DNA from: Ignisphaera cupida
GTDB taxonomy: Archaea; Thermoproteota; Thermoprotei_A; Sulfolobales; Ignisphaeraceae
Direction: 5' to 3'
NCBI RefSeq assembly: GCF_030186535.1
Contig: NZ_JASNVW010000002.1
Location: 268,001-332,000, forward strand
DNA: 64,000 nucleotides
Shown: in pieces, positions 1 through 64,000 of the stretch
How positions within the stretch are numbered: the stretch's first letter is position 1
Layout of the letters: every line of letters begins with the position of its first letter
Translations under genes and position numbers: made by a program
The notes under the pieces: model-generated
The model's input: only the letters and a program-made list of their open reading frames with translations
What the model was told of the DNA's origin: nothing
The model's database searches: none

Positions 1-553
1 TAAGAATGAAAACAATATCTGAAACAAATTCTATGTCTCCAAGATCTATAGATTCTTTGCCTATTGGTATTTCAGCTATTAAAATAGCTAAGCCATTGAC
101 TAATCTGGGAAGCTCTGCAAAAAAGTTTTGTATAAAAGCTCTTGCAGCAACATCACTTTCAACAGCTTTTAGAAGTGGCGTAACAGAGTCCACAACAATT
201 ATATCTGGCTTGAAATTTGCTAAAACCTCAGAAATGCTATTTATAGTATGTTCAACAACTTCATGCTTAGAAATTAACGGAAATTTCACAAACAGTAATA
301 AACCACTTTTCTCTACACTCTCCAAATCAATGCCAAGTCTCTTCATATATGCATAAAGCTTATCTCTATGCTCTTGAAAAGATATGTAAAGACACTTCCT
401 CCCATTAACAGCATTAGCGTAGCACATTGTTGAAGCCAATGTGGTTTTACCAGATCCTGGATGACCAGCTACAACAAGAAGTGTTCCTGGAGCAAGTGAT
501 TTGCCAAGAACCTTATCAAGATTTTCAATACCAAAAACAAATAATTTACTCAT
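1..553 (-). CDS. KaiC-like RecA-fold ATPase, C-terminal part cut off by window edge
   Basis: The 184 visible codons start at an ATG (553) and run open to the edge. The N-terminus holds a Walker A loop (GHPGSGKTT, about residues 31-39), the KaiC-family SFQE motif near residue 60 and a Walker B strand ending IIVVDSVTPL. The family couples ATP hydrolysis to signalling or DNA-linked tasks; the substrate here is unknown. It is closely similar to the KaiC-like protein at 1079-2467, sharing VVAGHPG-GKTTLAS, CLY-SFQE and SLGDIEF/DLGDIEF, so the two are paralogues. A second, C-terminal domain cannot be judged because the gene is truncated. Confidence 0.85.
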   Translation of the reverse strand, partial: MSKLFVFGIENLDKVLGKSLAPGTLLVVAGHPGSGKTTLASTMCYANAVNGRKCLYISFQEHRDKLYAYMKRLGIDLESVEKSGLLLFVKFPLISKHEVVEHTINSISEVLANFKPDIIVVDSVTPLLKAVESDVAARAFIQNFFAELPRLVNGLAILIAEIPIGKESIDLGDIEFVSDIVFIL

Positions 554-707
554 TAAATCACTCTTAACACTTCTAGAGCTTAACATAGCCTATTCTAGCA
601 TATGTTTAAATTGTTACACAAGTATTAAATCATTTAGCCCTTAAACTAAAATAATGCTAGTTATATAAAATCATTGAAATTCATATATTAAACAAAATCT
701 TGTGTAA

Positions 708-1058
708 TTACTGTGAATACTTTTTGATAAGCTCAAAAAATTCTCTATCCCTACCTATCTTTGCCAAGTGCAACAACTCATTAACAATATTTGAATTCCT
801 TAAATATTCAGCTATTGGGTTTAGGAATAGTATTTTGAATGTGTAGTCTGTTGTTGTTATATCTCCTTTGAAATGTGTTAGTATGAGTTGGTATAGTTTG
901 CTTGGTGATGTGAGGAAAAGTGTTATACAATCCATACCGGTTAAGGAAATTGAGAGAATATTAAGCAAATTAAGCATACCAGGAACTCTCTTAAGAATGT
1001 GATTATGCATATAACTTTTTAGGTTTTGTATCCAAGCCTCTTCCTCACTCATTAACAA
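708..1058 (-). CDS. Small protein of an unnamed family, second copy at 49796-50512
   Basis: A 116-residue protein without signal peptide or membrane helix; a second ATG two codons in is an alternative start. I do not recognise a named family. It follows the KaiC-like gene (1079-2467) by 20 nt on the same strand, so the two are probably co-transcribed. Its residues align by eye with the C-terminal half of the protein at 49796-50512: a PGM/PGL motif, then MDCITLF against KDCVTLL, then LFLNPIAEYL against LFTPIAEAL. The longer relative has an extra N-terminal region that this copy lacks, so this may be a short form or a truncated one. Confidence 0.6.
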   Translation of the reverse strand: MLMSEEEAWIQNLKSYMHNHILKRVPGMLNLLNILSISLTGMDCITLFLTSPSKLYQLILTHFKGDITTTDYTFKILFLNPIAEYLRNSNIVNELLHLAKIGRDREFFELIKKYSQ

Positions 1059-1078
1059 ACACCAAAAACAAAATGATG

Positions 1079-2467
1079 CTAACCAAGAATTAAGAGTTTG
1101 CTTATTAACTTTTCAACATCGGCTTTTGTCAGTAGAGTTTCTTCTCCCCATTCAACAATCCTAACTGTATAATCAAGACAATAGTTATCAATACAATCAA
1201 TATGTATCATGCTATCTGCTAGCATTCTCTTAATTGTAGATAGTTCTGGAGGTGATTTAGCTTCAGCTAGTATTACTTCAACACCTCTAGACTTTAAAGC
1301 AAGTGTTTCGTTAAATAATGTGCGTAAATACCTTTCCTTATTTGATTCAAGCATAAGTGGTAGTGAAGAGTTGTAAAACACTACAGCTCCTGGCTTAACC
1401 TCATCAACAAGAGATAACTCCATTGCTGTTCGCTCATAAATGCTATAGGCTAGCGGATTAACGGCTCTAATAACAATTCTGTTTAAAACTCTTTCAATTG
1501 TTTCTTCATCAGCATATTTCCTAAACACATCAATGATATAATGTTTAAGCTCATCTTCGGAATGTTTATAGCTTATAATTAGTATTTTCTCGTTTCTAGG
1601 TGCATGCATAAGTATTGATAGTAGTAGGCATGTAGATGGTAAGATTTGTGGAGTAAACTCTATTAGTGTTACATGTACGGGTTTTCTAACTTCTTCAAAC
1701 TCATATTCGTTGTTAACTCGCTTAAGTTTTAAATGTGATTTAGCAATGGACTTAATTTCTCTGGGTATTACTGGTGGATGAAGAACAATTCCCTGGACAC
1801 CTCTTATAGAAAATGGTATTTCAGCTACTAAAAGTTCTCTACCTCTAATCTTTCTAATCTCCATGAATCTCTCAATCAATCCTTCATCAATTCTGTGCTT
1901 CAATATGAGAATAGCATCAGCAATAAATTCTATGTCACCTAAACTCGGATATTCCTGCCCTAAAGCAACTTCTACAACCATTACAATACTGCCTAAAACA
2001 ATTTTTTGCAATTCCCAAAAAAGATTTTGTAAATATCCTCGAATTTTAACATCATCTCTAAGACCTTTAAACAATGCTGTAATAGAGTCTATGACAATGA
2101 TCCTGGGATTAAAATCGCTAATACTTTTCAGCATCTCATTCATGAAAATATGTACAGCTTCTTCATCACCTGGAATAGGAAGTTTAATAAATCTTAAAAG
2201 CCCTTTAGCATCAAAATAATCAAGAGCTATACCAACACCTGCAAGTTGCTTAAACAACCTGTTTTTATCCTCCTGAAAAGACATGTACAAGCACTTCTCA
2301 TTAGTTTGCATAGCATGTAAACAAATAATTGAGGCGAGAGTGGTTTTTCCAGCTCCTGGATGACCAGCTACAACAATAAGCCTAGGCTCTTTAACAAAAT
2401 CCCCCAAAACACTTTTTAAATACTCAATAGTCCTGCTATCCATGTCATGTAAACCTTTTACAACCAT
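1079..2467 (-). CDS. KaiC-like ATPase with a degenerate second domain
   Basis: A 462-residue RecA-fold protein. Domain 1 (about 1-235) has Walker A GHPGAGKT at 35-42, the SFQE motif at 63-66 and Walker B with Asp127 (IIVIDSIT). Domain 2 (about 255-460) keeps the alternating strand/helix pattern of a RecA fold but has no P-loop, so only the first domain should hydrolyse ATP. Tandem domains are typical of KaiC-type proteins. The ATG lies about 27 nt after a palindromic TATA box, fitting a leaderless or near-leaderless message. The small gene 708-1058 follows. It is paralogous to the truncated gene at 1-553. The cellular role is unknown. Confidence 0.85.
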   Translation of the reverse strand: MVVKGLHDMDSRTIEYLKSVLGDFVKEPRLIVVAGHPGAGKTTLASIICLHAMQTNEKCLYMSFQEDKNRLFKQLAGVGIALDYFDAKGLLRFIKLPIPGDEEAVHIFMNEMLKSISDFNPRIIVIDSITALFKGLRDDVKIRGYLQNLFWELQKIVLGSIVMVVEVALGQEYPSLGDIEFIADAILILKHRIDEGLIERFMEIRKIRGRELLVAEIPFSIRGVQGIVLHPPVIPREIKSIAKSHLKLKRVNNEYEFEEVRKPVHVTLIEFTPQILPSTCLLLSILMHAPRNEKILIISYKHSEDELKHYIIDVFRKYADEETIERVLNRIVIRAVNPLAYSIYERTAMELSLVDEVKPGAVVFYNSSLPLMLESNKERYLRTLFNETLALKSRGVEVILAEAKSPPELSTIKRMLADSMIHIDCIDNYCLDYTVRIVEWGEETLLTKADVEKLISKLLILG

Positions 2468-2487
2468 ACCACATTACATGAAGATGA

Positions 2488-2502
2488 AAATTTATAAATT
2501 TT
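2488..2502 (-). promoter_or_regulatory. TATA box of the KaiC-like gene 1079-2467
   Basis: The sequence AAATTTATAAATTTT is a perfect A/T palindrome. Its TTTATAAA core is centred about 27 nt upstream of the ATG at 2467, the usual distance between an archaeal TATA box and the transcription start, so the transcript probably begins at or next to the start codon. Confidence 0.6.
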
Positions 2503-2753
2503 ATCCTTACTTTCTCCATTATTAGTTCCATTACTAGCTGTTTGCATTGTGAGTATCAACTTCTCTCTTAATTGCCTTTGCATGTAATAGATGTGAAAAG
2601 AAATAGATATATTAAGAATAGATGAGTTGTTTAATGAATTTTACTGTAAAAAATTAAGGAAGGGCTAAACCAAAAGCAATAATTGATCAGCACAACAAAT
2701 AAAGAAGTAAAACTAATAATGCTCTTTCGACAAATATTTTTTGGTGATTTGTC

Positions 2754-3527
2754 TTGTCAGAGAGGGTTAAAACAGGTATACCAGGTTTTGATGAGATATT
2801 GCATGGGGGCATTCCAAAGAGAAACATTGTTTTGGTTAGTGGGGGTCCGGGGACTGGGAAGACTATTCTTAGTCAACAGTTCATATGGAATGGTCTTCAA
2901 ATGGGTGAGCCAGGAATATATGTTGTTCTTGAGGAGCATCCAGCACAGGTTAAGCAAAATATGAAGCAATTTGGGTGGGATGTTACACCATTTGAGAAGA
3001 AGGGAATGTTTGAAATTGTTGATGCTTTTACTGGTGGCATTGGGGAATATGCTAAGAGGGAAAAGTATGTTGTTCCAGATCCTACAGATGTTGGACATTT
3101 AGTTGATGTTGTTAGAGATGCTATTAAGGATCTCAATGCTCAGAGAGCAGTAATAGACTCTGTTTCAACTCTGTACATAACAAGACCTTCTCTAGCAAGA
3201 GGAATTATTATGCAAATAAAAAAGGTTTTGAGTGGATTGGGTGTTACAGCTTTTCTTGTTAGCCAAGTATCTGTAACTGAGAGAGGGTTTGGAGGACCTG
3301 GAGTTGAGCATGCAGCTGATGGCATAGTGAGACTTGATCTTGATGAAATTGGTGGAGAGCTCAAAAGAAGTTTGATAGTGTGGAAAATGAGAGGAACAAG
3401 CCACAGCATGAGAAGACACCCATTTGAGATAACAGATAAGGGTATTGTTGTTTACCACAACAAGGTGCTAAAGGTTTTCAGAGGAAGCTATGAAGAAATT
3501 GAGAAAGGAAAGTCTGAGGAAGAATAG
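2754..3527 (+). CDS. Single-domain KaiC-like ATPase
   Basis: A 257-residue protein opening with [15 protein letters not shown], the classic KaiC/RadA entry motif, followed by Walker A GGPGTGKT (30-37), a double glutamate LEEHP near 58-62 and Walker B (AVIDSVSTL, near 135-143). It matches the common archaeal one-domain KaiC family, whose members are linked to signalling or DNA maintenance without a settled role. The start is TTG at 2754, preceded by GGTGAT at 2743-2748 with a 5-nt spacer. It is divergent from the two-domain KaiC-like gene across a 286-bp gap in which I see only A/T-rich promoter sequence. Confidence 0.88.
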
Positions 3528-3564
3528 AATAACAGCCTAGATGTTTTTATTTTAAAGGAATTTT

Positions 3565-3588
3565 AGAATCAGTAAATGGAATTGAAAG
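3565..3588 (+). repeat. Solitary CRISPR-like repeat
   Basis: The 16 nt TAAATGGAATTGAAAG (3573-3588) are identical to the end of the repeats at 25080-25109 and 25538-25567. The preceding bases AGAATCAG resemble the GGAATCCAT of those repeats with one base missing. It lies between the convergent KaiC-like and methionine aminopeptidase genes. No second repeat, spacer or leader-like stretch is next to it, so it looks like a relic or a stray copy. Confidence 0.5.
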
Positions 3589-3598
3589 AAAAATGATA

Positions 3599-4522
3599 TC
3601 AGGAATTAGCACAGATAGTTGTAATGATTTTCTCTTTTTTACCTGTAAACAATATTGTGTGTTCGTATTGTGCAACAACCCCCCCGCTTCTCTCAACTAG
3701 AACTGGATAGGCTATTGCAAGCCCATTTGAAACAAGAATCTTCATTGCATCTTCAAGAATTCTCAAATCAAACTTGCTTTTATACCATCTTAATGCAAAT
3801 GGCAGTGTTTTTCTATCATCATATATTGTGTTGTAAATATTTTGAATTTCTTGGCTAAGTTTAGAAAGCTTTTTGGGGTTTGGCTTAAGAGCATATATAA
3901 CCACCTTTTTATCCTCCACCACATACCCATCTCCATTAGTTGCGAAAGGCTCTATGGCATACGCTCTTCCAGCTTTGAAAGAGCCAAAAACAAGTCTATT
4001 TCTGTAGTTGGGAATGACTTCTCCAGCATGTATAGAGAATCTGTCTAGGCTATGCCCACTAAGATTATATATTGGTTTAAAGCCATAGCTTCTAATAACA
4101 GATTCCACAACATGTCCAACCTCATTAAACTTTACACCAACATCTGCAATAGTTAAAGCCTTTTCCAAAGCATTTTTAGCAGCTTCACACAACAAGTTAT
4201 ACCTATCATCAAAAGCTATGGTTATTGCTGTATCAGCTATGTATCCATCAACATGAACACCAACATCAACTTTAACAACAGAATTGCTTGGCACAACAAA
4301 ATCATCATCTGGATGTGGTGTATAGTGCGCTGCTACACTATTTATAGATATGTTCACGGGAAATGCTGGTTTACCACCTAACTCAACAATTCTATTCTCA
4401 ATATATTCAGCAATCTCAATAACCTTTGCACCAATTCTAACGATTTTCGTAGCCTCATTCAAAACTTTGCAAGCAATTTGACCAGCTTTGATATAGCTTT
4501 CAATCTCGATTTGAGTAGACAT
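3599..4522 (-). CDS. map: Methionine aminopeptidase, type II
   Basis: This cytosolic metalloprotease removes the initiator methionine from new proteins. The metal ligands of the family are visible: VDVGVHVDGYIADT supplies two aspartates, NLSGHS a histidine, AIEPFAT a glutamate, and QYEHT near the C-terminus the last glutamate. The roughly 60-residue insertion between the His and the final Glu is typical of type II. ATG 4522 is preferred because a TATA box (4544-4551) lies 22-29 nt upstream; a TTG at 4561 would add 13 residues. The gene is divergent from the UPF0173 gene at 4605. Confidence 0.93.
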   Translation of the reverse strand: MSTQIEIESYIKAGQIACKVLNEATKIVRIGAKVIEIAEYIENRIVELGGKPAFPVNISINSVAAHYTPHPDDDFVVPSNSVVKVDVGVHVDGYIADTAITIAFDDRYNLLCEAAKNALEKALTIADVGVKFNEVGHVVESVIRSYGFKPIYNLSGHSLDRFSIHAGEVIPNYRNRLVFGSFKAGRAYAIEPFATNGDGYVVEDKKVVIYALKPNPKKLSKLSQEIQNIYNTIYDDRKTLPFALRWYKSKFDLRILEDAMKILVSNGLAIAYPVLVERSGGVVAQYEHTILFTGKKEKIITTICANS

Positions 4523-4543
4523 AGACCTTGAAACACCTGAAAC

Positions 4544-4551
4544 ATTTAAAT
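4544..4551 (-). promoter_or_regulatory. TATA box for map
   Basis: ATTTAAAT is centred about 26 nt upstream of the ATG at 4522, as expected for a leaderless archaeal transcript. It decides in favour of the shorter protein start. Confidence 0.45.
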
Positions 4552-4604
4552 GATCTTTCAAAACTTTTTAACGTGTTAAAATTATGACTGTTCTGTGATT
4601 AAAA

Positions 4605-5300
4605 ATGGTTTTGATTAGATGGCTTGGACATGCAGCTTTTATTGTAGAAGTTGGTGAATCAAGAATTTTGATTGATCCTTGGATTACAAATCCACTATCT
4701 CCTTATAGAAGTGTTGAATCATTTTTGAAGGATTATCGAGAAGTGGACTTTATTGTTGTTACACATGATCATGGGGATCATGTTGGAGAGGCTGAAGAGC
4801 TTTTGCGAAGATGTAGAAATGCAAGAATTGTTGCTGTTTTTGAGCTTGCTGAGGAACTGGCTAGAAAGGCTGGAGCTGTTGATAGAAGCATTCCAGCAAA
4901 TATAGGAGGTTTTATAAAACTTGGGAAAGACCTTGGAATTGTTTTAACACCAGCATTTCACAGTTCATCTCGTGGCAGCCCCACAGGTGTTATTATTTTT
5001 GGAGAGGGAAAGGCTGTTTACCATGCTGGAGACACAGGAGTTTTTGGGGATATGAGGCTTATTCAAGAGTTGTACAAACCTGTTGTTGCTATGCTTCCAA
5101 TAGGAGGTCATTTCACCATGGGAATTGAGGAAGCTGTTAAAGCTGTTGAGCTTTTGAAGCCTTCAATAGTAATACCAATGCATTACAACACATTCAATGT
5201 TATTTCAGCAGATCCAAATAGATTTGCTGAACTTGTTAAACAGAGGATTCCAGGTGTTGAGATAAGAATTCTAAAGCCAGGTGAGGAAACAAGGGTATAG
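4605..5300 (+). CDS. UPF0173-type metallo-beta-lactamase-fold hydrolase
   Basis: A 231-residue metal-dependent hydrolase. Near the N-terminus IRWLGHAAFIVE and ILIDPW are the hallmarks of the UPF0173/UlaG-like branch. THDHGDH (about 55-61) is the HxHxDH metal motif, HAGDTG supplies the bridging aspartate, and IPMHYN the last histidine. All metal ligands are present, so it should be active; the substrate is unknown. The 3' end overlaps the next gene by 20 nt if that gene starts at the GTG at 5281. Confidence 0.85.
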   Translation: MVLIRWLGHAAFIVEVGESRILIDPWITNPLSPYRSVESFLKDYREVDFIVVTHDHGDHVGEAEELLRRCRNARIVAVFELAEELARKAGAVDRSIPANIGGFIKLGKDLGIVLTPAFHSSSRGSPTGVIIFGEGKAVYHAGDTGVFGDMRLIQELYKPVVAMLPIGGHFTMGIEEAVKAVELLKPSIVIPMHYNTFNVISADPNRFAELVKQRIPGVEIRILKPGEETRV

Positions 5301-6147
5301 CTTCATCAACAGGCCTCATAATATGTCCAAAGCTTTTGGCATTGGATACAACCCGGTGGAGGTTGCCAAGACAGTTGAAAAAATTGTTGCAACTGAAATT
5401 GATGGTGAAGTTGCTAGAAAGTATTTTGGATTTGCTTCAACAAAATTCTATGGAGGGTCTGCAACAGGTTATGTAACTGGTTGCAATCTTAGTTGTGCTT
5501 ATTGCTGGAGCTGGAAAGCAAACAAAACTTTTATTGGCTCATTCTACAAACCTTCTGTTGTTGCTCAGAAGCTAACTCAAATAGCTTTAAGCAAAAAACA
5601 TGTTTACATTAGACTAAGTGGGGGAGAACCAACACTAGTTATAAATCATCTTCTCCAGGTTTTGGACTATGTAAAAGCGTTTGGAAGATCTAGAGAAATG
5701 CTGTTTATTTTAGAAACAAATGGTATTATGATTGGATATGACAAGTTAATTGCAAAGAAACTAAGCGAATACAGCTTCGTGATTGCCAGAGTCTCTGTGA
5801 AGGGTTGTAGCGAGGAAGAGTTTTACATGATAACTGGTGCTGAAAAAAGCTTCTTTAATTTGCAGCTGCAAGCTGTGAAGAATCTTGTTGATAATGGTGT
5901 TAAAACAATTGTTGTGGTTATGCTTAGTTTTTGCAACAAGGAATCCTTTTCCCAGCTAATCGAAAAACTTACAGCTATAGACACTGCCATGGCTAGCAAC
6001 ATCGAATTAGAGTATGTGAAGCTTTATCCAAATGTTTTGAAAAGACTATGCAAGAAGGATTTAAAGCCTTGGATAGCCATAGACCCAATAAAAAAAGAGG
6101 TTGTGAAGCTAGATGAATTCAACAAACTATGCAGAAACAGAGCTTAG
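5281..6147 (+). CDS. Radical SAM protein
   Basis: A 288-residue protein with the CxxxCxxC cluster motif GCNLSCAYCWSWK (Cys near residues 68, 72 and 75), which binds the [4Fe-4S] cluster that cleaves S-adenosylmethionine. RLSGGEPTL further on is the SAM-contacting GGE motif. No auxiliary cluster domain is obvious. The reaction is unknown. GTG 5281 overlaps the upstream gene and lies inside a GGTGAGG motif; ATG 5323 (MSKAFGIGY) is an equally possible start. A small gene overlaps the 3' end by 35 nt and is probably translated from the same message. Confidence 0.85.
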   Translation: MRKQGYSFINRPHNMSKAFGIGYNPVEVAKTVEKIVATEIDGEVARKYFGFASTKFYGGSATGYVTGCNLSCAYCWSWKANKTFIGSFYKPSVVAQKLTQIALSKKHVYIRLSGGEPTLVINHLLQVLDYVKAFGRSREMLFILETNGIMIGYDKLIAKKLSEYSFVIARVSVKGCSEEEFYMITGAEKSFFNLQLQAVKNLVDNGVKTIVVVMLSFCNKESFSQLIEKLTAIDTAMASNIELEYVKLYPNVLKRLCKKDLKPWIAIDPIKKEVVKLDEFNKLCRNRA

Positions 6148-6361
6148 AACACTAATAAAAAAGGTTTTGGCTAGAAACCCAAATGGCTTAACATTTGATT
6201 ATCTTAGAAATGAGCTTGAGGAAATAGAAATGATTTATGTTGATGGAACAAAACTAAGAAAAATAATTGCAGAAATGATAAGAGAAGGCACAATATGCAA
6301 AGAGCCATCGCCACAACTCAAAAAATTTGTATTAAAACTCTGCAAACAACTAAACAAGTAA
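6113..6361 (+). CDS. Small winged-helix-like protein
   Basis: An 82-residue, lysine- and glutamate-rich protein predicted to be all helical with a short wing. The pattern NGLTFDYLRNEL ... VDGTKLRKIIAEMIREGTI resembles a winged helix-turn-helix. I do not recognise a named family. It begins inside the last 35 nt of the radical SAM gene in another frame, which suggests translational coupling. It could be a partner or substrate-recognition subunit of the radical SAM enzyme; this is inference only. Confidence 0.55.
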   Translation: MNSTNYAETELRTLIKKVLARNPNGLTFDYLRNELEEIEMIYVDGTKLRKIIAEMIREGTICKEPSPQLKKFVLKLCKQLNK

Positions 6362-6944
6362 AACAATAGCTAACTCTGAAATCAGATGGGTGTGTACACA
6401 TCACTAATCAGACACTAGCGGTCTCATCACTTGTTTGCAGCTATGTTAACATTTTGATTAGTCTAGTCATTGCTGTTTAAATGGCTTAGCTGCTAAGCCT
6501 CTTCTCATTTTAGTTTAAAAATTAATAATTCAAAATATTAACCTTTTTGATATCACTAGTCATAGATTGTGGCTTCTCCATATGAGCTTCTCATAGATAG
6601 TAATGGTATTGTAAAAATTTGTTGAATGGGGGTATATCTGTCACAGTTTTTCAGCTTAGAATCACCAAAGATGCTACAGATAATTGTGTTGCGACGTACA
6701 ATAGCATATCTACAATGTGAGCATTTAAATCTCATATATACTCACATATAGTGTTATGCTAATTTGGTTTATATATTTTTAAGCTAAAACAAAATTAAGT
6801 TAAAATATGTATAAAATCTATATTCACTTAGTGTTTAAACTGGTTAAATGAGGTTGTTAATGATGAGTTTAAAGCAGCTATGTTGTAAAATTGAAGGAGT
6901 TGTTGAGAGTCAAATTAAAATAGTCTGAGTTTGACATATAGTGT
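6362..6944 (+). other. 583-bp intergenic region, promoter of the CBS protein at its end
   Basis: I see no convincing gene. There is a 7-bp inverted repeat, ATGTGAG (6715-6721) and CTCACAT (6741-6747), separated by 19 A/T-rich bases. A TATA-like AAATTAAAA (about 6912-6920) lies 25-33 nt before the GTG start at 6945. An ATGATGA near 6857 resembles a C box but has no D box at a suitable distance. Confidence 0.4.
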
Positions 6945-8108
6945 GTGGTGGGTGTTTTGTCTACAGCAATTGATCTTGCTATTGAGCCACCTATAATACT
7001 TAGACCCACGATGAGAATTGGAGAGGTTTTGCCTAAAATGAAAGAGCATAGAGTTGTTACAGCACCTGTTGTAGATGATAGAAATGTTTTGATTGGTGTT
7101 CTCAGCTATAGAAATATTCTTATGAGGGGTGTTGGAAGAGATACCAAGGTTCAAACCGTTATGGAACCCCCATTCTCTGTTAATGAGAATACAGAGTTCA
7201 ATAGAGTTGTTGCTGCCTTTGTTTCTTGGAGAGCAAGGGAAATCCCTGTTACAAATACTCATAATGTTGTTACTGGTTTAATCTCCAGAAACAATCTGTT
7301 GGCTTACATGAATAAGAATGGTCTTTTCCCAGCATCTCCAGTTGATAGTGCTATGAGCAAGCCAGCTATAACCATTGAGGAAAGCGAGAGTATTGCAAGA
7401 GCTAGATGGTTAATGCTGAAAAGTGGAATTTCAAGACTTGTTGTTATTGATAAATCTGGTAGGATTTCTGGTGTGATAACATTGAGCGATATTGTTGAAA
7501 GGCTTTACACAATTAGATTGAGTAGAAGAAGGGGGTATGAGTGGATACAAAGCGAGGAATCATTTCTAGCAGCACCAGTTGCTGACTACATGACGAGTCC
7601 TCCAATAACAATTTCAACAGGGTCTAGCATAGACAAAGCTGTGAATATTCTTTTAGAAAACAGAATATCTGGAGCTCCTGTTGCCTCAGCTGATGATAAG
7701 CCTCTTGGGGTTTTCAGTGGCTTAGATGCATTGAAACTTTATTTGGATCAGCTAAAGGTTTTAACACCTGTAGAAGCTAAGATAGCAGATGTTGCAAAAG
7801 AAGATGTTACAAAACTACAGATAGAGAAACTTGTCAACAATTATCTCTCAAAATTTTCACGATACATAAACGTTATAGATTTTAAGATGTCGGTAAGGGA
7901 AGAAACAAAAACAGATAAGGAGGGTAGAAGAAGATACAATGTGAGAGTAAAGATGGTTACAAACATTGGTGCATTAACATCGCAATCAGTATGCTGGGAT
8001 TTACCAACATGTGTGAGAGAGGCTCTGGAAATAATTGAGAGGAGATTGAGAAAGCAAATAGAAAAAGCAGAAACTATTAAGAGAAGAGAATCGAAGGAAA
8101 CTGATTAG
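6945..8108 (+). CDS. Four-CBS-domain protein with an HPF/RaiA-like C-terminal domain
   Basis: A 387-residue protein. Four CBS repeats fill about residues 15-265, two Bateman pairs that normally bind adenosine nucleotides. The last 110 residues (about 278-387) do not look like CBS. They show an amphipathic helix (KLVNNYLSKFSRYI), two charged strands (FKMSVREE, YNVRVKMVTN), then SVCWDLPTCVREALEIIERRLRKQIEK, the strand/helix order of bacterial ribosome-hibernation factors HPF/RaiA. I infer an energy-sensing ribosome-binding factor. The start is GTG 6945 in a probably leaderless message. It converges with the MscS-like gene and overlaps it by 4 nt. Confidence 0.75.
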   Translation: MVGVLSTAIDLAIEPPIILRPTMRIGEVLPKMKEHRVVTAPVVDDRNVLIGVLSYRNILMRGVGRDTKVQTVMEPPFSVNENTEFNRVVAAFVSWRAREIPVTNTHNVVTGLISRNNLLAYMNKNGLFPASPVDSAMSKPAITIEESESIARARWLMLKSGISRLVVIDKSGRISGVITLSDIVERLYTIRLSRRRGYEWIQSEESFLAAPVADYMTSPPITISTGSSIDKAVNILLENRISGAPVASADDKPLGVFSGLDALKLYLDQLKVLTPVEAKIADVAKEDVTKLQIEKLVNNYLSKFSRYINVIDFKMSVREETKTDKEGRRRYNVRVKMVTNIGALTSQSVCWDLPTCVREALEIIERRLRKQIEKAETIKRRESKETD

Positions 8109-8902
8109 AGCATTTCTATCCTGAGTCTATGCGAAACATTTTTTGTCAACATTTTATAGATATCTGATAAGCATTGAGTTGCTGAGTCAGGGTTTCTCAA
8201 ACTAATCTCAATTAGAAATGATACCTCTTCCTCGCGAATTTCCAATAACCTTAACTCATTAATTGCTACAACAAATCTTGATTTTGGCAATACCTCTTTA
8301 ACAATATTCGATGTTTTATCAATGTCAATGCCATGGCCATGCACAATCAATTTAAACTTCAAGTTTTGAAGAGACTGTTTAATAATGACAGAGTTTAGAA
8401 CATGTTTATATGGTACATAAACAATTTTGTTATCATGAGTCAGTATCTCCATGAAGTTGCCTTCCAACAGTGATACCCTACCCTCATAAGTAACGCCATT
8501 CACATTAATCTGTATGCTTTCCCCATCTCTCAAAATACCAGATGAAACAAGAACTAAATAGCTAAAGGTGTTCTCAATAAATGTTTTCAGCATGATAATT
8601 ACAAGAGCGAAGGCAATAACTGCTATAGCTATTGAGAACCAGAGGGAGTATTGTATAATATTCGACAATGCAATTGGTATAGATATTAGGATAAGAAAAA
8701 CTAAAACAATAATTTTTATTAGCTCCTCAATTCTTCTAGATATAACACCTCTTAATCTAAGTCCTCTAAGCACTCTTCCAACAGCAACATATATAGCAAT
8801 AACTATGGCAATTGCAATTAGTATATAAAGTATGTCATTGAAAATATTTAAATCAATCGGTAGTGAAATAGAAAAAGCGGTGTTGCTACTCATTTTAATC
8901 AC
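8105..8902 (-). CDS. MscS-like small-conductance mechanosensitive channel
   Basis: A 265-residue membrane protein with three or more helices: about 24-46, 62-83 and 85-110. After the last helix comes FSYLVLVSSGILRDGESIQINVNGVTYEGRVSLLEG, matching the beta domain of MscS (pore exit, G-E-G-V and VPN-like NxxxxP positions). It should open under membrane tension to release solutes. It overlaps the upstream TrkA gene by 8 nt and belongs to the same operon as TrkH/TrkA, which makes an osmotic-shock role likely. The pore helix is not strongly conserved, so the family call is moderate. Confidence 0.7.
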   Translation of the reverse strand: MIKMSSNTAFSISLPIDLNIFNDILYILIAIAIVIAIYVAVGRVLRGLRLRGVISRRIEELIKIIVLVFLILISIPIALSNIIQYSLWFSIAIAVIAFALVIIMLKTFIENTFSYLVLVSSGILRDGESIQINVNGVTYEGRVSLLEGNFMEILTHDNKIVYVPYKHVLNSVIIKQSLQNLKFKLIVHGHGIDIDKTSNIVKEVLPKSRFVVAINELRLLEIREEEVSFLIEISLRNPDSATQCLSDIYKMLTKNVSHRLRIEML

Positions 8903-9536
8903 TGAAAAGCTTATGAGTCAAAGTTTTATCAATGAGTATTATCACGGTATCGCCAACTTCAATCAACGTGTCTTGCTTAAGTTCTTTAGTAGAGCCTTCT
9001 CTAATGGCTGCAACAACTTTTATACCATCATCTTCCAACTCTTTAACAGTTTTCGAAGCAATTCTAGAATTAGGTGTTACATTGTGTATCACAATATGTT
9101 TTTCACCAGCGTCTACAATATAAGCATTGAGCATTTTTTCAAGAATGGATTTGCTTACTTCTTTTGATTTATCAATAACTTCTGTTACAACACCGTGGTT
9201 TTTTAGGAATTTACCGATAAAGCTATTGCTAATAGCCATAACTATTTTAGGCACCTTAATTTCTTTTGCAAGCATAGAAACAAAAACATTTACCATATCA
9301 TTTTCATGCCCAGCTATCACAACATCTGCTTTATCAATTCCAACCTCAAGATAAAGTTTTTCATCAAATAAATCACCAGTAAAAACAGGTATATCAAATT
9401 CTCTTGTTATTGCCTCAGCATCTTTCTGATTATCTGTAACCACAACAAAATCACTTTCCCTAAGCCCAATCTCCCTTCTTATAATGTGAACAAGTTCTAT
9501 AACCTCCCTAGTGCTTCCAACAATAAAAATTTTCAT
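8895..9536 (-). CDS. trkA: TrkA-type potassium-uptake regulator (RCK-N plus RCK-C)
   Basis: A 213-residue cytosolic ring-forming subunit. Residues 1-125 form a Rossmann domain that binds NAD(H) or ATP: MKIFIVGSTREVIELV, an acidic residue at the end of strand two (VVVTDN), and AGHENDMVNVFVSMLAKE. Residues 135-213 fit the RCK-C (TrkA-C) domain (SRIASKTVKELEDDGIKVVAAIREG ... VGDTVIIL). It gates the TrkH channel encoded just upstream. The gene lies between trkH and the MscS-like gene, all on the minus strand. Confidence 0.9.
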   Translation of the reverse strand: MKIFIVGSTREVIELVHIIRREIGLRESDFVVVTDNQKDAEAITREFDIPVFTGDLFDEKLYLEVGIDKADVVIAGHENDMVNVFVSMLAKEIKVPKIVMAISNSFIGKFLKNHGVVTEVIDKSKEVSKSILEKMLNAYIVDAGEKHIVIHNVTPNSRIASKTVKELEDDGIKVVAAIREGSTKELKQDTLIEVGDTVIILIDKTLTHKLFSD

Positions 9537-9600
9537 GTGGCATTCCTCAAAAACATTTACTGAATTTATTTATGGGATTTTTATTTCTATTTGTTTTTAT

Positions 9601-11073
9601 CTATAGCAGAGCCTTTCTTCTGTAGTAGTAACCCAGTAGCAGATATAGAGGCAAGAACTCTAGACGTCCTAAATACATCGCCATAATCAAAATTACCTTT
9701 GCTAGAATTGGAAGTGTTGGAGATGTTATGTTTACCGAGAGTCCAACACAGGAAAGAGCTGATGTGACTTCAAACATGGCATCTATATAGTCAAACTCCT
9801 TAATATTATTTATAACTAAGCACAGGTATAGAGATGTTGACAAAAGAATCTGAAACAAAATATATATGATGATATATGTGATTGTTGAAGCAACTATTTC
9901 GTCGTCTAATACCTCTTCACCAATTCTTTTAACAACCCTATACTCTCTTGGCAACACAGCTCTCTCTATATCCCACAAAATACTTTTCAATGCAATCACA
10001 GCTCTTCTAGTCTTTATACCACCAGCTGTTGAAAATGTTGCTCCCCCAATAGCCATGGAGATTATCAAAATAGCTTTGAGAATAGTGGGATAAGACTTTA
10101 TATCACCAACTTGAAAACCTGTTGTTGTATAACCCGATATAACATGGTATATCAGAACAGCAATGTCATTGCCTATGTTTAAAACTATGGAAGCAATAAC
10201 TGTTGTTACTATAAGTGCTAAAAGAATTGCAAAGAAACCTCTAACCTCTGAAGATTTTGCAAAACCTTTTAAATTACCTGTTGAAAGCATTTTCAAATCT
10301 CTAAAGTTTAGTGCACCTATGATCATAACTATTGATGTGGTTACTAAAATCATTGAATTTCTTCGAAAGTACCAATAACCAATGTTTTCTGTTTTTGTTG
10401 ACATTCCACCAGTTGCAATAGCTGTCATAGAATGTGTTAATGCATCAATAAAGCTCATTCCACTTACAACAAGCAAAAAAGATCCTAGGAGGGTATAGGC
10501 TAGATACATTGTGAATAAGCCTACTACAGATCTTCTAATTGTTGATGCAAATTTAGGTCCTCTCTCAATTGAATATACCTTAAGAAGTGATGCATGAAGA
10601 AAGGGAAGAACAATTCCTGCTACAACAACTGTTCCAAGTTCGCCAAGCCACTGTGTAATTGCTCTCCAAGTCAAAACAACATATGGTATGGATTCTAAAT
10701 TAGCAATTACTGTAAGTCCTGTTCCACTAAATCCGCTAATAGATTCAAAGAATGAGTCTAGGGAATTCATACCTATTGCAATATTATATATTACTGAAGA
10801 GGAGAAGGGTACAGTAAGCCACACAAAAGCTGTTACAATCATCGCATCTATAGGACTTTCTATAATATATTCTCTTAGTGCATATGTTAGTACAGACCAT
10901 AGCATGGCAAGAACTATTGTAGCTTTCAAATAGTTTATTGTAGTGGCATAGCCTTTTACATCCCCTGCAACCACATAATATATTAGAAATGCCAGTCCAT
11001 TGATAAGAGCTACAACCATTAGAGCTAAATTAATTTGGGAAACAGTTGATACAATAGCAAAAAATCTTCTCAT
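9601..11073 (-). CDS. trkH: TrkH-type potassium transporter
   Basis: A 490-residue integral membrane protein with about ten helices and four selectivity-filter loops: SGFSGTGLTV, AIATGGMST, SGYTTTGFQV and SALSCVGLSVN. These are the four pseudo-repeats of the Trk/Ktr/HKT superfamily. It takes up K+ with its regulator TrkA, encoded 64 nt downstream. The gap between the two is very A/T-rich, but the order trkH-trkA-mscS still suggests one osmotic unit. Confidence 0.92.
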   Translation of the reverse strand: MRRFFAIVSTVSQINLALMVVALINGLAFLIYYVVAGDVKGYATTINYLKATIVLAMLWSVLTYALREYIIESPIDAMIVTAFVWLTVPFSSSVIYNIAIGMNSLDSFFESISGFSGTGLTVIANLESIPYVVLTWRAITQWLGELGTVVVAGIVLPFLHASLLKVYSIERGPKFASTIRRSVVGLFTMYLAYTLLGSFLLVVSGMSFIDALTHSMTAIATGGMSTKTENIGYWYFRRNSMILVTTSIVMIIGALNFRDLKMLSTGNLKGFAKSSEVRGFFAILLALIVTTVIASIVLNIGNDIAVLIYHVISGYTTTGFQVGDIKSYPTILKAILIISMAIGGATFSTAGGIKTRRAVIALKSILWDIERAVLPREYRVVKRIGEEVLDDEIVASTITYIIIYILFQILLSTSLYLCLVINNIKEFDYIDAMFEVTSALSCVGLSVNITSPTLPILAKVILIMAMYLGRLEFLPLYLLLGYYYRRKALL

Positions 11074-11102
11074 TCAGTATCACTAAAAAGAAGTTATGAC
11101 CT

Positions 11103-11507
11103 CTACTCTTTTATGGGAATAAACTTAATTCCGTATACTATAAGCCCTTCGCTAGACTCTTCCCAAATTCTTCTTAATACAGCCTCAACCTCCATACCAA
11201 TGTACACCTCATCTGGTTTCGCATCTGTTATTGGTGCTAAAACCTTTACACCATTTTCAAGCTCCACCAAAGCTACTATGATTGGTGCTAAATGCCTATA
11301 GCCTTCTGGAACAGTATGCTCTATTGCATAACTTACTATTTTTCCTCGCTTTGGAAGCTCAACTTTTTCAACATCTAACGATCCACAGTATGGGCATGCA
11401 GGCTTTGGTGGATAGAATACTTTGTTGCATTTTTTGCATTTAGAGCCTTCCAATCTGTATCTAGCTCCTCTTTCTCTCCACACTCTAGCAGGAGACATTC
11501 TCACCAT
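11103..11507 (-). CDS. DUF35 Zn-ribbon/OB-fold acyl-CoA scaffold protein
   Basis: A 134-residue protein. A rubredoxin-like zinc ribbon (CKKCNKVFYPPKPACPYCG, Cys near 23, 26, 37 and 40) is followed by an OB-fold (RGKIVSYAIEHTVPEG ... VKVLAPITD). In archaea DUF35 proteins bind thiolase and HMG-CoA synthase and channel acetoacetyl-CoA. The thiolase ends 3 nt upstream, and the SD of this gene (AGAGGTGAT) lies inside the thiolase 3' end, so the two are co-translated. No HMG-CoA synthase gene is next to them. Confidence 0.9.
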   Translation of the reverse strand: MVRMSPARVWRERGARYRLEGSKCKKCNKVFYPPKPACPYCGSLDVEKVELPKRGKIVSYAIEHTVPEGYRHLAPIIVALVELENGVKVLAPITDAKPDEVYIGMEVEAVLRRIWEESSEGLIVYGIKFIPIKE

Positions 11508-11510
11508 AAA

Positions 11511-12662
11511 TCACCTCTTCAAAATAATTACAGATGTTAAAGTAGCTACACCACCAGTGTTCATTGCTAGTCCATATTCTGCCTTACCCACTTTAACACC
11601 TGGAAAATCACCTCTAAGCTGCATAACTATTTCAGCTACTTGATACACACCAGTTGCCCCCACTGGATGCCCCCTGGCCTTAAGACCACCACTCAAGTTA
11701 ATAGATGGTTTATCCCCAGAGGCAAACCTACCATCCTTTATAAACCTCCACGACTCTCCCAATTTAGCAAATCCAAGACCCTCAATAGATAGAAGAGCTG
11801 TTATCGTGAATGCATCATGTATTTCAGCAACATCTATATGCATTGGCTCAACACCAGCCATTTTATATGCTTTTTCAGCAGCTATTCTCACACTCATGGG
11901 ATTTAAAAGATCTTCTCTAGATGTTAAATCAAGACCATCACTACCCATTCCAACACCAACTATCTGAATAGGTGTGTCAGAAACTTTTCTAGCAACATCC
12001 TCTGAAACAAGTAAAACTGCTGCTGCCCCATCACCAATTGGTGAAGAATCCATTAGTCTTATAGGATCTGCTATAACAGCTGATTTCAAAACATCTTCAA
12101 CAGTTATTCTATTTCTTAGCTGAGCATATGGGTTTTGAGAACCATATTCATGCATTCTAACAGGCCATAAAGCAAGATCCTCTCTTCTCGCCTCATATCT
12201 GTGCATGTAAAGCCTCATTACAAGAGCATTCAAAGCAGCAAAACTCACACCATATATAGCCTCATGCTCAAAATCAGCAGCCTGTGCTAATGCAGATGTT
12301 GTTGTTGCTGTTGGATAGTCAGACATTTTCTCAACACCAACAACAAGAACCTGGTCATAGAGACCAGAAGCAATAAGAGCATAGCCAGCTGCTACTGCAT
12401 GTCCACCGCTTCCACATGCTGCTTCGACTTTGAATCCTCCCCTCCCTCTAAGTCCAGCAGCATCAGCAACTAGAGCAGCTAAAGAGTCCTGTTGATAAAG
12501 AGAACTGCTCATCATATTGCCAACAACAATAGCTTCTGGAGAAAACATCTTAACATCATCAACAAGGTTTTTAACAGCTATATGCACAAGCTCTTGAAAC
12601 CCCTTGTCATAATGTCTATCGATTTTTGTCATTCCAACTCCAGCTGCGTATACCCTTCTCAA
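11511..12662 (-). CDS. Archaeal thiolase (acetyl-CoA C-acetyltransferase family)
   Basis: A 383-residue condensing enzyme that joins two acetyl-CoA to acetoacetyl-CoA, or cleaves beta-ketoacyl-CoA. The nucleophilic cysteine is in EAACGSGGHAVAAG (about Cys 84), the active-site histidine in VAEIHDAFT, and the C-terminal motif in GGLKARGHPVGATG. It is the sterol-carrier-thiolase-like archaeal type that works with DUF35, encoded directly downstream. In most archaea it feeds the mevalonate route to isoprenoid lipids; a fatty-acid role is also possible because HMG-CoA synthase is not linked here. Confidence 0.9.
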   Translation of the reverse strand: MRRVYAAGVGMTKIDRHYDKGFQELVHIAVKNLVDDVKMFSPEAIVVGNMMSSSLYQQDSLAALVADAAGLRGRGGFKVEAACGSGGHAVAAGYALIASGLYDQVLVVGVEKMSDYPTATTTSALAQAADFEHEAIYGVSFAALNALVMRLYMHRYEARREDLALWPVRMHEYGSQNPYAQLRNRITVEDVLKSAVIADPIRLMDSSPIGDGAAAVLLVSEDVARKVSDTPIQIVGVGMGSDGLDLTSREDLLNPMSVRIAAEKAYKMAGVEPMHIDVAEIHDAFTITALLSIEGLGFAKLGESWRFIKDGRFASGDKPSINLSGGLKARGHPVGATGVYQVAEIVMQLRGDFPGVKVGKAEYGLAMNTGGVATLTSVIILKR

Positions 12663-12814
12663 AATACATCACATTGGTAAAAATCCTGTACAAGGGTTAT
12701 ATAAAGCATATTTTTCTGCAAAGCAAATCAAATACTTGATGTCTTAAGTCATGCCCACTGAACTGTGATGAATATCGGGGTATAGGAACAAAACTATGTA
12801 TATAGGTGTTATCA

Positions 12815-13954
12815 ATGTTTGAAAGACGCTACTGGAGTTTGCTAAGACCTGACGCAGTTGAGGCTTTGCATAACCAGGTATTTAGAAATGTTCTTAGCTG
12901 GTACTACTCCATTCTAATTGATGACTATCCAGCAAAGTTTCACATAGCAAAGGTTGTTGAGGTTCCAACAGATGTTCATATTGATGAATGTGATGAAGAT
13001 TGCTTATGGGGTGTTCACAGAGATCTTGAAAAAGTTTTTACGTCTTTGTGGAGAGAGGTTAGAGCAGAAGATATAAGGTTTAATGAGTTTAGAAAAAGGT
13101 ATAGAGAAGCTAGCAAGAGTTTCTTAGATGTGAAAATAGCTATTGCTAGGAATATGCTTAGAGGCTGTAGATTTTGTGAGTGGCGATGTGGTATTGATAG
13201 ATATTCTGAAGGAAGAGGTGTTTGTAGATTAAACACAAAATCCTTTGTACATAGCTGGTTTCTGCACATAGGTGAGGAAGCTCCTCTTGTTCCAAGTGGC
13301 ACAATATTCTATGGCAGTTGCAATTTCAGATGTGTTTTTTGCCAGAACTGGGACATTTCACAGGAAAGACCATTTAATGGTGTTGAGGTTAACGCATATC
13401 AATTGGCTTTGATTCAAAAAGAGCTTAGAGAGAATGGTGCAAGAAACATAAATCATGTTGGTGGTGAACCAACACCAAATCTTCACATAATATTGGAAAG
13501 TTTGAAGTACTTGGATGTGAATATTGCTCAGCTGTGGAACAGCAATTTCTATATGAGTCTTGAGGCAATGGATTTACTAAAACATGTTATAGATATATGG
13601 CTTCCAGACTTCAAGTACGGGAATAACGATTGTGCACTTAGACTATCTAAAGTGCCAAGATATGTTGATGTTGTTGGAAGAAATCATAAAATAGCAATTG
13701 AATGGGGGGACATGATAATAAGACATCTTGTATTGCCAAACCACATTGATTGCTGCTCTAAAAAAGTTTTGAAGTGGATTGCTGACAACCTTCCACTAAA
13801 CAGGGTACTGGTTAACATAATGGATCAGTATAGACCAGAGTACAAAGCATATGAATACAAAGATATTTCTAGAAGACCACTGCTAAACGAGTTAGAGGAG
13901 GTTTATAGCTATGCAGATAAGCTAGGCATTCTATGGAGAGACATATCGAGATAA
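12815..13954 (+). CDS. PflX/COG1313-like radical SAM protein
   Basis: About 379 residues. The N-terminal region carries extra cysteines (RGCRFCEWRCGIDRYSEGRGVCRL) as in PflA-related COG1313 proteins. The radical SAM motif is GSCNFRCVFCQNWDIS (CxxxCxxC), followed by HVGGEPTPN. The family activates or modifies unknown targets. ATG 12815 is preferred because GGTGTT at 12805-12810 is a good SD 4 nt upstream; the GTG at 12806 lies inside that SD. The 3' end is partly duplicated at 16111-16188, beyond an accessory segment. Confidence 0.85.
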   Translation: MFERRYWSLLRPDAVEALHNQVFRNVLSWYYSILIDDYPAKFHIAKVVEVPTDVHIDECDEDCLWGVHRDLEKVFTSLWREVRAEDIRFNEFRKRYREASKSFLDVKIAIARNMLRGCRFCEWRCGIDRYSEGRGVCRLNTKSFVHSWFLHIGEEAPLVPSGTIFYGSCNFRCVFCQNWDISQERPFNGVEVNAYQLALIQKELRENGARNINHVGGEPTPNLHIILESLKYLDVNIAQLWNSNFYMSLEAMDLLKHVIDIWLPDFKYGNNDCALRLSKVPRYVDVVGRNHKIAIEWGDMIIRHLVLPNHIDCCSKKVLKWIADNLPLNRVLVNIMDQYRPEYKAYEYKDISRRPLLNELEEVYSYADKLGILWRDISR

Positions 13955-14113
13955 ACAAACAGATAAACAGACTTAGCAACTACACTCAAAACACGTTAAT
14001 CCTAAAAGATTATTCCTAGACAAGTCTAAATCGCTAAGAATAATGGATCTACTTGTCATAAGAAATGATGGGTAAAAATAGGAGGTGCGTTACAAATATC
14101 AATTTACGTGATT

Positions 14114-15145
14114 TTAACCTTTGATAGCCACCATCAATCCCCGTATCTCCCCGCTATCCCTTATAGTGTCATAGTCTAGTTCATAGTAGCCCTTCATAAT
14201 GTAGACCGGTACTAAGTAACCATCGTAGGTCATATAATATCGTAGTGTTAAATCTGTTATACGTAGTTTTGTGAATGCTAACCAGCTTATATACCAATTG
14301 GTCATAGGCTCCCCTCTAGCTATCTTCCTCTTTAACTCCATCATCAGCTCGTTTACTGGTTTAACCCTGTACTCTCCTACAGTATACACACCAGCTAAGA
14401 TTGTACCCTCCACTCCAATAATGTCACCTTTTGAGTTCATCAGAACGACAAGTCCAAGGTTATCAACAGTAATATCATCTAGTTTAGCGTTGATTACTAC
14501 AGCTTTTACTAAGATAGTTCTATTGGCAACTAGGTAACTCCCAACTCTAACCTCATACTCTGAGAAGTATAGTAATCCTCGTTCCTTGAGAAAATCTATA
14601 GCTTTCTTAATAAGAATATCATCAGATGGAAATGAACTAACATCACTAGAGGGAGTTTCTCTTAACTTAAATCTTAGAAAACCATTCTCCACAGAGTACT
14701 CAAACACATGTGTAGCATTATGGAATATGTACTGCTTAGTTCTCTCATTATAGTAGAGCTTAACAGTGTTGATACCCAGTTTCAAAGCTAAATTAAATAC
14801 GTCTTGTGAGCTATTATATAGCCTTACTCTAAACACCCTTAGGTACTGTGGTATTACCATACTAGTGCTTAAGTTAGCATCTATATCAAATTCAAATGGA
14901 TTCCTTTTATGAACAACTAACACACTCCCATTACTTAACTTAAATTGAACCATTGGAAGGAGTATACTAGCTCTATCCTCACTATAAATATTAAACCTGC
15001 TAGTCATACTAGTATCATGAACACCCTCATCAACCATGGTACGCTTATTCACAAACATGTTCATAACCACGTGTGATATTAAGATGATGCCAACTAACAC
15101 TATAATTACTAGAGTGATTGTTTTAGTGAATTTCAAGGTTCCCAT
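14114..15145 (-). CDS. Membrane-anchored protein of unknown function in an insertion
   Basis: A 343-residue protein. One helix (about residues 10-30, TLVIIVLVGIILISHVV) is followed by a large polar extracytoplasmic domain of mixed strand and helix with several N-x-S/T sites. I do not recognise a family. The reading frame stays open upstream of its ATG for about 49 codons of protein-like sequence that belong to the decayed gene at 15146-15844, so it may be a surviving part of a longer broken gene or fused to one by decay. Codon use looks unlike the flanking genes by eye, fitting foreign origin. Confidence 0.5.
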   Translation of the reverse strand: MGTLKFTKTITLVIIVLVGIILISHVVMNMFVNKRTMVDEGVHDTSMTSRFNIYSEDRASILLPMVQFKLSNGSVLVVHKRNPFEFDIDANLSTSMVIPQYLRVFRVRLYNSSQDVFNLALKLGINTVKLYYNERTKQYIFHNATHVFEYSVENGFLRFKLRETPSSDVSSFPSDDILIKKAIDFLKERGLLYFSEYEVRVGSYLVANRTILVKAVVINAKLDDITVDNLGLVVLMNSKGDIIGVEGTILAGVYTVGEYRVKPVNELMMELKRKIARGEPMTNWYISWLAFTKLRITDLTLRYYMTYDGYLVPVYIMKGYYELDYDTIRDSGEIRGLMVAIKG

Positions 15146-15844
15146 AGCTTCCCCAATACTATGGTATGTAAGCTGTATAATTAGCTTTACACTGTCTACA
15201 TCGGTATACCTATCAAAGTAGTCTATAAAGTCATTGTCTGCTACATATGCGTTTTCAGCAAGTATCCTAGCTACATTATTTCTGTGTATATCCTAAGACC
15301 ATGTGAATACCTGTTAGTGTGTAAAGCCACGCTGAGACACCAATGGTATCACTAGTATCATCCTTCAATATGCTATATTATATGATAAAAGTCCATATGG
15401 CATATCCATAGCCATCAGGACTTTTATATCCAAGTCTAACATCATAGGGGTTAGCACATCCCTTTGCTCCAAATCCCAATACTGTGTCATATTTACCGTT
15501 TTGATATATAAGATAACTATGTCCTAACAACAGAGGGATCTCTGTATAATCAGCATAAATGTTATCTTGACCACCTGAACTTTCCTCAACCCACATATAA
15601 GGTCCCACTTGGGATAATCATTGAGGAATGCTTTAACCCAATAGGGGTGGGAATCTATTATCTTCACAAAGAGCTTTACTGCATTAAACCAAACATCGTT
15701 TACATCATCGTCAAATGTGTTAGCCCCACCAACATCATATGCAAATGTTGTCAAAACTGAAGTTGGTAATGCTAAATGGCATACTATCAACATGTCGAGA
15801 AACAGTATGGCGCATAATAAGAGGTGGCGAGAATGTCTTGCCAC
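15146..15844 (-). pseudogene. Decayed secreted protein, possibly DUF6345-like
   Basis: One gene broken in at least three places. It starts at 15844 with a signal peptide-like segment (LLLCAILFLDMLIVCHLAL) and reads to KAFLNDYPKW. At the CCC run 15604-15606 one base is missing, and the sense continues in another frame as GPYMWVEESSGGQDN. An in-frame TAA sits at 15378-15380 after GYAIWTFII. Beyond it the same frame reads DDTSDTIGVSAWLYTLTGIHMVLGYTQ and stops near 15277, while a third frame continues with VARILAENAYVADNDF. The GIHMVLGY segment recalls DUF6345 proteins; that family call is weak. Confidence 0.6.
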
Positions 15845-16110
15845 CTTTTATTATGCTTCTTAACATCAAGAATGGAATTCAATAAGTAAGAGATGTTATG
15901 GTTTGGTTCTTATGGTGCCTATCTTATCAAGCGAGGATTGTATTCATTACAATCAGGGTTCTCTAATAATCTAGAGTTTCGTATTCCTAATAACATGTAG
16001 ACTGTGGTCATTATGTTAACCTAACTGTGGTATTGCTACTTCAAGCTTCTCTTTTTAATTCTTGGCTAGCATTTTAGTTAAGATTAAGCTGTTAATGTCG
16101 ATATTGTCAC

Positions 16111-16188
16111 GGTGTTGAGGTTAATGCATATCAATTGGCTTTGATTCAAAAAGAGCTTGGCATTCTATGGAGAGATATATCGAGATGA
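16111..16188 (+). pseudogene. Internally deleted copy of the radical SAM 3' end
   Basis: Positions 16111-16158 match 13379-13426 at 47 of 48 bases, and 16158-16186 match 13924-13952 with a few changes. The roughly 500 bases between are missing, and the join falls in the shared AGCT. The frame is kept: it reads GVEVNAYQLALIQKEL then GILWRDISR and a stop. It is the scar of a second copy of the radical SAM gene and marks the right edge of the 14-16 kb accessory segment. The surrounding 15845-16110 and 16189-16259 hold nothing else I can identify. Confidence 0.85.
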
Positions 16189-16259
16189 ATCATTGTGAAA
16201 AATTTGTGCTTCTGCTTATTAATAGTTATTGCTTTGATGAAAAGTTTAGAATACGGTGA

Positions 16260-17774
16260 GTGGTCATAGCTATGGAGTTTAGCGACATAGTGAAGCACTA
16301 CTCTAGTGCTGTTGTCAAGGAGACTATTTTTGAGTATTGCAAAAGCAGGTGGGTTGCTCTGGAGGGGGTGGCTGAGAATAGCAAAGTTTTTATTCGTTAC
16401 CTAGGTGAAAAGCCTTTAAAGCTTGAATCCCCCAACTCGATAATAGATCTGCTTACAAGATATAGGCATTTGAAGCCTAGAACAGTCTATGCAACTCTAA
16501 ATGTCTATGGCAAGCTCAGCACTGTTGAAGATGTGAATAACGCTCTCAACATTGTTTCTGCAACACCTTTTTGGGATATAGATGTTGAGGGTTTGGAGAA
16601 CTGGAGACTTGCTATAGAGGTTGCAAAAACAATTATAGATTTTATGGAGACCAGGTATGGAGTGATAAAGTCTCTTTATGTTGTGTGGAGTGGTGAGGGT
16701 GCCCATGTGAGACTACATGAAAAAGCTATTCCTCCAGAACTCTACGAAACATATAGTCCAATCGATGTTGCTTATGCCATTGTTGAGCATGTTCTAAGCA
16801 ATGTGAAAAGTAAATTAGCTGAGGTTTTTCAAAGGTTTGGGAATAAAGTCAAGGTTGAAAATATTGTGGATCCCAAAAGAGTTTTTACAACACCTCTAGC
16901 TATTCACAGAAAACATGATTTAGTAGCTGTTGTTATTGATCCTAAGCACATCGACTCTTTCGATATTAGCTGGGCAAGCATCAAAAACTTTAAAACTGAT
17001 GACTCATGGAAATACTTCAGCCCTGGAGAAGCAGAAAACCTTGTTAAAGACGCCATAAAAATTCTATCCGAGAAGAAACACAGGTTTAGAACATCTGTTG
17101 GTGTTAAGCAAGTTACTCGTATTGAGGGGGAAATAGAAAGATTTAATGTTATGGCAATACTTCAAGCTGCTCGATACTATCTACTAACGGGAGATCTTGA
17201 CAAGGCGAAGAGCTTTGGCTTAAACAGAGCAATATTCTATGCTTATCTAAAGTACTATGGAAGATTCAAAGCATATTCCAGAAGAGGGGAAGCAGGTTCA
17301 GCACACATAACCGATTCAGAGACTAAGGAAGGTGTAGTCAGAGGCTCAAAGGCGTCAATACCTGTTGAAGATGGTGTTGAGGTTTCAAATGATGGGTTTT
17401 TCATAATAGGTGATAAGATGCAAACACCAGAGGATTTTGATAGGAATGTTGTTAGAAAAGTTGAGGTTATTATGCCATTTGATGTTGTTTGGGAAGCTGC
17501 GCTAAAATATGTTGCCAGGTTTCCTAGGCACATTCTTGTTGATCCTCAGAAATTCTATAAGCATGTGTATGAGCCTGTTAGAGATGGTTTCATTAAAAAG
17601 GTTGTGAAGGAACTTATACAGCCTCCCGATAATCAGTATGTGAAAAGAGAGAGTAGAAAACCTGTTGATGTTGAGCCTATAATAAAGAATGCTTCTTTGG
17701 TTAAGTGGGCTAGGAAACCCTCGTCTCCAGTATCTCAACATGAGCAGAGTAGCCATGGAGAGAATCGAGAATAA
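16260..17774 (+). CDS. Archaeo-eukaryotic primase superfamily protein (PriS paralogue)
   Basis: A 504-residue protein. PFWDIDVE (Asp106, Asp108) fits the metal-binding DxD of the AEP fold; VVWSGEGAHVRLH (Ser144-His149) fits the SGxGxH nucleotide motif; DPKRVFTTPLAIHRKHDLV fits the third-Asp/(R)xP-x-S-x-H-x-K region of PriS (here AIHRKH). The replicative small subunit is about 330-400 residues, so the 150-residue C-terminal extension sets this apart. The start may be GTG 16260 or ATG 16272. Its 3' end overlaps the convergent CinA-like gene by 65 nt. Whether it makes primers is not known. Confidence 0.7.
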   Translation: MVIAMEFSDIVKHYSSAVVKETIFEYCKSRWVALEGVAENSKVFIRYLGEKPLKLESPNSIIDLLTRYRHLKPRTVYATLNVYGKLSTVEDVNNALNIVSATPFWDIDVEGLENWRLAIEVAKTIIDFMETRYGVIKSLYVVWSGEGAHVRLHEKAIPPELYETYSPIDVAYAIVEHVLSNVKSKLAEVFQRFGNKVKVENIVDPKRVFTTPLAIHRKHDLVAVVIDPKHIDSFDISWASIKNFKTDDSWKYFSPGEAENLVKDAIKILSEKKHRFRTSVGVKQVTRIEGEIERFNVMAILQAARYYLLTGDLDKAKSFGLNRAIFYAYLKYYGRFKAYSRRGEAGSAHITDSETKEGVVRGSKASIPVEDGVEVSNDGFFIIGDKMQTPEDFDRNVVRKVEVIMPFDVVWEAALKYVARFPRHILVDPQKFYKHVYEPVRDGFIKKVVKELIQPPDNQYVKRESRKPVDVEPIIKNASLVKWARKPSSPVSQHEQSSHGENRE

Positions 17775-18522
17775 GCTTCAAAGCATTTTCTGCAGCCTTG
17801 AAAGCGTTCTCAGCTTTTTCATCAGATGCCATTACATATAGCTCTATAACTGATTTGCCTTCTTCTTCACCCTTTGGATGTGACTTAACATATATTCTTG
17901 CAAATTTCTTAACAGCTTTCTCTATGTGTGGTGCTAGAGAAGATTCTGGAACACCAACAATTTTAACAGTTATTTCAGCAATGTGTATTTTAGGCCCTAT
18001 TTCCCTAAGTCTTGGCTCTACCCAGCTTTCCCACATAGCCTCCATCTCACTTGGAACACCAGGTAATGAAATAATTACTGTGTTTTCAAATTCTATCCAA
18101 CTTCCAGGAGCAGTTCCAACAGGATTTGGAATTGGTGTTGCGCCCTCGGGGAGATAAGCCATTTTAACTCTTTCAGGAGTTAATGGCACACCCCTTCTAT
18201 CATACTTCTCCTTAACCATTCTAAACGCATCATCATTTAAAACAAGCCTTTTATTCAAAGCCTTTGCAACAGCCTCCAAGGTTCTATCATCATATGTAGG
18301 CCCAAGACCACCAGTTGTAACTATAACCCTAGGCTTCTCAGCTAAAATAACGTGGCTCAAATACCTTGAAACCAAATCAACATCATCAACAAGAGTTATA
18401 AAGCCAAGCACATTGAAACCCAGCAACGTAAGTCTTCTACCGATATAAGCAGCATTAGTGTTTATAACCCTTCCCTGCACAAGCTCTGTGCCTATTGTGA
18501 ATATCCATGCATTGTTATTCAA
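17710..18522 (-). CDS. CinA/MoaB-like molybdopterin-binding-domain protein
   Basis: A 270-residue protein with a full MoCF-binding domain in residues 1-170: IFTIGTELVQGRVINTNAAYIGRRL, VIVTTGGLGPTYDDRT and PNPVGTAPG ... SLPGVPSEMEAMW. This is the CinA N-terminal type; the C-terminal NMN-deamidase domain of bacterial CinA is absent. Archaeal relatives are annotated as nicotinamide-nucleotide or molybdopterin-related enzymes without firm biochemistry. The 3' end runs 65 nt antisense into the primase-like gene. Confidence 0.85.
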   Translation of the reverse strand: MNNNAWIFTIGTELVQGRVINTNAAYIGRRLTLLGFNVLGFITLVDDVDLVSRYLSHVILAEKPRVIVTTGGLGPTYDDRTLEAVAKALNKRLVLNDDAFRMVKEKYDRRGVPLTPERVKMAYLPEGATPIPNPVGTAPGSWIEFENTVIISLPGVPSEMEAMWESWVEPRLREIGPKIHIAEITVKIVGVPESSLAPHIEKAVKKFARIYVKSHPKGEEEGKSVIELYVMASDEKAENAFKAAENALKLILDSLHGYSAHVEILETRVS

Positions 18523-18731
18523 AATTTAATCACCATAGAGTTACACAATTTCTTTGGTTATAAAGATATTGGTTTTAACTATTGCTGCAGAGAACATGAA
18601 AAACTCAATGCACTTAAGACAGGTATTCTAATTACCAAACCTTAATATTCGAAATGCAAAGTTAAAATGTTTGTCTAAAGCAACTTTATAACTCAAGTCA
18701 AATAACCTATTGAGAAGAGGTTGATTAGACA

Positions 18732-19643
18732 TTGAAAATGCATTCACAGTGTATAGTATGTCAAATTAGTATTAGATATCGAGATTTGGAAAAGAGTAGA
18801 AATCTTGGAGAATACGAGAAAATGAAGATAATGAGCGATGTACTTGCAATAGCAAAAGATTTTATGGAAAATTGTTTAAAGAATGGCGAAAATATCTGTG
18901 TTCCAACAATGCTAGCAACCAAGCTTTTTAGATATATGAAAAAAGCGTTGAATAATCCCGATCCATATATTGAGGAAAAGACTTTGCTTAATAAAGAGGC
19001 TTTGAAACTCTATGAAAATGTTAAAGCCTTTGTGCTTAGTGGAAGTAGTGTTGAGGAGAGACTGGTAAAAGCCATAAGATTTTCAATTATTGGCAATCTT
19101 CTCGATATTGGCGTTCTAAACTATACCCCTCCAACAGTTGAAGAAATTATTGAAAAAGCTTTGAAAATGGATATTTATGGAGATCTTGAAAAAGCTGCAA
19201 AGATTTTGCTTAATTCAAAGAAAGTTGTTGTTGTTTTGGACAATGCTGGTGAAGCTGTTTTTGATAGACTTCTAGCCGATGTTTTGAGAGCAAATGGCTC
19301 TAAGGTTTCCGCCATTGTTAAAGGAGGCTCTTTCCAAAATGATATGACAATACATGATGCAGCGTTGGCAGAGCTTGATAAAAGCTTTGATGAGGTAATA
19401 GATAGTGGAACTGATGCTTCAAGCATTTTCTTGGATGAGCTAAGTGAAAAAGCTAGAAAAGCAATAGATGAGGCAGAATCAATTGTTTTTAAGGGTATGG
19501 CAAACTATGAGTATGTTACAGAAATTGAGAATGTAATTAAAAAACCAATTATATATTTGCTTGTGGCAAAATGCTTACCAGTCTCAATAGCTTCTGGTAT
19601 CCCACTGGGAAAAGCAGGTGTTGTTATTCATAATATAGCATAG
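18732..19643 (+). CDS. DUF89 family metal-dependent damage-control phosphatase
   Basis: A 303-residue protein of the COG1578 branch. HSQCIVCQ near the start has the conserved CxxC; VVVVLDNAGEAVFDRLL gives the catalytic DNAGE motif (about 172-176); FKGMANYE (KGxANxE) lies near 254. DUF89 enzymes use Mn2+ or Ni2+ to dephosphorylate damaged sugar phosphates and related metabolites. TTG 18732 follows AGAGGTTGAT at 18716-18725; ATG 18738 is the alternative. It stands alone on its strand. Confidence 0.88.
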   Translation: MKMHSQCIVCQISIRYRDLEKSRNLGEYEKMKIMSDVLAIAKDFMENCLKNGENICVPTMLATKLFRYMKKALNNPDPYIEEKTLLNKEALKLYENVKAFVLSGSSVEERLVKAIRFSIIGNLLDIGVLNYTPPTVEEIIEKALKMDIYGDLEKAAKILLNSKKVVVVLDNAGEAVFDRLLADVLRANGSKVSAIVKGGSFQNDMTIHDAALAELDKSFDEVIDSGTDASSIFLDELSEKARKAIDEAESIVFKGMANYEYVTEIENVIKKPIIYLLVAKCLPVSIASGIPLGKAGVVIHNIA

Positions 19644-19821
19644 CTTTTGCAAGTGCTTCATGTAGAAACTAATGCTATTTAACATGTTGAAAATAATTGG
19701 CCTTAAATCATTGAACTAAGATTATCAATTTTGCTTATACACTGTTTGTGCAATAGCTTTATAAAACTCTAGCTAAAATTCTGTTTAGATGCTTAAACTG
19801 TTTCAATGGTGCTAAACACTA

Positions 19822-21171
19822 ATGTCATATGAATATACGTGGATTGGAAGAGGTAGGTCAAGGCCAATAGCAACAATAGCTATAGTCGCAATAAATGTTG
19901 CAGTTTATCTCTACACATCATATCAAAGTTTCTTTTCTCAAACATCTCAAGACTGGATTGATGCTTTGTCATTCATACCAATTCTTCTTCAAGTACCTTC
20001 TCAATGGTATAGAATAATAACAAGCATGTTTACGCATGCAGATATTTTTCACATATTCTTTAATATGTGGTTTCTATACTTTTTCGGTTCTGAAGTTGAG
20101 AAAAGAATAGGAAGCCTAAAATTCTTAGTACTATACTTTATCTCAGGTCTCATGGCAATAGTATTTCATGTTGCATTCACATCAATTGGTGGTAGCATAA
20201 ATCTTGTTATACCAGCTCTCGGAGCTTCTGGTGCTATAAGTGGTGTTCTTGGTGCTTACGTTATGCTCTACCCAAGGAGAAAGCTAGCTGGATGCTACCT
20301 AATACTCATAATACCGTTGTGTCTTACAATGACAGCTTCCTGGTTTCTCCTACTATGGTTTGCAACCCAGGTGATTTATGGTTATTTAAAGTTTGGCGGC
20401 GTAGCGTTTTTTGCTCATGTTGGTGGCTTTGTCAATGGAATAGCACTTATATATCCACTAGCTAAGAAAGCTGAAGCAAAAACTGATTTACTCCCAGGCT
20501 ACTTCTTCATGGAGTGGCGCCAAAGAGTTGGACTTGGAAAAGCATTGAAAACAACCTTAGTAATATTATTATTGGCTGTTGTTGGTGGAGCAATATATTC
20601 AACACTTATAGCTCCATCGATGAGCGGTGTTTATGTATATTCCATAAAAGTTGTTGATAGTAGTGGAAAAACATTTGAAGACCAAGCATATTTTTCACCA
20701 CCAAGCAACTCTGTGCCTCCATCTCTTGATGCTCCTAGAATTGTTTTCAACAGGTTTTTGTGGTCTGGGCTATTAACAGGGTATCTTCAACCAAGTAACG
20801 AGGTTGTAGAGCTAAGGTATACAAGTAGAATTAGAGATCCCAATTATGGTTTGAGAATAAGGCTTTCTATAGATGGGTTGGCAATGTATGATTCTAATCA
20901 CATTCTCAAAAGCTTTAATGGCACTGTTCAAACAGATGTTATAAAAGTGGGGTACTATTGGCTATGGCCAGTTGCAAGTGTTGGTGAATACGAATCCTTC
21001 TCTGTTAAAATGGTTGGAGAAGATGTTGCTGGAGATGCTGGTCCAACAATAGTTTTTCCATGTGCTGTAATCTCAACAATAACATCTATTGCAGCACTCT
21101 ACATATCTTTGTATAAGGATCGTGAAATTGCTGAGGAGGAGCTATGGGTTATAGCACCATTCCGGATATAG
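19822..21171 (+). CDS. Rhomboid intramembrane serine protease with C-terminal extension
   Basis: A 449-residue membrane protease. Six helices cover about residues 16-215. The catalytic serine is Ser136 in GASGAISG and the histidine is His199 in FFAHVGGFVNG; THADIFHIFFNMWFLYFFG carries the HxxxN motif of the second helix. After a seventh helix (about 240-262) comes a roughly 155-residue outside domain and a last helix near 410-430. It cleaves membrane proteins inside the bilayer. The soluble domain is not one I recognise and may select substrates. The moaB-like gene follows directly. Confidence 0.9.
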   Translation: MSYEYTWIGRGRSRPIATIAIVAINVAVYLYTSYQSFFSQTSQDWIDALSFIPILLQVPSQWYRIITSMFTHADIFHIFFNMWFLYFFGSEVEKRIGSLKFLVLYFISGLMAIVFHVAFTSIGGSINLVIPALGASGAISGVLGAYVMLYPRRKLAGCYLILIIPLCLTMTASWFLLLWFATQVIYGYLKFGGVAFFAHVGGFVNGIALIYPLAKKAEAKTDLLPGYFFMEWRQRVGLGKALKTTLVILLLAVVGGAIYSTLIAPSMSGVYVYSIKVVDSSGKTFEDQAYFSPPSNSVPPSLDAPRIVFNRFLWSGLLTGYLQPSNEVVELRYTSRIRDPNYGLRIRLSIDGLAMYDSNHILKSFNGTVQTDVIKVGYYWLWPVASVGEYESFSVKMVGEDVAGDAGPTIVFPCAVISTITSIAALYISLYKDREIAEEELWVIAPFRI

Positions 21172-21180
21172 GTGAAGTTA

Positions 21181-21681
21181 TTGAATGAACATGAGCATTT
21201 TGTAGTTGAAAACTTCTCCATATGCTTTATAGTAACAAGTGAAAGTGTTTTAGGAGGTTTGAAAAGCGATGAGATAAGGCCATTGGCAGAAAGACTTCAT
21301 GAGTTATGCCCCAAGGTCTTAGTCAAAAATTATCTGGTTATTGGCAACGACATTGGGGCTATTAGAGAAACTGTGTTGAACTATAGCAAAATTTGTGATG
21401 TTATTGTTGTTTCTGGTGGAACAGGGATAAGCAGAAGAGATGTTAGCATAGAAGCTGTTGAACCATTATCAAATAAGAAAATATTGGGTTTTGGAGAGCT
21501 TTTCAGAGCTTTAAGCTACAAGCAAATTGGTGTTAGAGCTTATATATCAAGAGCATCTGCATATGTTGTTAACAACTCTCTTGTGTTTGTTGTTCCAGGA
21601 AACCCTGATGCTGTGAAGCTTGCTCTGGAAATAATATGTGAAGTAGCTCCTCATGCTATTTACGAAGCTAGAAGAACATAG
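21181..21681 (+). CDS. MoaB/MogA-like molybdopterin-binding protein
   Basis: A roughly 166-residue protein of the MoaB/Mog fold: a central strand CDVIVVSGGTGISRRDVSIEAV (the GGTG(x)8-D motif that binds molybdopterin) and VFVVPGNPDAVKLAL. It would adenylate molybdopterin during cofactor synthesis. TTG 21181 is preferred because GGTGA at 21171-21175 is a well-spaced SD; the GTG at 21172 lies within that SD and directly abuts the rhomboid stop codon. The N-terminal stretch NEHEHFVVENF is longer than in most relatives. Confidence 0.85.
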   Translation: MNEHEHFVVENFSICFIVTSESVLGGLKSDEIRPLAERLHELCPKVLVKNYLVIGNDIGAIRETVLNYSKICDVIVVSGGTGISRRDVSIEAVEPLSNKKILGFGELFRALSYKQIGVRAYISRASAYVVNNSLVFVVPGNPDAVKLALEIICEVAPHAIYEARRT

Positions 21682-21700
21682 CTGGTAAAGGGCTTGTAAA

Positions 21701-23326
21701 TTGAGTAGTACTAAAAATGGTGATAACAATTATTTGTTAGAGTATTTGAGAAGCGCTGCTGGAAACACGTTTATTCTATTTTTGGGTGATTTTCTATATA
21801 ACCTGGTTTTAGCTATAGGCTCAATATTTATTGCAAGAATTCTTGGTAGTGAAGGATATGGTGCTTTTTCCTTGGCCTTGGTGCCTCCACTAACCCTAGT
21901 ATCTCTACTGTCTCTAGGTATAGACACGGCCGCAACAAGATATATTCAAAAATTTCTTGCTGAAGAAAATAAAAGCAAAGCTATTTATGTTGTTAGATCA
22001 TCTCTTTTGATGAGATCAATAATAAACATTGTTGGGGCTGTAGCATGCTTTGTGTTTTCATCTCAACTTGCGCAAATTCTTGTTAATAGAGCTGAGCTTG
22101 GAGAATATGTTAGGGTTGCATCTGCTATTGTTTTTCTCCAGGGGGTTTACAGCCTAGTTTTATCCATATTCATTGGAGTTAATATGGCAGTTGGAGTTTC
22201 TATAGCAAAGATTACATACAGTGTTTCAAAGACTTTAGTATCGATAGTTATGCTAATGGTTTTTAACATGGGTGTCTTAGGAGCGTTAATTGGCAATATA
22301 ATTGGCTATGTGATAGCCTTGGTTATTGCATTAATTTTCTTAGCTGTTTTGTTGCGCAGGTTTCATAAATACTCTAGTAACGCTGATGGCATGAAAAATG
22401 TTTTGTGGGAGCTTCTCTCCTATGGAATACCTCTCTACGCATCATCAATAGTGTCAATAGCTGTTTCAATATACCAAAACCTCTTAATAGCCTATGCCCT
22501 ACCCCTATCTGATATTGGTGGGTATAGAGCAATATCAAATTTCAATGTGCTTATAACAGTAGTTGCCTCACCTATTTCAGCATCTCTTCTTCCACTTTTC
22601 ACACATGTTTTCACAAAGTTTCAAGACATGGAGAACATGCTTAAATTATCAAATAAGTACACATCATTTGTGCTTGTACCTGTTACAATGATTGCTATGA
22701 TATTTTCTAGAGAACTCATATACATATTCTATGGTTCTCAATACCTGTTTGCCTACCACTATCTACCTCTTCTACTAGCACCAAATCTTCTAGTTGGTTT
22801 AGGTAGTTTAACAATACCTGTTTTACTAAATGCTGTTGGAGATACAAAAGCAAATATGAAAGCATCTATAGTATCATCAATAGCTCTTGTTGCAACATCA
22901 TGTTTATTAACCATGGTTTTGAAACTTGGTTTGTGGGGATATTTAACATCTCTTTTAATATCATCAGCTGTGGGAATGCTTCTGGTATTGGCTTATGCAA
23001 GGAGGTATGTTAGAAACCCTATTGATATTAATCAAAGCATTAAAATTTATTTAGCGTCAACTATGGCGGCAGCTGCTACAATCCCCATATTCCATATTTC
23101 TGTGCCAAGATTTGTAAGTGCTTTTAGAATTGCTGCAGGTTTCACACTTTTTGTACTTATCTATGTTGCTGCATCAGTATATTTCAACATTATTAGAGAA
23201 GATGATGTGGAGTTTATTGTAAAGGCATTCAATAGATTTCCCATAGTAAATATTGTAATTAATTTGCTTGCTAAGTACGCACTAACACTAATTAACTTGA
23301 TGGGCTCTGACAAGAAAACTCGATAG
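21701..23326 (+). CDS. Oligosaccharide/lipid flippase of the MATE-like MOP superfamily
   Basis: A 541-residue protein with about 14 helices. The start, AGNTFILFLGDFLYNLVLAIGSIFIARILGSEGYGAFSLALVP, is typical of Wzx/RfbX-like polysaccharide exporters (GNTF, ARxLGxxGYG). It probably flips dolichol-linked glycans for protein N-glycosylation or the S-layer. The start is TTG 21701, with GGTAAAGG ahead of it and a 19-nt gap from moaB. No glycosyltransferase genes are next to it, so its glycan is unknown. Confidence 0.85.
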   Translation: MSSTKNGDNNYLLEYLRSAAGNTFILFLGDFLYNLVLAIGSIFIARILGSEGYGAFSLALVPPLTLVSLLSLGIDTAATRYIQKFLAEENKSKAIYVVRSSLLMRSIINIVGAVACFVFSSQLAQILVNRAELGEYVRVASAIVFLQGVYSLVLSIFIGVNMAVGVSIAKITYSVSKTLVSIVMLMVFNMGVLGALIGNIIGYVIALVIALIFLAVLLRRFHKYSSNADGMKNVLWELLSYGIPLYASSIVSIAVSIYQNLLIAYALPLSDIGGYRAISNFNVLITVVASPISASLLPLFTHVFTKFQDMENMLKLSNKYTSFVLVPVTMIAMIFSRELIYIFYGSQYLFAYHYLPLLLAPNLLVGLGSLTIPVLLNAVGDTKANMKASIVSSIALVATSCLLTMVLKLGLWGYLTSLLISSAVGMLLVLAYARRYVRNPIDINQSIKIYLASTMAAAATIPIFHISVPRFVSAFRIAAGFTLFVLIYVAASVYFNIIREDDVEFIVKAFNRFPIVNIVINLLAKYALTLINLMGSDKKTR

Positions 23327-23397
23327 CTAGGAGATCTTGGAATGAGAGAAAATTTTAAATTTAAATATTGTAAAGTTATTATTTGAGGCGTTGATGC

Positions 23398-24501
23398 TTG
23401 AGAGATGTTGATAAATACGCTAAATTGATTGTTGATTACTGTGTATCTGTAAGAAAACTTGATGAGGTTGCTATATACAGTTCCTTAGAGGCTATGCCAC
23501 TAGTTAGAGAAATTTGGAGAGAGGTTGTTATTAGAGGTGCTTATCCAAGGCTTGTAATCAACGATGATTATTTAACAGAGATTTTCTATAGGTATGCACC
23601 TAGGGAATTGCTTGACTATGTCTCGCCAGTAGATAGGGTTATAGCCGAGAAGATCACTGTAAGAATATCTATTCTATCTCCACAACACTCAAAACCTCTT
23701 ATTGGTGTAGATCCGGAGAAGGTCAAGCTTAGATACCAGGCTGTGAGAGAGCTTAGAGAAATTTTTATAAAGAGAGATGCCTCAGGAGATCTAAGATGGG
23801 TTGTGGCACCATATCCAACATATGCAATGGCTCAGGAAGCTGGCATGTCACCAATGGATTTTGAGGAGTTTGTTTACAGAGCTGTGAAGCTCTATGAGAG
23901 TAATCCTGTTGAGGCTTGGATTAGGCAAAGCAAGTGGCAAGAGAAAATAGCTAACATGTTGTCAAAAGTTGATGAGCTTAGAATAGTATCTGAAAACACT
24001 GATCTTCTTTTAAAGGTTGGTGGTAGAATATGGATTAATGATGATGGAAAGAATAATATGCCTGGTGGAGAGGTTTTCTCAGCTCCTCATGAGGATAGTG
24101 TTGAGGGTTTTATAGCATTTGAGTATCCAGCTATATACAGTGGTGTTGAGGTTGAGGGGGTGAGGCTTGTTTTTAAGAAAGGCGAAGTTGTAGAGGCTTA
24201 TGCTACAAAGGGTTTAGAGTTTTTGAAGAAAATGCTTGAAATTGATGAGGGTGCTAAAAGAGTTGGTGAAATAGCTTTTGGGCTAAACTATGATATTACA
24301 AGATTTACCAAGGAGATTTTGTTTGATGAGAAAATTGGTGGAACAATTCACATGGCCCTGGGCTCAGCATATCTTAAGACTGGTGGAAAGAACATGTCAT
24401 CTCTTCACTGGGACATGGTTAAAGACATGAGAAAGGGGAAGGTGTATGCAGACAAGGATCTGATATACGAAAACGGCAGATTCATAAAGGATTTCGTGTA
24501 G
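23398..24501 (+). CDS. M29-family thermophilic aminopeptidase
   Basis: A 367-residue metallopeptidase. Ligand-bearing motifs of clan MQ are visible: NMPGGEVFSAPHEDSVEG (about 218-235), which gives Glu and His, FVxFxYPA-like FIAFEYPAIYSG, and in the last third RVGEIAFGLN, GTIHMALGSAY and SLHWDMVKDM. It removes N-terminal residues from peptides in the cytosol. The start is TTG 23398 after GAGGCGTTGATG; an A/T-rich TATA region lies at about 23351-23370. The ogt-like gene follows after 6 nt. Confidence 0.9.
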   Translation: MRDVDKYAKLIVDYCVSVRKLDEVAIYSSLEAMPLVREIWREVVIRGAYPRLVINDDYLTEIFYRYAPRELLDYVSPVDRVIAEKITVRISILSPQHSKPLIGVDPEKVKLRYQAVRELREIFIKRDASGDLRWVVAPYPTYAMAQEAGMSPMDFEEFVYRAVKLYESNPVEAWIRQSKWQEKIANMLSKVDELRIVSENTDLLLKVGGRIWINDDGKNNMPGGEVFSAPHEDSVEGFIAFEYPAIYSGVEVEGVRLVFKKGEVVEAYATKGLEFLKKMLEIDEGAKRVGEIAFGLNYDITRFTKEILFDEKIGGTIHMALGSAYLKTGGKNMSSLHWDMVKDMRKGKVYADKDLIYENGRFIKDFV

Positions 24502-24507
24502 TTCAAA

Positions 24508-24858
24508 ATGATTGTTGTAGAAATAAGAGAAGAAAACATAAGTGTTAGGAGGTGGAGTATAGAGGATATTGCAGAAGCTGTTTACACACTTGTTCAGCTT
24601 ATTCCAATAGGCTGTGTAACAACATATAAAGAAATTGCAAAGGTTTTGGGGATTAGCCCAAGGCTTGTTGCGAAAATATTGAGCAAAAACAAAAAGCTTA
24701 TTGCAATACCTTGTCACAGAGTTGTAAAATCTAATGGAGAACTAGGTGGCTACACATTAAATGGAAAAAATGTGCCAAAGTTTAAAGAAAATCTTCTGAA
24801 ACTTGAAGGCTATACCACATGTAAATACAAATTATCTAGACTTTTAAATATAGAGTAG
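24508..24858 (+). CDS. ogt: O6-methylguanine-DNA methyltransferase (active-site domain only)
   Basis: A 116-residue protein that corresponds to the DNA-binding/active domain of Ogt. IPIGCVTTYKEIAKVLG is the helix-turn-helix with the arginine-finger-adjacent motif, and IPCHRVVKSNGELGGY holds the methyl-accepting cysteine (PCHRV). Full-length archaeal Ogt is about 150-170 residues, so most of the N-terminal domain is missing. It could be an intact short form or an alkyltransferase-like DNA-repair protein, but the Cys is present. It is 6 nt downstream of the M29 peptidase. Confidence 0.9.
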   Translation: MIVVEIREENISVRRWSIEDIAEAVYTLVQLIPIGCVTTYKEIAKVLGISPRLVAKILSKNKKLIAIPCHRVVKSNGELGGYTLNGKNVPKFKENLLKLEGYTTCKYKLSRLLNIE

Positions 24859-24866
24859 TTTCAGAT

Positions 24867-25076
24867 CTACATAAAGAAAGCGTTTCCCCACTCACGGTAC
24901 TTATAATTGGTTTCAATCACTTTTAACTCCGTGGGTGGGGTTGGCCCTAGGCTTGGGCTCACCAGCTTCACCCAAGCCTCATGGGACTCTGTCAAGCCCA
25001 ACGCCACAAGGCTCCCATCTGCAACTCTCACTCTCTCACCCCCTCTCACCGCTAAATCGAAAACAGCCTTGCTTCA
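24867..25076 (-). pseudogene. GC-rich fragment, possibly a transposase C-terminus
   Basis: An open frame of about 69 codons without its own good start (a GTG lies at 25049), ending GNAFFM. Its composition is far richer in G and C than everything around it. The peptide (RGGERVRVADGS ... LGPTPPTELKVIETN) looks like the C-terminal tail of an IS200/IS605-type transposase by my recollection of archaeal tails; no catalytic motif is left to confirm this. It ends 4 bases from the left CRISPR-like repeat. Confidence 0.35.
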
Positions 25077-25079
25077 AGG

Positions 25080-25109
25080 TCTTTCAATTCCATTTAATGG
25101 ATTCCGATC
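25080..25109 (-). CRISPR. Single CRISPR-like repeat, left, minus orientation
   Basis: On the minus strand this ends AAATGGAATTGAAAG, the 3' end style of Sulfolobales and Metallosphaera repeats (GGAATTGAAAG). It is identical over 30 bases to the repeat at 25538-25567. No second repeat follows within 35-45 nt on its downstream side, so no spacer is present. Confidence 0.6.
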
Positions 25110-25242
25110 TTTATTCCCTTGAATGAAATTTTCCGTTGTCGGATTCGAAACTGCTCAATATATTTTGTGTTGAATGGAGTGCAAAAGCTTTTAAGCTGGA
25201 TAGTGCAAGGTTATGGCGATGATCATTATTCATCGATGATCT
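25110..25242 (-). promoter_or_regulatory. Left CRISPR leader-like segment
   Basis: This A/T-rich, non-coding segment lies upstream of the left repeat when read on the minus strand. It shares about three quarters of its positions, ungapped, with the right segment at 25405-25537. Position and conservation are those of a CRISPR leader; function is inferred. Confidence 0.5.
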
Positions 25243-25404
25243 GATTAGATAATCAGTGCAGTGAAGCTATTGCAATGTTGCTTATAAGCTTTGATTTGAA
25301 AGAATAGAGAAAATTATATCCATAGAGAAATTTTATGGTTTGACAAAAGCTTTTAAAGAGTTTATATATCATTGCAATGCCTGCATTGTACTGATGAATT
25401 CATC

Positions 25405-25537
25405 GCACCATCGATGATTTATGATCATAGCCATTGCCTTGGCTTAACAAGCTAAAAAGCTTTTGCACTCCATTCAACATAATTAATAGTGAATAGTTTT
25501 GAATCCAATGATGGAAAATCTCAAATGAGAGAACCAG
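25405..25537 (+). promoter_or_regulatory. Right CRISPR leader-like segment
   Basis: Mirror image of the left segment, reading toward the right repeat. It contains AAAAGCTTTTGCACTCC, also present in the left copy. It lies about 80-210 nt upstream of the threonine-synthase-like gene and could also influence that gene's transcription. Confidence 0.5.
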
Positions 25538-25567
25538 GATCGGAATCCATTAAATGGAATTGAAAGA
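25538..25567 (+). CRISPR. Single CRISPR-like repeat, right, plus orientation
   Basis: It reads GATCGGAATCCATTAAATGG then AATTGAAAGA, with the internal weak dyad CCATTAAATGG and the GAATTGAAAG end common in crenarchaeal type I-A repeats. The downstream sequence to 25618 contains no second copy. Confidence 0.6.
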
Positions 25568-25618
25568 AGGCTTAGAGCTATAAATCAATTTCTGTTTTTT
25601 ATCTACTTAAAATCAGAG

Positions 25619-27016
25619 GTGGCTACAGCTTTGCAATTATTATGTCCTTTGTGTGGCTCTGAATATCCATTTGAAATCAGTGTGAGGCTATGTCCTAAAT
25701 GTGGTTCCTCACTGTTTGTTGTCTACGATATTTCTTTGAATGAGTATAAGAGGATTTTGATGGAGGCTAGAAGCAGGTGGTACTTGGGTATTTGGAGTTT
25801 CCATGGCGTTTTACCGGCTAGGTCCATTGGTAAAACACTTGGCGAGGGGTGGACACCAACAATTAGATTAGAGCATTTTAGCAAAGCTAATGGAGTTGAG
25901 GTTTTTGTGAAAAACGAGTCTAGAAATCCCAGTGGAACATTTATTGATAGAGGAACTGCTGTAGATAGCTACTTAGCATACTCTACTGGTTCCAAAAATG
26001 TTGTTTCAGCTTCTACAGGTGATTATGCAATTTCATTATCTATGTATGCTAAAGTCTATGGGCTTAGCGTAACTCACTACATTCCAAATTTTATTGAGCA
26101 GTGGAAAAAGTATATGCTTATGCTTTTAGGTGATGAAATCATTAGTGTTGATGACTATGATAAAGCGATTAAAAAAGCTTTGAGAATGTCAAATAAAAAT
26201 GGTTTGTATCTATCCATTCCACTATCACCCATTGTTATAGATGGTTATAGAACACTGGTTTTTGAGTTAATAGATGTTTTAAGCAATGTTGATTGGATAG
26301 CAACACCTGTTGGTGATGGCTTATTGGCAACATCAATATTAAAAGGGCTGAAGGAGGTTGAGCATGTCTTAGGTATTGAAACACCAAATATACTAGCTGT
26401 TAAACTGAGTGAGGAAAGAGATGCTATGCAAGAATCTTCGAAATTGTTTCTAACAGAGCTTAGAGGAGGAGTTGTGAAGAGTTTGTTAAGCAAAATAATG
26501 AGTGGTAAAGGTGTTTTTATAGATGTTGACAAGGAAGCAATATATCTAACTGCGAATGAGATTGCGAATACAGATGGTGTTGTTGTTGATCCCGTTGGTG
26601 CTACAAGTCTAGCTGGTATTAAGATTGCTAAGGATCTTGGAGTAATTGGTAAAGGAGATAAGGTTTTAGCAATAGTTAGTGGAAGTCCATCCAAAGACAC
26701 TTACATTTTGTACAAGATTCTGGAATATAGCAGTAATAGAAAACCTGGCAAAGTTCTTAGTGTGAAAGAAGATTCTATAAGCAGTATTCAAGAAGCTATT
26801 CTAAAAATTCTGTATGAAGAAAAGCAGTGTCACGCATATGGGATATGGAAAAAATTGAGAGTGCAAGGCTATAACATAACACTTCAAACAGTTCATGACC
26901 ATATAAAAAAGTTGTTGAATAAGGGTTTTATAAGAGAGCTTGGATATGATGGAAGGAGGAGAATATATGCTGTTTCAGAACTTGGCAAAGAGTATTTGGA
27001 AAGTATGCATGACTGA
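25619..27016 (+). CDS. Threonine-synthase-like protein lacking the PLP lysine, with C-terminal winged helix
   Basis: A 465-residue protein. Residues 9-28 form a zinc ribbon (Cys 9, 12, 25, 28), as in archaeal threonine synthases. The fold-type-II PLP domain follows, but the motif that should read NPTGSFKDR is NPSGTFIDR, with Ile109 for the Schiff-base lysine. The phosphate-binding and C-terminal glycine-rich stretches are partly kept (PVGDGLLATS, AIVSGSPSK). Residues about 385-465 are a PadR-like winged helix (ILKILYEEKQCHAYGIWKKL). I infer a sensor-regulator rather than an enzyme. The start is GTG 25619 or TTG 25631 (SD GAGGTG). Confidence 0.8.
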   Translation: MATALQLLCPLCGSEYPFEISVRLCPKCGSSLFVVYDISLNEYKRILMEARSRWYLGIWSFHGVLPARSIGKTLGEGWTPTIRLEHFSKANGVEVFVKNESRNPSGTFIDRGTAVDSYLAYSTGSKNVVSASTGDYAISLSMYAKVYGLSVTHYIPNFIEQWKKYMLMLLGDEIISVDDYDKAIKKALRMSNKNGLYLSIPLSPIVIDGYRTLVFELIDVLSNVDWIATPVGDGLLATSILKGLKEVEHVLGIETPNILAVKLSEERDAMQESSKLFLTELRGGVVKSLLSKIMSGKGVFIDVDKEAIYLTANEIANTDGVVVDPVGATSLAGIKIAKDLGVIGKGDKVLAIVSGSPSKDTYILYKILEYSSNRKPGKVLSVKEDSISSIQEAILKILYEEKQCHAYGIWKKLRVQGYNITLQTVHDHIKKLLNKGFIRELGYDGRRRIYAVSELGKEYLESMHD

Positions 27017-27135
27017 AACACTAGAGTGTTTTACAGCTTACCTATGTAGTTAGATAAAGTATTGGTTGAGTGTTACATTTAAGAAAGTCTTATAATACCC
27101 TTAGTTGCACTTTTAAGGCAAAGAGTGTTATTCTG

Positions 27136-28491
27136 ATGGTGGATAGGATAAGTAGATTGTTGATTGCTAATCGTGGTGAGATAGCGGTTAGAATAATTAA
27201 GACTTGTAGAAAATTGGGCATAAAAACCATTGCTATATACACAAATGTTGATAGCGATGCTATGCATGTTAAACTAGCTGATGAGGCATATTCGCTTGGT
27301 TCTAATCCATATGCTTATCTCGATATAGACAAGATTATTTCAATTGTTAAGAGAAGTAATGCTGATGCTGTTCACCCAGGCTATGGCTTTCTATCTGAAA
27401 ATGCAAAATTTGCAAAAGCTGTTGAGGATTCAGGAGCTATTTGGATAGGGCCAAAGTGGAGTGTTATAGAGCTTTTAGAGTCTAAGTCTAGAACAAGAGA
27501 AATTGCGAATAGTGTTGGAGTTCCAATAGTTCCTGGCTCAATCAATCCTGTTTCTCTTGATGAGGCTAAGAAAATTGCTAAGCAAATTGGTTTTCCTGTT
27601 TTGATTAAAGCTGATAGAGGTGGTGGTGGAAGAGGGATTAGAATAGCTAATAATATGGAGGAGCTCGAAAAGCTATTCACATTAGCAACAAAAGAGGCTG
27701 AAACATCCTTTGGGCATGCTAGGCTGTACATAGAAAAATTTATTCCAAGAGTTAGACACATAGAGGTTCAAATACTTGCTGATGTACATGGAAATGTTGT
27801 TGCCTTAAGTGAAAGGGAGTGCAGTATTCAAAGAAGATATCAAAAAGTTATTGAGGAAGCACCATCACCTGTGATAACATATGATGATAGGAGAAGGTTA
27901 TATGATTATGCAATAAGATTTATGAAAAGCGTTAAATATGTTAATGCAGGTACAGTAGAGTTTATCAGAGATGAAAAAGGCAATTTCTATTTGATAGAAG
28001 TTAACAAAAGGATACAGGTTGAACATCCAGTTACCGAGGTTATAACAGGTGTTGACATTGTTGAGCAGCAAATAAAAATTGCTGAGGGGAGAGAGCTGGA
28101 GATAAAGGAAAGCATATATGAGTTTTCTAAACACGCAATTGAGGCAAGAATATATGCAGAGGATCCTGAGAAAATGCTTCCATCACCAGGTAGAGTAACC
28201 TGGATACAGTTCCCAAATGAAGAGAACATTAGAATAGACCACGCACTTGCACCTGGGGTGGAGATACCGCCTTTCTACGACTCTATGATAGCTAAGGTGA
28301 TTGCATGGGGAAGCACAAGAGAAGAAGCTAGGGCAAGACTTGTTAAAGCATTGTCTAATTTTGTTGTTGATGGTATAAAAACATCGATACCTCTACTCAT
28401 AGATATTCTAAATACACAAGAGTTTGTTAGAGGAGAGTATGACACAATGTTTTTAAGTGAGTATCTTACAAGAAGAAAGAAGACGGGGTAG
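27136..28491 (+). CDS. accC: Biotin carboxylase subunit (acetyl/propionyl-CoA or pyruvate carboxylase)
   Basis: A roughly 451-residue ATP-grasp enzyme that carboxylates biotin on a carrier protein. Motifs are complete: LLIANRGEIAVRI at the start, DAVHPGYGFLSEN, the glycine-rich loop KADRGGGGRGIRI, RHIEVQILAD, ERECSIQRRYQKVIEEAP (catalytic E/R set), and NKRIQVEHPVTE. ATG 27136 puts the N-terminus where the family has it; the open frame extends 22 codons further up. No biotin carrier or carboxyltransferase gene is adjacent, so the acceptor cannot be told from here. Confidence 0.92.
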   Translation: MVDRISRLLIANRGEIAVRIIKTCRKLGIKTIAIYTNVDSDAMHVKLADEAYSLGSNPYAYLDIDKIISIVKRSNADAVHPGYGFLSENAKFAKAVEDSGAIWIGPKWSVIELLESKSRTREIANSVGVPIVPGSINPVSLDEAKKIAKQIGFPVLIKADRGGGGRGIRIANNMEELEKLFTLATKEAETSFGHARLYIEKFIPRVRHIEVQILADVHGNVVALSERECSIQRRYQKVIEEAPSPVITYDDRRRLYDYAIRFMKSVKYVNAGTVEFIRDEKGNFYLIEVNKRIQVEHPVTEVITGVDIVEQQIKIAEGRELEIKESIYEFSKHAIEARIYAEDPEKMLPSPGRVTWIQFPNEENIRIDHALAPGVEIPPFYDSMIAKVIAWGSTREEARARLVKALSNFVVDGIKTSIPLLIDILNTQEFVRGEYDTMFLSEYLTRRKKTG

Positions 28492-28573
28492 TAAATGTTT
28501 TGGAACAGAGATGTGCAATAATAAAACTTATTAATACTAGTTATCACAATAGTAATTGTTTGGTGTATCAGAG

Positions 28574-28855
28574 TTGAATAGAGATAAGCTCGTTGGTTTA
28601 GCACTTGTGGTGGGAGCAGCAATATTCGCAATACTAATAATATACCTGTTGTTTTTAGCACCACCACCAATGGATATACTAACCATGAAAATTATTATAG
28701 CACTTGCCGTTGTTGTGCTTGCTGGTATTGTTGGGTGGATAGGCTACACATTAGCAACAACACCACCTCCAAAGCCTATTGAGGAAATCGAGAAGGAGAT
28801 TGAGGAAGAGCTTAAGAAACTAGAACAAGAACAAAAACAGGAGCAAAGTAAGTAG
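28574..28855 (+). CDS. Small protein with two membrane helices and a charged tail
   Basis: About 93 residues. Two hydrophobic helices (VGLALVVGAAIFAILIIYLL and IIIALAVVVLAGIVGWIGY) are followed by a proline-rich hinge (TTPPPKP) and a Glu/Lys/Gln helix that could form a coiled coil. No family recognised. TTG 28574 is chosen because GGTG at 28562-28565 is an SD 8 nt upstream; TTG 28556 is the longer option. It sits between accC and polB in the same direction. Confidence 0.6.
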   Translation: MNRDKLVGLALVVGAAIFAILIIYLLFLAPPPMDILTMKIIIALAVVVLAGIVGWIGYTLATTPPPKPIEEIEKEIEEELKKLEQEQKQEQSK

Positions 28856-28891
28856 CTTTCTTCAATAGATCGAGACATCAAACTTATTATC

Positions 28892-28899
28892 TTTTTAAA
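28892..28899 (+). promoter_or_regulatory. TATA box for polB
   Basis: TTTTTAAA is centred about 29 nt before the ATG at 28925 and only 17 nt before the ATG at 28913. The spacing supports the shorter start in a leaderless transcript. Confidence 0.45.
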
Positions 28900-28924
28900 C
28901 TGCTAAACTAAAATGGGTTTTCTA

Positions 28925-31324
28925 ATGAATGAAAAGATTGTTAGTATTTATGTTCTCGATGCTAGTTATGAGGTTATAGGCTCAGAGCCTCACATAGTTA
29001 TATGGGGTGTTGATGATAATGGTAACAGAGTTCTATTGAGAGATAGAAGGTTTAGACCATACTTCTACGCCATTATTGATGATTCTCATACAAACAATAT
29101 TGAGTTGATAAAGTCTTCTATTAAAAGACTTAGCAAACCCAAATCACCCATAACAAGTGTTGAACTAGTCGAAAAGAGGTTTATGGGTAAAGCTGTTAAA
29201 GCTCTTAGAATAGAAACTGTGATACCTGAGTTTGTAAGGGAGTATAGAGCTGATGTATCAAGAATTCCAGGAGTTAAAGCTGTTGTTGAAGCAGATATAA
29301 GATTTTCTTTGAGATACCTCATAGATAACGATATTTATCCTTGCACATGGCATAGATTTAAAGTTGTTGAAAAACCCAAGTCTTTTGAGTATAGAGTTGA
29401 TAAAGAGTATGAGGTTTTGGATATTCTGAACAGGGATGAGGATAGGTTGATGCCTCCAAAACTTAGGGTAATGGCATTTGATATAGAGGTTTATAATCCT
29501 CGTGGCTCTCCTAGACCCGATAGAGATCCAATCATAATAATCTCTATTATGAATTCCGATAATGAAACTGTTTTGCTTCAAGCTCAGGGAAAAGATGATA
29601 GGCAATTGATTGTAAAGTTCATTGAGTATGTTAATAAGTATGATCCTGATATAATTGTTGGTTATAACTCAAATAATTTTGATTTTCCATACCTAGTTGA
29701 GAGAGCTAGGAAACTTGGTATAAAGCTTGATATTTCTAGAAGAAGAGGTGTTGAACCATCTAAAAGTGTTTATGGTCATGTATCGGTTCCTGGCAGATTG
29801 CATGTTGATTTGTATGACTATGCTGAGGAGATTACAGAAATAAAGGTTAAGTCACTTGACGAAGTTGCAGAATACTTTGGTGTTATGAAGAAGAGTGAGA
29901 GAACTAACGTGCCTTGGTATGAGATATACAGGTATTGGGATGATGAGAAGCTTAAGCCTCTTCTACTTAACTATTCCAGAGACGATGTTGTTTCAACTTA
30001 TGGTATTGCAGAGAAGATACTTCCATTTGCAATGCAGCTTTCAAGCATAACAGGTCTTCCACTAGATCAGGTAGGATCTGCTAGTGTTGGTTTTAGACTT
30101 GAGTGGTTTTTGCTTAGAATTGCTAGAATGAGGGGGGAGCTAGCCCCAAATAGAGTTGAGAAAGAGTATGAGTCTTATAAAGGTGCAATAGTTCTTGAGC
30201 CGAAGAGAGGTGTTCATGAAAATGTTTGTGTACTAGACTTTTCAGCCATGTACCCAAGCATAATGATGAAATATAATGTGGGGCCAGATACACTTGTTTT
30301 CAATGAGTGTAGCGATTGTTATGAAGCACCTGAAACAGGCTACAAGTTCTCTAAGCAGCCAGAGGCGTTTTTCAAAACGGCTCTAACAATACTTGTAAAT
30401 GCTAGGAAGAGTGTTAGAGATCTTATGAAGAATTTGCCTCAGGATTCTCCAGAGTATAGAATTCTTGATGCTAGGCAAAGAGCTTTGAAGATTCTTGCAA
30501 ATGCATGCTATGGCTACATGGCCTGGACAGGGGCGAGGTGGTACTGCAAAGAATGTGCAGAAGCTGTAACAGATTTTGGTAGAGAAACTATTAGAAAGGC
30601 TATAGCAATTGCTAAAAACCTTGGGCTAGAGGTTATTTATGGAGATACAGACTCCATTTTCGTGAAATATGATAAGAGCATAGTTGAAAAGTTTGTTGAT
30701 TTTGTTGAGAAGGAGCTTGGGCTAGAGATAAAGATTGATAAAGTATATCAGAGAGTGTTCTTTACAGAAGCTAAGAAGAGATACATTGGATTGACAGTTG
30801 ATGGCAGAATAGATGTTGTTGGTTTTGAGGCTGTTCGTGGTGATTGGGCAGAGATAGCTAAAGAGCTTCAGGAGAGAGTTGCGGAGATGGTTCTCAAAAC
30901 AATGGATCATAGAAAGGCCATAGAGTTTGTCAAAGAGGAAATAGAAAAGATTAGAAAGCTTTCATCCCAGGGCTCTATAGACATTCAAAAATTTGTTATA
31001 TGGAAAACAATTACAAAGCCTATTAGCGAATACGAAGTTGAGGCACCTCATGTAACAGCAGCTAAATACATGATTAAAAGTGGGTATAGCATCGAGGTTG
31101 GGGATAAGATAGGCTATGTCATTGTTAAAGGAGCTGGCAAAATATCTGATAGGGCAAGACCATATATAATGGTTGATGCTAGGGATATTGATGTTGATTA
31201 CTATGTTGAACATCAAATAGTTCCAGCAGTACTTAGAATACTTGAGTATTTTGGTGTTAGCGAAAAGCATTTGAAAAGTATTGGAAGAACAGGAAAATCA
31301 CTATTTGACTACTCAAAAAAGTGA
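28925..31324 (+). CDS. polB: Family B DNA polymerase (PolB3-like)
   Basis: About 799 residues with both activities of replicative archaeal polymerases. The 3'-5' exonuclease motif is MAFDIEVYN (Asp/Glu near 186-188), with YNSNNFDFPYLVERA and YSRDDVVSTYGI completing it. Polymerase motif A is VLDFSAMYPSIM, motif B KILANACYGYMAW, motif C IYGDTDSIFVK. The N-terminal opening VLDASYEVIGSEPHIVIWG resembles the Pyrodictium/Aeropyrum PolB3 branch; which of the crenarchaeal paralogues it is remains an inference. It converges with dnaG 3 nt away. Confidence 0.93.
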   Translation: MNEKIVSIYVLDASYEVIGSEPHIVIWGVDDNGNRVLLRDRRFRPYFYAIIDDSHTNNIELIKSSIKRLSKPKSPITSVELVEKRFMGKAVKALRIETVIPEFVREYRADVSRIPGVKAVVEADIRFSLRYLIDNDIYPCTWHRFKVVEKPKSFEYRVDKEYEVLDILNRDEDRLMPPKLRVMAFDIEVYNPRGSPRPDRDPIIIISIMNSDNETVLLQAQGKDDRQLIVKFIEYVNKYDPDIIVGYNSNNFDFPYLVERARKLGIKLDISRRRGVEPSKSVYGHVSVPGRLHVDLYDYAEEITEIKVKSLDEVAEYFGVMKKSERTNVPWYEIYRYWDDEKLKPLLLNYSRDDVVSTYGIAEKILPFAMQLSSITGLPLDQVGSASVGFRLEWFLLRIARMRGELAPNRVEKEYESYKGAIVLEPKRGVHENVCVLDFSAMYPSIMMKYNVGPDTLVFNECSDCYEAPETGYKFSKQPEAFFKTALTILVNARKSVRDLMKNLPQDSPEYRILDARQRALKILANACYGYMAWTGARWYCKECAEAVTDFGRETIRKAIAIAKNLGLEVIYGDTDSIFVKYDKSIVEKFVDFVEKELGLEIKIDKVYQRVFFTEAKKRYIGLTVDGRIDVVGFEAVRGDWAEIAKELQERVAEMVLKTMDHRKAIEFVKEEIEKIRKLSSQGSIDIQKFVIWKTITKPISEYEVEAPHVTAAKYMIKSGYSIEVGDKIGYVIVKGAGKISDRARPYIMVDARDIDVDYYVEHQIVPAVLRILEYFGVSEKHLKSIGRTGKSLFDYSKK

Positions 31325-31327
31325 GGT

Positions 31328-32656
31328 TTATGAAGTTATGCTGAAAATGTCTTGGAATGTCACAACAAAAATGTTTTCAGGTTTTCTACTGATATTCCCT
31401 ATTCTAACACCAAGAATTAGCTTAACACCCTTCTCAGATGCAACATCCAATAACCTTTGCGTTATAACACCATCGAATACTATAGCCTGAATCTTGCCAG
31501 GCTCTACTTGCTGAAGTTTTTCAACAAGATCTCTAACAGGAACTCTTTCAACAATGTTCCAACCAGCATCGAAAAGAATAGCCTCTAAAGTTCCAATAAG
31601 CTTCTTACCCTCCTCAACTATTTTAAGAGGCATTTCAAAACCCGCAACAGGCTTAACCTCAACAACAGGTGGTGTTACAACTTGTTTTGCTTCCACAACT
31701 TGAGTTGCTGCTGTTGCTGGTGTAGCTTGTGAAACTGTGGGGATTTGTTGACTGGGAATCTCCTGTGGTGGTTGAGGTTGTGGAGCTGCAGTTCCTGTTG
31801 CTTGGATTTGTTGCTTAGCCTCTGCCTCAATTCTTTTCTCCAAGCTTTCCAAGAATTGCTTAGCTGGAACAAGATTCTTAAGAGCTTTTGCAATCTCCTT
31901 TCCAGTTAACTCCTCAACCTCCTTTCCAGGTGGAGCTCTTGTAACAAAATCTATGTCAGCTACTTTAATAACCTCTCTTGCTATGAGCTCTCCAGCTCTG
32001 TCACCATCAACAAACAGTATAGCTGTTTTCTTTGAAGCAAGCTTCACAATAGTTTCTGGAACTTTAGATCCATGAGCACCCTCCAAAGCAATTACGTTTC
32101 TATATCCATATCTCAGCAAATTTAAAACATCTGCTCTACCCTCAACAATTATGATTGTGTCACTACTTTCAATATCTGGACCAGCTGGAAGCTTCTCAGG
32201 GCCATAGTAAATAATTTCCGCTATTCTAACAGCTTCACCTATTTTATTCAAAATTTCTTTAATATCAGGAGCTTTCTCAACAAAATACTTTTTTGCAATT
32301 TCACTTGCTCTATCCATTATCTTCTTCAATTTCTCAGCACGAACATCAACAATATCAATAACCTGTATTTTTGCTTGGTATGGACCAACCTTTTCAACAT
32401 TTTCAATAAGAGCTGCTAAAAGTGCTGTTTCTATTCTGTCTAGGTTAGATGGTATGAGGATTTCCCCTGTTGTTTTTCCCTTCTCTGTTTTAATTTCAAC
32501 ACTTATTCTCCCTATCCTCCCCTTGTCCTGCAGATCCCTCAAATCAAATTCCTCTCCAAACAATCCCTCTGTGAATCCAAAGATAGCTCCAATTATATCA
32601 GATTTCTCTACCTCGCCATCAACATCTATTCTCGCTCTAACAACATATTTAGCCAT
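31328..32656 (-). CDS. dnaG: Archaeal DnaG primase / exosome subunit
   Basis: A 442-residue protein. The Toprim domain lies at about 165-250: IIIVEGRADVLNLL (catalytic Glu) and AILFVDGDRAGELI (DxD). The N-terminal domain (YVVRARIDVDGEVEKSDIIGAIFG) is the archaeal DnaG type that joins the RNA exosome. A Gln/Pro/Ala-rich linker (about 280-340) separates a C-terminal domain. The SD GGTGAAAAG precedes ATG 32656. It is last in a minus-strand operon pheS-pheT-tyrS-dnaG, linking translation and RNA/DNA metabolism. Confidence 0.93.
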   Translation of the reverse strand: MAKYVVRARIDVDGEVEKSDIIGAIFGFTEGLFGEEFDLRDLQDKGRIGRISVEIKTEKGKTTGEILIPSNLDRIETALLAALIENVEKVGPYQAKIQVIDIVDVRAEKLKKIMDRASEIAKKYFVEKAPDIKEILNKIGEAVRIAEIIYYGPEKLPAGPDIESSDTIIIVEGRADVLNLLRYGYRNVIALEGAHGSKVPETIVKLASKKTAILFVDGDRAGELIAREVIKVADIDFVTRAPPGKEVEELTGKEIAKALKNLVPAKQFLESLEKRIEAEAKQQIQATGTAAPQPQPPQEIPSQQIPTVSQATPATAATQVVEAKQVVTPPVVEVKPVAGFEMPLKIVEEGKKLIGTLEAILFDAGWNIVERVPVRDLVEKLQQVEPGKIQAIVFDGVITQRLLDVASEKGVKLILGVRIGNISRKPENIFVVTFQDIFSITS

Positions 32657-32674
32657 GTGCTTTTCACCAAAACC

Positions 32675-33757
32675 CTACCTTGTAACACTATGACTAATTA
32701 CCTCAAGATCAAGCCAAAGATCTTTTTCATTCTGTAACAAATTTCTAATTGGTTTTATAATCTTTATAAGCTCATTTGCTACAGCATTCTTTAAATCAAG
32801 TGGATGTATAGAGCCATTTCTATAAAGATTCTCAAGCTCATCATAGCTATAAACCTCTATATCGCCTCCATGTTCAGGCTTTCTCTCTATAACAAATCTT
32901 TTCTTTCCTTGAGCAAATATTATGTGTTTTGCTATTGCCATTACAGGATTTGTCTCAACTTCTCTTGGTGGGCAGTAAGCACCTCTAATCTTCTTCACTA
33001 TAGCATTGTCATCGTCTATCAGAAATATTGCTTCTTCAGGCTTTGACTTACTCATTTTAACTTCTGAAAGAGCATCATCTATATCCATTTGGGTATCCAT
33101 TCTAGTAAAGCCTTTTAACGATGGTAGAAGAGGTGTGTGAATGGCAATAGGCTTTTTATAACCAAGCTTTTCAGCAACATCTCTTGCAAGCATATGAGCT
33201 TTTCTCTGATCCATTCCACCCAAAGCAATGTCTAAATCCATTTGAAAAATGTCAGCAACTTGCATAAGTGGATAGATAAGCTTTGAAAAGTCTAATTCAC
33301 CTTCACTAGCCTTTCTACCCATTATAGTCAAAGCTCTTTTCACTCTACTTAAACTTGCATGCTTTGCTATTCTAATTACTTTTTCCCAATACTCAACTCT
33401 TTCAACAAGCTCTTCAGCATAAACCACTTTAACCATGGACATGTTAACTCCTATAGCCTCTAAAACTCTTGCAACATGCTTTGCAGCAGCTCTAATAAGC
33501 TCCATGTTCCCCCCAAGCTTGTCGTTTATCCATGCATGCCAAGTTGCTGCAAATAATATCATCTCAACATTGGCATCTACAAGATCCTTAAATTTATACA
33601 TCCATATAAGCCAGCCAATGTGACTAATACCACTAGGTTCAAACCCTAGATACCCTCTCAGCTTCCTACCCTCCTCAAGAGCTTTTCTCAGCTCATCCTC
33701 TGTCACTATCTCCATGGTGTTTCTCTTAATTAGAGAGAACCTGGTTTCAACATCCAT
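32675..33757 (-). CDS. tyrS: Tyrosyl-tRNA synthetase
   Basis: A roughly 360-residue class I synthetase of the archaeal/eukaryotic TyrRS type. GYLGFEPSGISHIGW contains the HIGH-like motif, QVADIFQMDLDIALGGMDQRKAHMLAR the tyrosine pocket, and EVKMSKSKPEEAI the KMSKS loop. ATG 33757 is preferred over the overlapping TTG 33775 because GGTGAGG, 8 nt upstream, is an SD and overlaps the pheT stop region. With this start the gap from pheT is 10 nt. Confidence 0.9.
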   Translation of the reverse strand: MDVETRFSLIKRNTMEIVTEDELRKALEEGRKLRGYLGFEPSGISHIGWLIWMYKFKDLVDANVEMILFAATWHAWINDKLGGNMELIRAAAKHVARVLEAIGVNMSMVKVVYAEELVERVEYWEKVIRIAKHASLSRVKRALTIMGRKASEGELDFSKLIYPLMQVADIFQMDLDIALGGMDQRKAHMLARDVAEKLGYKKPIAIHTPLLPSLKGFTRMDTQMDIDDALSEVKMSKSKPEEAIFLIDDDNAIVKKIRGAYCPPREVETNPVMAIAKHIIFAQGKKRFVIERKPEHGGDIEVYSYDELENLYRNGSIHPLDLKNAVANELIKIIKPIRNLLQNEKDLWLDLEVISHSVTR

Positions 33758-33767
33758 AAGCAAAACC

Positions 33768-35441
33768 TCACCCAAAATTCTTACTATGCACAGTTTGTAA
33801 CGCGTTTATAGATATTTCGGCCAAAGTGATTGGGTAAAATATTTCAAGCTTTTCAAGCTTCTCTGGACTAATCTCACCCATAAAACCTATCACCACATCA
33901 TCAATACTTATCTCTGCACATCTACCTCTCACAAAAAATTCTATATTGCATGGCCTTAAAACAAGTTTTTTCTCAAGCCCAAACTCTCTAATAATTGCAT
34001 GTAGTGATGCATGCAACTCCTCAAACCTTGTCTCACTATCCATAATAGCCCAGCAAACTCTCAACTCATTTTTCCATTTGTTGTAGCAACTTCTACACTC
34101 AGTTACAACATCGCCTATTTCAAATACCTTAACTGGTTGTGGAATATGCTGTGAACTTTTTAAAATAGCTATTATTGACTGTGCCAAGCTCGTTCTTAAA
34201 GCATTTATCTCATTGGATGGTGCATTAACAACCATGGGGGTAACTCCATAGCTAATCACCTCAGCAATTTGCTGTGGAATTAGTGTCAATGTGTTTAGCT
34301 CTGTATATCCAAGACCAATCAAAACATCTCTAACAATATTTGCAACATCTCTTAAGCCAAAACCCTTTTTGATAATGGGTCTGGGCTCAACATCTAGAAA
34401 TCCAAGATTCTCATATCCAATCCCCATAGCTATATCCTCAACAACATCAACTTGGTGAAGAATATCCATTCTATAATATGGAACATCAACAATAATGAAG
34501 TTCTTGTTGATTTCCACAATTCTGTAACCCATTTTCTCAAGAGCTTTCCTCACCAACTCAACATTGTTTGCAGCATCTATGCCTAGCCAAGAACTTGCAA
34601 AACCCATGTCAATTCTCATTCTCTTTGATGTGAGATTTGGAGTTGTAACCTCTTTGTCGGGATACTTCACAATTGCTCCAAGAACCTCTCCTCCATAGAA
34701 TGTCAATGCATGTATTATGACATTTAAAACACTGTTAACAGCATCAAAATCTGTTCCAGTAACATCTATCAAAATATTTCTAGTTTCCTCTGTTAACCTC
34801 GTTATATCACTGTTTATCACTGGTGGTAAGGAAATAACTTTTCCATTCGACAATATTGCTGGGTGGAAAGAGTTATTCAATGATATAAAGCCGTATAACT
34901 TTCCTTGCTCAGTTAGTGAAAGAACATCTCTTATGCTAAACTCTCTAAAGTCGTGAAGAGGAATCATAGTTGTTTTATCTATATCAACATCTCTATATTC
35001 CAGTACTGGCGATGGGAGTTTATCAAGGTCGTGCAAACCAATAGCGACTCTTCTTCTGTTTCTACCAAATGTTGCATGCAACCTTTCCTGAAAATCTATC
35101 AAAAGCTTCAGCCTCTCCTCATCCAACTTAACATTTGTAACAGCTGCCACAGCTATATACGGTCTTTTCGCTGGGGGCTGCTGCACAAATACTTTAAACG
35201 GCACATTTTTCAGAACTGGCTCAGAAAATTTCTCTTGCTCTGTGTAAAACCTAATAGCTTTTGCAATGCCCTCCACAGAAAACATGTCTACTCTATCGCT
35301 TTGAACCTCTACAGCAATTATGTTGCCCTCCTCAACTTCGGTTTCACACTTCAACTTGAATAGAATATCTCTCAGCATTTCAGCATCAAAAACATTGGCA
35401 AGTTTCATCAAAAGCTCTAGTCTAGCCCTCACAACAGGCAT
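33768..35441 (-). CDS. pheT: Phenylalanyl-tRNA synthetase beta subunit
   Basis: A 557-residue protein of archaeal length, shorter than the bacterial beta chain because the tRNA-binding OB and anticodon-like extensions are absent. It has the B3/4 editing-type domain (EGNIIAVEVQSDRVDMFSVEGIAKAIRFY), the B5 DNA-binding-like domain (VTTPNLTSKRMRIDMGFASSWLG) and a catalytic-like C-terminal module. It forms an alpha2beta2 enzyme with PheS. GAGGTGA is its SD; pheS ends 6 nt upstream. Confidence 0.92.
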   Translation of the reverse strand: MPVVRARLELLMKLANVFDAEMLRDILFKLKCETEVEEGNIIAVEVQSDRVDMFSVEGIAKAIRFYTEQEKFSEPVLKNVPFKVFVQQPPAKRPYIAVAAVTNVKLDEERLKLLIDFQERLHATFGRNRRRVAIGLHDLDKLPSPVLEYRDVDIDKTTMIPLHDFREFSIRDVLSLTEQGKLYGFISLNNSFHPAILSNGKVISLPPVINSDITRLTEETRNILIDVTGTDFDAVNSVLNVIIHALTFYGGEVLGAIVKYPDKEVTTPNLTSKRMRIDMGFASSWLGIDAANNVELVRKALEKMGYRIVEINKNFIIVDVPYYRMDILHQVDVVEDIAMGIGYENLGFLDVEPRPIIKKGFGLRDVANIVRDVLIGLGYTELNTLTLIPQQIAEVISYGVTPMVVNAPSNEINALRTSLAQSIIAILKSSQHIPQPVKVFEIGDVVTECRSCYNKWKNELRVCWAIMDSETRFEELHASLHAIIREFGLEKKLVLRPCNIEFFVRGRCAEISIDDVVIGFMGEISPEKLEKLEIFYPITLAEISINALQTVHSKNFG

Positions 35442-35447
35442 ACCATT

Positions 35448-36983
35448 TCACCTCACATAAAATCTCTTGGTGTATGGAAATGATCTTGTGAACTCAACAT
35501 CTCTTGAAAACAACAGTCTTATATCATCAATGCCATATACAACCATAGCCAATCTCTCTACACCCATACCCCAAGCACCAACAGGAGCATCAACACCAAG
35601 AATCTCAAGAACCTCTGGTCTAAACATTCCAGCACCAAAAACCTCTATCCATCCATAGCCAGGGACATAGCCATAGCCCTCAACACTTGGCTCAGTAAAT
35701 GGAAAGTAAGCTGGTTTGAATTTGAACTTTTCTATTCCTATTGATCGAAGAATTTGCGCTAGCAAACCCAGAAGTTTTCTGAAGTTGAAATCTTTTTCCA
35801 TTATAACCCCATCAAAATTTGTAAACTCTGGTGAGTGTCTAGGATCTGGGTTATCTCTTCTGAAAACTCTTGCAATTGTGTAAAGTCTTGCAGGAGGTTT
35901 TCTACCAATTAAGTACCTAGCTGTAACAGCTGTTGTATGTGATCTTAGTATGAGCTTCGATGCTTTTTCATATGACCACTTATATCTCCAGCCAGTGCTT
36001 CCACAAAAACCACCTACCTCATGAACTCTTCTAGTTCTCTCAACAACATCGCTATACATAGACAAATCAGCATATCCATCAACAACAAGAATATCGTGAA
36101 TATCTCTCGATGGGTGGTCCTGAGCCTGGAAAAGAATGTCGAAATTCCAAAGCTCTGGAATTATGTAATCATCTTTCACTTCCTCAAAACCAAGATCCTC
36201 CATAACATCTCTTATCATGTCAACAAAATCCTTGAAAAAGTGTCTCTTTCCTGGATATATCAATGGCGGCAAAGCCTCTAGGTTGTAGGCTTTAAAAACA
36301 TAGTTTTTCCAATTACCAGATGCAATCATCTCATGTGTAAGCTTTGAAGCAACAGGTTTTTGCATGACTAGTTTCAAAGCTTCTTGATATGGTATAGCAA
36401 GTTTCACAATTCTTTGCTTGGTTACCGAAATGTTTATGAGTTTTCTTTTAACAAGTTCTTGAAAAACATCGCTGTTTCTAATACTTTCATCAACTTCCTT
36501 ACCATTTGCAAATAATGCAAGTATTTCTCTATGTTTAGTTAGAGGTACAAAGCTTTGAAACTTGGCAACACCCCTCTCAATTCTTATCCAACCCCTTCTA
36601 ACAGCCCAGCTAATTCCTATAGATGCTACAAACTCTCCTAGAAACTTCCTAATCTCCTCTATAGATGCTGAGCCTCCATGTTCTTGAATAAACTTAGCAA
36701 CTTTTTCTTCAGGTAATGCCTCTAGATATGAAAGACCTTCTTCAGATGTTTTTGCAATGAGAATACTCTTCTCAGCAACTTCAACAATTCCCTTAGACTT
36801 TAAAAGCTCTACTATAGATGATAAACCCTCTTCACTGAGACTAGTCACTCTAGCTAGTTCACCAAAATCAACATCTCTATTCAATTCAACAATTTTCTTC
36901 AGTACATCAAGTTCACTTTTAGATAACTGAGCTTCTAAAACAATTACAGTCACACCACACAAAACTGTTTTGCTATTAAACAT
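35448..36983 (-). CDS. pheS: Phenylalanyl-tRNA synthetase alpha subunit
   Basis: A 511-residue catalytic subunit. The N-terminal 200 residues form the winged-helix/coiled-coil tRNA-binding part (VARVTSLSEEGLSSIVELLK). Class II motifs follow: motif 2 FRRDNPDPRHSPEFTNFDG and motif 3 GAWGMGVERLAMVVYG, with FPFTEPSVEGYGY and YGWIEVFGAGMFRPEV typical of PheRS alpha. The start is ATG 36983; a GTG 10 codons later (VTVIVLEAQL) is possible. First gene of the synthetase operon. Confidence 0.92.
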   Translation of the reverse strand: MFNSKTVLCGVTVIVLEAQLSKSELDVLKKIVELNRDVDFGELARVTSLSEEGLSSIVELLKSKGIVEVAEKSILIAKTSEEGLSYLEALPEEKVAKFIQEHGGSASIEEIRKFLGEFVASIGISWAVRRGWIRIERGVAKFQSFVPLTKHREILALFANGKEVDESIRNSDVFQELVKRKLINISVTKQRIVKLAIPYQEALKLVMQKPVASKLTHEMIASGNWKNYVFKAYNLEALPPLIYPGKRHFFKDFVDMIRDVMEDLGFEEVKDDYIIPELWNFDILFQAQDHPSRDIHDILVVDGYADLSMYSDVVERTRRVHEVGGFCGSTGWRYKWSYEKASKLILRSHTTAVTARYLIGRKPPARLYTIARVFRRDNPDPRHSPEFTNFDGVIMEKDFNFRKLLGLLAQILRSIGIEKFKFKPAYFPFTEPSVEGYGYVPGYGWIEVFGAGMFRPEVLEILGVDAPVGAWGMGVERLAMVVYGIDDIRLLFSRDVEFTRSFPYTKRFYVR

Positions 36984-37100
36984 AGTATCTTTAATAAAAA
37001 GGCATTTTATGCTTTATTGCTACAAGAAATATAAGTTATGAATGCTATATCAACCAGCTGAGTTTTAGCTAAAACAGCTGAAATAAGGCGATGAATCTAC

Positions 37101-38141
37101 ATGTCTGCAAAGCTCTCTCCAAATCTCCTATCAAAATATGTGCTTAGCAGAGTTGGTGTTGTAGATCCTTCTGTTGTGGTGGGGCCCTCTATTGGAGAGG
37201 ATGCAGCAATTATTGATCTGGGAAGCGATAGTGTTTTAGTTGTTCATGCGGATCCAATAACTGGTGCTGTTGAGAATATTGGTTGGCTTGCAATTCACAT
37301 TGCTTGTAACGATATTGCTGTTAGAGGTGCTAAACCCAAGTGGCTAGTAACTGTTTTGCTTTTGCCACATTCAGAAAATGAGGATAAGAATGAGGAACTT
37401 CTAGATTCCATTACTAAGCAAATGAGTGAAGCAGCTAAAGAGGTTGGTGCAATGATTGTTGGGGGACACAGTGAATTCACAGTAGATATTTCAAGGCCAA
37501 TAATATCTGTGACTGCCATGGGCATTGCGAAGAAGGGCAGCTATGTTACCACAGGTGGTGCTAGAGTTGGCGACGTTGTTTTAATGACTAAGACTGTTGC
37601 TGTTGAAGGAACAGCAATACTTGCAGCAGACTTTAGAGATGTTTTGCTTGAAATGGGTGTTTCAGAAACTGTTTTGGAAAGAGGAAGAAATTTCATTAAG
37701 AGAATAAGCGTTGTTAAAGAGGCTATAGCTCTTGCAGAAACTGGATTAGCAACATCTATGCATGATCCAACAGAAGGTGGTTTAATTGCTGGACTAGCTG
37801 AAATTGCTTATGCATCAAAAAAATCTATTGAGATTTGGGAAGAGAAAATACCAATAGCAGAAGAGACAATGGCCATAGTCAAAGCCCTTGGAATAGACCC
37901 TTTAAAACTCATAAGCTCTGGAACACTAGTTGCGACAATACATCAAGACAAAGCTGATGAAGCTATAAAACTACTTCAAAACATTGGAGTAGAAGCAGCT
38001 GTTATAGGCAAGGTTACAGAGCCAAAAGATTTTTACGTAGCTATTCATAGAAGAAGTGGCCAAGTAGAAAAAATTAAAGATGTGTATGTAAAAGACGAGC
38101 TATATGATGCGTGGAAGCGTTTCAAATCCCATAGAAGCTAA
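37101..38141 (+). CDS. AIR-synthase-family (HypE/PurM-like) ATP-binding protein
   Basis: A 346-residue protein of the PurM/HypE/SelD fold: SIGEDAAIIDLGSDSVLVVHADPITG near the N-terminus and MHDPTEGGLIAGLAEIAYAS in the second half. It resembles HypE but lacks the C-terminal PRIC cysteine of the true HypE at 43951-44997, so it should not make the thiocyanate group. Relatives are annotated only as AIR synthase-related. The start ATG 37101 follows GGCGATG. It diverges from the pheS operon. Confidence 0.8.
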   Translation: MSAKLSPNLLSKYVLSRVGVVDPSVVVGPSIGEDAAIIDLGSDSVLVVHADPITGAVENIGWLAIHIACNDIAVRGAKPKWLVTVLLLPHSENEDKNEELLDSITKQMSEAAKEVGAMIVGGHSEFTVDISRPIISVTAMGIAKKGSYVTTGGARVGDVVLMTKTVAVEGTAILAADFRDVLLEMGVSETVLERGRNFIKRISVVKEAIALAETGLATSMHDPTEGGLIAGLAEIAYASKKSIEIWEEKIPIAEETMAIVKALGIDPLKLISSGTLVATIHQDKADEAIKLLQNIGVEAAVIGKVTEPKDFYVAIHRRSGQVEKIKDVYVKDELYDAWKRFKSHRS

Positions 38142-38405
38142 GGTGATATCAATACCAAATCCCAAGACATAGATGAAAACTGTAGAAAGGCTATTAAGTT
38201 GCTTAAGAAACCTTAGTGATATGGAAATGATGAAAACGGCTGTGAGCGGATGCGCAAAGAATTTCGAAAATAACTGGATTTGTTAAGCAATGATAAAATA
38301 GATGAAGAACCGTGTTTAAGCTGATTACTCAAAATAAATTTTGAAAATTTGTGGTAACATGGTTAGAATTAAGGCTTTGCATTTGCTTGGCCATGTTTAT
38401 ATATG

Positions 38406-38945
38406 TTAATGCTTTTCTATTGCTTTGCAAAACTCTTTTGCAAGCTCCTCATCTATTGCAACAAGATATATAGTTGTTAAAGGAACTCTTCTACTGCTCA
38501 AAAACTGCTTAATTGTATTCACCATAGCTTCTGCTGCTTGACTATATGATAACCCACCTACACCTGTGCCCATACCTGGAAAAGCTATAGACTTTACACC
38601 AAGTTCCAAAGCCTTTTCAAGAGCAGCTAAAACAGCTTTCGATACTTTATCAACTGTTGTTCTCATAGCTGGTTTCTCCATAGTTGGTGAATGAATAACA
38701 TATTTAGCTGGTAACCTTCCAGCTGTTGTAGCAACAGCTTTTCCTATTGACACAGGAGCATATCTCATTGCCTCTTTCTCTATTTCCTCACCACCAACTC
38801 TCTTAATAGCACCAGCAACACCACCACCCATAACCATTAAGCTGTTAGCAGGATTAACAATAGCATCAACAACTAGCTTAGTAACATCCTCAATCAAAAC
38901 CCTTAACACAACACCATAAAAAATAGAGCTACACAGTTCTTTCAC
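38406..38945 (-). CDS. Macrodomain (ADP-ribose-binding) protein
   Basis: The core is a macrodomain: VLIEDVTKLVVDAIVNPANSLMVMGGGVAGAIKRVGG carries the ADP-ribose-binding loops, and FPGMGTGVGGLSYSQAAEAM the second loop. Such proteins bind or hydrolyse ADP-ribose, O-acetyl-ADP-ribose or ADP-ribosylated targets. GTG 38945 is proposed as start: GGTGT lies 6 nt upstream and a TATA-like stretch near 38985 would place the RNA start at about 38958. A frame from TTG 39002 would add 19 atypical residues. Confidence 0.85.
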   Translation of the reverse strand: MKELCSSIFYGVVLRVLIEDVTKLVVDAIVNPANSLMVMGGGVAGAIKRVGGEEIEKEAMRYAPVSIGKAVATTAGRLPAKYVIHSPTMEKPAMRTTVDKVSKAVLAALEKALELGVKSIAFPGMGTGVGGLSYSQAAEAMVNTIKQFLSSRRVPLTTIYLVAIDEELAKEFCKAIEKH

Positions 38946-39130
38946 AGGAAAACACCATAAATTTTGTATCGCCATAATCAATTTATTAAGTTTATCAAAC
39001 AATTAATTTTGGAAGCAAGGCTAATGAGAAGCTAAGTCCATTGTTAAAACAACTGATTTGTGTAACGATGCACATATATGTTCGTAAATACATTTCTAGA
39101 TTTAGCAAAAATGTTTTGTAGTGGCGAAGT

Positions 39131-39523
39131 TTGTTGAAGAGCCTTAAACTACTTGTTGACTGGATTGAAAAAGCAGATATTTTTCTATCTGATGCTGAGA
39201 AGCATTTAGCTGAGGGTCACTATTGGCTGGTTTGTTTTGAGTCTCACCAAGCTGCTGAGCTCTATCCCAAATCTCTTATAGTCTCTGCTACAGGTTTTCA
39301 TCCCTATACACATGATCTTTTGGAACTTGTAGATGCGTTAAAAAGTATTGGTATAAATGTTGAAGAAGATATTGTAATTGCAAGTGATTTGCTAACACCA
39401 CACTATACATTATCTAGATACCCAGGTAGAAAAACAATTAAGTATAATAGAGAAAGGGCTGAGAGATGTTTGGGTTCTGCTAAGAAAGTTGTTGAGTGGG
39501 TGAAGAGGGTTGCAGACCCATAG
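39131..39523 (+). CDS. HEPN-domain protein
   Basis: A 130-residue all-helical protein with the HEPN pattern: ADIFLSDAEKHLAEGHYWLVCFESHQAAELYPKSLIVSATG ... YTHDLLELVDAL and PHYTLSRYPGR. It overlaps the nucleotidyltransferase gene (39510-39848) by 14 nt, the usual HEPN-MNT pairing, often a toxin-antitoxin unit in which MNT adenylylates HEPN. I do not see the RxxxxH RNase motif of toxic HEPNs, so nuclease activity is doubtful. TTG start at 39131. Confidence 0.85.
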   Translation: MLKSLKLLVDWIEKADIFLSDAEKHLAEGHYWLVCFESHQAAELYPKSLIVSATGFHPYTHDLLELVDALKSIGINVEEDIVIASDLLTPHYTLSRYPGRKTIKYNRERAERCLGSAKKVVEWVKRVADP

Positions 39524-39848
39524 TATTGGCTATGAAATTCTTAGAAAAGTGTATAGAAAGGTTGTTGAAAGAGATGAAATGTTTAAAAGATTTGTAGAAA
39601 GGCTTTGTGTAAGTGGTCTTGCTGATGAGGTTTACCTAGTTGGTTCCAGGGCTCGTGGAGACAATTCCTCTTCCAGTGATTATGATATTGTGGTTGTTGT
39701 TAATGAGGATGATGTGCTTGGTGTTGTAGAGAAGATAGCAATGCTTAGGAAAGAGGCTGTACCAGTAGATGTGGTGGTTCTTAGAAAAGAGGATTTGAAG
39801 GATCCAATATATAGAGAGATGCTGATGTATAAGAAGAAGCTGTGCTAG
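39510..39848 (+). CDS. Minimal nucleotidyltransferase (MNT)
   Basis: A 112-residue Pol-beta-fold nucleotidyltransferase. VGSRARGDNSSSSDYDIVVVV has the GSxARG helix and the DxD metal pair; VPVDVVVLRKED gives the third aspartate. Such proteins transfer AMP to the partner HEPN. It starts at TTG 39510 inside the 3' end of the HEPN gene; ATG within DEMFKRFVE is an internal alternative. Confidence 0.85.
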   Translation: MQTHSIGYEILRKVYRKVVERDEMFKRFVERLCVSGLADEVYLVGSRARGDNSSSSDYDIVVVVNEDDVLGVVEKIAMLRKEAVPVDVVVLRKEDLKDPIYREMLMYKKKLC

Positions 39849-39990
39849 TATAGCATTTTGTTTAATTGAGTTTGTTTGATTACGTCATGATAGCAACATA
39901 CTTAATATCCTCTAATAAATAAAATAAGTGTTGAAATATGCAAAGAGCTTCAAATTAAGTTAGAATCTGTGTTTACATAGGTTGTTGTTG

Positions 39991-42312
39991 ATGAGTATTA
40001 AAGCTTTGAGGATTAGAGTTACGGGTATTGTTCAAGGTGTTGGCTTTAGACCATTTGTTTATAGACTTGCTACTAGGCTTGGTCTCAAAGGCTATGTTGT
40101 TAATTTGGGTGGTAGTGAAGTTGAGATTTTTGTTGAAGGTGATGAAAATTCTTTGAAGTTTTTTGTTGAGAGAATTTCTGTTGAGAAACCTCCTAATGCT
40201 AGAATTGATAAGGTTTTTGTTGAGTGGATTGAGCCCATAGGTTTTAAAGAGTTTCTTATTAGGGAAAGTGGTTCTCAACAGATTCTAAGAAGTGTTATAC
40301 CACCGGATATAGGTATTTGTAGCGATTGTGTTAGAGAAATTCTTGATTCTGGCTCAAGATTCTATAGATACTATTGGAATAGCTGTGTTAACTGTGGACC
40401 AAGATTCTCAATGATGTTTAGAACACCTTACGATAGAGAAAACACGTCCATGGCTGTGTTTAGGCTTTGTGAAAAATGCGAAGCTGAGTATAGAGATCCA
40501 AGCAATGTTAGAAGGTTTCATGCACAAGGCATTAGCTGCCCTGTTTGTGGCCCAAAAACATTTGTTTTCGACTCAAGTGGTAGAAGAATAGATGTTGATG
40601 ACATAGTTTCATTTGTTGCTAAAAAGATTTTGGAGGGGCATATAATAGCTATTAAAGGTGTTGGAGGATACCACATAGCATGTCTAGCATCTCGTGACGA
40701 TGTTGTTTTAGAGCTTAGAAAGAGGAAGAGAAGACCAACACAACCATTTGCTGTTATGGCAAGAGACTATAAAGTTGTTGAGGATATTGCAGTGCCTTTT
40801 CCAGAAGCTAGAGAGCTTCTAGAGTCTCCCCAGAGACCAATAGTTATATTGCCGAAGAAGAGAGATTCAAAGCTTTCAGAATATGTTTCCCCTGGTTTAT
40901 CAACAGTTGGTGTTATGCTTCCATACACAGGTTTTCAAGTGTTGTTGCTAAGAGAAATTCCGGATGGCTTCTTGATAATGACTAGTGGCAATGTCCATGG
41001 AGAGCCAATGTGTACAAACATTACCTGTGTTTTTGAAAAGCTTAGAGATGTTGTGGATTATGTTGTTGAGCATGAGAGGGAAATTGTTCATAGAGTTGAT
41101 GATAGTGTTATAAGGTTTTCTGATGGAGAGCCAGTGTTTCTTAGAAGAGCAAGGGGTTATGCACCTGAGTGGATAGAGCTTCCATTCAATGTTGCTGAAT
41201 CCATTGCTGTTGGAGCAGAACTTCAAACAGCTGGTGCAGTAGCTTTTGAAAACAAAGTTGTTTTAACACAATACATAGGCGATGTTGATGAACCTGCCCA
41301 GCTAGATGATCTTAGAAAAGAGCTTCTATGGTTTGCAAAAATCTATGGGCTAAAGCCAAGTGTTGTTGCAGCTGATATGCATCCCAACTACCATAATAAG
41401 AGGATTGCAGTTGAGTTTTCAAAAGAGTTTGGAGCTGAGTATATAGAGATTCAGCATCATCATGCACACATAGCTTCTGCAATGGCTGAGCATGGTGTTG
41501 GAGAAGATGAGAATGTTGTTGGCATAGCTATTGATGGAACAGGCTATGGTGTTGATGGTGGTATATGGGGTGGGGAGGTTATGATAGCAAGCTATACTAA
41601 CTTCAAAAGAACTGGTAGTCTACAGCCATTTACTCTTCCAGGTGGAGATTCGGCAGCACTCTATCCTGTGAAACCCCTAATATCATTGTTTGTATTAGCT
41701 GGTTACAGCGAGGAGGAGGTTATTAAGTACCTAGAGAAAGAGGGCCTCATAAAATCATTACCATATGGAGCCAAGGAAGCTGCTATAACGTATAGACTTG
41801 CTAAGAGTGGTAGAGGAGCTGTTGTAACGAGCATGGGAAGAACTTTAGATGCTTTTTCAGCTCTTTTGAATGTGTGCACACTTAGAACATATGAAGGTGA
41901 GCCACCAATAAAGCTAGAAGCTTTAGCTGATAGTGGAAACTATTTGGATTACTATCCAAAGATAAAGCATTTCAATGGTAGACTAGTTGTTGATGTTGTT
42001 GACATGCTTAACTGGGTTCTTAGCAACATGGATAAAAGGAAAAGCGATTTAGCAGCAACAGTTCTTAGGTCTCTAGGCATTGGACTAGGTCTAATAGCTT
42101 TGGAGAGTGTAAAGGGTTTGAGAAACACTAAAAACTTTGTTGTTTGTAGTGGTGGATCAGCTGTAAATACACACATTATTAGAGGTATTAAACATGCTTT
42201 GAAGAGTGGGGAGATAGGTGTTAAGCTTCCACGAAAAACTCCTCCAGGTGATGGAGGTATTGCCCTAGGGCAAATTGTTATAGTCTCTTCAAAGGTGAGT
42301 AAACATGGTTAG
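39991..42312 (+). CDS. hypF: HypF carbamoyltransferase for hydrogenase maturation
   Basis: About 773 residues with all four HypF modules. Acylphosphatase: RIRVTGIVQGVGFRPFVYRLA at the N-terminus. Two zinc fingers: CSDCVREIL-(x)-CVNC and CEKCEAEYR-(x)-CPVC. YrdC-like: IIAIKGVGGYHIACLASRDD and KRRPTQPFAVMARD. Kae1-like: QHHHAHIASAMAEHG and VVGIAIDGTGYGVDGGIWGG. It makes carbamoyl-AMP from carbamoyl phosphate and passes carbamoyl to HypE for the CN ligands of NiFe sites. ATG 39991 follows in-frame TTGs. hypD overlaps the end by 8 nt. Confidence 0.95.
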   Translation: MSIKALRIRVTGIVQGVGFRPFVYRLATRLGLKGYVVNLGGSEVEIFVEGDENSLKFFVERISVEKPPNARIDKVFVEWIEPIGFKEFLIRESGSQQILRSVIPPDIGICSDCVREILDSGSRFYRYYWNSCVNCGPRFSMMFRTPYDRENTSMAVFRLCEKCEAEYRDPSNVRRFHAQGISCPVCGPKTFVFDSSGRRIDVDDIVSFVAKKILEGHIIAIKGVGGYHIACLASRDDVVLELRKRKRRPTQPFAVMARDYKVVEDIAVPFPEARELLESPQRPIVILPKKRDSKLSEYVSPGLSTVGVMLPYTGFQVLLLREIPDGFLIMTSGNVHGEPMCTNITCVFEKLRDVVDYVVEHEREIVHRVDDSVIRFSDGEPVFLRRARGYAPEWIELPFNVAESIAVGAELQTAGAVAFENKVVLTQYIGDVDEPAQLDDLRKELLWFAKIYGLKPSVVAADMHPNYHNKRIAVEFSKEFGAEYIEIQHHHAHIASAMAEHGVGEDENVVGIAIDGTGYGVDGGIWGGEVMIASYTNFKRTGSLQPFTLPGGDSAALYPVKPLISLFVLAGYSEEEVIKYLEKEGLIKSLPYGAKEAAITYRLAKSGRGAVVTSMGRTLDAFSALLNVCTLRTYEGEPPIKLEALADSGNYLDYYPKIKHFNGRLVVDVVDMLNWVLSNMDKRKSDLAATVLRSLGIGLGLIALESVKGLRNTKNFVVCSGGSAVNTHIIRGIKHALKSGEIGVKLPRKTPPGDGGIALGQIVIVSSKVSKHG

Positions 42313-43549
42313 TGAAATGCAAAACAGCGAACATAGTGAGTTGAGTAATTTCCTCAAAGTTGTTAATAAGATTGAAAGTGCTTTTAGAGAGAATAGAGAG
42401 CTTGTTTCAATAATTCTAAAGAAGATTATGGAATATTCCAAGAAGCTTGAAGAAGCTTATGGAAAAGAATTCAAGTTTAAAATAATGAACTTTTGCGGAA
42501 CGCATGAGTGGACAATTACACACTTTGGTATTAGAAGTCTTGTACCAAAAAACATAGAGCTTGTTGCAGGTCCCGGTTGCCCGGTTTGTGTAACCCCCTC
42601 ATATTTTATTGAAGAGGCTATAAAACTTGCTTTGGATGGTTTCACCATTTACACATATGGCGATACCTATAGGCTTAGAACAGTGAATAGTGTAAGGGGA
42701 TATAATTCTCTAAGCGATGTTAGAAGCGATGGCGATGTGAAAATTGTTACAAGTTTTGCAGAAGCCATAGCCGATGCTAGGAGAAGTGGTAGGGAATCTG
42801 TATTTATTGGAATAGGCTTTGAAACTGTTGCTCCAGGCTATGCCTCAGCAATTATAAGAGGTATTGTACCAGAAAATCTAAAGATTATGAGTCTTGTCAA
42901 GCTTACACCACCAGCAATGTTCTACACATTGGAGATACTGAGGGAGAAGCCAACAGAACCACCAGTAATGGGTGTTATAGCACCTGGTCATGTATCAACA
43001 ATTACTGGGGCAAAGGCATGGGCTGTTGTATCTGAAAACTATGGCATTCCAGTTGTTATCTCTGGTTTTGAGCCCATCGATGTTCTTCTATCAATTCTAG
43101 AAATTTTGAAGCAGCTTGTAAAAGGAGAGGCAAAAACGGTTATAGAATATAAAAGAGCTGTTACATGGCATGGGGATGTAAGAGCACAGAGAATTGTGGC
43201 GAAAGCCTTTAGAGTTGTTGATGATGCTTGGAGAGGCATAGGATTTTTGCCTGAAAGCGGCTTAAGACTTAGAGAAGAGTATAGAAAAATTGATGCTTTT
43301 GCAGAGATTGGGGTAGAGGATTTGAAACCCGATAAATGGGTTTATGACCTTCCACCAGGTTGTAGATGTGCAGAGGTGACACTTGGAAAAGCGAAGCCAA
43401 CTGACTGCCCACTTTTCATGAGGATTTGTACACCAAGCAAACCCTATGGACCATGTATGGTGTCTTTGGAGGGGGCATGCGCTATATGGGCTAGATTTGG
43501 AAGTGGTGGTTTAGCAGATGAGATAGCAAAGGATCTTGGTTTACAATAA
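42305..43549 (+). CDS. hypD: HypD Fe-S scaffold for hydrogenase maturation
   Basis: A 414-residue protein. The invariant motifs are FCGTHEWTI, GPGCPVCVTP, GFETVAPG and, near the C-terminus, PPGCRCAEVTLGKAKPTDCPLF with the cysteines of the [4Fe-4S] cluster. With HypC it holds the Fe(CN)2CO unit before delivery to the hydrogenase large subunit. It overlaps hypF by 8 nt; a 95-bp gap separates it from hypC. Confidence 0.95.
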   Translation: MVSEMQNSEHSELSNFLKVVNKIESAFRENRELVSIILKKIMEYSKKLEEAYGKEFKFKIMNFCGTHEWTITHFGIRSLVPKNIELVAGPGCPVCVTPSYFIEEAIKLALDGFTIYTYGDTYRLRTVNSVRGYNSLSDVRSDGDVKIVTSFAEAIADARRSGRESVFIGIGFETVAPGYASAIIRGIVPENLKIMSLVKLTPPAMFYTLEILREKPTEPPVMGVIAPGHVSTITGAKAWAVVSENYGIPVVISGFEPIDVLLSILEILKQLVKGEAKTVIEYKRAVTWHGDVRAQRIVAKAFRVVDDAWRGIGFLPESGLRLREEYRKIDAFAEIGVEDLKPDKWVYDLPPGCRCAEVTLGKAKPTDCPLFMRICTPSKPYGPCMVSLEGACAIWARFGSGGLADEIAKDLGLQ

Positions 43550-43647
43550 CTTATTAGTATCGTATTTAATACTGTATTATAAATGTTAGCAAAGTTAAGC
43601 TTATTTGTTGAATAGTTTGTGAACTATAAATGTGAATGTGATTTGTG

Positions 43648-43944
43648 ATGTGCTGGGGAGTGCCAGCAGTTGTACTTAGCGTTGATTTTGATAACATGAT
43701 TGCTAGAGTTGATTATGGAGATGGCATTGCTAGAGAGGTTCTCATAGGCATAGATGGTGAAAGAGTTTCTAGAGGCGATATAGTAATGGTTCATGCAGGT
43801 GTTATAATATCTAAGCTTTCAAGTGATGCTGTAGAGGAGCATATAGAGTTTCTTAAGGATGTTTTGGGAGAGGATGCAAGCAAAGCAATCAAAGCCTATG
43901 AGTCTATTCTTGAACTTGCAAAGTCATTAAAGAAAGAGGTGTAG
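43648..43944 (+). CDS. hypC: HypC chaperone for hydrogenase maturation
   Basis: About 98 residues. The mature N-terminal cysteine is set by MCWGVPAVVLSVD (MCxxxPxxV). ARVDYGDGIAREVLIGI and VMVHAGVIISKL match the family's OB-fold. The N-terminal Cys (after Met removal) binds iron and HypD. ATG 43648 is chosen so that Cys is residue 2; the GTG one codon upstream would spoil this. hypE follows after 6 nt. Confidence 0.93.
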   Translation: MCWGVPAVVLSVDFDNMIARVDYGDGIAREVLIGIDGERVSRGDIVMVHAGVIISKLSSDAVEEHIEFLKDVLGEDASKAIKAYESILELAKSLKKEV

Positions 43945-43950
43945 CATCAA

Positions 43951-44997
43951 ATGGATAAGGTTTCTCTTGCTCATGGCTCAGGTGGTGTAGAAACTTTTGA
44001 GCTTTTGGAAAAGCTCATATTTAGTCGTGTTGAAAACAAGTTGAAGAGAGTTGAAAATGGGTTTGGAATAGATGTTTTAGATGATGGAGCAACAATACCT
44101 CTTCCAAGTGGAGAGCACATCGTTGTTTCAATTGATGCTTACACAGTTAATCCACCATTTTTCCCAGGGGGAAACATAGGTGTTTTAGCAGCTGCTGGCT
44201 CCATAAACGATGTTTTGATGATGGGTGGAAAACCCATTGCGATTCTAGACTCTATTGTTGTTGAGGAAGGGTTTCCAATAAATGATCTGGAAACAATTAT
44301 CCAGTCTTTCCTAAATGTTTTGAGAAGTGAAAACATTGCTTTAATTGGTGGAGACTTCAAGGTTATGCCAAAAGGAAGCATAGACAAAATAGTTATAACA
44401 ACAGCAGCTATAGGCATTGCTAAAAAGCCTATTGTTGACATGCCAAAACCCGGTGATAAAATAGTTGTTAGTGATTTTGTTGGTGATCATGGAGCTGTTA
44501 TAATGCTTCTTCAAATGGGTTTAGAGAAAAGTGTTGAGGAATTTGAAAAAGGTCTTTTGAAAAGTGATGCAAAACCTCTTACAAAACTTATGATACCACT
44601 CATAGAGAAATATCGAAACTTCATCAACGCGGCTAGAGATCCGACAAGAGGTGGCTTAGCGGGCATATTGAATGAGTGGGCATCCAAATCTGGAAATGTT
44701 ATTGTTGTTGACGAGTCCTCAATACCTGTAAGAGAAAGTGTTAAGAGGTATTCTGAAATGCTTGGAATAGACCCTCTATATCTTGCATCAGAAGGTGTTG
44801 CAGTGCTTTCTATTGATTCTAGTGTTGCTAACGAGGTTGTTGAGTATATGAAGAGCTTGGGCTTTGAAAATGCTAGAATCATTGGAGAGGTTAAATCAAG
44901 TGAGAAGTTCAGGGGATATGTTCTGTCCAAGACAAGAATTGGTGGATACAGAATTTTGGAGCCTCCAAGAGGCGAGCTAGTTCCAAGAATATGCTAG
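43951..44997 (+). CDS. hypE: HypE thiocyanate synthase for hydrogenase maturation
   Basis: A 348-residue PurM-fold protein that turns a carbamoylated C-terminal Cys into thiocyanate. LAHGSGGVETFELL at the N-terminus, FFPGGNIGVLAAAGSINDVLMMG in the middle, ARDPTRGGLAGILNEWA and the essential C-terminal VPRIC are all present. HypF carbamoylates that Cys. SD GAGGTG precedes ATG 43951. The metallo-beta-lactamase-fold gene begins 4 nt after its stop. Confidence 0.95.
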   Translation: MDKVSLAHGSGGVETFELLEKLIFSRVENKLKRVENGFGIDVLDDGATIPLPSGEHIVVSIDAYTVNPPFFPGGNIGVLAAAGSINDVLMMGGKPIAILDSIVVEEGFPINDLETIIQSFLNVLRSENIALIGGDFKVMPKGSIDKIVITTAAIGIAKKPIVDMPKPGDKIVVSDFVGDHGAVIMLLQMGLEKSVEEFEKGLLKSDAKPLTKLMIPLIEKYRNFINAARDPTRGGLAGILNEWASKSGNVIVVDESSIPVRESVKRYSEMLGIDPLYLASEGVAVLSIDSSVANEVVEYMKSLGFENARIIGEVKSSEKFRGYVLSKTRIGGYRILEPPRGELVPRIC

Positions 44998-45001
44998 TTA
45001 C

Positions 45002-45601
45002 TTGGTATCTGAATTGAGGAAACTCAAATTTAGAGAGGTCTTTGTTTCTAGAGATGGTTTTGCTGGTGCCAAAATAACATTCAACAAAACTGTTTTCTGC
45101 ATTGATGTTCTCAACACCCAAAACTGTGACTATGCATTATATACCCATCTTCACCCAAGACACTTTCCAGGTTATGACAATGTAGATACAAGCAGAGTTG
45201 TTTCACCATCTATAGGATTCTTCAGAGTTAAACCAGGTGATGCTATTAGCATTGGAAATGTCAAGATTATTACTGTTGATGCATACAACATTAGTGAAAC
45301 AGGTAAGGAACCTGCTCATCCAAAGGGGTTTGGCGTTGGATATATAATGAAATTTGATAATGCAATTGTTTATCACATGGGGGACACGGATTTCATTCCA
45401 GAAATTTTGAATCTCAAAACACCTATACACATTCTTTTCATTCCAATTGGCTGTGAAAATGTTTTATGTCCTGAGGAGGCTTTGGAGGTTGTTAAAAGTC
45501 TTAGACCATCGATTACCATACCAATTCATTATGTAGACAAAGGTTTTTTGCATACATTTAGATATATTGCACAGCCATATACACAGGTAGTTGTTTTGTA
45601 G
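45002..45601 (+). CDS. Metallo-beta-lactamase-fold hydrolase linked to hyp genes
   Basis: A 199-residue protein with a compact MBL fold: THLHPRHFPGYD (HxHxxH, with Arg where Asp is usual before His), MGDTDFIPEIL (metal Asp) and IPIHYVDKGF (last His). The changed HxHxDH motif leaves one metal site in doubt. It starts 4 nt after hypE, probably co-transcribed with the hyp operon. Substrate unknown. TTG 45002 is the first start. Confidence 0.75.
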   Translation: MVSELRKLKFREVFVSRDGFAGAKITFNKTVFCIDVLNTQNCDYALYTHLHPRHFPGYDNVDTSRVVSPSIGFFRVKPGDAISIGNVKIITVDAYNISETGKEPAHPKGFGVGYIMKFDNAIVYHMGDTDFIPEILNLKTPIHILFIPIGCENVLCPEEALEVVKSLRPSITIPIHYVDKGFLHTFRYIAQPYTQVVVL

Positions 45602-45619
45602 AGAGGTGTTGATAATCAA

Positions 45620-47491
45620 ATGGCTAAAGATGTTTTGGAAGAGATTTATAGTAGCGAGGAAGTTGTTCCACCTCTAATGAAGTGGAAGTATATTACTGTT
45701 AAAGAGTATGAGGCTATATACAGAAGCAGTATAGCTGATGTTGCACTGTTCTGGGGGGAAGAGGCTAAGAAGCTTGTTTGGACAAAGCCCTGGAGCAAAG
45801 TTGTTGATGGACAGCCACCAAATGCTAGATGGTTTGTTGGTGGAGAAATAAATGCTTATTACAACATTGTTGAAAAGCATAGAGATTCATGGATTTGGGG
45901 AAAACCAGCAATTATATGGGAGAATGAGCTTGGCGATGTGGAGGTGGCAACATATGAGGATCTGCACAATCTTGTTAGTAGATTGGCTGGTGCTTTGAAG
46001 AGTTTTGGTGTTAAAGCTGGTGACTGGATAGCTATATATGCATCACCAACAATAGAGTCACTAGCGGTGATGCTAGCTGCTATAAAAATTGGGGCACCAT
46101 TTGAAGCTATATTCACTGGTTTTGGTTTTTATGAAGTTGCTAAAAGAATTGCTAGTAGAAAACCAAAAGTTTTTGTTGTTTCAGATGGGTTCTACAGAAG
46201 AGGAAAAGTTGTTGATACACTATCAGTTGCTAGAAAGGCTTTGGATTATTCAAATCATAGATGCACAACAATAGTTATTGAGAAAACTGGGTCTACAAGA
46301 CTTAGAGAAAATGAGATTAGTTTTGATAATGTGAAGAATCTTGGCAAGGATTCAGAGGGTTTTACTGCACCTTCTAATCACCCTCTCTTTGGGCTTCACG
46401 TAGCTTACGAAGATGATTTCAAGCCTATTACACATGGTGTTGGTGGCTATCTAGTACAAACGTTTTCTACTAGCAAATGGATTGGTCTAAGACCACATGA
46501 CACATATTTTTGTACTGTTTGGCCGGGATGGATAACGGGAATTACATATGTTGTTTTTGGCCCGTTGATGATTGGCTCAACAATTGTTTTATATGATGGA
46601 AGCTTCGACTATCCATCTGCTGATAGATGGTGGGATATTATAGAGAGATATGCAGTTACACTTTTTTTGACAACTGGATCAGCACTAAGAATACTGTCGA
46701 GGGCTGGGAATCAATATGTTAAAATACACAACATGGATACTCTAAAAGCTGTTTTAGTAACAGCTGAACCTCTTGAGACAAGTGTTTGGTGGTGGACTTA
46801 CAGAGTTGTTGGAACTGGAAGCTCTCCAGCAATAACATCTATACCAGAAAAGCTCACTGGTAGAATACCAGTTATCAACATGTATATACAAAGCGAGTTA
46901 GCAACATTTGTAACTGGGAATCTAATAAACTACACCTTCACACCAATAACCCCTGGCTCTGTTGGAAAACCAATACCAGGATTCAGCATAGATGTTGTTG
47001 ATGATTATGGGAAATCGGTTAGAGACTTGATTGGAGAGCTTGTGCTTAGAAGCCCATGGCCCTCAACACCTATTGAAGCTCCACAGGATTTTTGGAGCAG
47101 ATGGGTAGAGGGATTCTATAGAACAGGCGACTATGCTTTGATGACCAGAAACCATACTGTTTTTGTTTTGGGTAGAAAAGACTGTGTTTTGAAGGTTAGT
47201 GGCTATAGGTTGAGTCCTGGAGCAGTAGAGAATGTTGTTAGAGAGGTTCTGAAGAAGAATGTTTTAGTTGTTGGAGCACCAGACAAAACAAGGTTTGAAG
47301 TGCCAATAGTTATAGCAAGTGAGAGTATGGATAAGGAGATTGTGAAGAAAATTGTAAGAGAGTATCTAGGGCCAATAATGGAGCCAGCAGATGTGAGGAT
47401 AGAGATATTTGATGAGAAAAGTCCAAGAGGTTATGTGAGGAGAAGGTTTAAGGAAATGCTGTGGAATATAGCTGTTCAAGCAAAGGGTTGA
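45620..47491 (+). CDS. Acetyl-CoA-synthetase-like protein with broken catalytic motifs
   Basis: A 623-residue member of the ANL adenylate-forming fold, closest in layout to acetyl-CoA synthetase (PPNARWFVGGEINAYYN; TYEDLHNLVSRLAGAL; GFYRTGDYAL; GRKDCVLKVSGYRLSP). The P-loop that should read YTSGTTGKPKG is LHVAYEDDFKPI (about 259-270), and the catalytic lysine of the C-terminal GK motif is gone (SPRGYVRRRF at 601-610). I expect no adenylation; a regulatory or scaffold role is possible. It follows the MBL gene by 18 nt. Confidence 0.8.
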   Translation: MAKDVLEEIYSSEEVVPPLMKWKYITVKEYEAIYRSSIADVALFWGEEAKKLVWTKPWSKVVDGQPPNARWFVGGEINAYYNIVEKHRDSWIWGKPAIIWENELGDVEVATYEDLHNLVSRLAGALKSFGVKAGDWIAIYASPTIESLAVMLAAIKIGAPFEAIFTGFGFYEVAKRIASRKPKVFVVSDGFYRRGKVVDTLSVARKALDYSNHRCTTIVIEKTGSTRLRENEISFDNVKNLGKDSEGFTAPSNHPLFGLHVAYEDDFKPITHGVGGYLVQTFSTSKWIGLRPHDTYFCTVWPGWITGITYVVFGPLMIGSTIVLYDGSFDYPSADRWWDIIERYAVTLFLTTGSALRILSRAGNQYVKIHNMDTLKAVLVTAEPLETSVWWWTYRVVGTGSSPAITSIPEKLTGRIPVINMYIQSELATFVTGNLINYTFTPITPGSVGKPIPGFSIDVVDDYGKSVRDLIGELVLRSPWPSTPIEAPQDFWSRWVEGFYRTGDYALMTRNHTVFVLGRKDCVLKVSGYRLSPGAVENVVREVLKKNVLVVGAPDKTRFEVPIVIASESMDKEIVKKIVREYLGPIMEPADVRIEIFDEKSPRGYVRRRFKEMLWNIAVQAKG

Positions 47492-47495
47492 GAAG

Positions 47496-48908
47496 TTGTA
47501 TGGGTATGCATCTCAAGAGAAGCTCAAATTTCTTGCACCTCAAAAATCGGTGGTTTTTACAGCAACATTAATTGGATTTGTATACGCTCTATCCATAAAC
47601 ACCATTTACTACACGCAATACACTGTAGGTGCTATTGAGCTTGCAAGAAACATTCTTAATTTAAACCCTTTTGTAAATCCATGGTTTTGCTCAATAGGCT
47701 TATCAGATTTTGTTGAAGTTAGAGGAAAATGTGTTTTTGCAGGACCTCTTGGGCTTGGAATTGTTCTTGCGATACCAATTAGATTAGCAGATGCTTTAAG
47801 AGTTAAGGATTTAGTCTTTGGAGGATTTGCAATGGCTTTTTTCGGCACATTAACATTTCTTATTTCTATAGAGCTTTTTAGAACTATTCTTAAGGATGAG
47901 AAAAAGTCTTTGATACTATCAATTGTAAATGGGTTGGCAGGACCTCTCTACATTTACTCAACACACATTTTTCCCCAAGCACCTCTAGCATTCTTCTACA
48001 CACTTCACACTCTGTCTCTTCTGAAGCTTGTTACTGAAAACAATTTGAGGTGGGTTTTTGTAGCAGGTTTCTCAGCATCTATGGCTATGTTGCTAGACCC
48101 ATCAATGTTTATATCAATAACAGTAGTCTTTTTAGCAACTTTGGTTTGGCTATGCTTAAACGAATTAAATATTGGCAAAGGAGTTTACAAGACCTTGAAA
48201 TATGCTTTTCTATACACCTTATCCGCAGCACCAATGACTCTCATACAATTGCTGTACAATTTGTATACAACTGGAAACGTTTTCACATTTCCTGAGCAGC
48301 TATACATAGAGAAAATAGGTGTTAACGGATTTGAGTTAAGCAATATTCCACATGGGCTTCTAATACAGCTTATAGATACTAGAAAAAGTCTCTTATCTCT
48401 ATACCCCATATACATCTTCTCTCTTTTGGCCATGCCCAAAATGCTTAAAGCGGTAAATAAATATGAAAACCTTTTGCTTCTTCTATCAACAATCACTCCA
48501 ATAATTGTATACTCAAGTTGGTATGATGCTGATGGTGGGCTTAGCTACGGCCCAAGATTCTTAACAACAATAACACCTCTTCTAATAATCCCAATTGGAA
48601 TTGTGTTGAAGAAAAAGCGAGTTTCAATAGCCTTGGCAACTCTATCAATATACTCATTCACACAAAACATAGTTGTTGTTACATCAACTCCATATCCAAG
48701 CACCTTAGAAGATATGAAGCCACTTGAAAACCAGTTCATAACAGCATTGAACAAGTTTCTAAAGGGCTTTAGATCATCACTTATTTACAATATTCTGTTT
48801 TCATGTCTAGGCTCGGTTGATGCAACAACAATGTCGATTCTCATATTGGTGCTACTAGCTGCAACTTCAATGCTAGCAGCAATAAAAAATAGTAAAACAA
48901 TTGATTGA
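47496..48908 (+). CDS. Polytopic membrane protein, possibly a lipid-sugar-dependent glycosyltransferase
   Basis: A 470-residue protein with about 11 helices. The signature WYDADGGLSYGPRFLTTITPLLIIP near residue 345 recalls GT-C-type membrane glycosyltransferases that have a GxR/PRxxxxxxP loop. An Asp-Phe-Val-Glu stretch (GLSDFVEVRGKC) lies in the first outside loop. The exact family is not clear. It starts at TTG 47496, 4 nt after the preceding gene, and is probably co-transcribed with it. Confidence 0.65.
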   Translation: MYGYASQEKLKFLAPQKSVVFTATLIGFVYALSINTIYYTQYTVGAIELARNILNLNPFVNPWFCSIGLSDFVEVRGKCVFAGPLGLGIVLAIPIRLADALRVKDLVFGGFAMAFFGTLTFLISIELFRTILKDEKKSLILSIVNGLAGPLYIYSTHIFPQAPLAFFYTLHTLSLLKLVTENNLRWVFVAGFSASMAMLLDPSMFISITVVFLATLVWLCLNELNIGKGVYKTLKYAFLYTLSAAPMTLIQLLYNLYTTGNVFTFPEQLYIEKIGVNGFELSNIPHGLLIQLIDTRKSLLSLYPIYIFSLLAMPKMLKAVNKYENLLLLLSTITPIIVYSSWYDADGGLSYGPRFLTTITPLLIIPIGIVLKKKRVSIALATLSIYSFTQNIVVVTSTPYPSTLEDMKPLENQFITALNKFLKGFRSSLIYNILFSCLGSVDATTMSILILVLLAATSMLAAIKNSKTID

Positions 48909-48983
48909 AGCTATAAAACCATTTGCATAATGCACAATCCTTATAAACTTTTTAAATATTCTCTGCTTTTGAAGGGTTTTGAA

Positions 48984-49787
48984 GTGACTTCACAAATTCT
49001 GTCTCCAGAAGAGAAGGAGAGGTTTTTGAGAACTCTTGAAGTTGATAAAGAGTTTAGATATGCTGTTGCAGGTGCCATTGGTCTTTTAGAGATTTTGAGA
49101 AGACTAGACTCGATAGAAAGCAGAATTGAGGAGCATAGCAAAACTTTGCAAGAACATTCAAAAATTCTTGAAGATCATTCGAAGCGAATTGAAGAGCTTA
49201 CAAAGAGAGTTGAGGAACTTACAAAAAGAGTTGAAGAGTTAACGAAGAGGGTTGAGCAGCATTCTAAAGTTCTTGAGAGACACTCCAAGGTTCTTGAGGA
49301 GCATTCGAAGAGGTTGGAGGAGCTTTCAAAGGCTGTTTATGAGCATTCCATTGTTCTTCGAGAACATGGTAAAAAGATTGATGTGCTTAGTGTTGCTATT
49401 GGATCTATTGGTAGGAGGATGGGTGTGGATTTGGAGAAGATGGTGTATAGCATCTATAGAGACATGTTGTTTGGTGTTGGTATAAGGGATGTTGATAAAA
49501 TTGAGAAGTTTATATATGTTGATTCAGAGGGTAGATACTTTAAGAAGGGAACAAAGATTGAAGTTGATGTTTATGCTCATAATGATGAGGTTTATGTTAT
49601 TGAGGTTAAGAGTCTGGTTGAGGAAGATGATGTTACATGGTTTAGCATAAAATGCGATGCTGTTTCAAACATACTTGGCAAGAAGATTAAAAGAAAAGTT
49701 ATTGTGGCAATAAATGTTGTTAGAGAGGCTTTGGAGAAGGCAAAAGATCTTGGAATAGACATAATCTATGGTGCTGTGGTCGAGTAA
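48984..49787 (+). CDS. Coiled-coil protein with PD-(D/E)xK nuclease-like domain (DUF3782-like)
   Basis: About 267 residues. After a short N-terminal helical region comes a 70-residue coiled coil of near-perfect heptads: EEHSK, EELTKRV and EQHSK repeats. The C-terminal domain holds EVDVYAHNDEVYVIEVKS, the D-x(n)-ExK active-site pattern of restriction-enzyme-like nucleases. GTG 48984 is favoured: TTTTTAAATAT (about 48950-48960) is a TATA box at the leaderless distance; ATG 48930 would place the TATA inside the gene. DUF3782 proteins are common in crenarchaea, of unknown role. Confidence 0.75.
   Translation: MTSQILSPEEKERFLRTLEVDKEFRYAVAGAIGLLEILRRLDSIESRIEEHSKTLQEHSKILEDHSKRIEELTKRVEELTKRVEELTKRVEQHSKVLERHSKVLEEHSKRLEELSKAVYEHSIVLREHGKKIDVLSVAIGSIGRRMGVDLEKMVYSIYRDMLFGVGIRDVDKIEKFIYVDSEGRYFKKGTKIEVDVYAHNDEVYVIEVKSLVEEDDVTWFSIKCDAVSNILGKKIKRKVIVAINVVREALEKAKDLGIDIIYGAVVE
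49125..49330 (+). repeat. Heptad-coding short tandem repeats
   Basis: Imperfect 21-bp units encode EHSKxLx and ELTKRVE heptads of the coiled coil in the DUF3782-like gene. Three neighbouring copies around 49194-49250 are nearly identical and may expand or contract. Confidence 0.7.
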
Positions 49788-49795
49788 TAAGCAAA

Positions 49796-50512
49796 TCACT
49801 TGTTTATGCTTTTAGCATTTAGCATTTGTTTAAGTAGTTTAGCAACATCTTCTGGATTGGTGAAAAGTTTTTCAGCAAGCTTTTGAGGAGACTCAGCTAT
49901 TTGCAAAGCTTCTGCAATTGGTGTAAAAAGCTTTTCAGCAACAAGTTTTGCAGCCAGTGGTGTTTTGTATATGCTTAGCAAAATGTTTTTAACCTCATCA
50001 GGATTTTCAAACAAAAGGGTTACGCAATCCTTTTTACTATTCCTAATACACACAACCTCTAGATGCTGGTAAAGACCTGGTGCATAACTCCAGATTCTAT
50101 TCTTAACAAAATCGCTAATAGTATATCTTTTAACATGTTGTGGAAGCCTCATCTTCCTACTTAGAGACTCGTACAGATTTGGATCCAAGTAAACAAAGCC
50201 AGCATCCCAATCAACAAAAGCAAACCTCGAAACAGCATCTCTAACAGCAGGTTTTGAAGCACCACACAAATCCAAAACCTGCTTAAGAAAACCCTTCCTA
50301 GCACCTCTAGCAATGAGAAGAGACAAGTACACAATCGAGGCAACTAAAACCCTTCTTCTCCTACCACTAAACCAAGTAGGAAAAACCTCAGCAACACTCT
50401 CCAAAACAAATCCACAAATATTTAAAACACCAAACCTAGAACACAAAACCTCTAAATCACTTCTAACATCAGCTAAAACATTAGCAAGCCAAACAACATC
50501 ATCACCCATCAA
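49796..50512 (-). CDS. Protein of unnamed family, paralogue of 708-1058
   Basis: A 238-residue soluble protein. Residues 50-90 (RRRRVLVASIVYLSLLIARGARKGFLKQVLDLCG) look like a helix-turn-helix-bearing region, then SKPAVRDAVSRF fits a recognition helix, so DNA binding is possible. The C-terminal 100 residues align with the short protein at 708-1058 (KDCVTLL; LFTPIAEAL). It converges with the DUF3782-like gene and is divergent from the fibre operon at 50698, separated by 185 bp. It may regulate that operon; this is inference. Confidence 0.6.
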   Translation of the reverse strand: MMGDDVVWLANVLADVRSDLEVLCSRFGVLNICGFVLESVAEVFPTWFSGRRRRVLVASIVYLSLLIARGARKGFLKQVLDLCGASKPAVRDAVSRFAFVDWDAGFVYLDPNLYESLSRKMRLPQHVKRYTISDFVKNRIWSYAPGLYQHLEVVCIRNSKKDCVTLLFENPDEVKNILLSIYKTPLAAKLVAEKLFTPIAEALQIAESPQKLAEKLFTNPEDVAKLLKQMLNAKSINK

Positions 50513-50697
50513 ATACTCACCAAAAAGTATAGGAAAGTTTTATAAACTGGGAAAACTTAAAAACTTTTCACAAAATCATGAACAAATGAAAACCTTCTAT
50601 AAACATTCAATGCAAACACAAAGAGTTTATAAGAAAAAGCTTTAAAAAACCTGCCCAGAATATAAAATCTACCCAGAAAAACAAATGGGTGAAGCAA

Positions 50698-51321
50698 ATG
50701 GATAGAGCCCTACTACTAACAGCAATAAGCATACTAGCAGCTGCATTCATAGCGGCAAGCGTATTCGCATACTATCCACTAAAGCTAGTAGTTCAGCCAG
50801 TGACACCACCAATAACATTTGTACCAGGTACCAATGCTAACAAAAGTGATTTGGGCTCTACTGATTTGGGTTCTAGCAATACAATTACTGTGAGCCTTGG
50901 TAAAAACAGCACATCTGCTGAGATAACAATTCATCCAACATATCATACAACATACTATAAGAACGTAATGATGATAGTAAATAATGATACCAAAGCATAT
51001 AATGTGTCGTTAGTGGTAGATACAGTTAGTAATAACCTACCCCCAGGCTCCAAAGTCTATATGATAGTATTTAGTAGTGGTGCTAGCAGAAGTTTGTCTG
51101 CATCATATCCAGAGCCAGGTTTGCCATCTAGCTATGTTAGGGTGATAAATCTAACGAATATAAGAACCAGGACATCAAAATGGATACAGTGGCTTGATGC
51201 AAATAGTATTTGGGAGATTGATTTCATGGTTTACATACCTGAGGGAGCTAGCCTAACAGATGCATCTGCAACATTTGGTATGCACTTAGTGTATTCGCCA
51301 TCTGAAGAGACTCCTCCATAG
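50698..51321 (+). CDS. Secreted TasA/camelysin-like fibre protein
   Basis: About 207 residues. A signal peptide (residues about 1-25) ends ASVFA before YYPLKLVVQPV. The mature part is a beta-rich, Ser/Thr/Asn-rich domain with N-x-S/T sites (TITVSLGKNSTSAEITI, MMIVNNDTKAYNVSL), like the camelysin/TasA family that builds surface fibres and archaeal bundling pili. GGGTGA upstream of ATG 50698 is the SD; the GTG at 50689 lies in it. It is followed by a signal peptidase gene, as in the Bacillus tapA-sipW-tasA order. The strand YYPLKLVVQPVTPPI recurs in the gene at 52424. Confidence 0.65.
   Translation: MDRALLLTAISILAAAFIAASVFAYYPLKLVVQPVTPPITFVPGTNANKSDLGSTDLGSSNTITVSLGKNSTSAEITIHPTYHTTYYKNVMMIVNNDTKAYNVSLVVDTVSNNLPPGSKVYMIVFSSGASRSLSASYPEPGLPSSYVRVINLTNIRTRTSKWIQWLDANSIWEIDFMVYIPEGASLTDASATFGMHLVYSPSEETPP
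50754..50815 (+). repeat. 62-nt direct repeat, copy A
   Basis: Identical over 62 bases to 53203-53264. It encodes ASVFAYYPLKLVVQPVTPPI across the signal cleavage site of the fibre protein. Identity at third codon positions too points to recent duplication or gene conversion. Confidence 0.97.
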
Positions 51322-51353
51322 CCATTAAATATTAAGTGAAATAAGTGAAATAT

Positions 51354-52454
51354 ATGTTTAAAACTAAAAAAGATTTTTTTAAGCTGGTTCGTATCCTCTC
51401 AATTTTATCTACTGTTTTTCTTGTTGTTTTTACTGTGTTGTTTCTTTTCACATTTCTTGCTAGAACAAATATTGTTTGTTTGTTTGGTGCTGCAATTGTT
51501 TATTCTGATAGTATGGAGCCTTCTATTCACAGATTCGACATGGTTGTTTTTGTTAGAGGTGTTTATTCTACTGGTGATGTTGTTGTTTATTGTTTGAATC
51601 CAAGTTTTTGTGTTGTTCACAGATATGTTGGTGATTGTCCAAGCAATAACTGTATAGTTACTAAGGGTGATGCTAATCCTGCTCCAGACCCACCTGTTTC
51701 CAGAAACATGGTTAAGGGTGTTGCAATAGCTGTTATTCCAAGGTTTCTCTGGATCCCTATTTTCACATTCTCAATTATTTACTCCCTAGCCTCAGTTGCC
51801 AGAACAAGAATTGTTGGCATTAGCTCTGCTTTTACATATGCAACAATTTTGCTTTTTATAATGAGTATCTATGTTTTTGTTCAGCCAGTTTCCAGTACTC
51901 CTACAGTTGTTGCACCTCCACTTCTATACCTTTCAAATGCTTTCTTCGATTCAAATACATGCAGCATTGTTATTAGGTATACCGGCAATATTCAAATAAC
52001 TAATGCAACAGCTTTTGTTCTAGGCTCAAAGTTTTTCACATTCTTTAACTCAACTCATGTTATTACATATCCTAGTCGAGAACTTGTTGGCAGTGTTTAT
52101 GAGAAATCTGGAGAATTGAATGTATCTGTTTGGGCTTCTATAAACAGCATAGCTACTCTTGTTGGAAACTACAAGGTTAAGGTTTTTGGAGAGCCTCTGG
52201 AAATAGAGGTTGCTAACAATTCTCTTGTTGTTAGAAACCCAAATTGCTTTCCAATGCACATAAACATATCTTTTCAGTATGCCTATGGTGTTGGGGAGAG
52301 CTGGAAATACACAAACACATCAACAATTATTTTAAATGGTTTTGAAGAAAGAGTTTTGCAACCACCAGCTGGAAGCAGATTTGCATATGCTGATATATTC
52401 TATATTGTGTGGGGTGAGAAGAGGTGGCAGAGGGTAGTAGTGAGATATGGCTAA
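51354..52454 (+). CDS. Signal peptidase I (archaeal/ER type) with extra C-terminal domain
   Basis: About 366 residues. After a first helix the active site appears: YSDSMEPSI (nucleophile Ser53), VVHRYVGD (His89, the ER-type base), KGDANPAPDPP (Asp). Two further helices follow (about 125-150 and 155-175), then a 190-residue beta-rich domain with many Asn-x-Ser/Thr sites, unusual for a signal peptidase. It lies between two secreted proteins with identical cleavage regions, so it is probably dedicated to them (SipW-like). The next gene overlaps its end by 31 nt. ATG 51354 is 3 codons after GTG 51345. Confidence 0.85.
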   Translation: MFKTKKDFFKLVRILSILSTVFLVVFTVLFLFTFLARTNIVCLFGAAIVYSDSMEPSIHRFDMVVFVRGVYSTGDVVVYCLNPSFCVVHRYVGDCPSNNCIVTKGDANPAPDPPVSRNMVKGVAIAVIPRFLWIPIFTFSIIYSLASVARTRIVGISSAFTYATILLFIMSIYVFVQPVSSTPTVVAPPLLYLSNAFFDSNTCSIVIRYTGNIQITNATAFVLGSKFFTFFNSTHVITYPSRELVGSVYEKSGELNVSVWASINSIATLVGNYKVKVFGEPLEIEVANNSLVVRNPNCFPMHINISFQYAYGVGESWKYTNTSTIILNGFEERVLQPPAGSRFAYADIFYIVWGEKRWQRVVVRYG

Positions 52455-54601
52455 ACCTTGATGAGATTCTCAACAATCTTATTCCAAAGAAGCTGAGAAT
52501 AGTTATAGCTGTTGGTGGTGCTATAGATGTTCTCATCTCCATAATCTATCTCTATATTCTTCTCCAGCCACAGCTAACATTTTCTGGTTTTCTACAAGGC
52601 TACATAGCTCTCACAGGCTACAGCATAAAGTTTGCTGCAAATGGAAACAGCATCTACATGACCAATATAGATGCCGTTAGAATTGTTTCAATAGCAACAG
52701 TTTTCTATGTTCTTGCACTGCTTATAACATCAATAGCCTTAGTCGCCATAGTGAAGAGAAAACCCGTTTCAGCAGCAGCACTAGCCTATGGAACTGCACT
52801 ATCATTAGTGATAACAAGTGGTGTTATCAGGTATTTGACACAGGCCTTCTGGGTTGATGCATCAAAAATACTTTCACTCATCCAAAGAAACAACAACGGT
52901 GTGTTGAGAATCACTACATCAGCTGGTGTAATAGAGTTTAGAGGAGTTGAAGCAACAGAAACAATTGCATATAAAATACTGTTTAGATATCCACAAACAA
53001 TTTTAGTAATTCTCACAATAGCTGTTGTAGTATCGCTAGCCTCAGTAACATGGATAATATACATATATGGAAAACATATAGAAGCAAGAAGAAAACTATC
53101 AAATGCTTCAAGCACAACAGGAAATGCTAAAAGCATTACAAAAATAGTGAAAACAGCTGTGATACCAGTGGCGATAGCTATGCTGATAATGCTAAATGCA
53201 ATGGCAAGCGTATTCGCATACTATCCACTAAAGCTAGTAGTTCAGCCAGTGACACCACCAATAAAATTCATTGCCCCGCCAACAACATACTGCATAAACA
53301 TTGCTAAAACAAGCAGAGGGGCTATAGCATACACAGACTTTGAGTGGGGAACAATACCAGGCAACTGGACTGTTGTCAGTGGTGATTGGTCTGTTTCTTC
53401 AATTGGATACAAAGGTCAAGCACTAAGTGGCGCAGACACAAAGAGAAAACGCGATTATGCATTTATCTATGAAAACTCTGATACAGTTTATAGCTACAAT
53501 AGTCTATGGATCTCTGTAAAAACAAAGCTAACAAGTGGTGGTGGCTACTACGGCATAGCCATAGCTGATAATACATTAAATAATATTTATTTTATAGCAA
53601 TTGATAGTACCTCAAGGTCTTTGGGAATATATACATATACAAGTACTTGGAGTGTGGTTGGCACCCCCTCAATGATACCAAACTATAATAGCAACAATTG
53701 GTATGTTTTAGTTGTTAACTATACCTATACCTATAGCTCTGTGGCACAAACACTTAGCATCCGTGCCAGAGTCTATGATGTTAATGGTAATTTATTAAGC
53801 ATTGTAACATATACAGCAACTGACGTTAGTTGGACACCTTATTATATTGGTCTAGTAGTGCGCGATGTAAAAAAAGCTGGATTACCTTCAGCTCTTTTCG
53901 ATGACTATATACTATCGACTACTGATCCCAGGGCAATAACCATACAGAATACGGTGCCGGGCTACAGCGTTTCAGTTTTTGATAATCTTGGCAACCTAGT
54001 TAATTCAACTGTTGCATCATCAACAACTACTCGATTGGGTGTTGTACCTGATATTGTTGTTGGTACTGGTGTTGATGGGAGAATAGTTATTTACTATCCT
54101 GATGGTGCTGTGTGCAGTGTTTACAATTCGCCAGATGCTATTCTGGGTGGAGACACATACTCTGTTAATCTCGGTACTTTGAGTTATGTTATTGGATCTA
54201 GCTCAACCTCCTTAACAGTTTCTGCGAAAATATCTTCGAGTAGCACATCGTTTACTGGCACTGTCTTTCTTTCGATAGTTAATGTGGATTCTAAGAAGTA
54301 TTATGTTAGGCTATTGCTTGATGCTAGCAGTAGTTCTGTTGCCATATTAACAGCTAATGTCACACTTTACAATGCCACAAAATACTTTTCAACACCAATT
54401 AGAGTTGTTGGTGGGGTAGTTGTGTCTAGTTCAACAAGCTGGGTTGTTATGGGTGCAAACACTAAAGTGAATGCTAGTTTTATTGGCTACGCTACTCAAG
54501 CGGGTCAAGGATATTTGAATATGCTTTTAGAGTATTGCACTCTTCCAAATGAGCAGGGGGCATGTGTTTACTACCCAGTTAAACTCTCATTCTCCACATA
54601 G
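52424..54601 (+). CDS. Membrane protein with internal signal-like segment and LamG-like outside domain
   Basis: A 725-residue protein. Four helices lie at about 26-48, 87-110, 115-138 and 192-215. A fifth (about 246-265) ends ASVFA and is followed by YYPLKLVVQPVTPPIKF, identical to the mature start of the fibre protein at 50698. The outside part has a jelly-roll/LamG-like domain (about 290-500: DFEWGTIPGNWTV ... LFDDYILS) and a C-terminal beta domain rich in Ser and Thr. If the signal peptidase cuts after Ala265, a 460-residue fibre subunit is released. GTG 52424 follows GGTGAG by 6 nt. Confidence 0.7.
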   Translation: MAEGSSEIWLNLDEILNNLIPKKLRIVIAVGGAIDVLISIIYLYILLQPQLTFSGFLQGYIALTGYSIKFAANGNSIYMTNIDAVRIVSIATVFYVLALLITSIALVAIVKRKPVSAAALAYGTALSLVITSGVIRYLTQAFWVDASKILSLIQRNNNGVLRITTSAGVIEFRGVEATETIAYKILFRYPQTILVILTIAVVVSLASVTWIIYIYGKHIEARRKLSNASSTTGNAKSITKIVKTAVIPVAIAMLIMLNAMASVFAYYPLKLVVQPVTPPIKFIAPPTTYCINIAKTSRGAIAYTDFEWGTIPGNWTVVSGDWSVSSIGYKGQALSGADTKRKRDYAFIYENSDTVYSYNSLWISVKTKLTSGGGYYGIAIADNTLNNIYFIAIDSTSRSLGIYTYTSTWSVVGTPSMIPNYNSNNWYVLVVNYTYTYSSVAQTLSIRARVYDVNGNLLSIVTYTATDVSWTPYYIGLVVRDVKKAGLPSALFDDYILSTTDPRAITIQNTVPGYSVSVFDNLGNLVNSTVASSTTTRLGVVPDIVVGTGVDGRIVIYYPDGAVCSVYNSPDAILGGDTYSVNLGTLSYVIGSSSTSLTVSAKISSSSTSFTGTVFLSIVNVDSKKYYVRLLLDASSSSVAILTANVTLYNATKYFSTPIRVVGGVVVSSSTSWVVMGANTKVNASFIGYATQAGQGYLNMLLEYCTLPNEQGACVYYPVKLSFST
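53203..53264 (+). repeat. 62-nt direct repeat, copy B
   Basis: Identical to 50754-50815. Here it codes for residues 261-280, at the end of the fifth hydrophobic segment of the large membrane protein. Confidence 0.97.
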
Positions 54602-54654
54602 CTTACACACAAAAAGTTTTTAGATTCTCCAAGCAACTGTTTTTGCAGAGCTGT

Positions 54655-54709
54655 TTGTGATGAGCCGTGGCACATCTGATTGGTGATGTCTAGTCGTGGT
54701 CGTCTGACT
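54655..54709 (+). ncRNA. C/D box sRNA
   Basis: All four boxes occur in order: C box GTGATGA (54657-54663), guide GCCGTGGCACAT (54664-54675), D' CTGA (54676-54679), a 3-nt spacer, C' GTGATGT (54683-54689), guide CTAGTCGTGGTCGT (54690-54703) and D CTGA (54704-54707). The D'-C' spacing of 3 nt and guides of 12-14 nt are typical of archaeal sRNAs that direct 2'-O-methylation of rRNA or tRNA with L7Ae, Nop5 and fibrillarin. The predicted targets pair with the fifth base upstream of each D box. It lies between two convergent genes and touches the end of the YtcJ-like gene. Confidence 0.85.
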
Positions 54710-56288
54710 ACTGTCTTCTCCAAACAAGTTTTCCACCAACATAAACCTCGAGAATCTTAATGTTCTTGATCTCCTCCTCGCTCACCTCTAGAGGATCTTT
54801 ATCAACAACTATGAAATCTGCTAGCTTTCCCGGCTCTAGAGAACCAAGATCATTTTCTTCATGCATTATGTATGCAGAGCCCCATGTGTATAGATGCAAA
54901 GCTTCCTCAACTGAAAGCCTCTGATTCTCTGTATACTTGTAGTGCACAATGTTTTCGTATTTCCCCCTCGTGACAGCAGCGTATATTGTTTGCCATGGGT
55001 TAACAGGTTCAACAGGACTGTCAGTACCAAAGCCTATAGCAACTCCTTTTTCAATCATTGTTTTGAATGGGTATAGCCATTTTATCCTCTCCTCTCCAAG
55101 TCTTTGAAGAGCCCACCAATCAGATATTACAAAGTTTGGCTGAACAGATGCAACAACACCTATTCTAGCCATTTTCTCGATCTGATCATCTCTAGCAACA
55201 GATGCATGCTCTATTCTATGCCTAAGTTCAGCAGCATTTGGAAGCTCCTGATAAATATCGAGAATAGCATCTATAGCTCTATCCCCTATACCGTGAATAG
55301 CTAGCTGAAGACCACTTTCATGAATCTTTTTAGCAGCTGCTCTAAGATCCCTCAAATCAGTTGCTGGATAACCACTTGTCGATGGGTCATCGGAATAAGG
55401 TTTCGAAAGCCATGCTGTTCTAGCACCTAAGCTACCATCAGCATATAGCTTAACACCCATTATCTTGAGATAGCTATCTCCAAAACCACTTCTAAACCCC
55501 AAATCCCTAACAACGTTAATCAGGCTCCAAGACTTTCTAAAGTCCAGGTAAACCCTAACCCTAATTGGTAGCTTCCTCTCCTTCCAAAGCTCAGTCAAAG
55601 CCTTGAAAACCTTTGGATTGCATCCAACAAAACCAGCTGTTGTAACACCATGGGAAGCTATATAGTTTAACGCTTTTAAAACAATCTTTTTATAGTCATC
55701 AACAGATATCGACTCCTCAATCTTGTCTCTAACAATGTTCAGCGCATCCTCTTTCACAATACCAGTTGGAACACCTCTATCATCTCTAACAATATTTTGA
55801 GAATTCATTCCAGAAACACTAACTATTTCCAAAGCCCTTGAGTTAAGAACAGCGACATGCATACAGATTCTGTATAGAATAACAGGTCTGTTGCTAACAA
55901 CCTCATCAAGATCCCATCTATTTGGCCACCTCCTCTCCTCGAAAAGCTCCTGATCCCAGCCAAAGCCAATAATCCACAAAGTGTCAACACTTTTAGAAAA
56001 ATCTCTTAGTCTCTCTTTCAACTCTTTAATGCTTCTAACACCACGAAGATCAAGCATACCAAGTTGAAGACCAAGCTCATCAACATGAATATGAGAATCT
56101 ATGAAACCAGGCAAAACAGTTTTTCCACCCAAATCAACAATTGAGCCACCAAGCAAATCAACAATACCCTTAGCAACACTGCTGCTACCAACATACAAAA
56201 TCCTCTCCCCATCAACAACAATAGCCTCAGCTTTCCTAACAGGCTTGAAAGACACGTAAACATTTCCATTAACAAAACCTGTAACCAA
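54708..56288 (-). CDS. YtcJ-like metal-dependent amidohydrolase
   Basis: A 526-residue amidohydrolase of COG1574. The start of the barrel is GGKTVLPGFIDSHIHVDELGLQLGMLDLRG (HxH metal ligands), IHGIGDRAIDAILDIY gives a further His, LRHRIEHAS another, and GFGTDSPVEPVNPW the catalytic Asp. Relatives hydrolyse amides or exoenzyme-like substrates such as N-acyl compounds; the substrate is unknown. TTG 56288 follows GGTGAT by 7 nt. The C/D sRNA gene abuts its 3' end. Confidence 0.88.
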   Translation of the reverse strand: MVTGFVNGNVYVSFKPVRKAEAIVVDGERILYVGSSSVAKGIVDLLGGSIVDLGGKTVLPGFIDSHIHVDELGLQLGMLDLRGVRSIKELKERLRDFSKSVDTLWIIGFGWDQELFEERRWPNRWDLDEVVSNRPVILYRICMHVAVLNSRALEIVSVSGMNSQNIVRDDRGVPTGIVKEDALNIVRDKIEESISVDDYKKIVLKALNYIASHGVTTAGFVGCNPKVFKALTELWKERKLPIRVRVYLDFRKSWSLINVVRDLGFRSGFGDSYLKIMGVKLYADGSLGARTAWLSKPYSDDPSTSGYPATDLRDLRAAAKKIHESGLQLAIHGIGDRAIDAILDIYQELPNAAELRHRIEHASVARDDQIEKMARIGVVASVQPNFVISDWWALQRLGEERIKWLYPFKTMIEKGVAIGFGTDSPVEPVNPWQTIYAAVTRGKYENIVHYKYTENQRLSVEEALHLYTWGSAYIMHEENDLGSLEPGKLADFIVVDKDPLEVSEEEIKNIKILEVYVGGKLVWRRQ

Positions 56289-56361
56289 AAATCAAATCAC
56301 CAAGTATAAATCAAAAGAAAACATTAAAAAGCTTGACTAAATAAATCAGCTAATCTAGTTT

Positions 56362-57123
56362 CTATCCTATTAAAGCATCCAGATATAGCATTATGTAAAA
56401 ACCTGCTATAAACCCAGCAGCAGCTATCTTCCTATACTGTGAAGACTCATGTAGAATCTCAGGCAAAATCTCCTCAACAACAATATAGATCATTGCACCA
56501 GCTGAAAAGCCCATTCCAACCCCAAGAACATTGATAGCAAAAGAAAACATTGCAGCACCAAAAACAGCTGCAATAGTTTCCACAAAACCACTCAAAACAC
56601 CTACTGCAAAACCCTTTAACCTACTACCCCAAAGCATTGTTAGTGGAAGAGCAACAGCTGCACCTTCAGGAATGTCCTGTATGCCAATAGCCAATGCTGT
56701 TGCAAAACCAAGCTCTAAGCTATAAACAGTTGTTGCACCAACAGCAAAACCCTCGGGAATATTATGCAAAACTATTGCTATTGTAGCCAATACAGATTTT
56801 CTAAGTCTATTCTTCAAATGCTCAGGCCCCTCATAACCCTTAACAATATGCTCATGAGGCACACAAAAATCAAGTAAAGTTATTGCTATAACACCCAAAG
56901 TAATACCCAAACCAACATCGAAATACAAACCCCTTTCAAATGCTGGAATAATCAAGCTTGTGAAACTAGCAACAATCATAACACCAGATGCAAAACCAAG
57001 AGAAAAATCAAGTCCCCACCTAGGCAACTTAACCCCAGCCAAAGCAGTTAAAGAACCAAGAGACGTTAAACCAGCTACCAAAAGCCCATATAGAAAAGCA
57101 TTATAAACCACACCATAGGTCAT
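56362..57123 (-). CDS. ZIP-family divalent metal transporter
   Basis: A 253-residue protein with eight helices. The hallmark HNIPEGFAVGATTVYS in helix 4 carries the metal site, and IQDIPEGAAVALPL in helix 5 the second half. A His/Glu-bearing loop (DFCVPHEHIVKGYEGPEH) lies between helices 3 and 4. It is likely to import Zn2+ or a similar metal. GAGGTG precedes ATG 57123 by 8 nt. Confidence 0.92.
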   Translation of the reverse strand: MTYGVVYNAFLYGLLVAGLTSLGSLTALAGVKLPRWGLDFSLGFASGVMIVASFTSLIIPAFERGLYFDVGLGITLGVIAITLLDFCVPHEHIVKGYEGPEHLKNRLRKSVLATIAIVLHNIPEGFAVGATTVYSLELGFATALAIGIQDIPEGAAVALPLTMLWGSRLKGFAVGVLSGFVETIAAVFGAAMFSFAINVLGVGMGFSAGAMIYIVVEEILPEILHESSQYRKIAAAGFIAGFYIMLYLDALIG

Positions 57124-57465
57124 TGTTAATACACCTCAGTAAAGCTAATGAAACAGTTCATATAAAATCATATCGCATTAAACAAACATAGACGTCTTTC
57201 CCACAGCACATACCATCATGACAATTTTTAACATTTCTACACATATTCATCAACTCTTACGCTTTGCATCAAGCATTCAAAATAATTAGCTCTAGCCATA
57301 AACATTAATACCTGAAATTCTTTAGTTAATAATTTCATCAAATTACGTCAACCGCGTTTTTCTAGGATCCTAAATTTTGGCGCAGACATATATGAAAGAT
57401 AAACAATTAATTTTTATTGTTTTCTTGAGGAAAAGATGTGGTAAATGATTATTGCAAGTAAATGC
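57124..57465. other. 342-bp gap between the ZIP and nuclease genes
   Basis: A/T-rich sequence with the SD of the ZIP gene at its left edge. I see no further gene, tRNA or C/D box sRNA; C-box-like motifs on the minus strand near 57247 and 57337 lack a D box. A GC-richer patch at about 57345-57385 (ACGTCAACCGCG ... GGATCC) has no recognisable meaning. Confidence 0.4.
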
Positions 57466-57921
57466 TCAATACATTCTTTTTGATACAAAGTATACGACAA
57501 TGGTCATAGTTATTGTTTTGTTTTTCGTAAAGATTCTTTGTCTCTCTAATTCAACTGGGTAATAAACATGTAGTTTCCATGTATAAGGGTTAAATTTGTT
57601 TGGATGGTCAGCTATAATAGCATAGCCATTGTCAACAAGCCATTTATTAACGTTTAGAAGATGTGTTTTGTCTTGCTTAGCTACAATACCCATGATTGTG
57701 GAAAGCTCTGGAGCATTCGCATCAGCTAGTCTAATTCTTCCAACTGGGAAGCAATCAAAGGTGTCTCCATCAACAACTCTGTAGACTTCGCAAACAACAT
57801 CTATCTCCCAGCCATCGCCACTGTAGATAGGTGTGTAGCCATGGACTTGATTAAAGAAAAGTGGGATAAGCAAAATAATGAGCAATGCAGATATCACTAC
57901 ACATCTTGACCATAAACCCAT
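57466..57921 (-). CDS. Secreted staphylococcal-nuclease-like protein, internally shortened
   Basis: A 151-residue protein with an N-terminal signal segment (residues 6-27) and an SNase-like core: VYRVVDGDTFDCFPVGRIRLADANAPE contains the Ca/phosphate-binding Asp51 and Asp53, Arg64, Asp67 and Glu72. In SNase, about 45 residues including the second active-site arginine (YGR) should follow; here the chain jumps to LLNVNKWLVDNGYAI. Arg87-equivalent is missing, so activity is doubtful. It may be a pseudogene in progress. An IS200/IS605-like end lies immediately upstream. Confidence 0.7.
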   Translation of the reverse strand: MGLWSRCVVISALLIILLIPLFFNQVHGYTPIYSGDGWEIDVVCEVYRVVDGDTFDCFPVGRIRLADANAPELSTIMGIVAKQDKTHLLNVNKWLVDNGYAIIADHPNKFNPYTWKLHVYYPVELERQRIFTKNKTITMTIVVYFVSKRMY

Positions 57922-57923
57922 GA

Positions 57924-57969
57924 ACCGCCCTGAGGAAACACTCGCCCTTCAGTGCGGGGAGGAGGTCAG
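57924..57969 (+). mobile_element. IS200/IS605-like right-end remnant
   Basis: This GC-rich patch reads ACCGCCCTGAGGAAACACTC, then GCCCTTCAGTGCGGGGAGG and AGGTCAG. CGCCCTTCAG-GCGGGGAGG is the hairpin-plus-tail pattern at the right end of archaeal IS200/IS605 elements, which also forms the end of their guide (omega) RNA scaffold. One base (GTGC instead of GGGC) weakens the hairpin. No transposase gene is next to it. The identification rests on my memory of such ends and is not proven. Confidence 0.45.
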
Positions 57970-58074
57970 ACATCTATGGCAATTCAAATTTAATAGTGCT
58001 TTGCTTTTTCTTAATTATTGTTTTGGAGAATAGTTTTTAAGGGTGTTGCTATCAACATATTTTTGTGATGTGTT

Positions 58075-59343
58075 TTGAAGCCAATTGTTGTTGTTCCTTT
58101 TGCGTCTGAGGTTCATGGGAAGGAGTATTACGCTAATGTTTTAGAGGTTTTTAGAAAGCATTTTGGTAGATATGGCATAGAGTTTCATGGTGATGTTGTT
58201 ACAAGTGTTGAGGAGGCTGAGAGGCTTGGTGGTAAGTACCAGGGATTTGTGCCAATAGCTCTTGTGCTAACTGGTGGTACAAGCAGTCTTGTGTACAAGT
58301 TTGTGTCTGGAGGGTCTATAGACAAGGTGTTTATACTTGCTCATTCGGAGCATAATAGCATGGCTTCTGCTGTTTCTGCTAGAACTAAGATTGAGAGAGA
58401 TGGCTTTTCAGCAGGCCTCTACTGGTGTGATGAGTATTATTCGATAGATTGTGAAAATGTTGTTGATAAACTGATGCTTGTTGCAAGAACTGTTGCATTT
58501 GTTGATGGATCCAGAATAGCTGTTGCTGCTGATAGGGAGAAGGGTGATGTTGAGGAGGCGTTTGAGTCTAGATTCAATGCAACAGTTGATATTGTTTCAC
58601 TATCGAAAGTAGCTTCAATGATGGATTCAGCCTCTAGCGAAGCTGTTTCAGAAATTTCCAAGGAGATTGAAAGCAAATTTGATTTTGAGGTATCTAAACA
58701 GGCTCTTGATCGTGTTGCCAGGCTATACATAGCCTTGGAGAAAATTGCTAAGGAGGGTAAATACGATGTTGTATCAATAGACTGTTTCCCATTTATAATC
58801 AAACATGGCATCACCCCATGCATACCACTATCACTTCTCAATAGCAAGGGTGTTATAGCTGTTTGCGAAGCTGATTTAACAGCTGTTTTCGGGATGATGT
58901 TAGCAAAGGTGTTGAGTGGTAGAAGTGGGTGGATTGGAAACACTGTTTCATTTAAATCAAAAAACGCAATGTTTTCTCACTGTACAATAGCTCTTGACAT
59001 AGCATATGAAAAGCCAAGAGCTTTGCAACACTTTGAAACAGGAGCACCATATGCAGTAACAGCATCTATGCAAAACACTGTAGCAACCATAGTTTCTGTT
59101 GATAGAGATTTTACAATAGTTGCTGTTGACAGGGGAAGAATAGTAAAGTCTGGACTACTAACATACTCCACGTGCAGAACACAAACAATTATAGAATTTG
59201 ACTTTCCAGTTGATAACATACCAAGATATGCACCATCAAATCACCACATTGTTATACTAGGAGACTTTGTTGATATTATTAAAGATGTTTCATACATGTT
59301 CAACATGGATGCTGTAACATATAGAGAAGTTGCTATGTGGTGA
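58075..59343 (+). CDS. L-fucose-isomerase-like protein
   Basis: A 422-residue protein of the L-fucose/L-arabinose isomerase superfamily: VVSIDCFPFIIKHGITPCIPLSLLNSKGVIAVCEADLTAVFGMMLAKVLSG carries the family's metal-ligand region (Glu and Asp), and an HFE motif (ALQHFETGAPY) supplies a His. The role is uncertain because archaeal members are not characterised. TTG 58075 follows GTGATG. The flavin reductase starts 7 nt after its stop and they form one operon. Confidence 0.65.
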   Translation: MKPIVVVPFASEVHGKEYYANVLEVFRKHFGRYGIEFHGDVVTSVEEAERLGGKYQGFVPIALVLTGGTSSLVYKFVSGGSIDKVFILAHSEHNSMASAVSARTKIERDGFSAGLYWCDEYYSIDCENVVDKLMLVARTVAFVDGSRIAVAADREKGDVEEAFESRFNATVDIVSLSKVASMMDSASSEAVSEISKEIESKFDFEVSKQALDRVARLYIALEKIAKEGKYDVVSIDCFPFIIKHGITPCIPLSLLNSKGVIAVCEADLTAVFGMMLAKVLSGRSGWIGNTVSFKSKNAMFSHCTIALDIAYEKPRALQHFETGAPYAVTASMQNTVATIVSVDRDFTIVAVDRGRIVKSGLLTYSTCRTQTIIEFDFPVDNIPRYAPSNHHIVILGDFVDIIKDVSYMFNMDAVTYREVAMW

Positions 59344-59349
59344 CATAAA

Positions 59350-59898
59350 ATGAGCTTTTCAAAACCAAGAGAATTCTACTATCTTCTACACCCAAGACCA
59401 GTGGTGGTTGTGGTAACTACTTGCGAAGGTGGTAAATACAATGCTATGCCAGCATCATGGATTACACCAGTATCTGAAGAGCCACCAACAATAGCTATTG
59501 CAATTGATAGAGAATCCTACACCTTTAAATGTATTGAATATTCGAAAGAAGCAACATTCAATATTCCATCAGCTGAGCAAGTAGATACTGTTTACAGGCT
59601 TGGCACAGTCTCTGGAAAGAATGTAGATAAAATCAAGATGTTTAACTTGAGTTTGTCAAAAGCAAACAAGGTTAGTACACCAATTTGGCAAGATGCTATT
59701 GGATGGATTGAGGGGAAGGTAACAAGCTTTATTGACGTTGGTGAGGTAAGGCTCTACATATTTGAGGTTCTAGACTACTATGCCAAAGCAGATGCTGTTT
59801 CGGAATGGGGTTGGCAAATACCAAAAGCAAATCCAATACAACATGGAGCTGGTAGATGGTTTTATCTTGTGGGAAGACATGTTGTTGCATCTAAATAA
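59350..59898 (+). CDS. Flavin-reductase-like FMN-binding protein
   Basis: A 182-residue split-barrel protein: HPRPVVVVVTTCEGGKYNAMPASWITPVSEEPPTIAIAI, which matches the flavin reductase/HpaC-like fold (P(x)nNxxxxxW, SxxPP). It binds FMN and probably transfers electrons from NAD(P)H. SD GGTGAC (59339-59344), overlapping the stop of the previous gene, sits 5 nt from ATG 59350, so it is translated from that message. Confidence 0.88.
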   Translation: MSFSKPREFYYLLHPRPVVVVVTTCEGGKYNAMPASWITPVSEEPPTIAIAIDRESYTFKCIEYSKEATFNIPSAEQVDTVYRLGTVSGKNVDKIKMFNLSLSKANKVSTPIWQDAIGWIEGKVTSFIDVGEVRLYIFEVLDYYAKADAVSEWGWQIPKANPIQHGAGRWFYLVGRHVVASK

Positions 59899-59995
59899 CA
59901 TATAAGCTTTTTGCTTGAAATATAAAGTAAAGATGATTTGTCCTAGCCAGTCTGATCTGAGCTGATTTGTGATGATCGGACCACGAAATGATCTT

Positions 59996-60934
59996 CTACA
60001 CAACAACAATGCTTTTCTCGACATAACTTAAAATTTGTGTGCTATCCAAATCCAAAAGCTTTTCAGAATCAACAACAAGTGCACCAGCATAGGAGTTTCC
60101 GTAATAGCCCTTCATAGAGAATAGAGTTAAAACCTTTTTTCTATGTTTAAACATGTAGCCATTGCATGGCTCATGACCTCTAACAACAAGAAACACACCA
60201 AGCTTTTTTAGAAGCATATCAGTTACTTTCTCTCCCCATATAAGTCCAGCACCTCTAACAAAATTGAATTCATATTCCTCAACATCATCACTTGGATCAC
60301 TCCACAAAACCTCCTCAAAATCCTTTTCCTCCACATCAAGAATACTGTCTACATTGTTATATGCTAAAAGTCTGGTTACTGGAGGCCCCCCATGGAATGC
60401 AACAAGCCTTTTTGGCATGTAGAGTACTAAAGGCATTGAAGCGAAAACTTTTTGAAAAACACTGTAAAGCTCCTCTCCATTGGCAAATCCATACGCTTCA
60501 ACAAGTCTATATGGAAAGTCGTGAGGAGATGGCATTAGGTTTGGAGGAGGCTCATGGTTTCCCCTTAGCAAAACAACTCTATCTCCCCAATCCCTCTTGA
60601 GCATAGCTATAAACGCAACTGTTCTTATTTGCTCATCACCTCTATCAACATAGTCTCCAAGAAAAACTATTCTACCGCCATTTTTCAGAATATCTAATGC
60701 TCCAATCTTTTCAAAGATGTTTAGAAGTGTGTAGTAATCCCCATGAACATCTCCAATGAAAACAACTTTGCATCTACAATCGAGTTTAATATACCTCTTG
60801 CCATTTCTAAGCCTAGACTCAAACTCCAGCATATTAAGCATGTCTTCAACAAGAAATCTGAACTCGCTATAGTTTCTAACAACAAGCTCTACCCTCGAGA
60901 CATAGTCCATTAAGCTACTCAAGCAATTCAGCAC
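59996..60934 (-). CDS. PPP-family serine/threonine protein phosphatase
   Basis: A 312-residue metallophosphatase with the complete PPP signature: VFIGDVHGDYYTLL, VFLGDYVDRGDEQ, LLRGNHEPP and the later His residues AFHGGPP and RGHEPC. It dephosphorylates proteins, the archaeal PP1/PP2A type. The start may be GTG 60934 or TTG 60922, the latter with GGGGTG as SD. It is divergent from DUF711. Confidence 0.9.
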   Translation of the reverse strand: MLNCLSSLMDYVSRVELVVRNYSEFRFLVEDMLNMLEFESRLRNGKRYIKLDCRCKVVFIGDVHGDYYTLLNIFEKIGALDILKNGGRIVFLGDYVDRGDEQIRTVAFIAMLKRDWGDRVVLLRGNHEPPPNLMPSPHDFPYRLVEAYGFANGEELYSVFQKVFASMPLVLYMPKRLVAFHGGPPVTRLLAYNNVDSILDVEEKDFEEVLWSDPSDDVEEYEFNFVRGAGLIWGEKVTDMLLKKLGVFLVVRGHEPCNGYMFKHRKKVLTLFSMKGYYGNSYAGALVVDSEKLLDLDSTQILSYVEKSIVVV

Positions 60935-61001
60935 CCCAGTTTTAATGTATTAGGCAATAGATATAAGTAGCTTTTCAGATTAAAAACTGAGCTGTGGTCA
61001 C

Positions 61002-62087
61002 ATGGCAAGACCAAGAGCAGTAGCTATTCATATACCTGTTCATAGCTGGGCTGTTGATGAAGTTATTTCAAAAGCTATTTCATTTGGTGAAAAAGTTTTT
61101 AGTTGTTTGAAAAGCAGTGGCATGGTCGATGTTTGGACAAAGAGATTTGTTCTTCCACCAATACCTGAAAAAGCATTTGGCTATAGAGATGTTGAGGTGG
61201 TAGCAAAGGAGATTAGCAGTTCTTTTGGTGATAGAGTTATTGTGGCTTTTCCAATAGAGCCTACAAGCCAGGTTATGAAGGAGATACACAAGGTTTCAAG
61301 TGTTGAATCAGCATATTTCTCAACTGTTTGCATAGATGGTGAATGCATTAAACATGTTATCAACAGTGTTTATGCAAAGACCAGAGAAGTTGAAATCAAT
61401 TTTTTCACAAGATTTGCAATATCTTTTGGAATGTGGGTTGAAACACCCTACTTCCCAGCAACTGCAAACACATCAAATGTTCTTGGCTTTAGCGCATCTC
61501 TAAGATACGTCGATATTGTTTCTCAAGCTCTTCTCCAAAACAATTTGCAGTTGCTTAGAGACTTTCTATTGAATGTTAATAAAAAACTTGAGGATACAGC
61601 TAAATGTAGCAACATTCCTTTTCTAGGCATTGACTACTCTCTTTCGCCGTGGATTGAAAAAGATGAGAGCATAGCATCATTGGTAGAATCTTTAACAGGT
61701 TCAGCAATAGGATCTCCAGGAACTCTTAACACTATATATGCTTTGAACACGTTTTTAAGGGGTTTGGTAAGAAGAATGGGGTTGAGACATATTGGATTCA
61801 ACGAAGTTATGCTACCTGTAGCAGAAGACTCTTTGCTTAATCTTCGTGTTAAAGAGGGTTTGATTAGAGTAAGAGACCTTATCAGCTATAGCTTTACCTG
61901 TGTTGCTGGTTTGGACATGGTTGCACTACCAAAAAATGCAAACATATATGGAGTTGCACTCGACATGTTAACAGTTTACAGAGTTAAGAACAAAGTTGTT
62001 GCTATGAGGATTATACCAACAGATTTCGATGAGCTGAGTGAGGTTGTGCTTAAGAACTTTGGAAAAACATATGTAGCAAAATTGTAG
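61002..62087 (+). CDS. DUF711-family protein
   Basis: A 361-residue protein with the DUF711 (COG2848) pattern: FLGIDYSLSPWIEKDESIASLVESLTGSAIGSPGTLNTIYAL and GFNEVMLPVAEDSLLNLRVKEG, with a cysteine in TCVAGLDMVALPKNA. These proteins belong to the pyruvate-formate-lyase-like group by fold predictions, but the function is unknown. A NurA-like gene begins 12 nt downstream, so they form an operon. ATG 61002 follows GGTCAC. Confidence 0.8.
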   Translation: MARPRAVAIHIPVHSWAVDEVISKAISFGEKVFSCLKSSGMVDVWTKRFVLPPIPEKAFGYRDVEVVAKEISSSFGDRVIVAFPIEPTSQVMKEIHKVSSVESAYFSTVCIDGECIKHVINSVYAKTREVEINFFTRFAISFGMWVETPYFPATANTSNVLGFSASLRYVDIVSQALLQNNLQLLRDFLLNVNKKLEDTAKCSNIPFLGIDYSLSPWIEKDESIASLVESLTGSAIGSPGTLNTIYALNTFLRGLVRRMGLRHIGFNEVMLPVAEDSLLNLRVKEGLIRVRDLISYSFTCVAGLDMVALPKNANIYGVALDMLTVYRVKNKVVAMRIIPTDFDELSEVVLKNFGKTYVAKL

Positions 62088-62099
62088 CAGGTTGCAACA

Positions 62100-63122
62100 A
62101 TGTCTGTTATGTATCCAGAGCTAGCTAAAATGTTGATTGATTTGAGAAATAGAGTTGTTTTGGAAGCAACTAGTAGGAGAGGTGATGTTGTTGATTTTCT
62201 TTCAAAAACTGTTTGGATTCCTATGAAAGGTGATGAAATTCCATGTGAGAGGGTTGCAGCAGTGGATTCAAGTTTCATTCTTTTTGAATCTAGAATAGCA
62301 GTGTTATACGCCTTGCAGGGAATTTCCCAAGTGCACTCAATTGAAAATGGGAAAATAGTTACAAAAGATGTTGATAGGTTTTGCGATGCTGGGGTTATAG
62401 AATATGCCCATGGAAAATCGAGTATGAGAAAATCAGCATTTAAAAAAGCCTTGACGGCTTACGCATATCTAAATGAGGTGAAGTCAGTTGAGAGAATTGT
62501 TTTGAAAACACCTGTTGATGTTGTTCTCTTTGATAGTTCCATACTATCATTTCTTTTAACAAGAAGAGACATTGCGAATAATCTAATTGTTAGAAGTGTT
62601 AATGATTCTAAGACTCTTGAAGAGGTTTATGCCAGTAGGTTGGAAGCTTTGGAGAGTCTTGCAAAGAGGTTTACAATTGTTTTTGTGGCCAAGTCAAGTA
62701 GTGTTAGCTTTTATACAGAGTCAGAGTCTAGCTACACAGATTTTCAGTTATTTGAATTAGCTAGGCTATACAAAATACAGCCATTTCTGGAAGCAGGTTA
62801 TTCAGCTCCAAAAGAAGTTGAGTTTAGTGAAAAGGTTAAGAAGTTTCTTGGAATTAGGGAAATGGGGTTAAGAGGCTTTATAGTTTCCTATGCAAGATTT
62901 CAGAAAAACTCTCAGGTTTTTCAACTAACAATTCCATTCATAGACAAAAAGCCTGATATAGAAAAAACCATTGCTTGCATAAAAGCGTTTTCACCTGCTG
63001 GCTATCCAATACCTTTGGAGTTTGCACATAGAGTGAGCAAGTTGTCTAGAAGAAGCTTAAGAGATTTTCTAATTAAAATAGGAATGCCTATTGCCTCGGG
63101 AAGAGAGTTTCTAGAGCTCTAA
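62100..63122 (+). CDS. NurA 5'-3' exonuclease-like protein
   Basis: A 340-residue protein with the NurA signature: RVAAVDSSFILFESRIAVLYA (first catalytic Asp), VVLFDSSILSF (second Asp) and AFSPAGYPIPLEFAHRVSKLS near the C-terminus. NurA resects DNA ends together with the HerA helicase; no herA is visible next to it. It is downstream of DUF711 and converges with the thioredoxin-like gene with a 4-nt overlap. It could be a NurA paralogue of unknown role. Confidence 0.75.
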   Translation: MSVMYPELAKMLIDLRNRVVLEATSRRGDVVDFLSKTVWIPMKGDEIPCERVAAVDSSFILFESRIAVLYALQGISQVHSIENGKIVTKDVDRFCDAGVIEYAHGKSSMRKSAFKKALTAYAYLNEVKSVERIVLKTPVDVVLFDSSILSFLLTRRDIANNLIVRSVNDSKTLEEVYASRLEALESLAKRFTIVFVAKSSSVSFYTESESSYTDFQLFELARLYKIQPFLEAGYSAPKEVEFSEKVKKFLGIREMGLRGFIVSYARFQKNSQVFQLTIPFIDKKPDIEKTIACIKAFSPAGYPIPLEFAHRVSKLSRRSLRDFLIKIGMPIASGREFLEL

Positions 63123-63598
63123 TTCTCACCACATCTAGCACTCTTTAAAATATTTTCAACATATCCTCTAAAGTACTGGTATGGTATGTAGCCAAGCAAA
63201 GCATCAACTGCTTTTCCATCGATAATCACAATTGTTGTTGGTGTTGAGTAAACACCAAACTCCATAGCAATTTCTGGAACATAATCAGCATTAGCTTCTA
63301 TAAATGCTGCAGAACCTCTAAACTCGTTTGCAACCTTTGCGAAAACAGGTTTGAACATCCTACAGTATGGGCAGTAGGTAGTGGTTACAAGTACAAAAAC
63401 AACTTTGCAATTGTTAACAACATCAATGAAATCTTTTAGAGAGTGAATAGATTTAAACCCATATATTGTTTTGCAGCACTGCCCTCTACTCTCAACCTCG
63501 ATAACCCTAGAGCCTTTAACAAAATCCATGGCAATTCTATCTAAAATACTTCCAATATCATCATCTCTACTCTCCTTAGCAGCATCTTTCACACTCAT
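63119..63598 (-). CDS. Thioredoxin-fold protein with CPYC active site
   Basis: About 159 residues. VVFVLVTTTYCPYCRMFKPVFAKVA holds the redox pair Cys76-Pro-Tyr-Cys79, and VYSTPTTIVIIDGKAVDALLGYI contains the cis-proline and the usual thioredoxin end. CxYC like this is common in archaeal thioredoxin/glutaredoxin relatives. ATG 63598 is preferred because GGTG lies 7 nt upstream; a longer start at 63661 adds a hydrophobic stretch that may be spurious. Confidence 0.8.
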   Translation of the reverse strand: MSVKDAAKESRDDDIGSILDRIAMDFVKGSRVIEVESRGQCCKTIYGFKSIHSLKDFIDVVNNCKVVFVLVTTTYCPYCRMFKPVFAKVANEFRGSAAFIEANADYVPEIAMEFGVYSTPTTIVIIDGKAVDALLGYIPYQYFRGYVENILKSARCGEN

Positions 63599-63790
63599 GA
63601 ATTGACACCAACAAAAAGATGCTATGTATTGAGTTAATAAGTATAACCAGTGTGAAAACATGTTGCTTCAATTAATATCATTTCCTTGCTGTTTCATTGC
63701 TTTTAGCTATTTGTTTATGGGATTAAAGCATTTAAGCTTCTATAGACATAAAGCATTTTAGTATTGTTTTGTAAGAGGCTGTATGCAGTT

Positions 63791-64000
63791 ATGGCAAAAT
63801 CGTTTGTTGATGTTCTAAACACTTTGGATTTTCTTCCACGATACTCAAATGTTTTCAGAGCAAGGCTTCAATACATGGACTTGGCTTTTCTCGTTGGAAG
63901 ATACTACATAGCTATACACAGTATTCTATATCCAGTTGCTATAGATTCTGACGAATTTCCCACTCAAAGGGTTTTTCTAGAACCTGTAACAACTATCTAT
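63791..64000 (+). CDS. Hypothetical protein, truncated by window edge
   Basis: An open frame of 70 codons from ATG 63791 runs to the edge, preceded by GAGGCTG. The visible part (AKSFVDVLNTLDFLPRYSNV ... RARLQYMDLAFLVGRYYIA) is helical and not similar to any family I know. Confidence 0.45.
   Translation, partial: MAKSFVDVLNTLDFLPRYSNVFRARLQYMDLAFLVGRYYIAIHSILYPVAIDSDEFPTQRVFLEPVTTIY

Follow-up and report, generated by a model that had tools for sequence, protein, structure and literature searches.

How new CRISPR arrays come into being, with a leader and a repeat and no history, is an open question. It is raised by a structure of 488 bp at positions 25080-25567 of the window, i.e., of the 64,000-nucleotide stretch of Ignisphaera cupida DNA that was analysed, in which two opposed repeats enclose leader-like sequence. 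A first-pass annotation of the sequence had read it as a pair of empty, divergent arrays, with an element carrying long inverted repeats as the main alternative, and had held that absence of the repeat from any other array, or many scattered copies of the unit, would favour a mobile element. What is this structure, and how did it come to lie in this place? Below, G000 denotes the genome of the window, C1, C2 and so on its contigs, and G001-G009 the related genomes with which it was compared.

Two type I-A array starts, back to back and without spacers

The two arms (25080-25292 and 25355-25567) form an inverted repeat of 213 nt without gaps that is 76% complementary. Their outermost 30 nt are identical (30/30), as had been claimed, and a recount over the first 161 nt returned exactly the 128 matches that had been estimated by eye; a core 19-mer is found three times in the window, against 0.10 matches expected by chance. 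The 30-nt repeat of the first-pass annotation resolves into a repeat proper of 24 nt and about 6 nt made up of one base of flank and the conserved end of the leader. No spacer-repeat unit follows either repeat: there is one repeat per arm and then unrelated flank, such that the structure falls short of an array in the sense of at least two repeats with spacers between them. No tRNA or Rfam feature was found.

A search of the genome that allowed up to three mismatches located the 24-nt repeat 62 times, mostly in arrays (reversed control, 0), and true arrays of this repeat, with spacers of about 40-48 nt, are present on contigs C5, C7 and C10. The left arm matches the array leaders at C10:336, C10:3708, C10:15969 and C5:19807 at 86, 84, 83 and 80%, respectively, over about 308 nt. 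The 131-nt leaders originally delimited are therefore real leaders, but they are longer than had been supposed (Table 1). In a leader-plus-repeat sequence profile, trained on the window arms, the array leaders and four dispersed copies, the left arm of the window unit reaches 139 bits and the right arm 143, compared to 144-153 for the array leaders; since arms and array leaders both belong to the training set, these scores speak to intactness and not to significance. Contig C8 harbors a type I-A gene set (Cas4a/Csa1, Cas1, Cas4, Csa3, Cas6, Cas3 HD, Cas3 helicase, Cas8a, Cas5a, Cas7a), and Cmr (type III-B) proteins sit between arrays on C10. The suggestion that the repeat is of the crenarchaeal type I-A style is thus borne out. 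As in a type I-A array start of crenarchaea, we find the 24-nt repeat ending in GGAATTGAAAG, a homologous leader and the I-A cas genes, Cas1 included; what sets the unit apart is that it has no spacer and that two starts stand back to back within 488 bp. The window unit is two genuine type I-A CRISPR array starts, divergent and spacer-less.

Beyond the palindrome CATTGCAATGCCTGCATTG, the left leader extends into the right one by way of a TATA-like ATATATAAA. A promoter-like block reads CTTTTGCA in both window arms and mostly CTTTTATA in the array leaders, and the GC in this TATA-like block perhaps makes for a weaker promoter in the window. Since the arms keep the repeat, the repeat-proximal leader and the promoter-like block, each is probably still usable as a Cas1-Cas2 adaptation site, with no stored spacer now, and most likely acts as a weak promoter. 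For Saccharolobus solfataricus, specific integration was reported to require a leader of 400 bp or more (PMC5815122).

Table 1. Features of the window unit and its neighbours (window positions), and dispersed leader-repeat copies elsewhere in the genome (contig:position).
Feature	Position	Strand	Remarks
O6-methylguanine-DNA methyltransferase-type DNA-binding domain protein	24508-24858	+	left neighbour, kept in relatives
Decayed miniature IS200/IS605-type copy, from TnpB-like gene end	24870-25070	-	adjoins left repeat; independent neighbour
Left CRISPR repeat, 24 nt, GAATCCATTAAATGGAATTGAAAG	25081-25104	-	same as repeats of true arrays; no spacer beyond
Left CRISPR leader	25105-25388	-	matches array leaders (about 308 nt with repeat)
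Left-arm copy of promoter-like block	25168-25197	-	from leader alignment; putative promoter
Right CRISPR leader	25370-25542	+	matches array leaders at 78-83% over 197 nt including repeat
Palindrome CATTGCAATGCCTGCATTG	25372-25390	.	head-to-head overlap of both leaders; from sequence and alignment
Promoter-like block AGCTAAAAAGCTTTTGCACTCCATTCAACA	25450-25479	+	conserved in leader alignment; putative promoter
Right CRISPR repeat, 24 nt, GAATCCATTAAATGGAATTGAAAG	25543-25566	+	same as left repeat; no spacer beyond
PLP-dependent enzyme (threonine-synthase-like), C-terminal winged helix	25619-27016	+	start 52 nt past right repeat
Dispersed copies in profile training set	C3:134400, C3:133620, C5:88012, C12:1238		124-128 bits
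Dispersed copy	C5:74957		96 bits
Dispersed copy	C8:21065		67 bits
Dispersed copy	C1:17031		60 bits
Dispersed copy	C7:16023		59 bits
Dispersed copy	C2:244437		45 bits
Decayed copies with last 15 nt of repeat intact (15/15)	C5:88012, C3:134400, C3:133620, C12:1238, C5:74957, C8:21186, C7:16147		seven strong copies

The site of the unit in the window

Of the miniature IS200/IS605-type copy beside the left repeat, the genome contains at least six similar counterparts (81-87% identical at the protein level), and many more distant copies are found in G004. A 68-aa open frame left of the unit was considered as a gene split by the unit and rejected, as it belongs to this multicopy IS605/TnpB-derived miniature element. 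At the corresponding site, G005 and G006 carry two other genes and G003 about 155 bp; none of the three offers a clean pre-insertion site for the window copy. By flank reading there is no consistent target duplication at the window unit, the flanks being AAGGT and AAGGC.

Leader-repeat copies are dispersed in the genome

The profile search returned about 20 spacer-less leader(-repeat) copies outside arrays (E 1e-37 to 1e-4; stronger ones in Table 1), the weakest of them at about 20 bits; those below 30 bits may be chance or very old. The unit has a dozen or more scattered relatives in its own genome. In most of them the homology stops exactly at the 3′ end of the repeat, and 13 solitary, exact copies of the repeat's last 15 nt lie outside arrays (reversed control, one match at up to one mismatch). 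Same-genus relatives differ in this respect, as their leaders are mainly those of arrays: the two leaders in G005 and the three in G006 are all at arrays, the five in G009 go with arrays, and no leader match was found in the relatives' loci covering the orthologous intergenic sites tested. A comparable divergent structure without spacers, of 481 bp, is present on contig C73 of G001.

Thus, of the two outcomes that had been named as favouring a mobile element, the absence of the repeat from other arrays does not apply, and the scattered copies are largely there. The reading as empty divergent arrays holds insofar as these are true spacer-less leader-repeat units, and that as an inverted-repeat element insofar as copies are dispersed and one pair was inserted as a unit (see below); it fails as an exclusive alternative. 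Because the spacer-less array starts are themselves dispersed, the two descriptions do not exclude each other. By sequence, we favour a dispersed, element-like CRISPR leader-repeat cassette.

Most copies are one-armed, and the genome has one other clear divergent pair, such that the spread of a whole pair is seen only once. Some leaders have an inverted repeat-like copy at their far end, at about -374 at C5:19807 and -373 at C3:133620, and, in relatives, at -352 and -354 (two leaders of G009) and at -457 (G001); weaker instances are candidates. The window unit stands apart from these in that each of its sides carries a complete leader.

A solitary repeat, AGAATCAGTAAATGGAATTGAAAG, with the last 15 nt exact and no recognisable leader, lies at 3565-3588 (+) of the window just past a gene end, and a leaderless copy of this kind is also found at C5:62773. 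At C1:17031, a gene upstream of an AglB-like gene is inverted with respect to most of the relatives compared, and a decayed leader-repeat unit is located at one breakpoint.

Insertions at two other sites

Two sister copies, both outside the window, occupy sites that are empty in relatives, and these are lineage-specific insertions. The first lies between an upstream ATPase gene and a DUF72 gene (orthologues about 78% identical), where the gap is 262 bp here, with leader and repeat, compared to 40-43 bp in G005 and G006. The order is leader, repeat, ATG, with 0 nt between repeat and start codon.

The second, at C5:74957-75395, is a divergent leader pair of 439 bp, one side of it decayed, between convergent genes for an amino-acid kinase and MCH; in G005 the same two genes are convergent and about 18 bp apart. 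The pair sits in the last codons of the kinase gene and its edges coincide exactly with CRISPR repeat ends, such that the reverse complement of the repeat encodes the kinase end (..LIFQFHF) and its stop. Cutting out the pair up to its two repeat ends brings back YTLIMH and a stop without a change of frame, at the length seen in relatives, whose kinases end in YTTVMC, YTIVMP and YTLLLP. There is no clear target duplication at this site; an AAT/AAT edge match is possible, and no pattern is common to it and the window flanks. The comparison shows insertion of the kinase/MCH pair as a unit, and it is the strongest evidence for such an event.

Array collapse within the genus

Reduction by deletion, the other process that had been considered, does occur in the genus. 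In G005 (C1:1-19000) and G006 (C4:768000-787500), a 10.7-kb inter-array stretch is 97.7% identical. One array locus consists of leader, one repeat and trailer in G005, compared to about 17 repeats with the same trailer in G006, and the neighbouring G005 array retains only its oldest spacer, which is common to G006. An array locus can therefore exist naturally as a leader with one repeat. Around the 10.7-kb segment the outer flanks have changed places, indicating that an inversion took place between the two CRISPR array starts, which are in inverted orientation.

Origin of the window unit

We consider it probable, with some room for doubt, that the window unit is a divergent leader-repeat pair of a dispersed family of repeat-bounded cassettes that insert as units, and most likely a usable adaptation site. 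According to this model, the unit of 486-488 bp comprises a pair of divergent type I-A leaders, both followed by a first repeat but by no spacer; such leader-repeat cassettes would have been inserted at chromosomal sites as units, with the repeat ends as their outer edges, and the window copy would have arrived in the same way. It would have been moved by a recombination activity at the repeat ends, for which Cas1 is a candidate.

Judged by its own sequence, the window unit could be either a cassette that was empty when inserted or a pair of arrays that have both collapsed. That nothing moved, and that two ordinary divergent arrays lost all their spacers when their first and last repeats recombined, is something we regard as rather unlikely, even though repeat recombination and deletion are described for Sulfolobales arrays (PMC4390879) and the two shrunken G005 loci fit such a course. 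It requires total spacer loss in both arms, and it leaves unexplained both the roughly 20 scattered copies and the precise insertion in the last codons of the kinase gene; the copy family and the kinase-site precedent are the reasons for ranking insertion ahead of collapse. It is very improbable that the unit is an artefact in which real spacers were lost during contig building. Contigs C5, C7 and C10 do start or finish exactly on repeats of this family, and arrays are thus incompletely assembled and difficult for the assembler; however, the assembler broke at arrays instead of skipping them, the window copy is internal to a contig of 339 kb and both of its flanks are unique, and the decayed copies elsewhere have diverged leaders and so are no misassembled arrays. 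Hardly any weight falls on a mini-array left behind by a virus or plasmid carrying leader and repeat. Mini-arrays with a leader, and repeats on their own, do occur in viruses of Sulfolobales (PMC6858448), but the repeat of the window unit had no match in IMG/VR and the unit none in phage or plasmid collections, and it is flanked by housekeeping genes and an IS605 remnant.

A further question is whether the copies have been reused for regulation, i.e., whether the promoter in the leader, together with the repeat as a putative site for a Cbp1/Cbp2-like protein, now controls neighbouring genes. Seven strong decayed copies (Table 1) have kept the final 15 nt of the repeat intact while their leaders show 70-81% identity to those of arrays, which is suggestive of constraint on the 3′ end of the repeat, although most of these copies were found by a profile that includes the repeat, and part of their divergence is older than dispersal, given that the source leaders differ by 11-18%. 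The core site of Cbp1 is the 3′ end of the repeat, and Cbp1 also binds repeat-like sites outside CRISPR arrays in Sulfolobales (PMC10883916). Furthermore, several repeats end 0-63 nt upstream of a gene start or have the start codon inside them; the downstream genes encode DUF72, an NTPase (DUF84, ATG inside the repeat), a VapBC-like pair, AglB-like, an ABC ATPase and, in the window, the PLP enzyme. However, a gene start lies up to about 65 nt downstream in only about half of the copies, and about as many are directed at the end of a convergent gene, as expected from random orientation. Promoter reuse is therefore possible for single genes, promoter takeover as a general rule was set aside, and regulatory reuse is an unlikely account of the unit.

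Going beyond the insertion model, a CRISPR leader with a repeat at its edge might be a mobile, non-autonomous element, though we think this doubtful. An integrase, perhaps the host's Cas1-Cas2, would excise or copy the leader-repeat unit and reinsert it precisely at new chromosomal sites; the paired form has two inverted repeats, and its insertion would seed ready-to-fill arrays and, secondarily, new promoters.

Relation to known elements

Like MITE-type elements and REPINs, the cassettes are short, dispersed and non-coding, and in their paired form they carry inverted repeats at both termini, complete in the window unit (30/30) and partial at C5:74957-75395. In the window unit, however, the termini are CRISPR repeats and the interior is CRISPR leader; it showed neither a target duplication nor a link to a transposase, and no transposase sharing its ends was identified. 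Casposons are elements with terminal inverted repeats that are handled by a Cas1 integrase. The likeness to them is the idea of Cas1-handled ends; the window unit differs in having no genes inside and no consistent target duplication, and a role of Cas1 here is speculation. Virus-borne mini-CRISPR arrays and stand-alone repeats (PMC6858448), like solitary repeat units (PMC8616872), are cas-less leader or repeat pieces off the main arrays; compared to the viral mini-arrays, the window unit is chromosomal, spacer-less and repeat-bounded, with many copies per genome and no viral carrier found. Bare dispersed repeat-like motifs, often in ISC1229, also keep the 3′ core of the repeat, whereas here the leader accompanies it. 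The parts are thus known, and their dispersal in the chromosome as repeat-bounded cassettes is apparently undescribed, as our literature search, of partial scope, found no account of it.

Many spacer-less cassettes of graded age in one genome would make it testable whether array starts move as units, and whether decayed units turn into promoters or sites for repeat-binding proteins. With at least two cassettes at sites empty in relatives, one of them with repeat-to-repeat edges, the enzyme that may move them could be sought.

Further observations on leaders and repeats

The array leaders hold a repeat-like motif, GAATCC(A/G)ACAAATGG, about 47 nt upstream of the first repeat (alignment columns 112-124). 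On C10 (locus L057, 3003-3131), a shortened leader with a single repeat follows the last repeat of an array and directly precedes another gene; there, as well as at C7:16139 and C3:69628, the internal motif seems fused to the repeat, with about 47 nt missing. Newly added CRISPR repeats are copies of the first repeat. It is therefore unusual that at locus L058 (19670-19830) the leader-proximal repeat is of the TTAAATGG type, while the remaining repeats of that array are of the AAAAATGG type.
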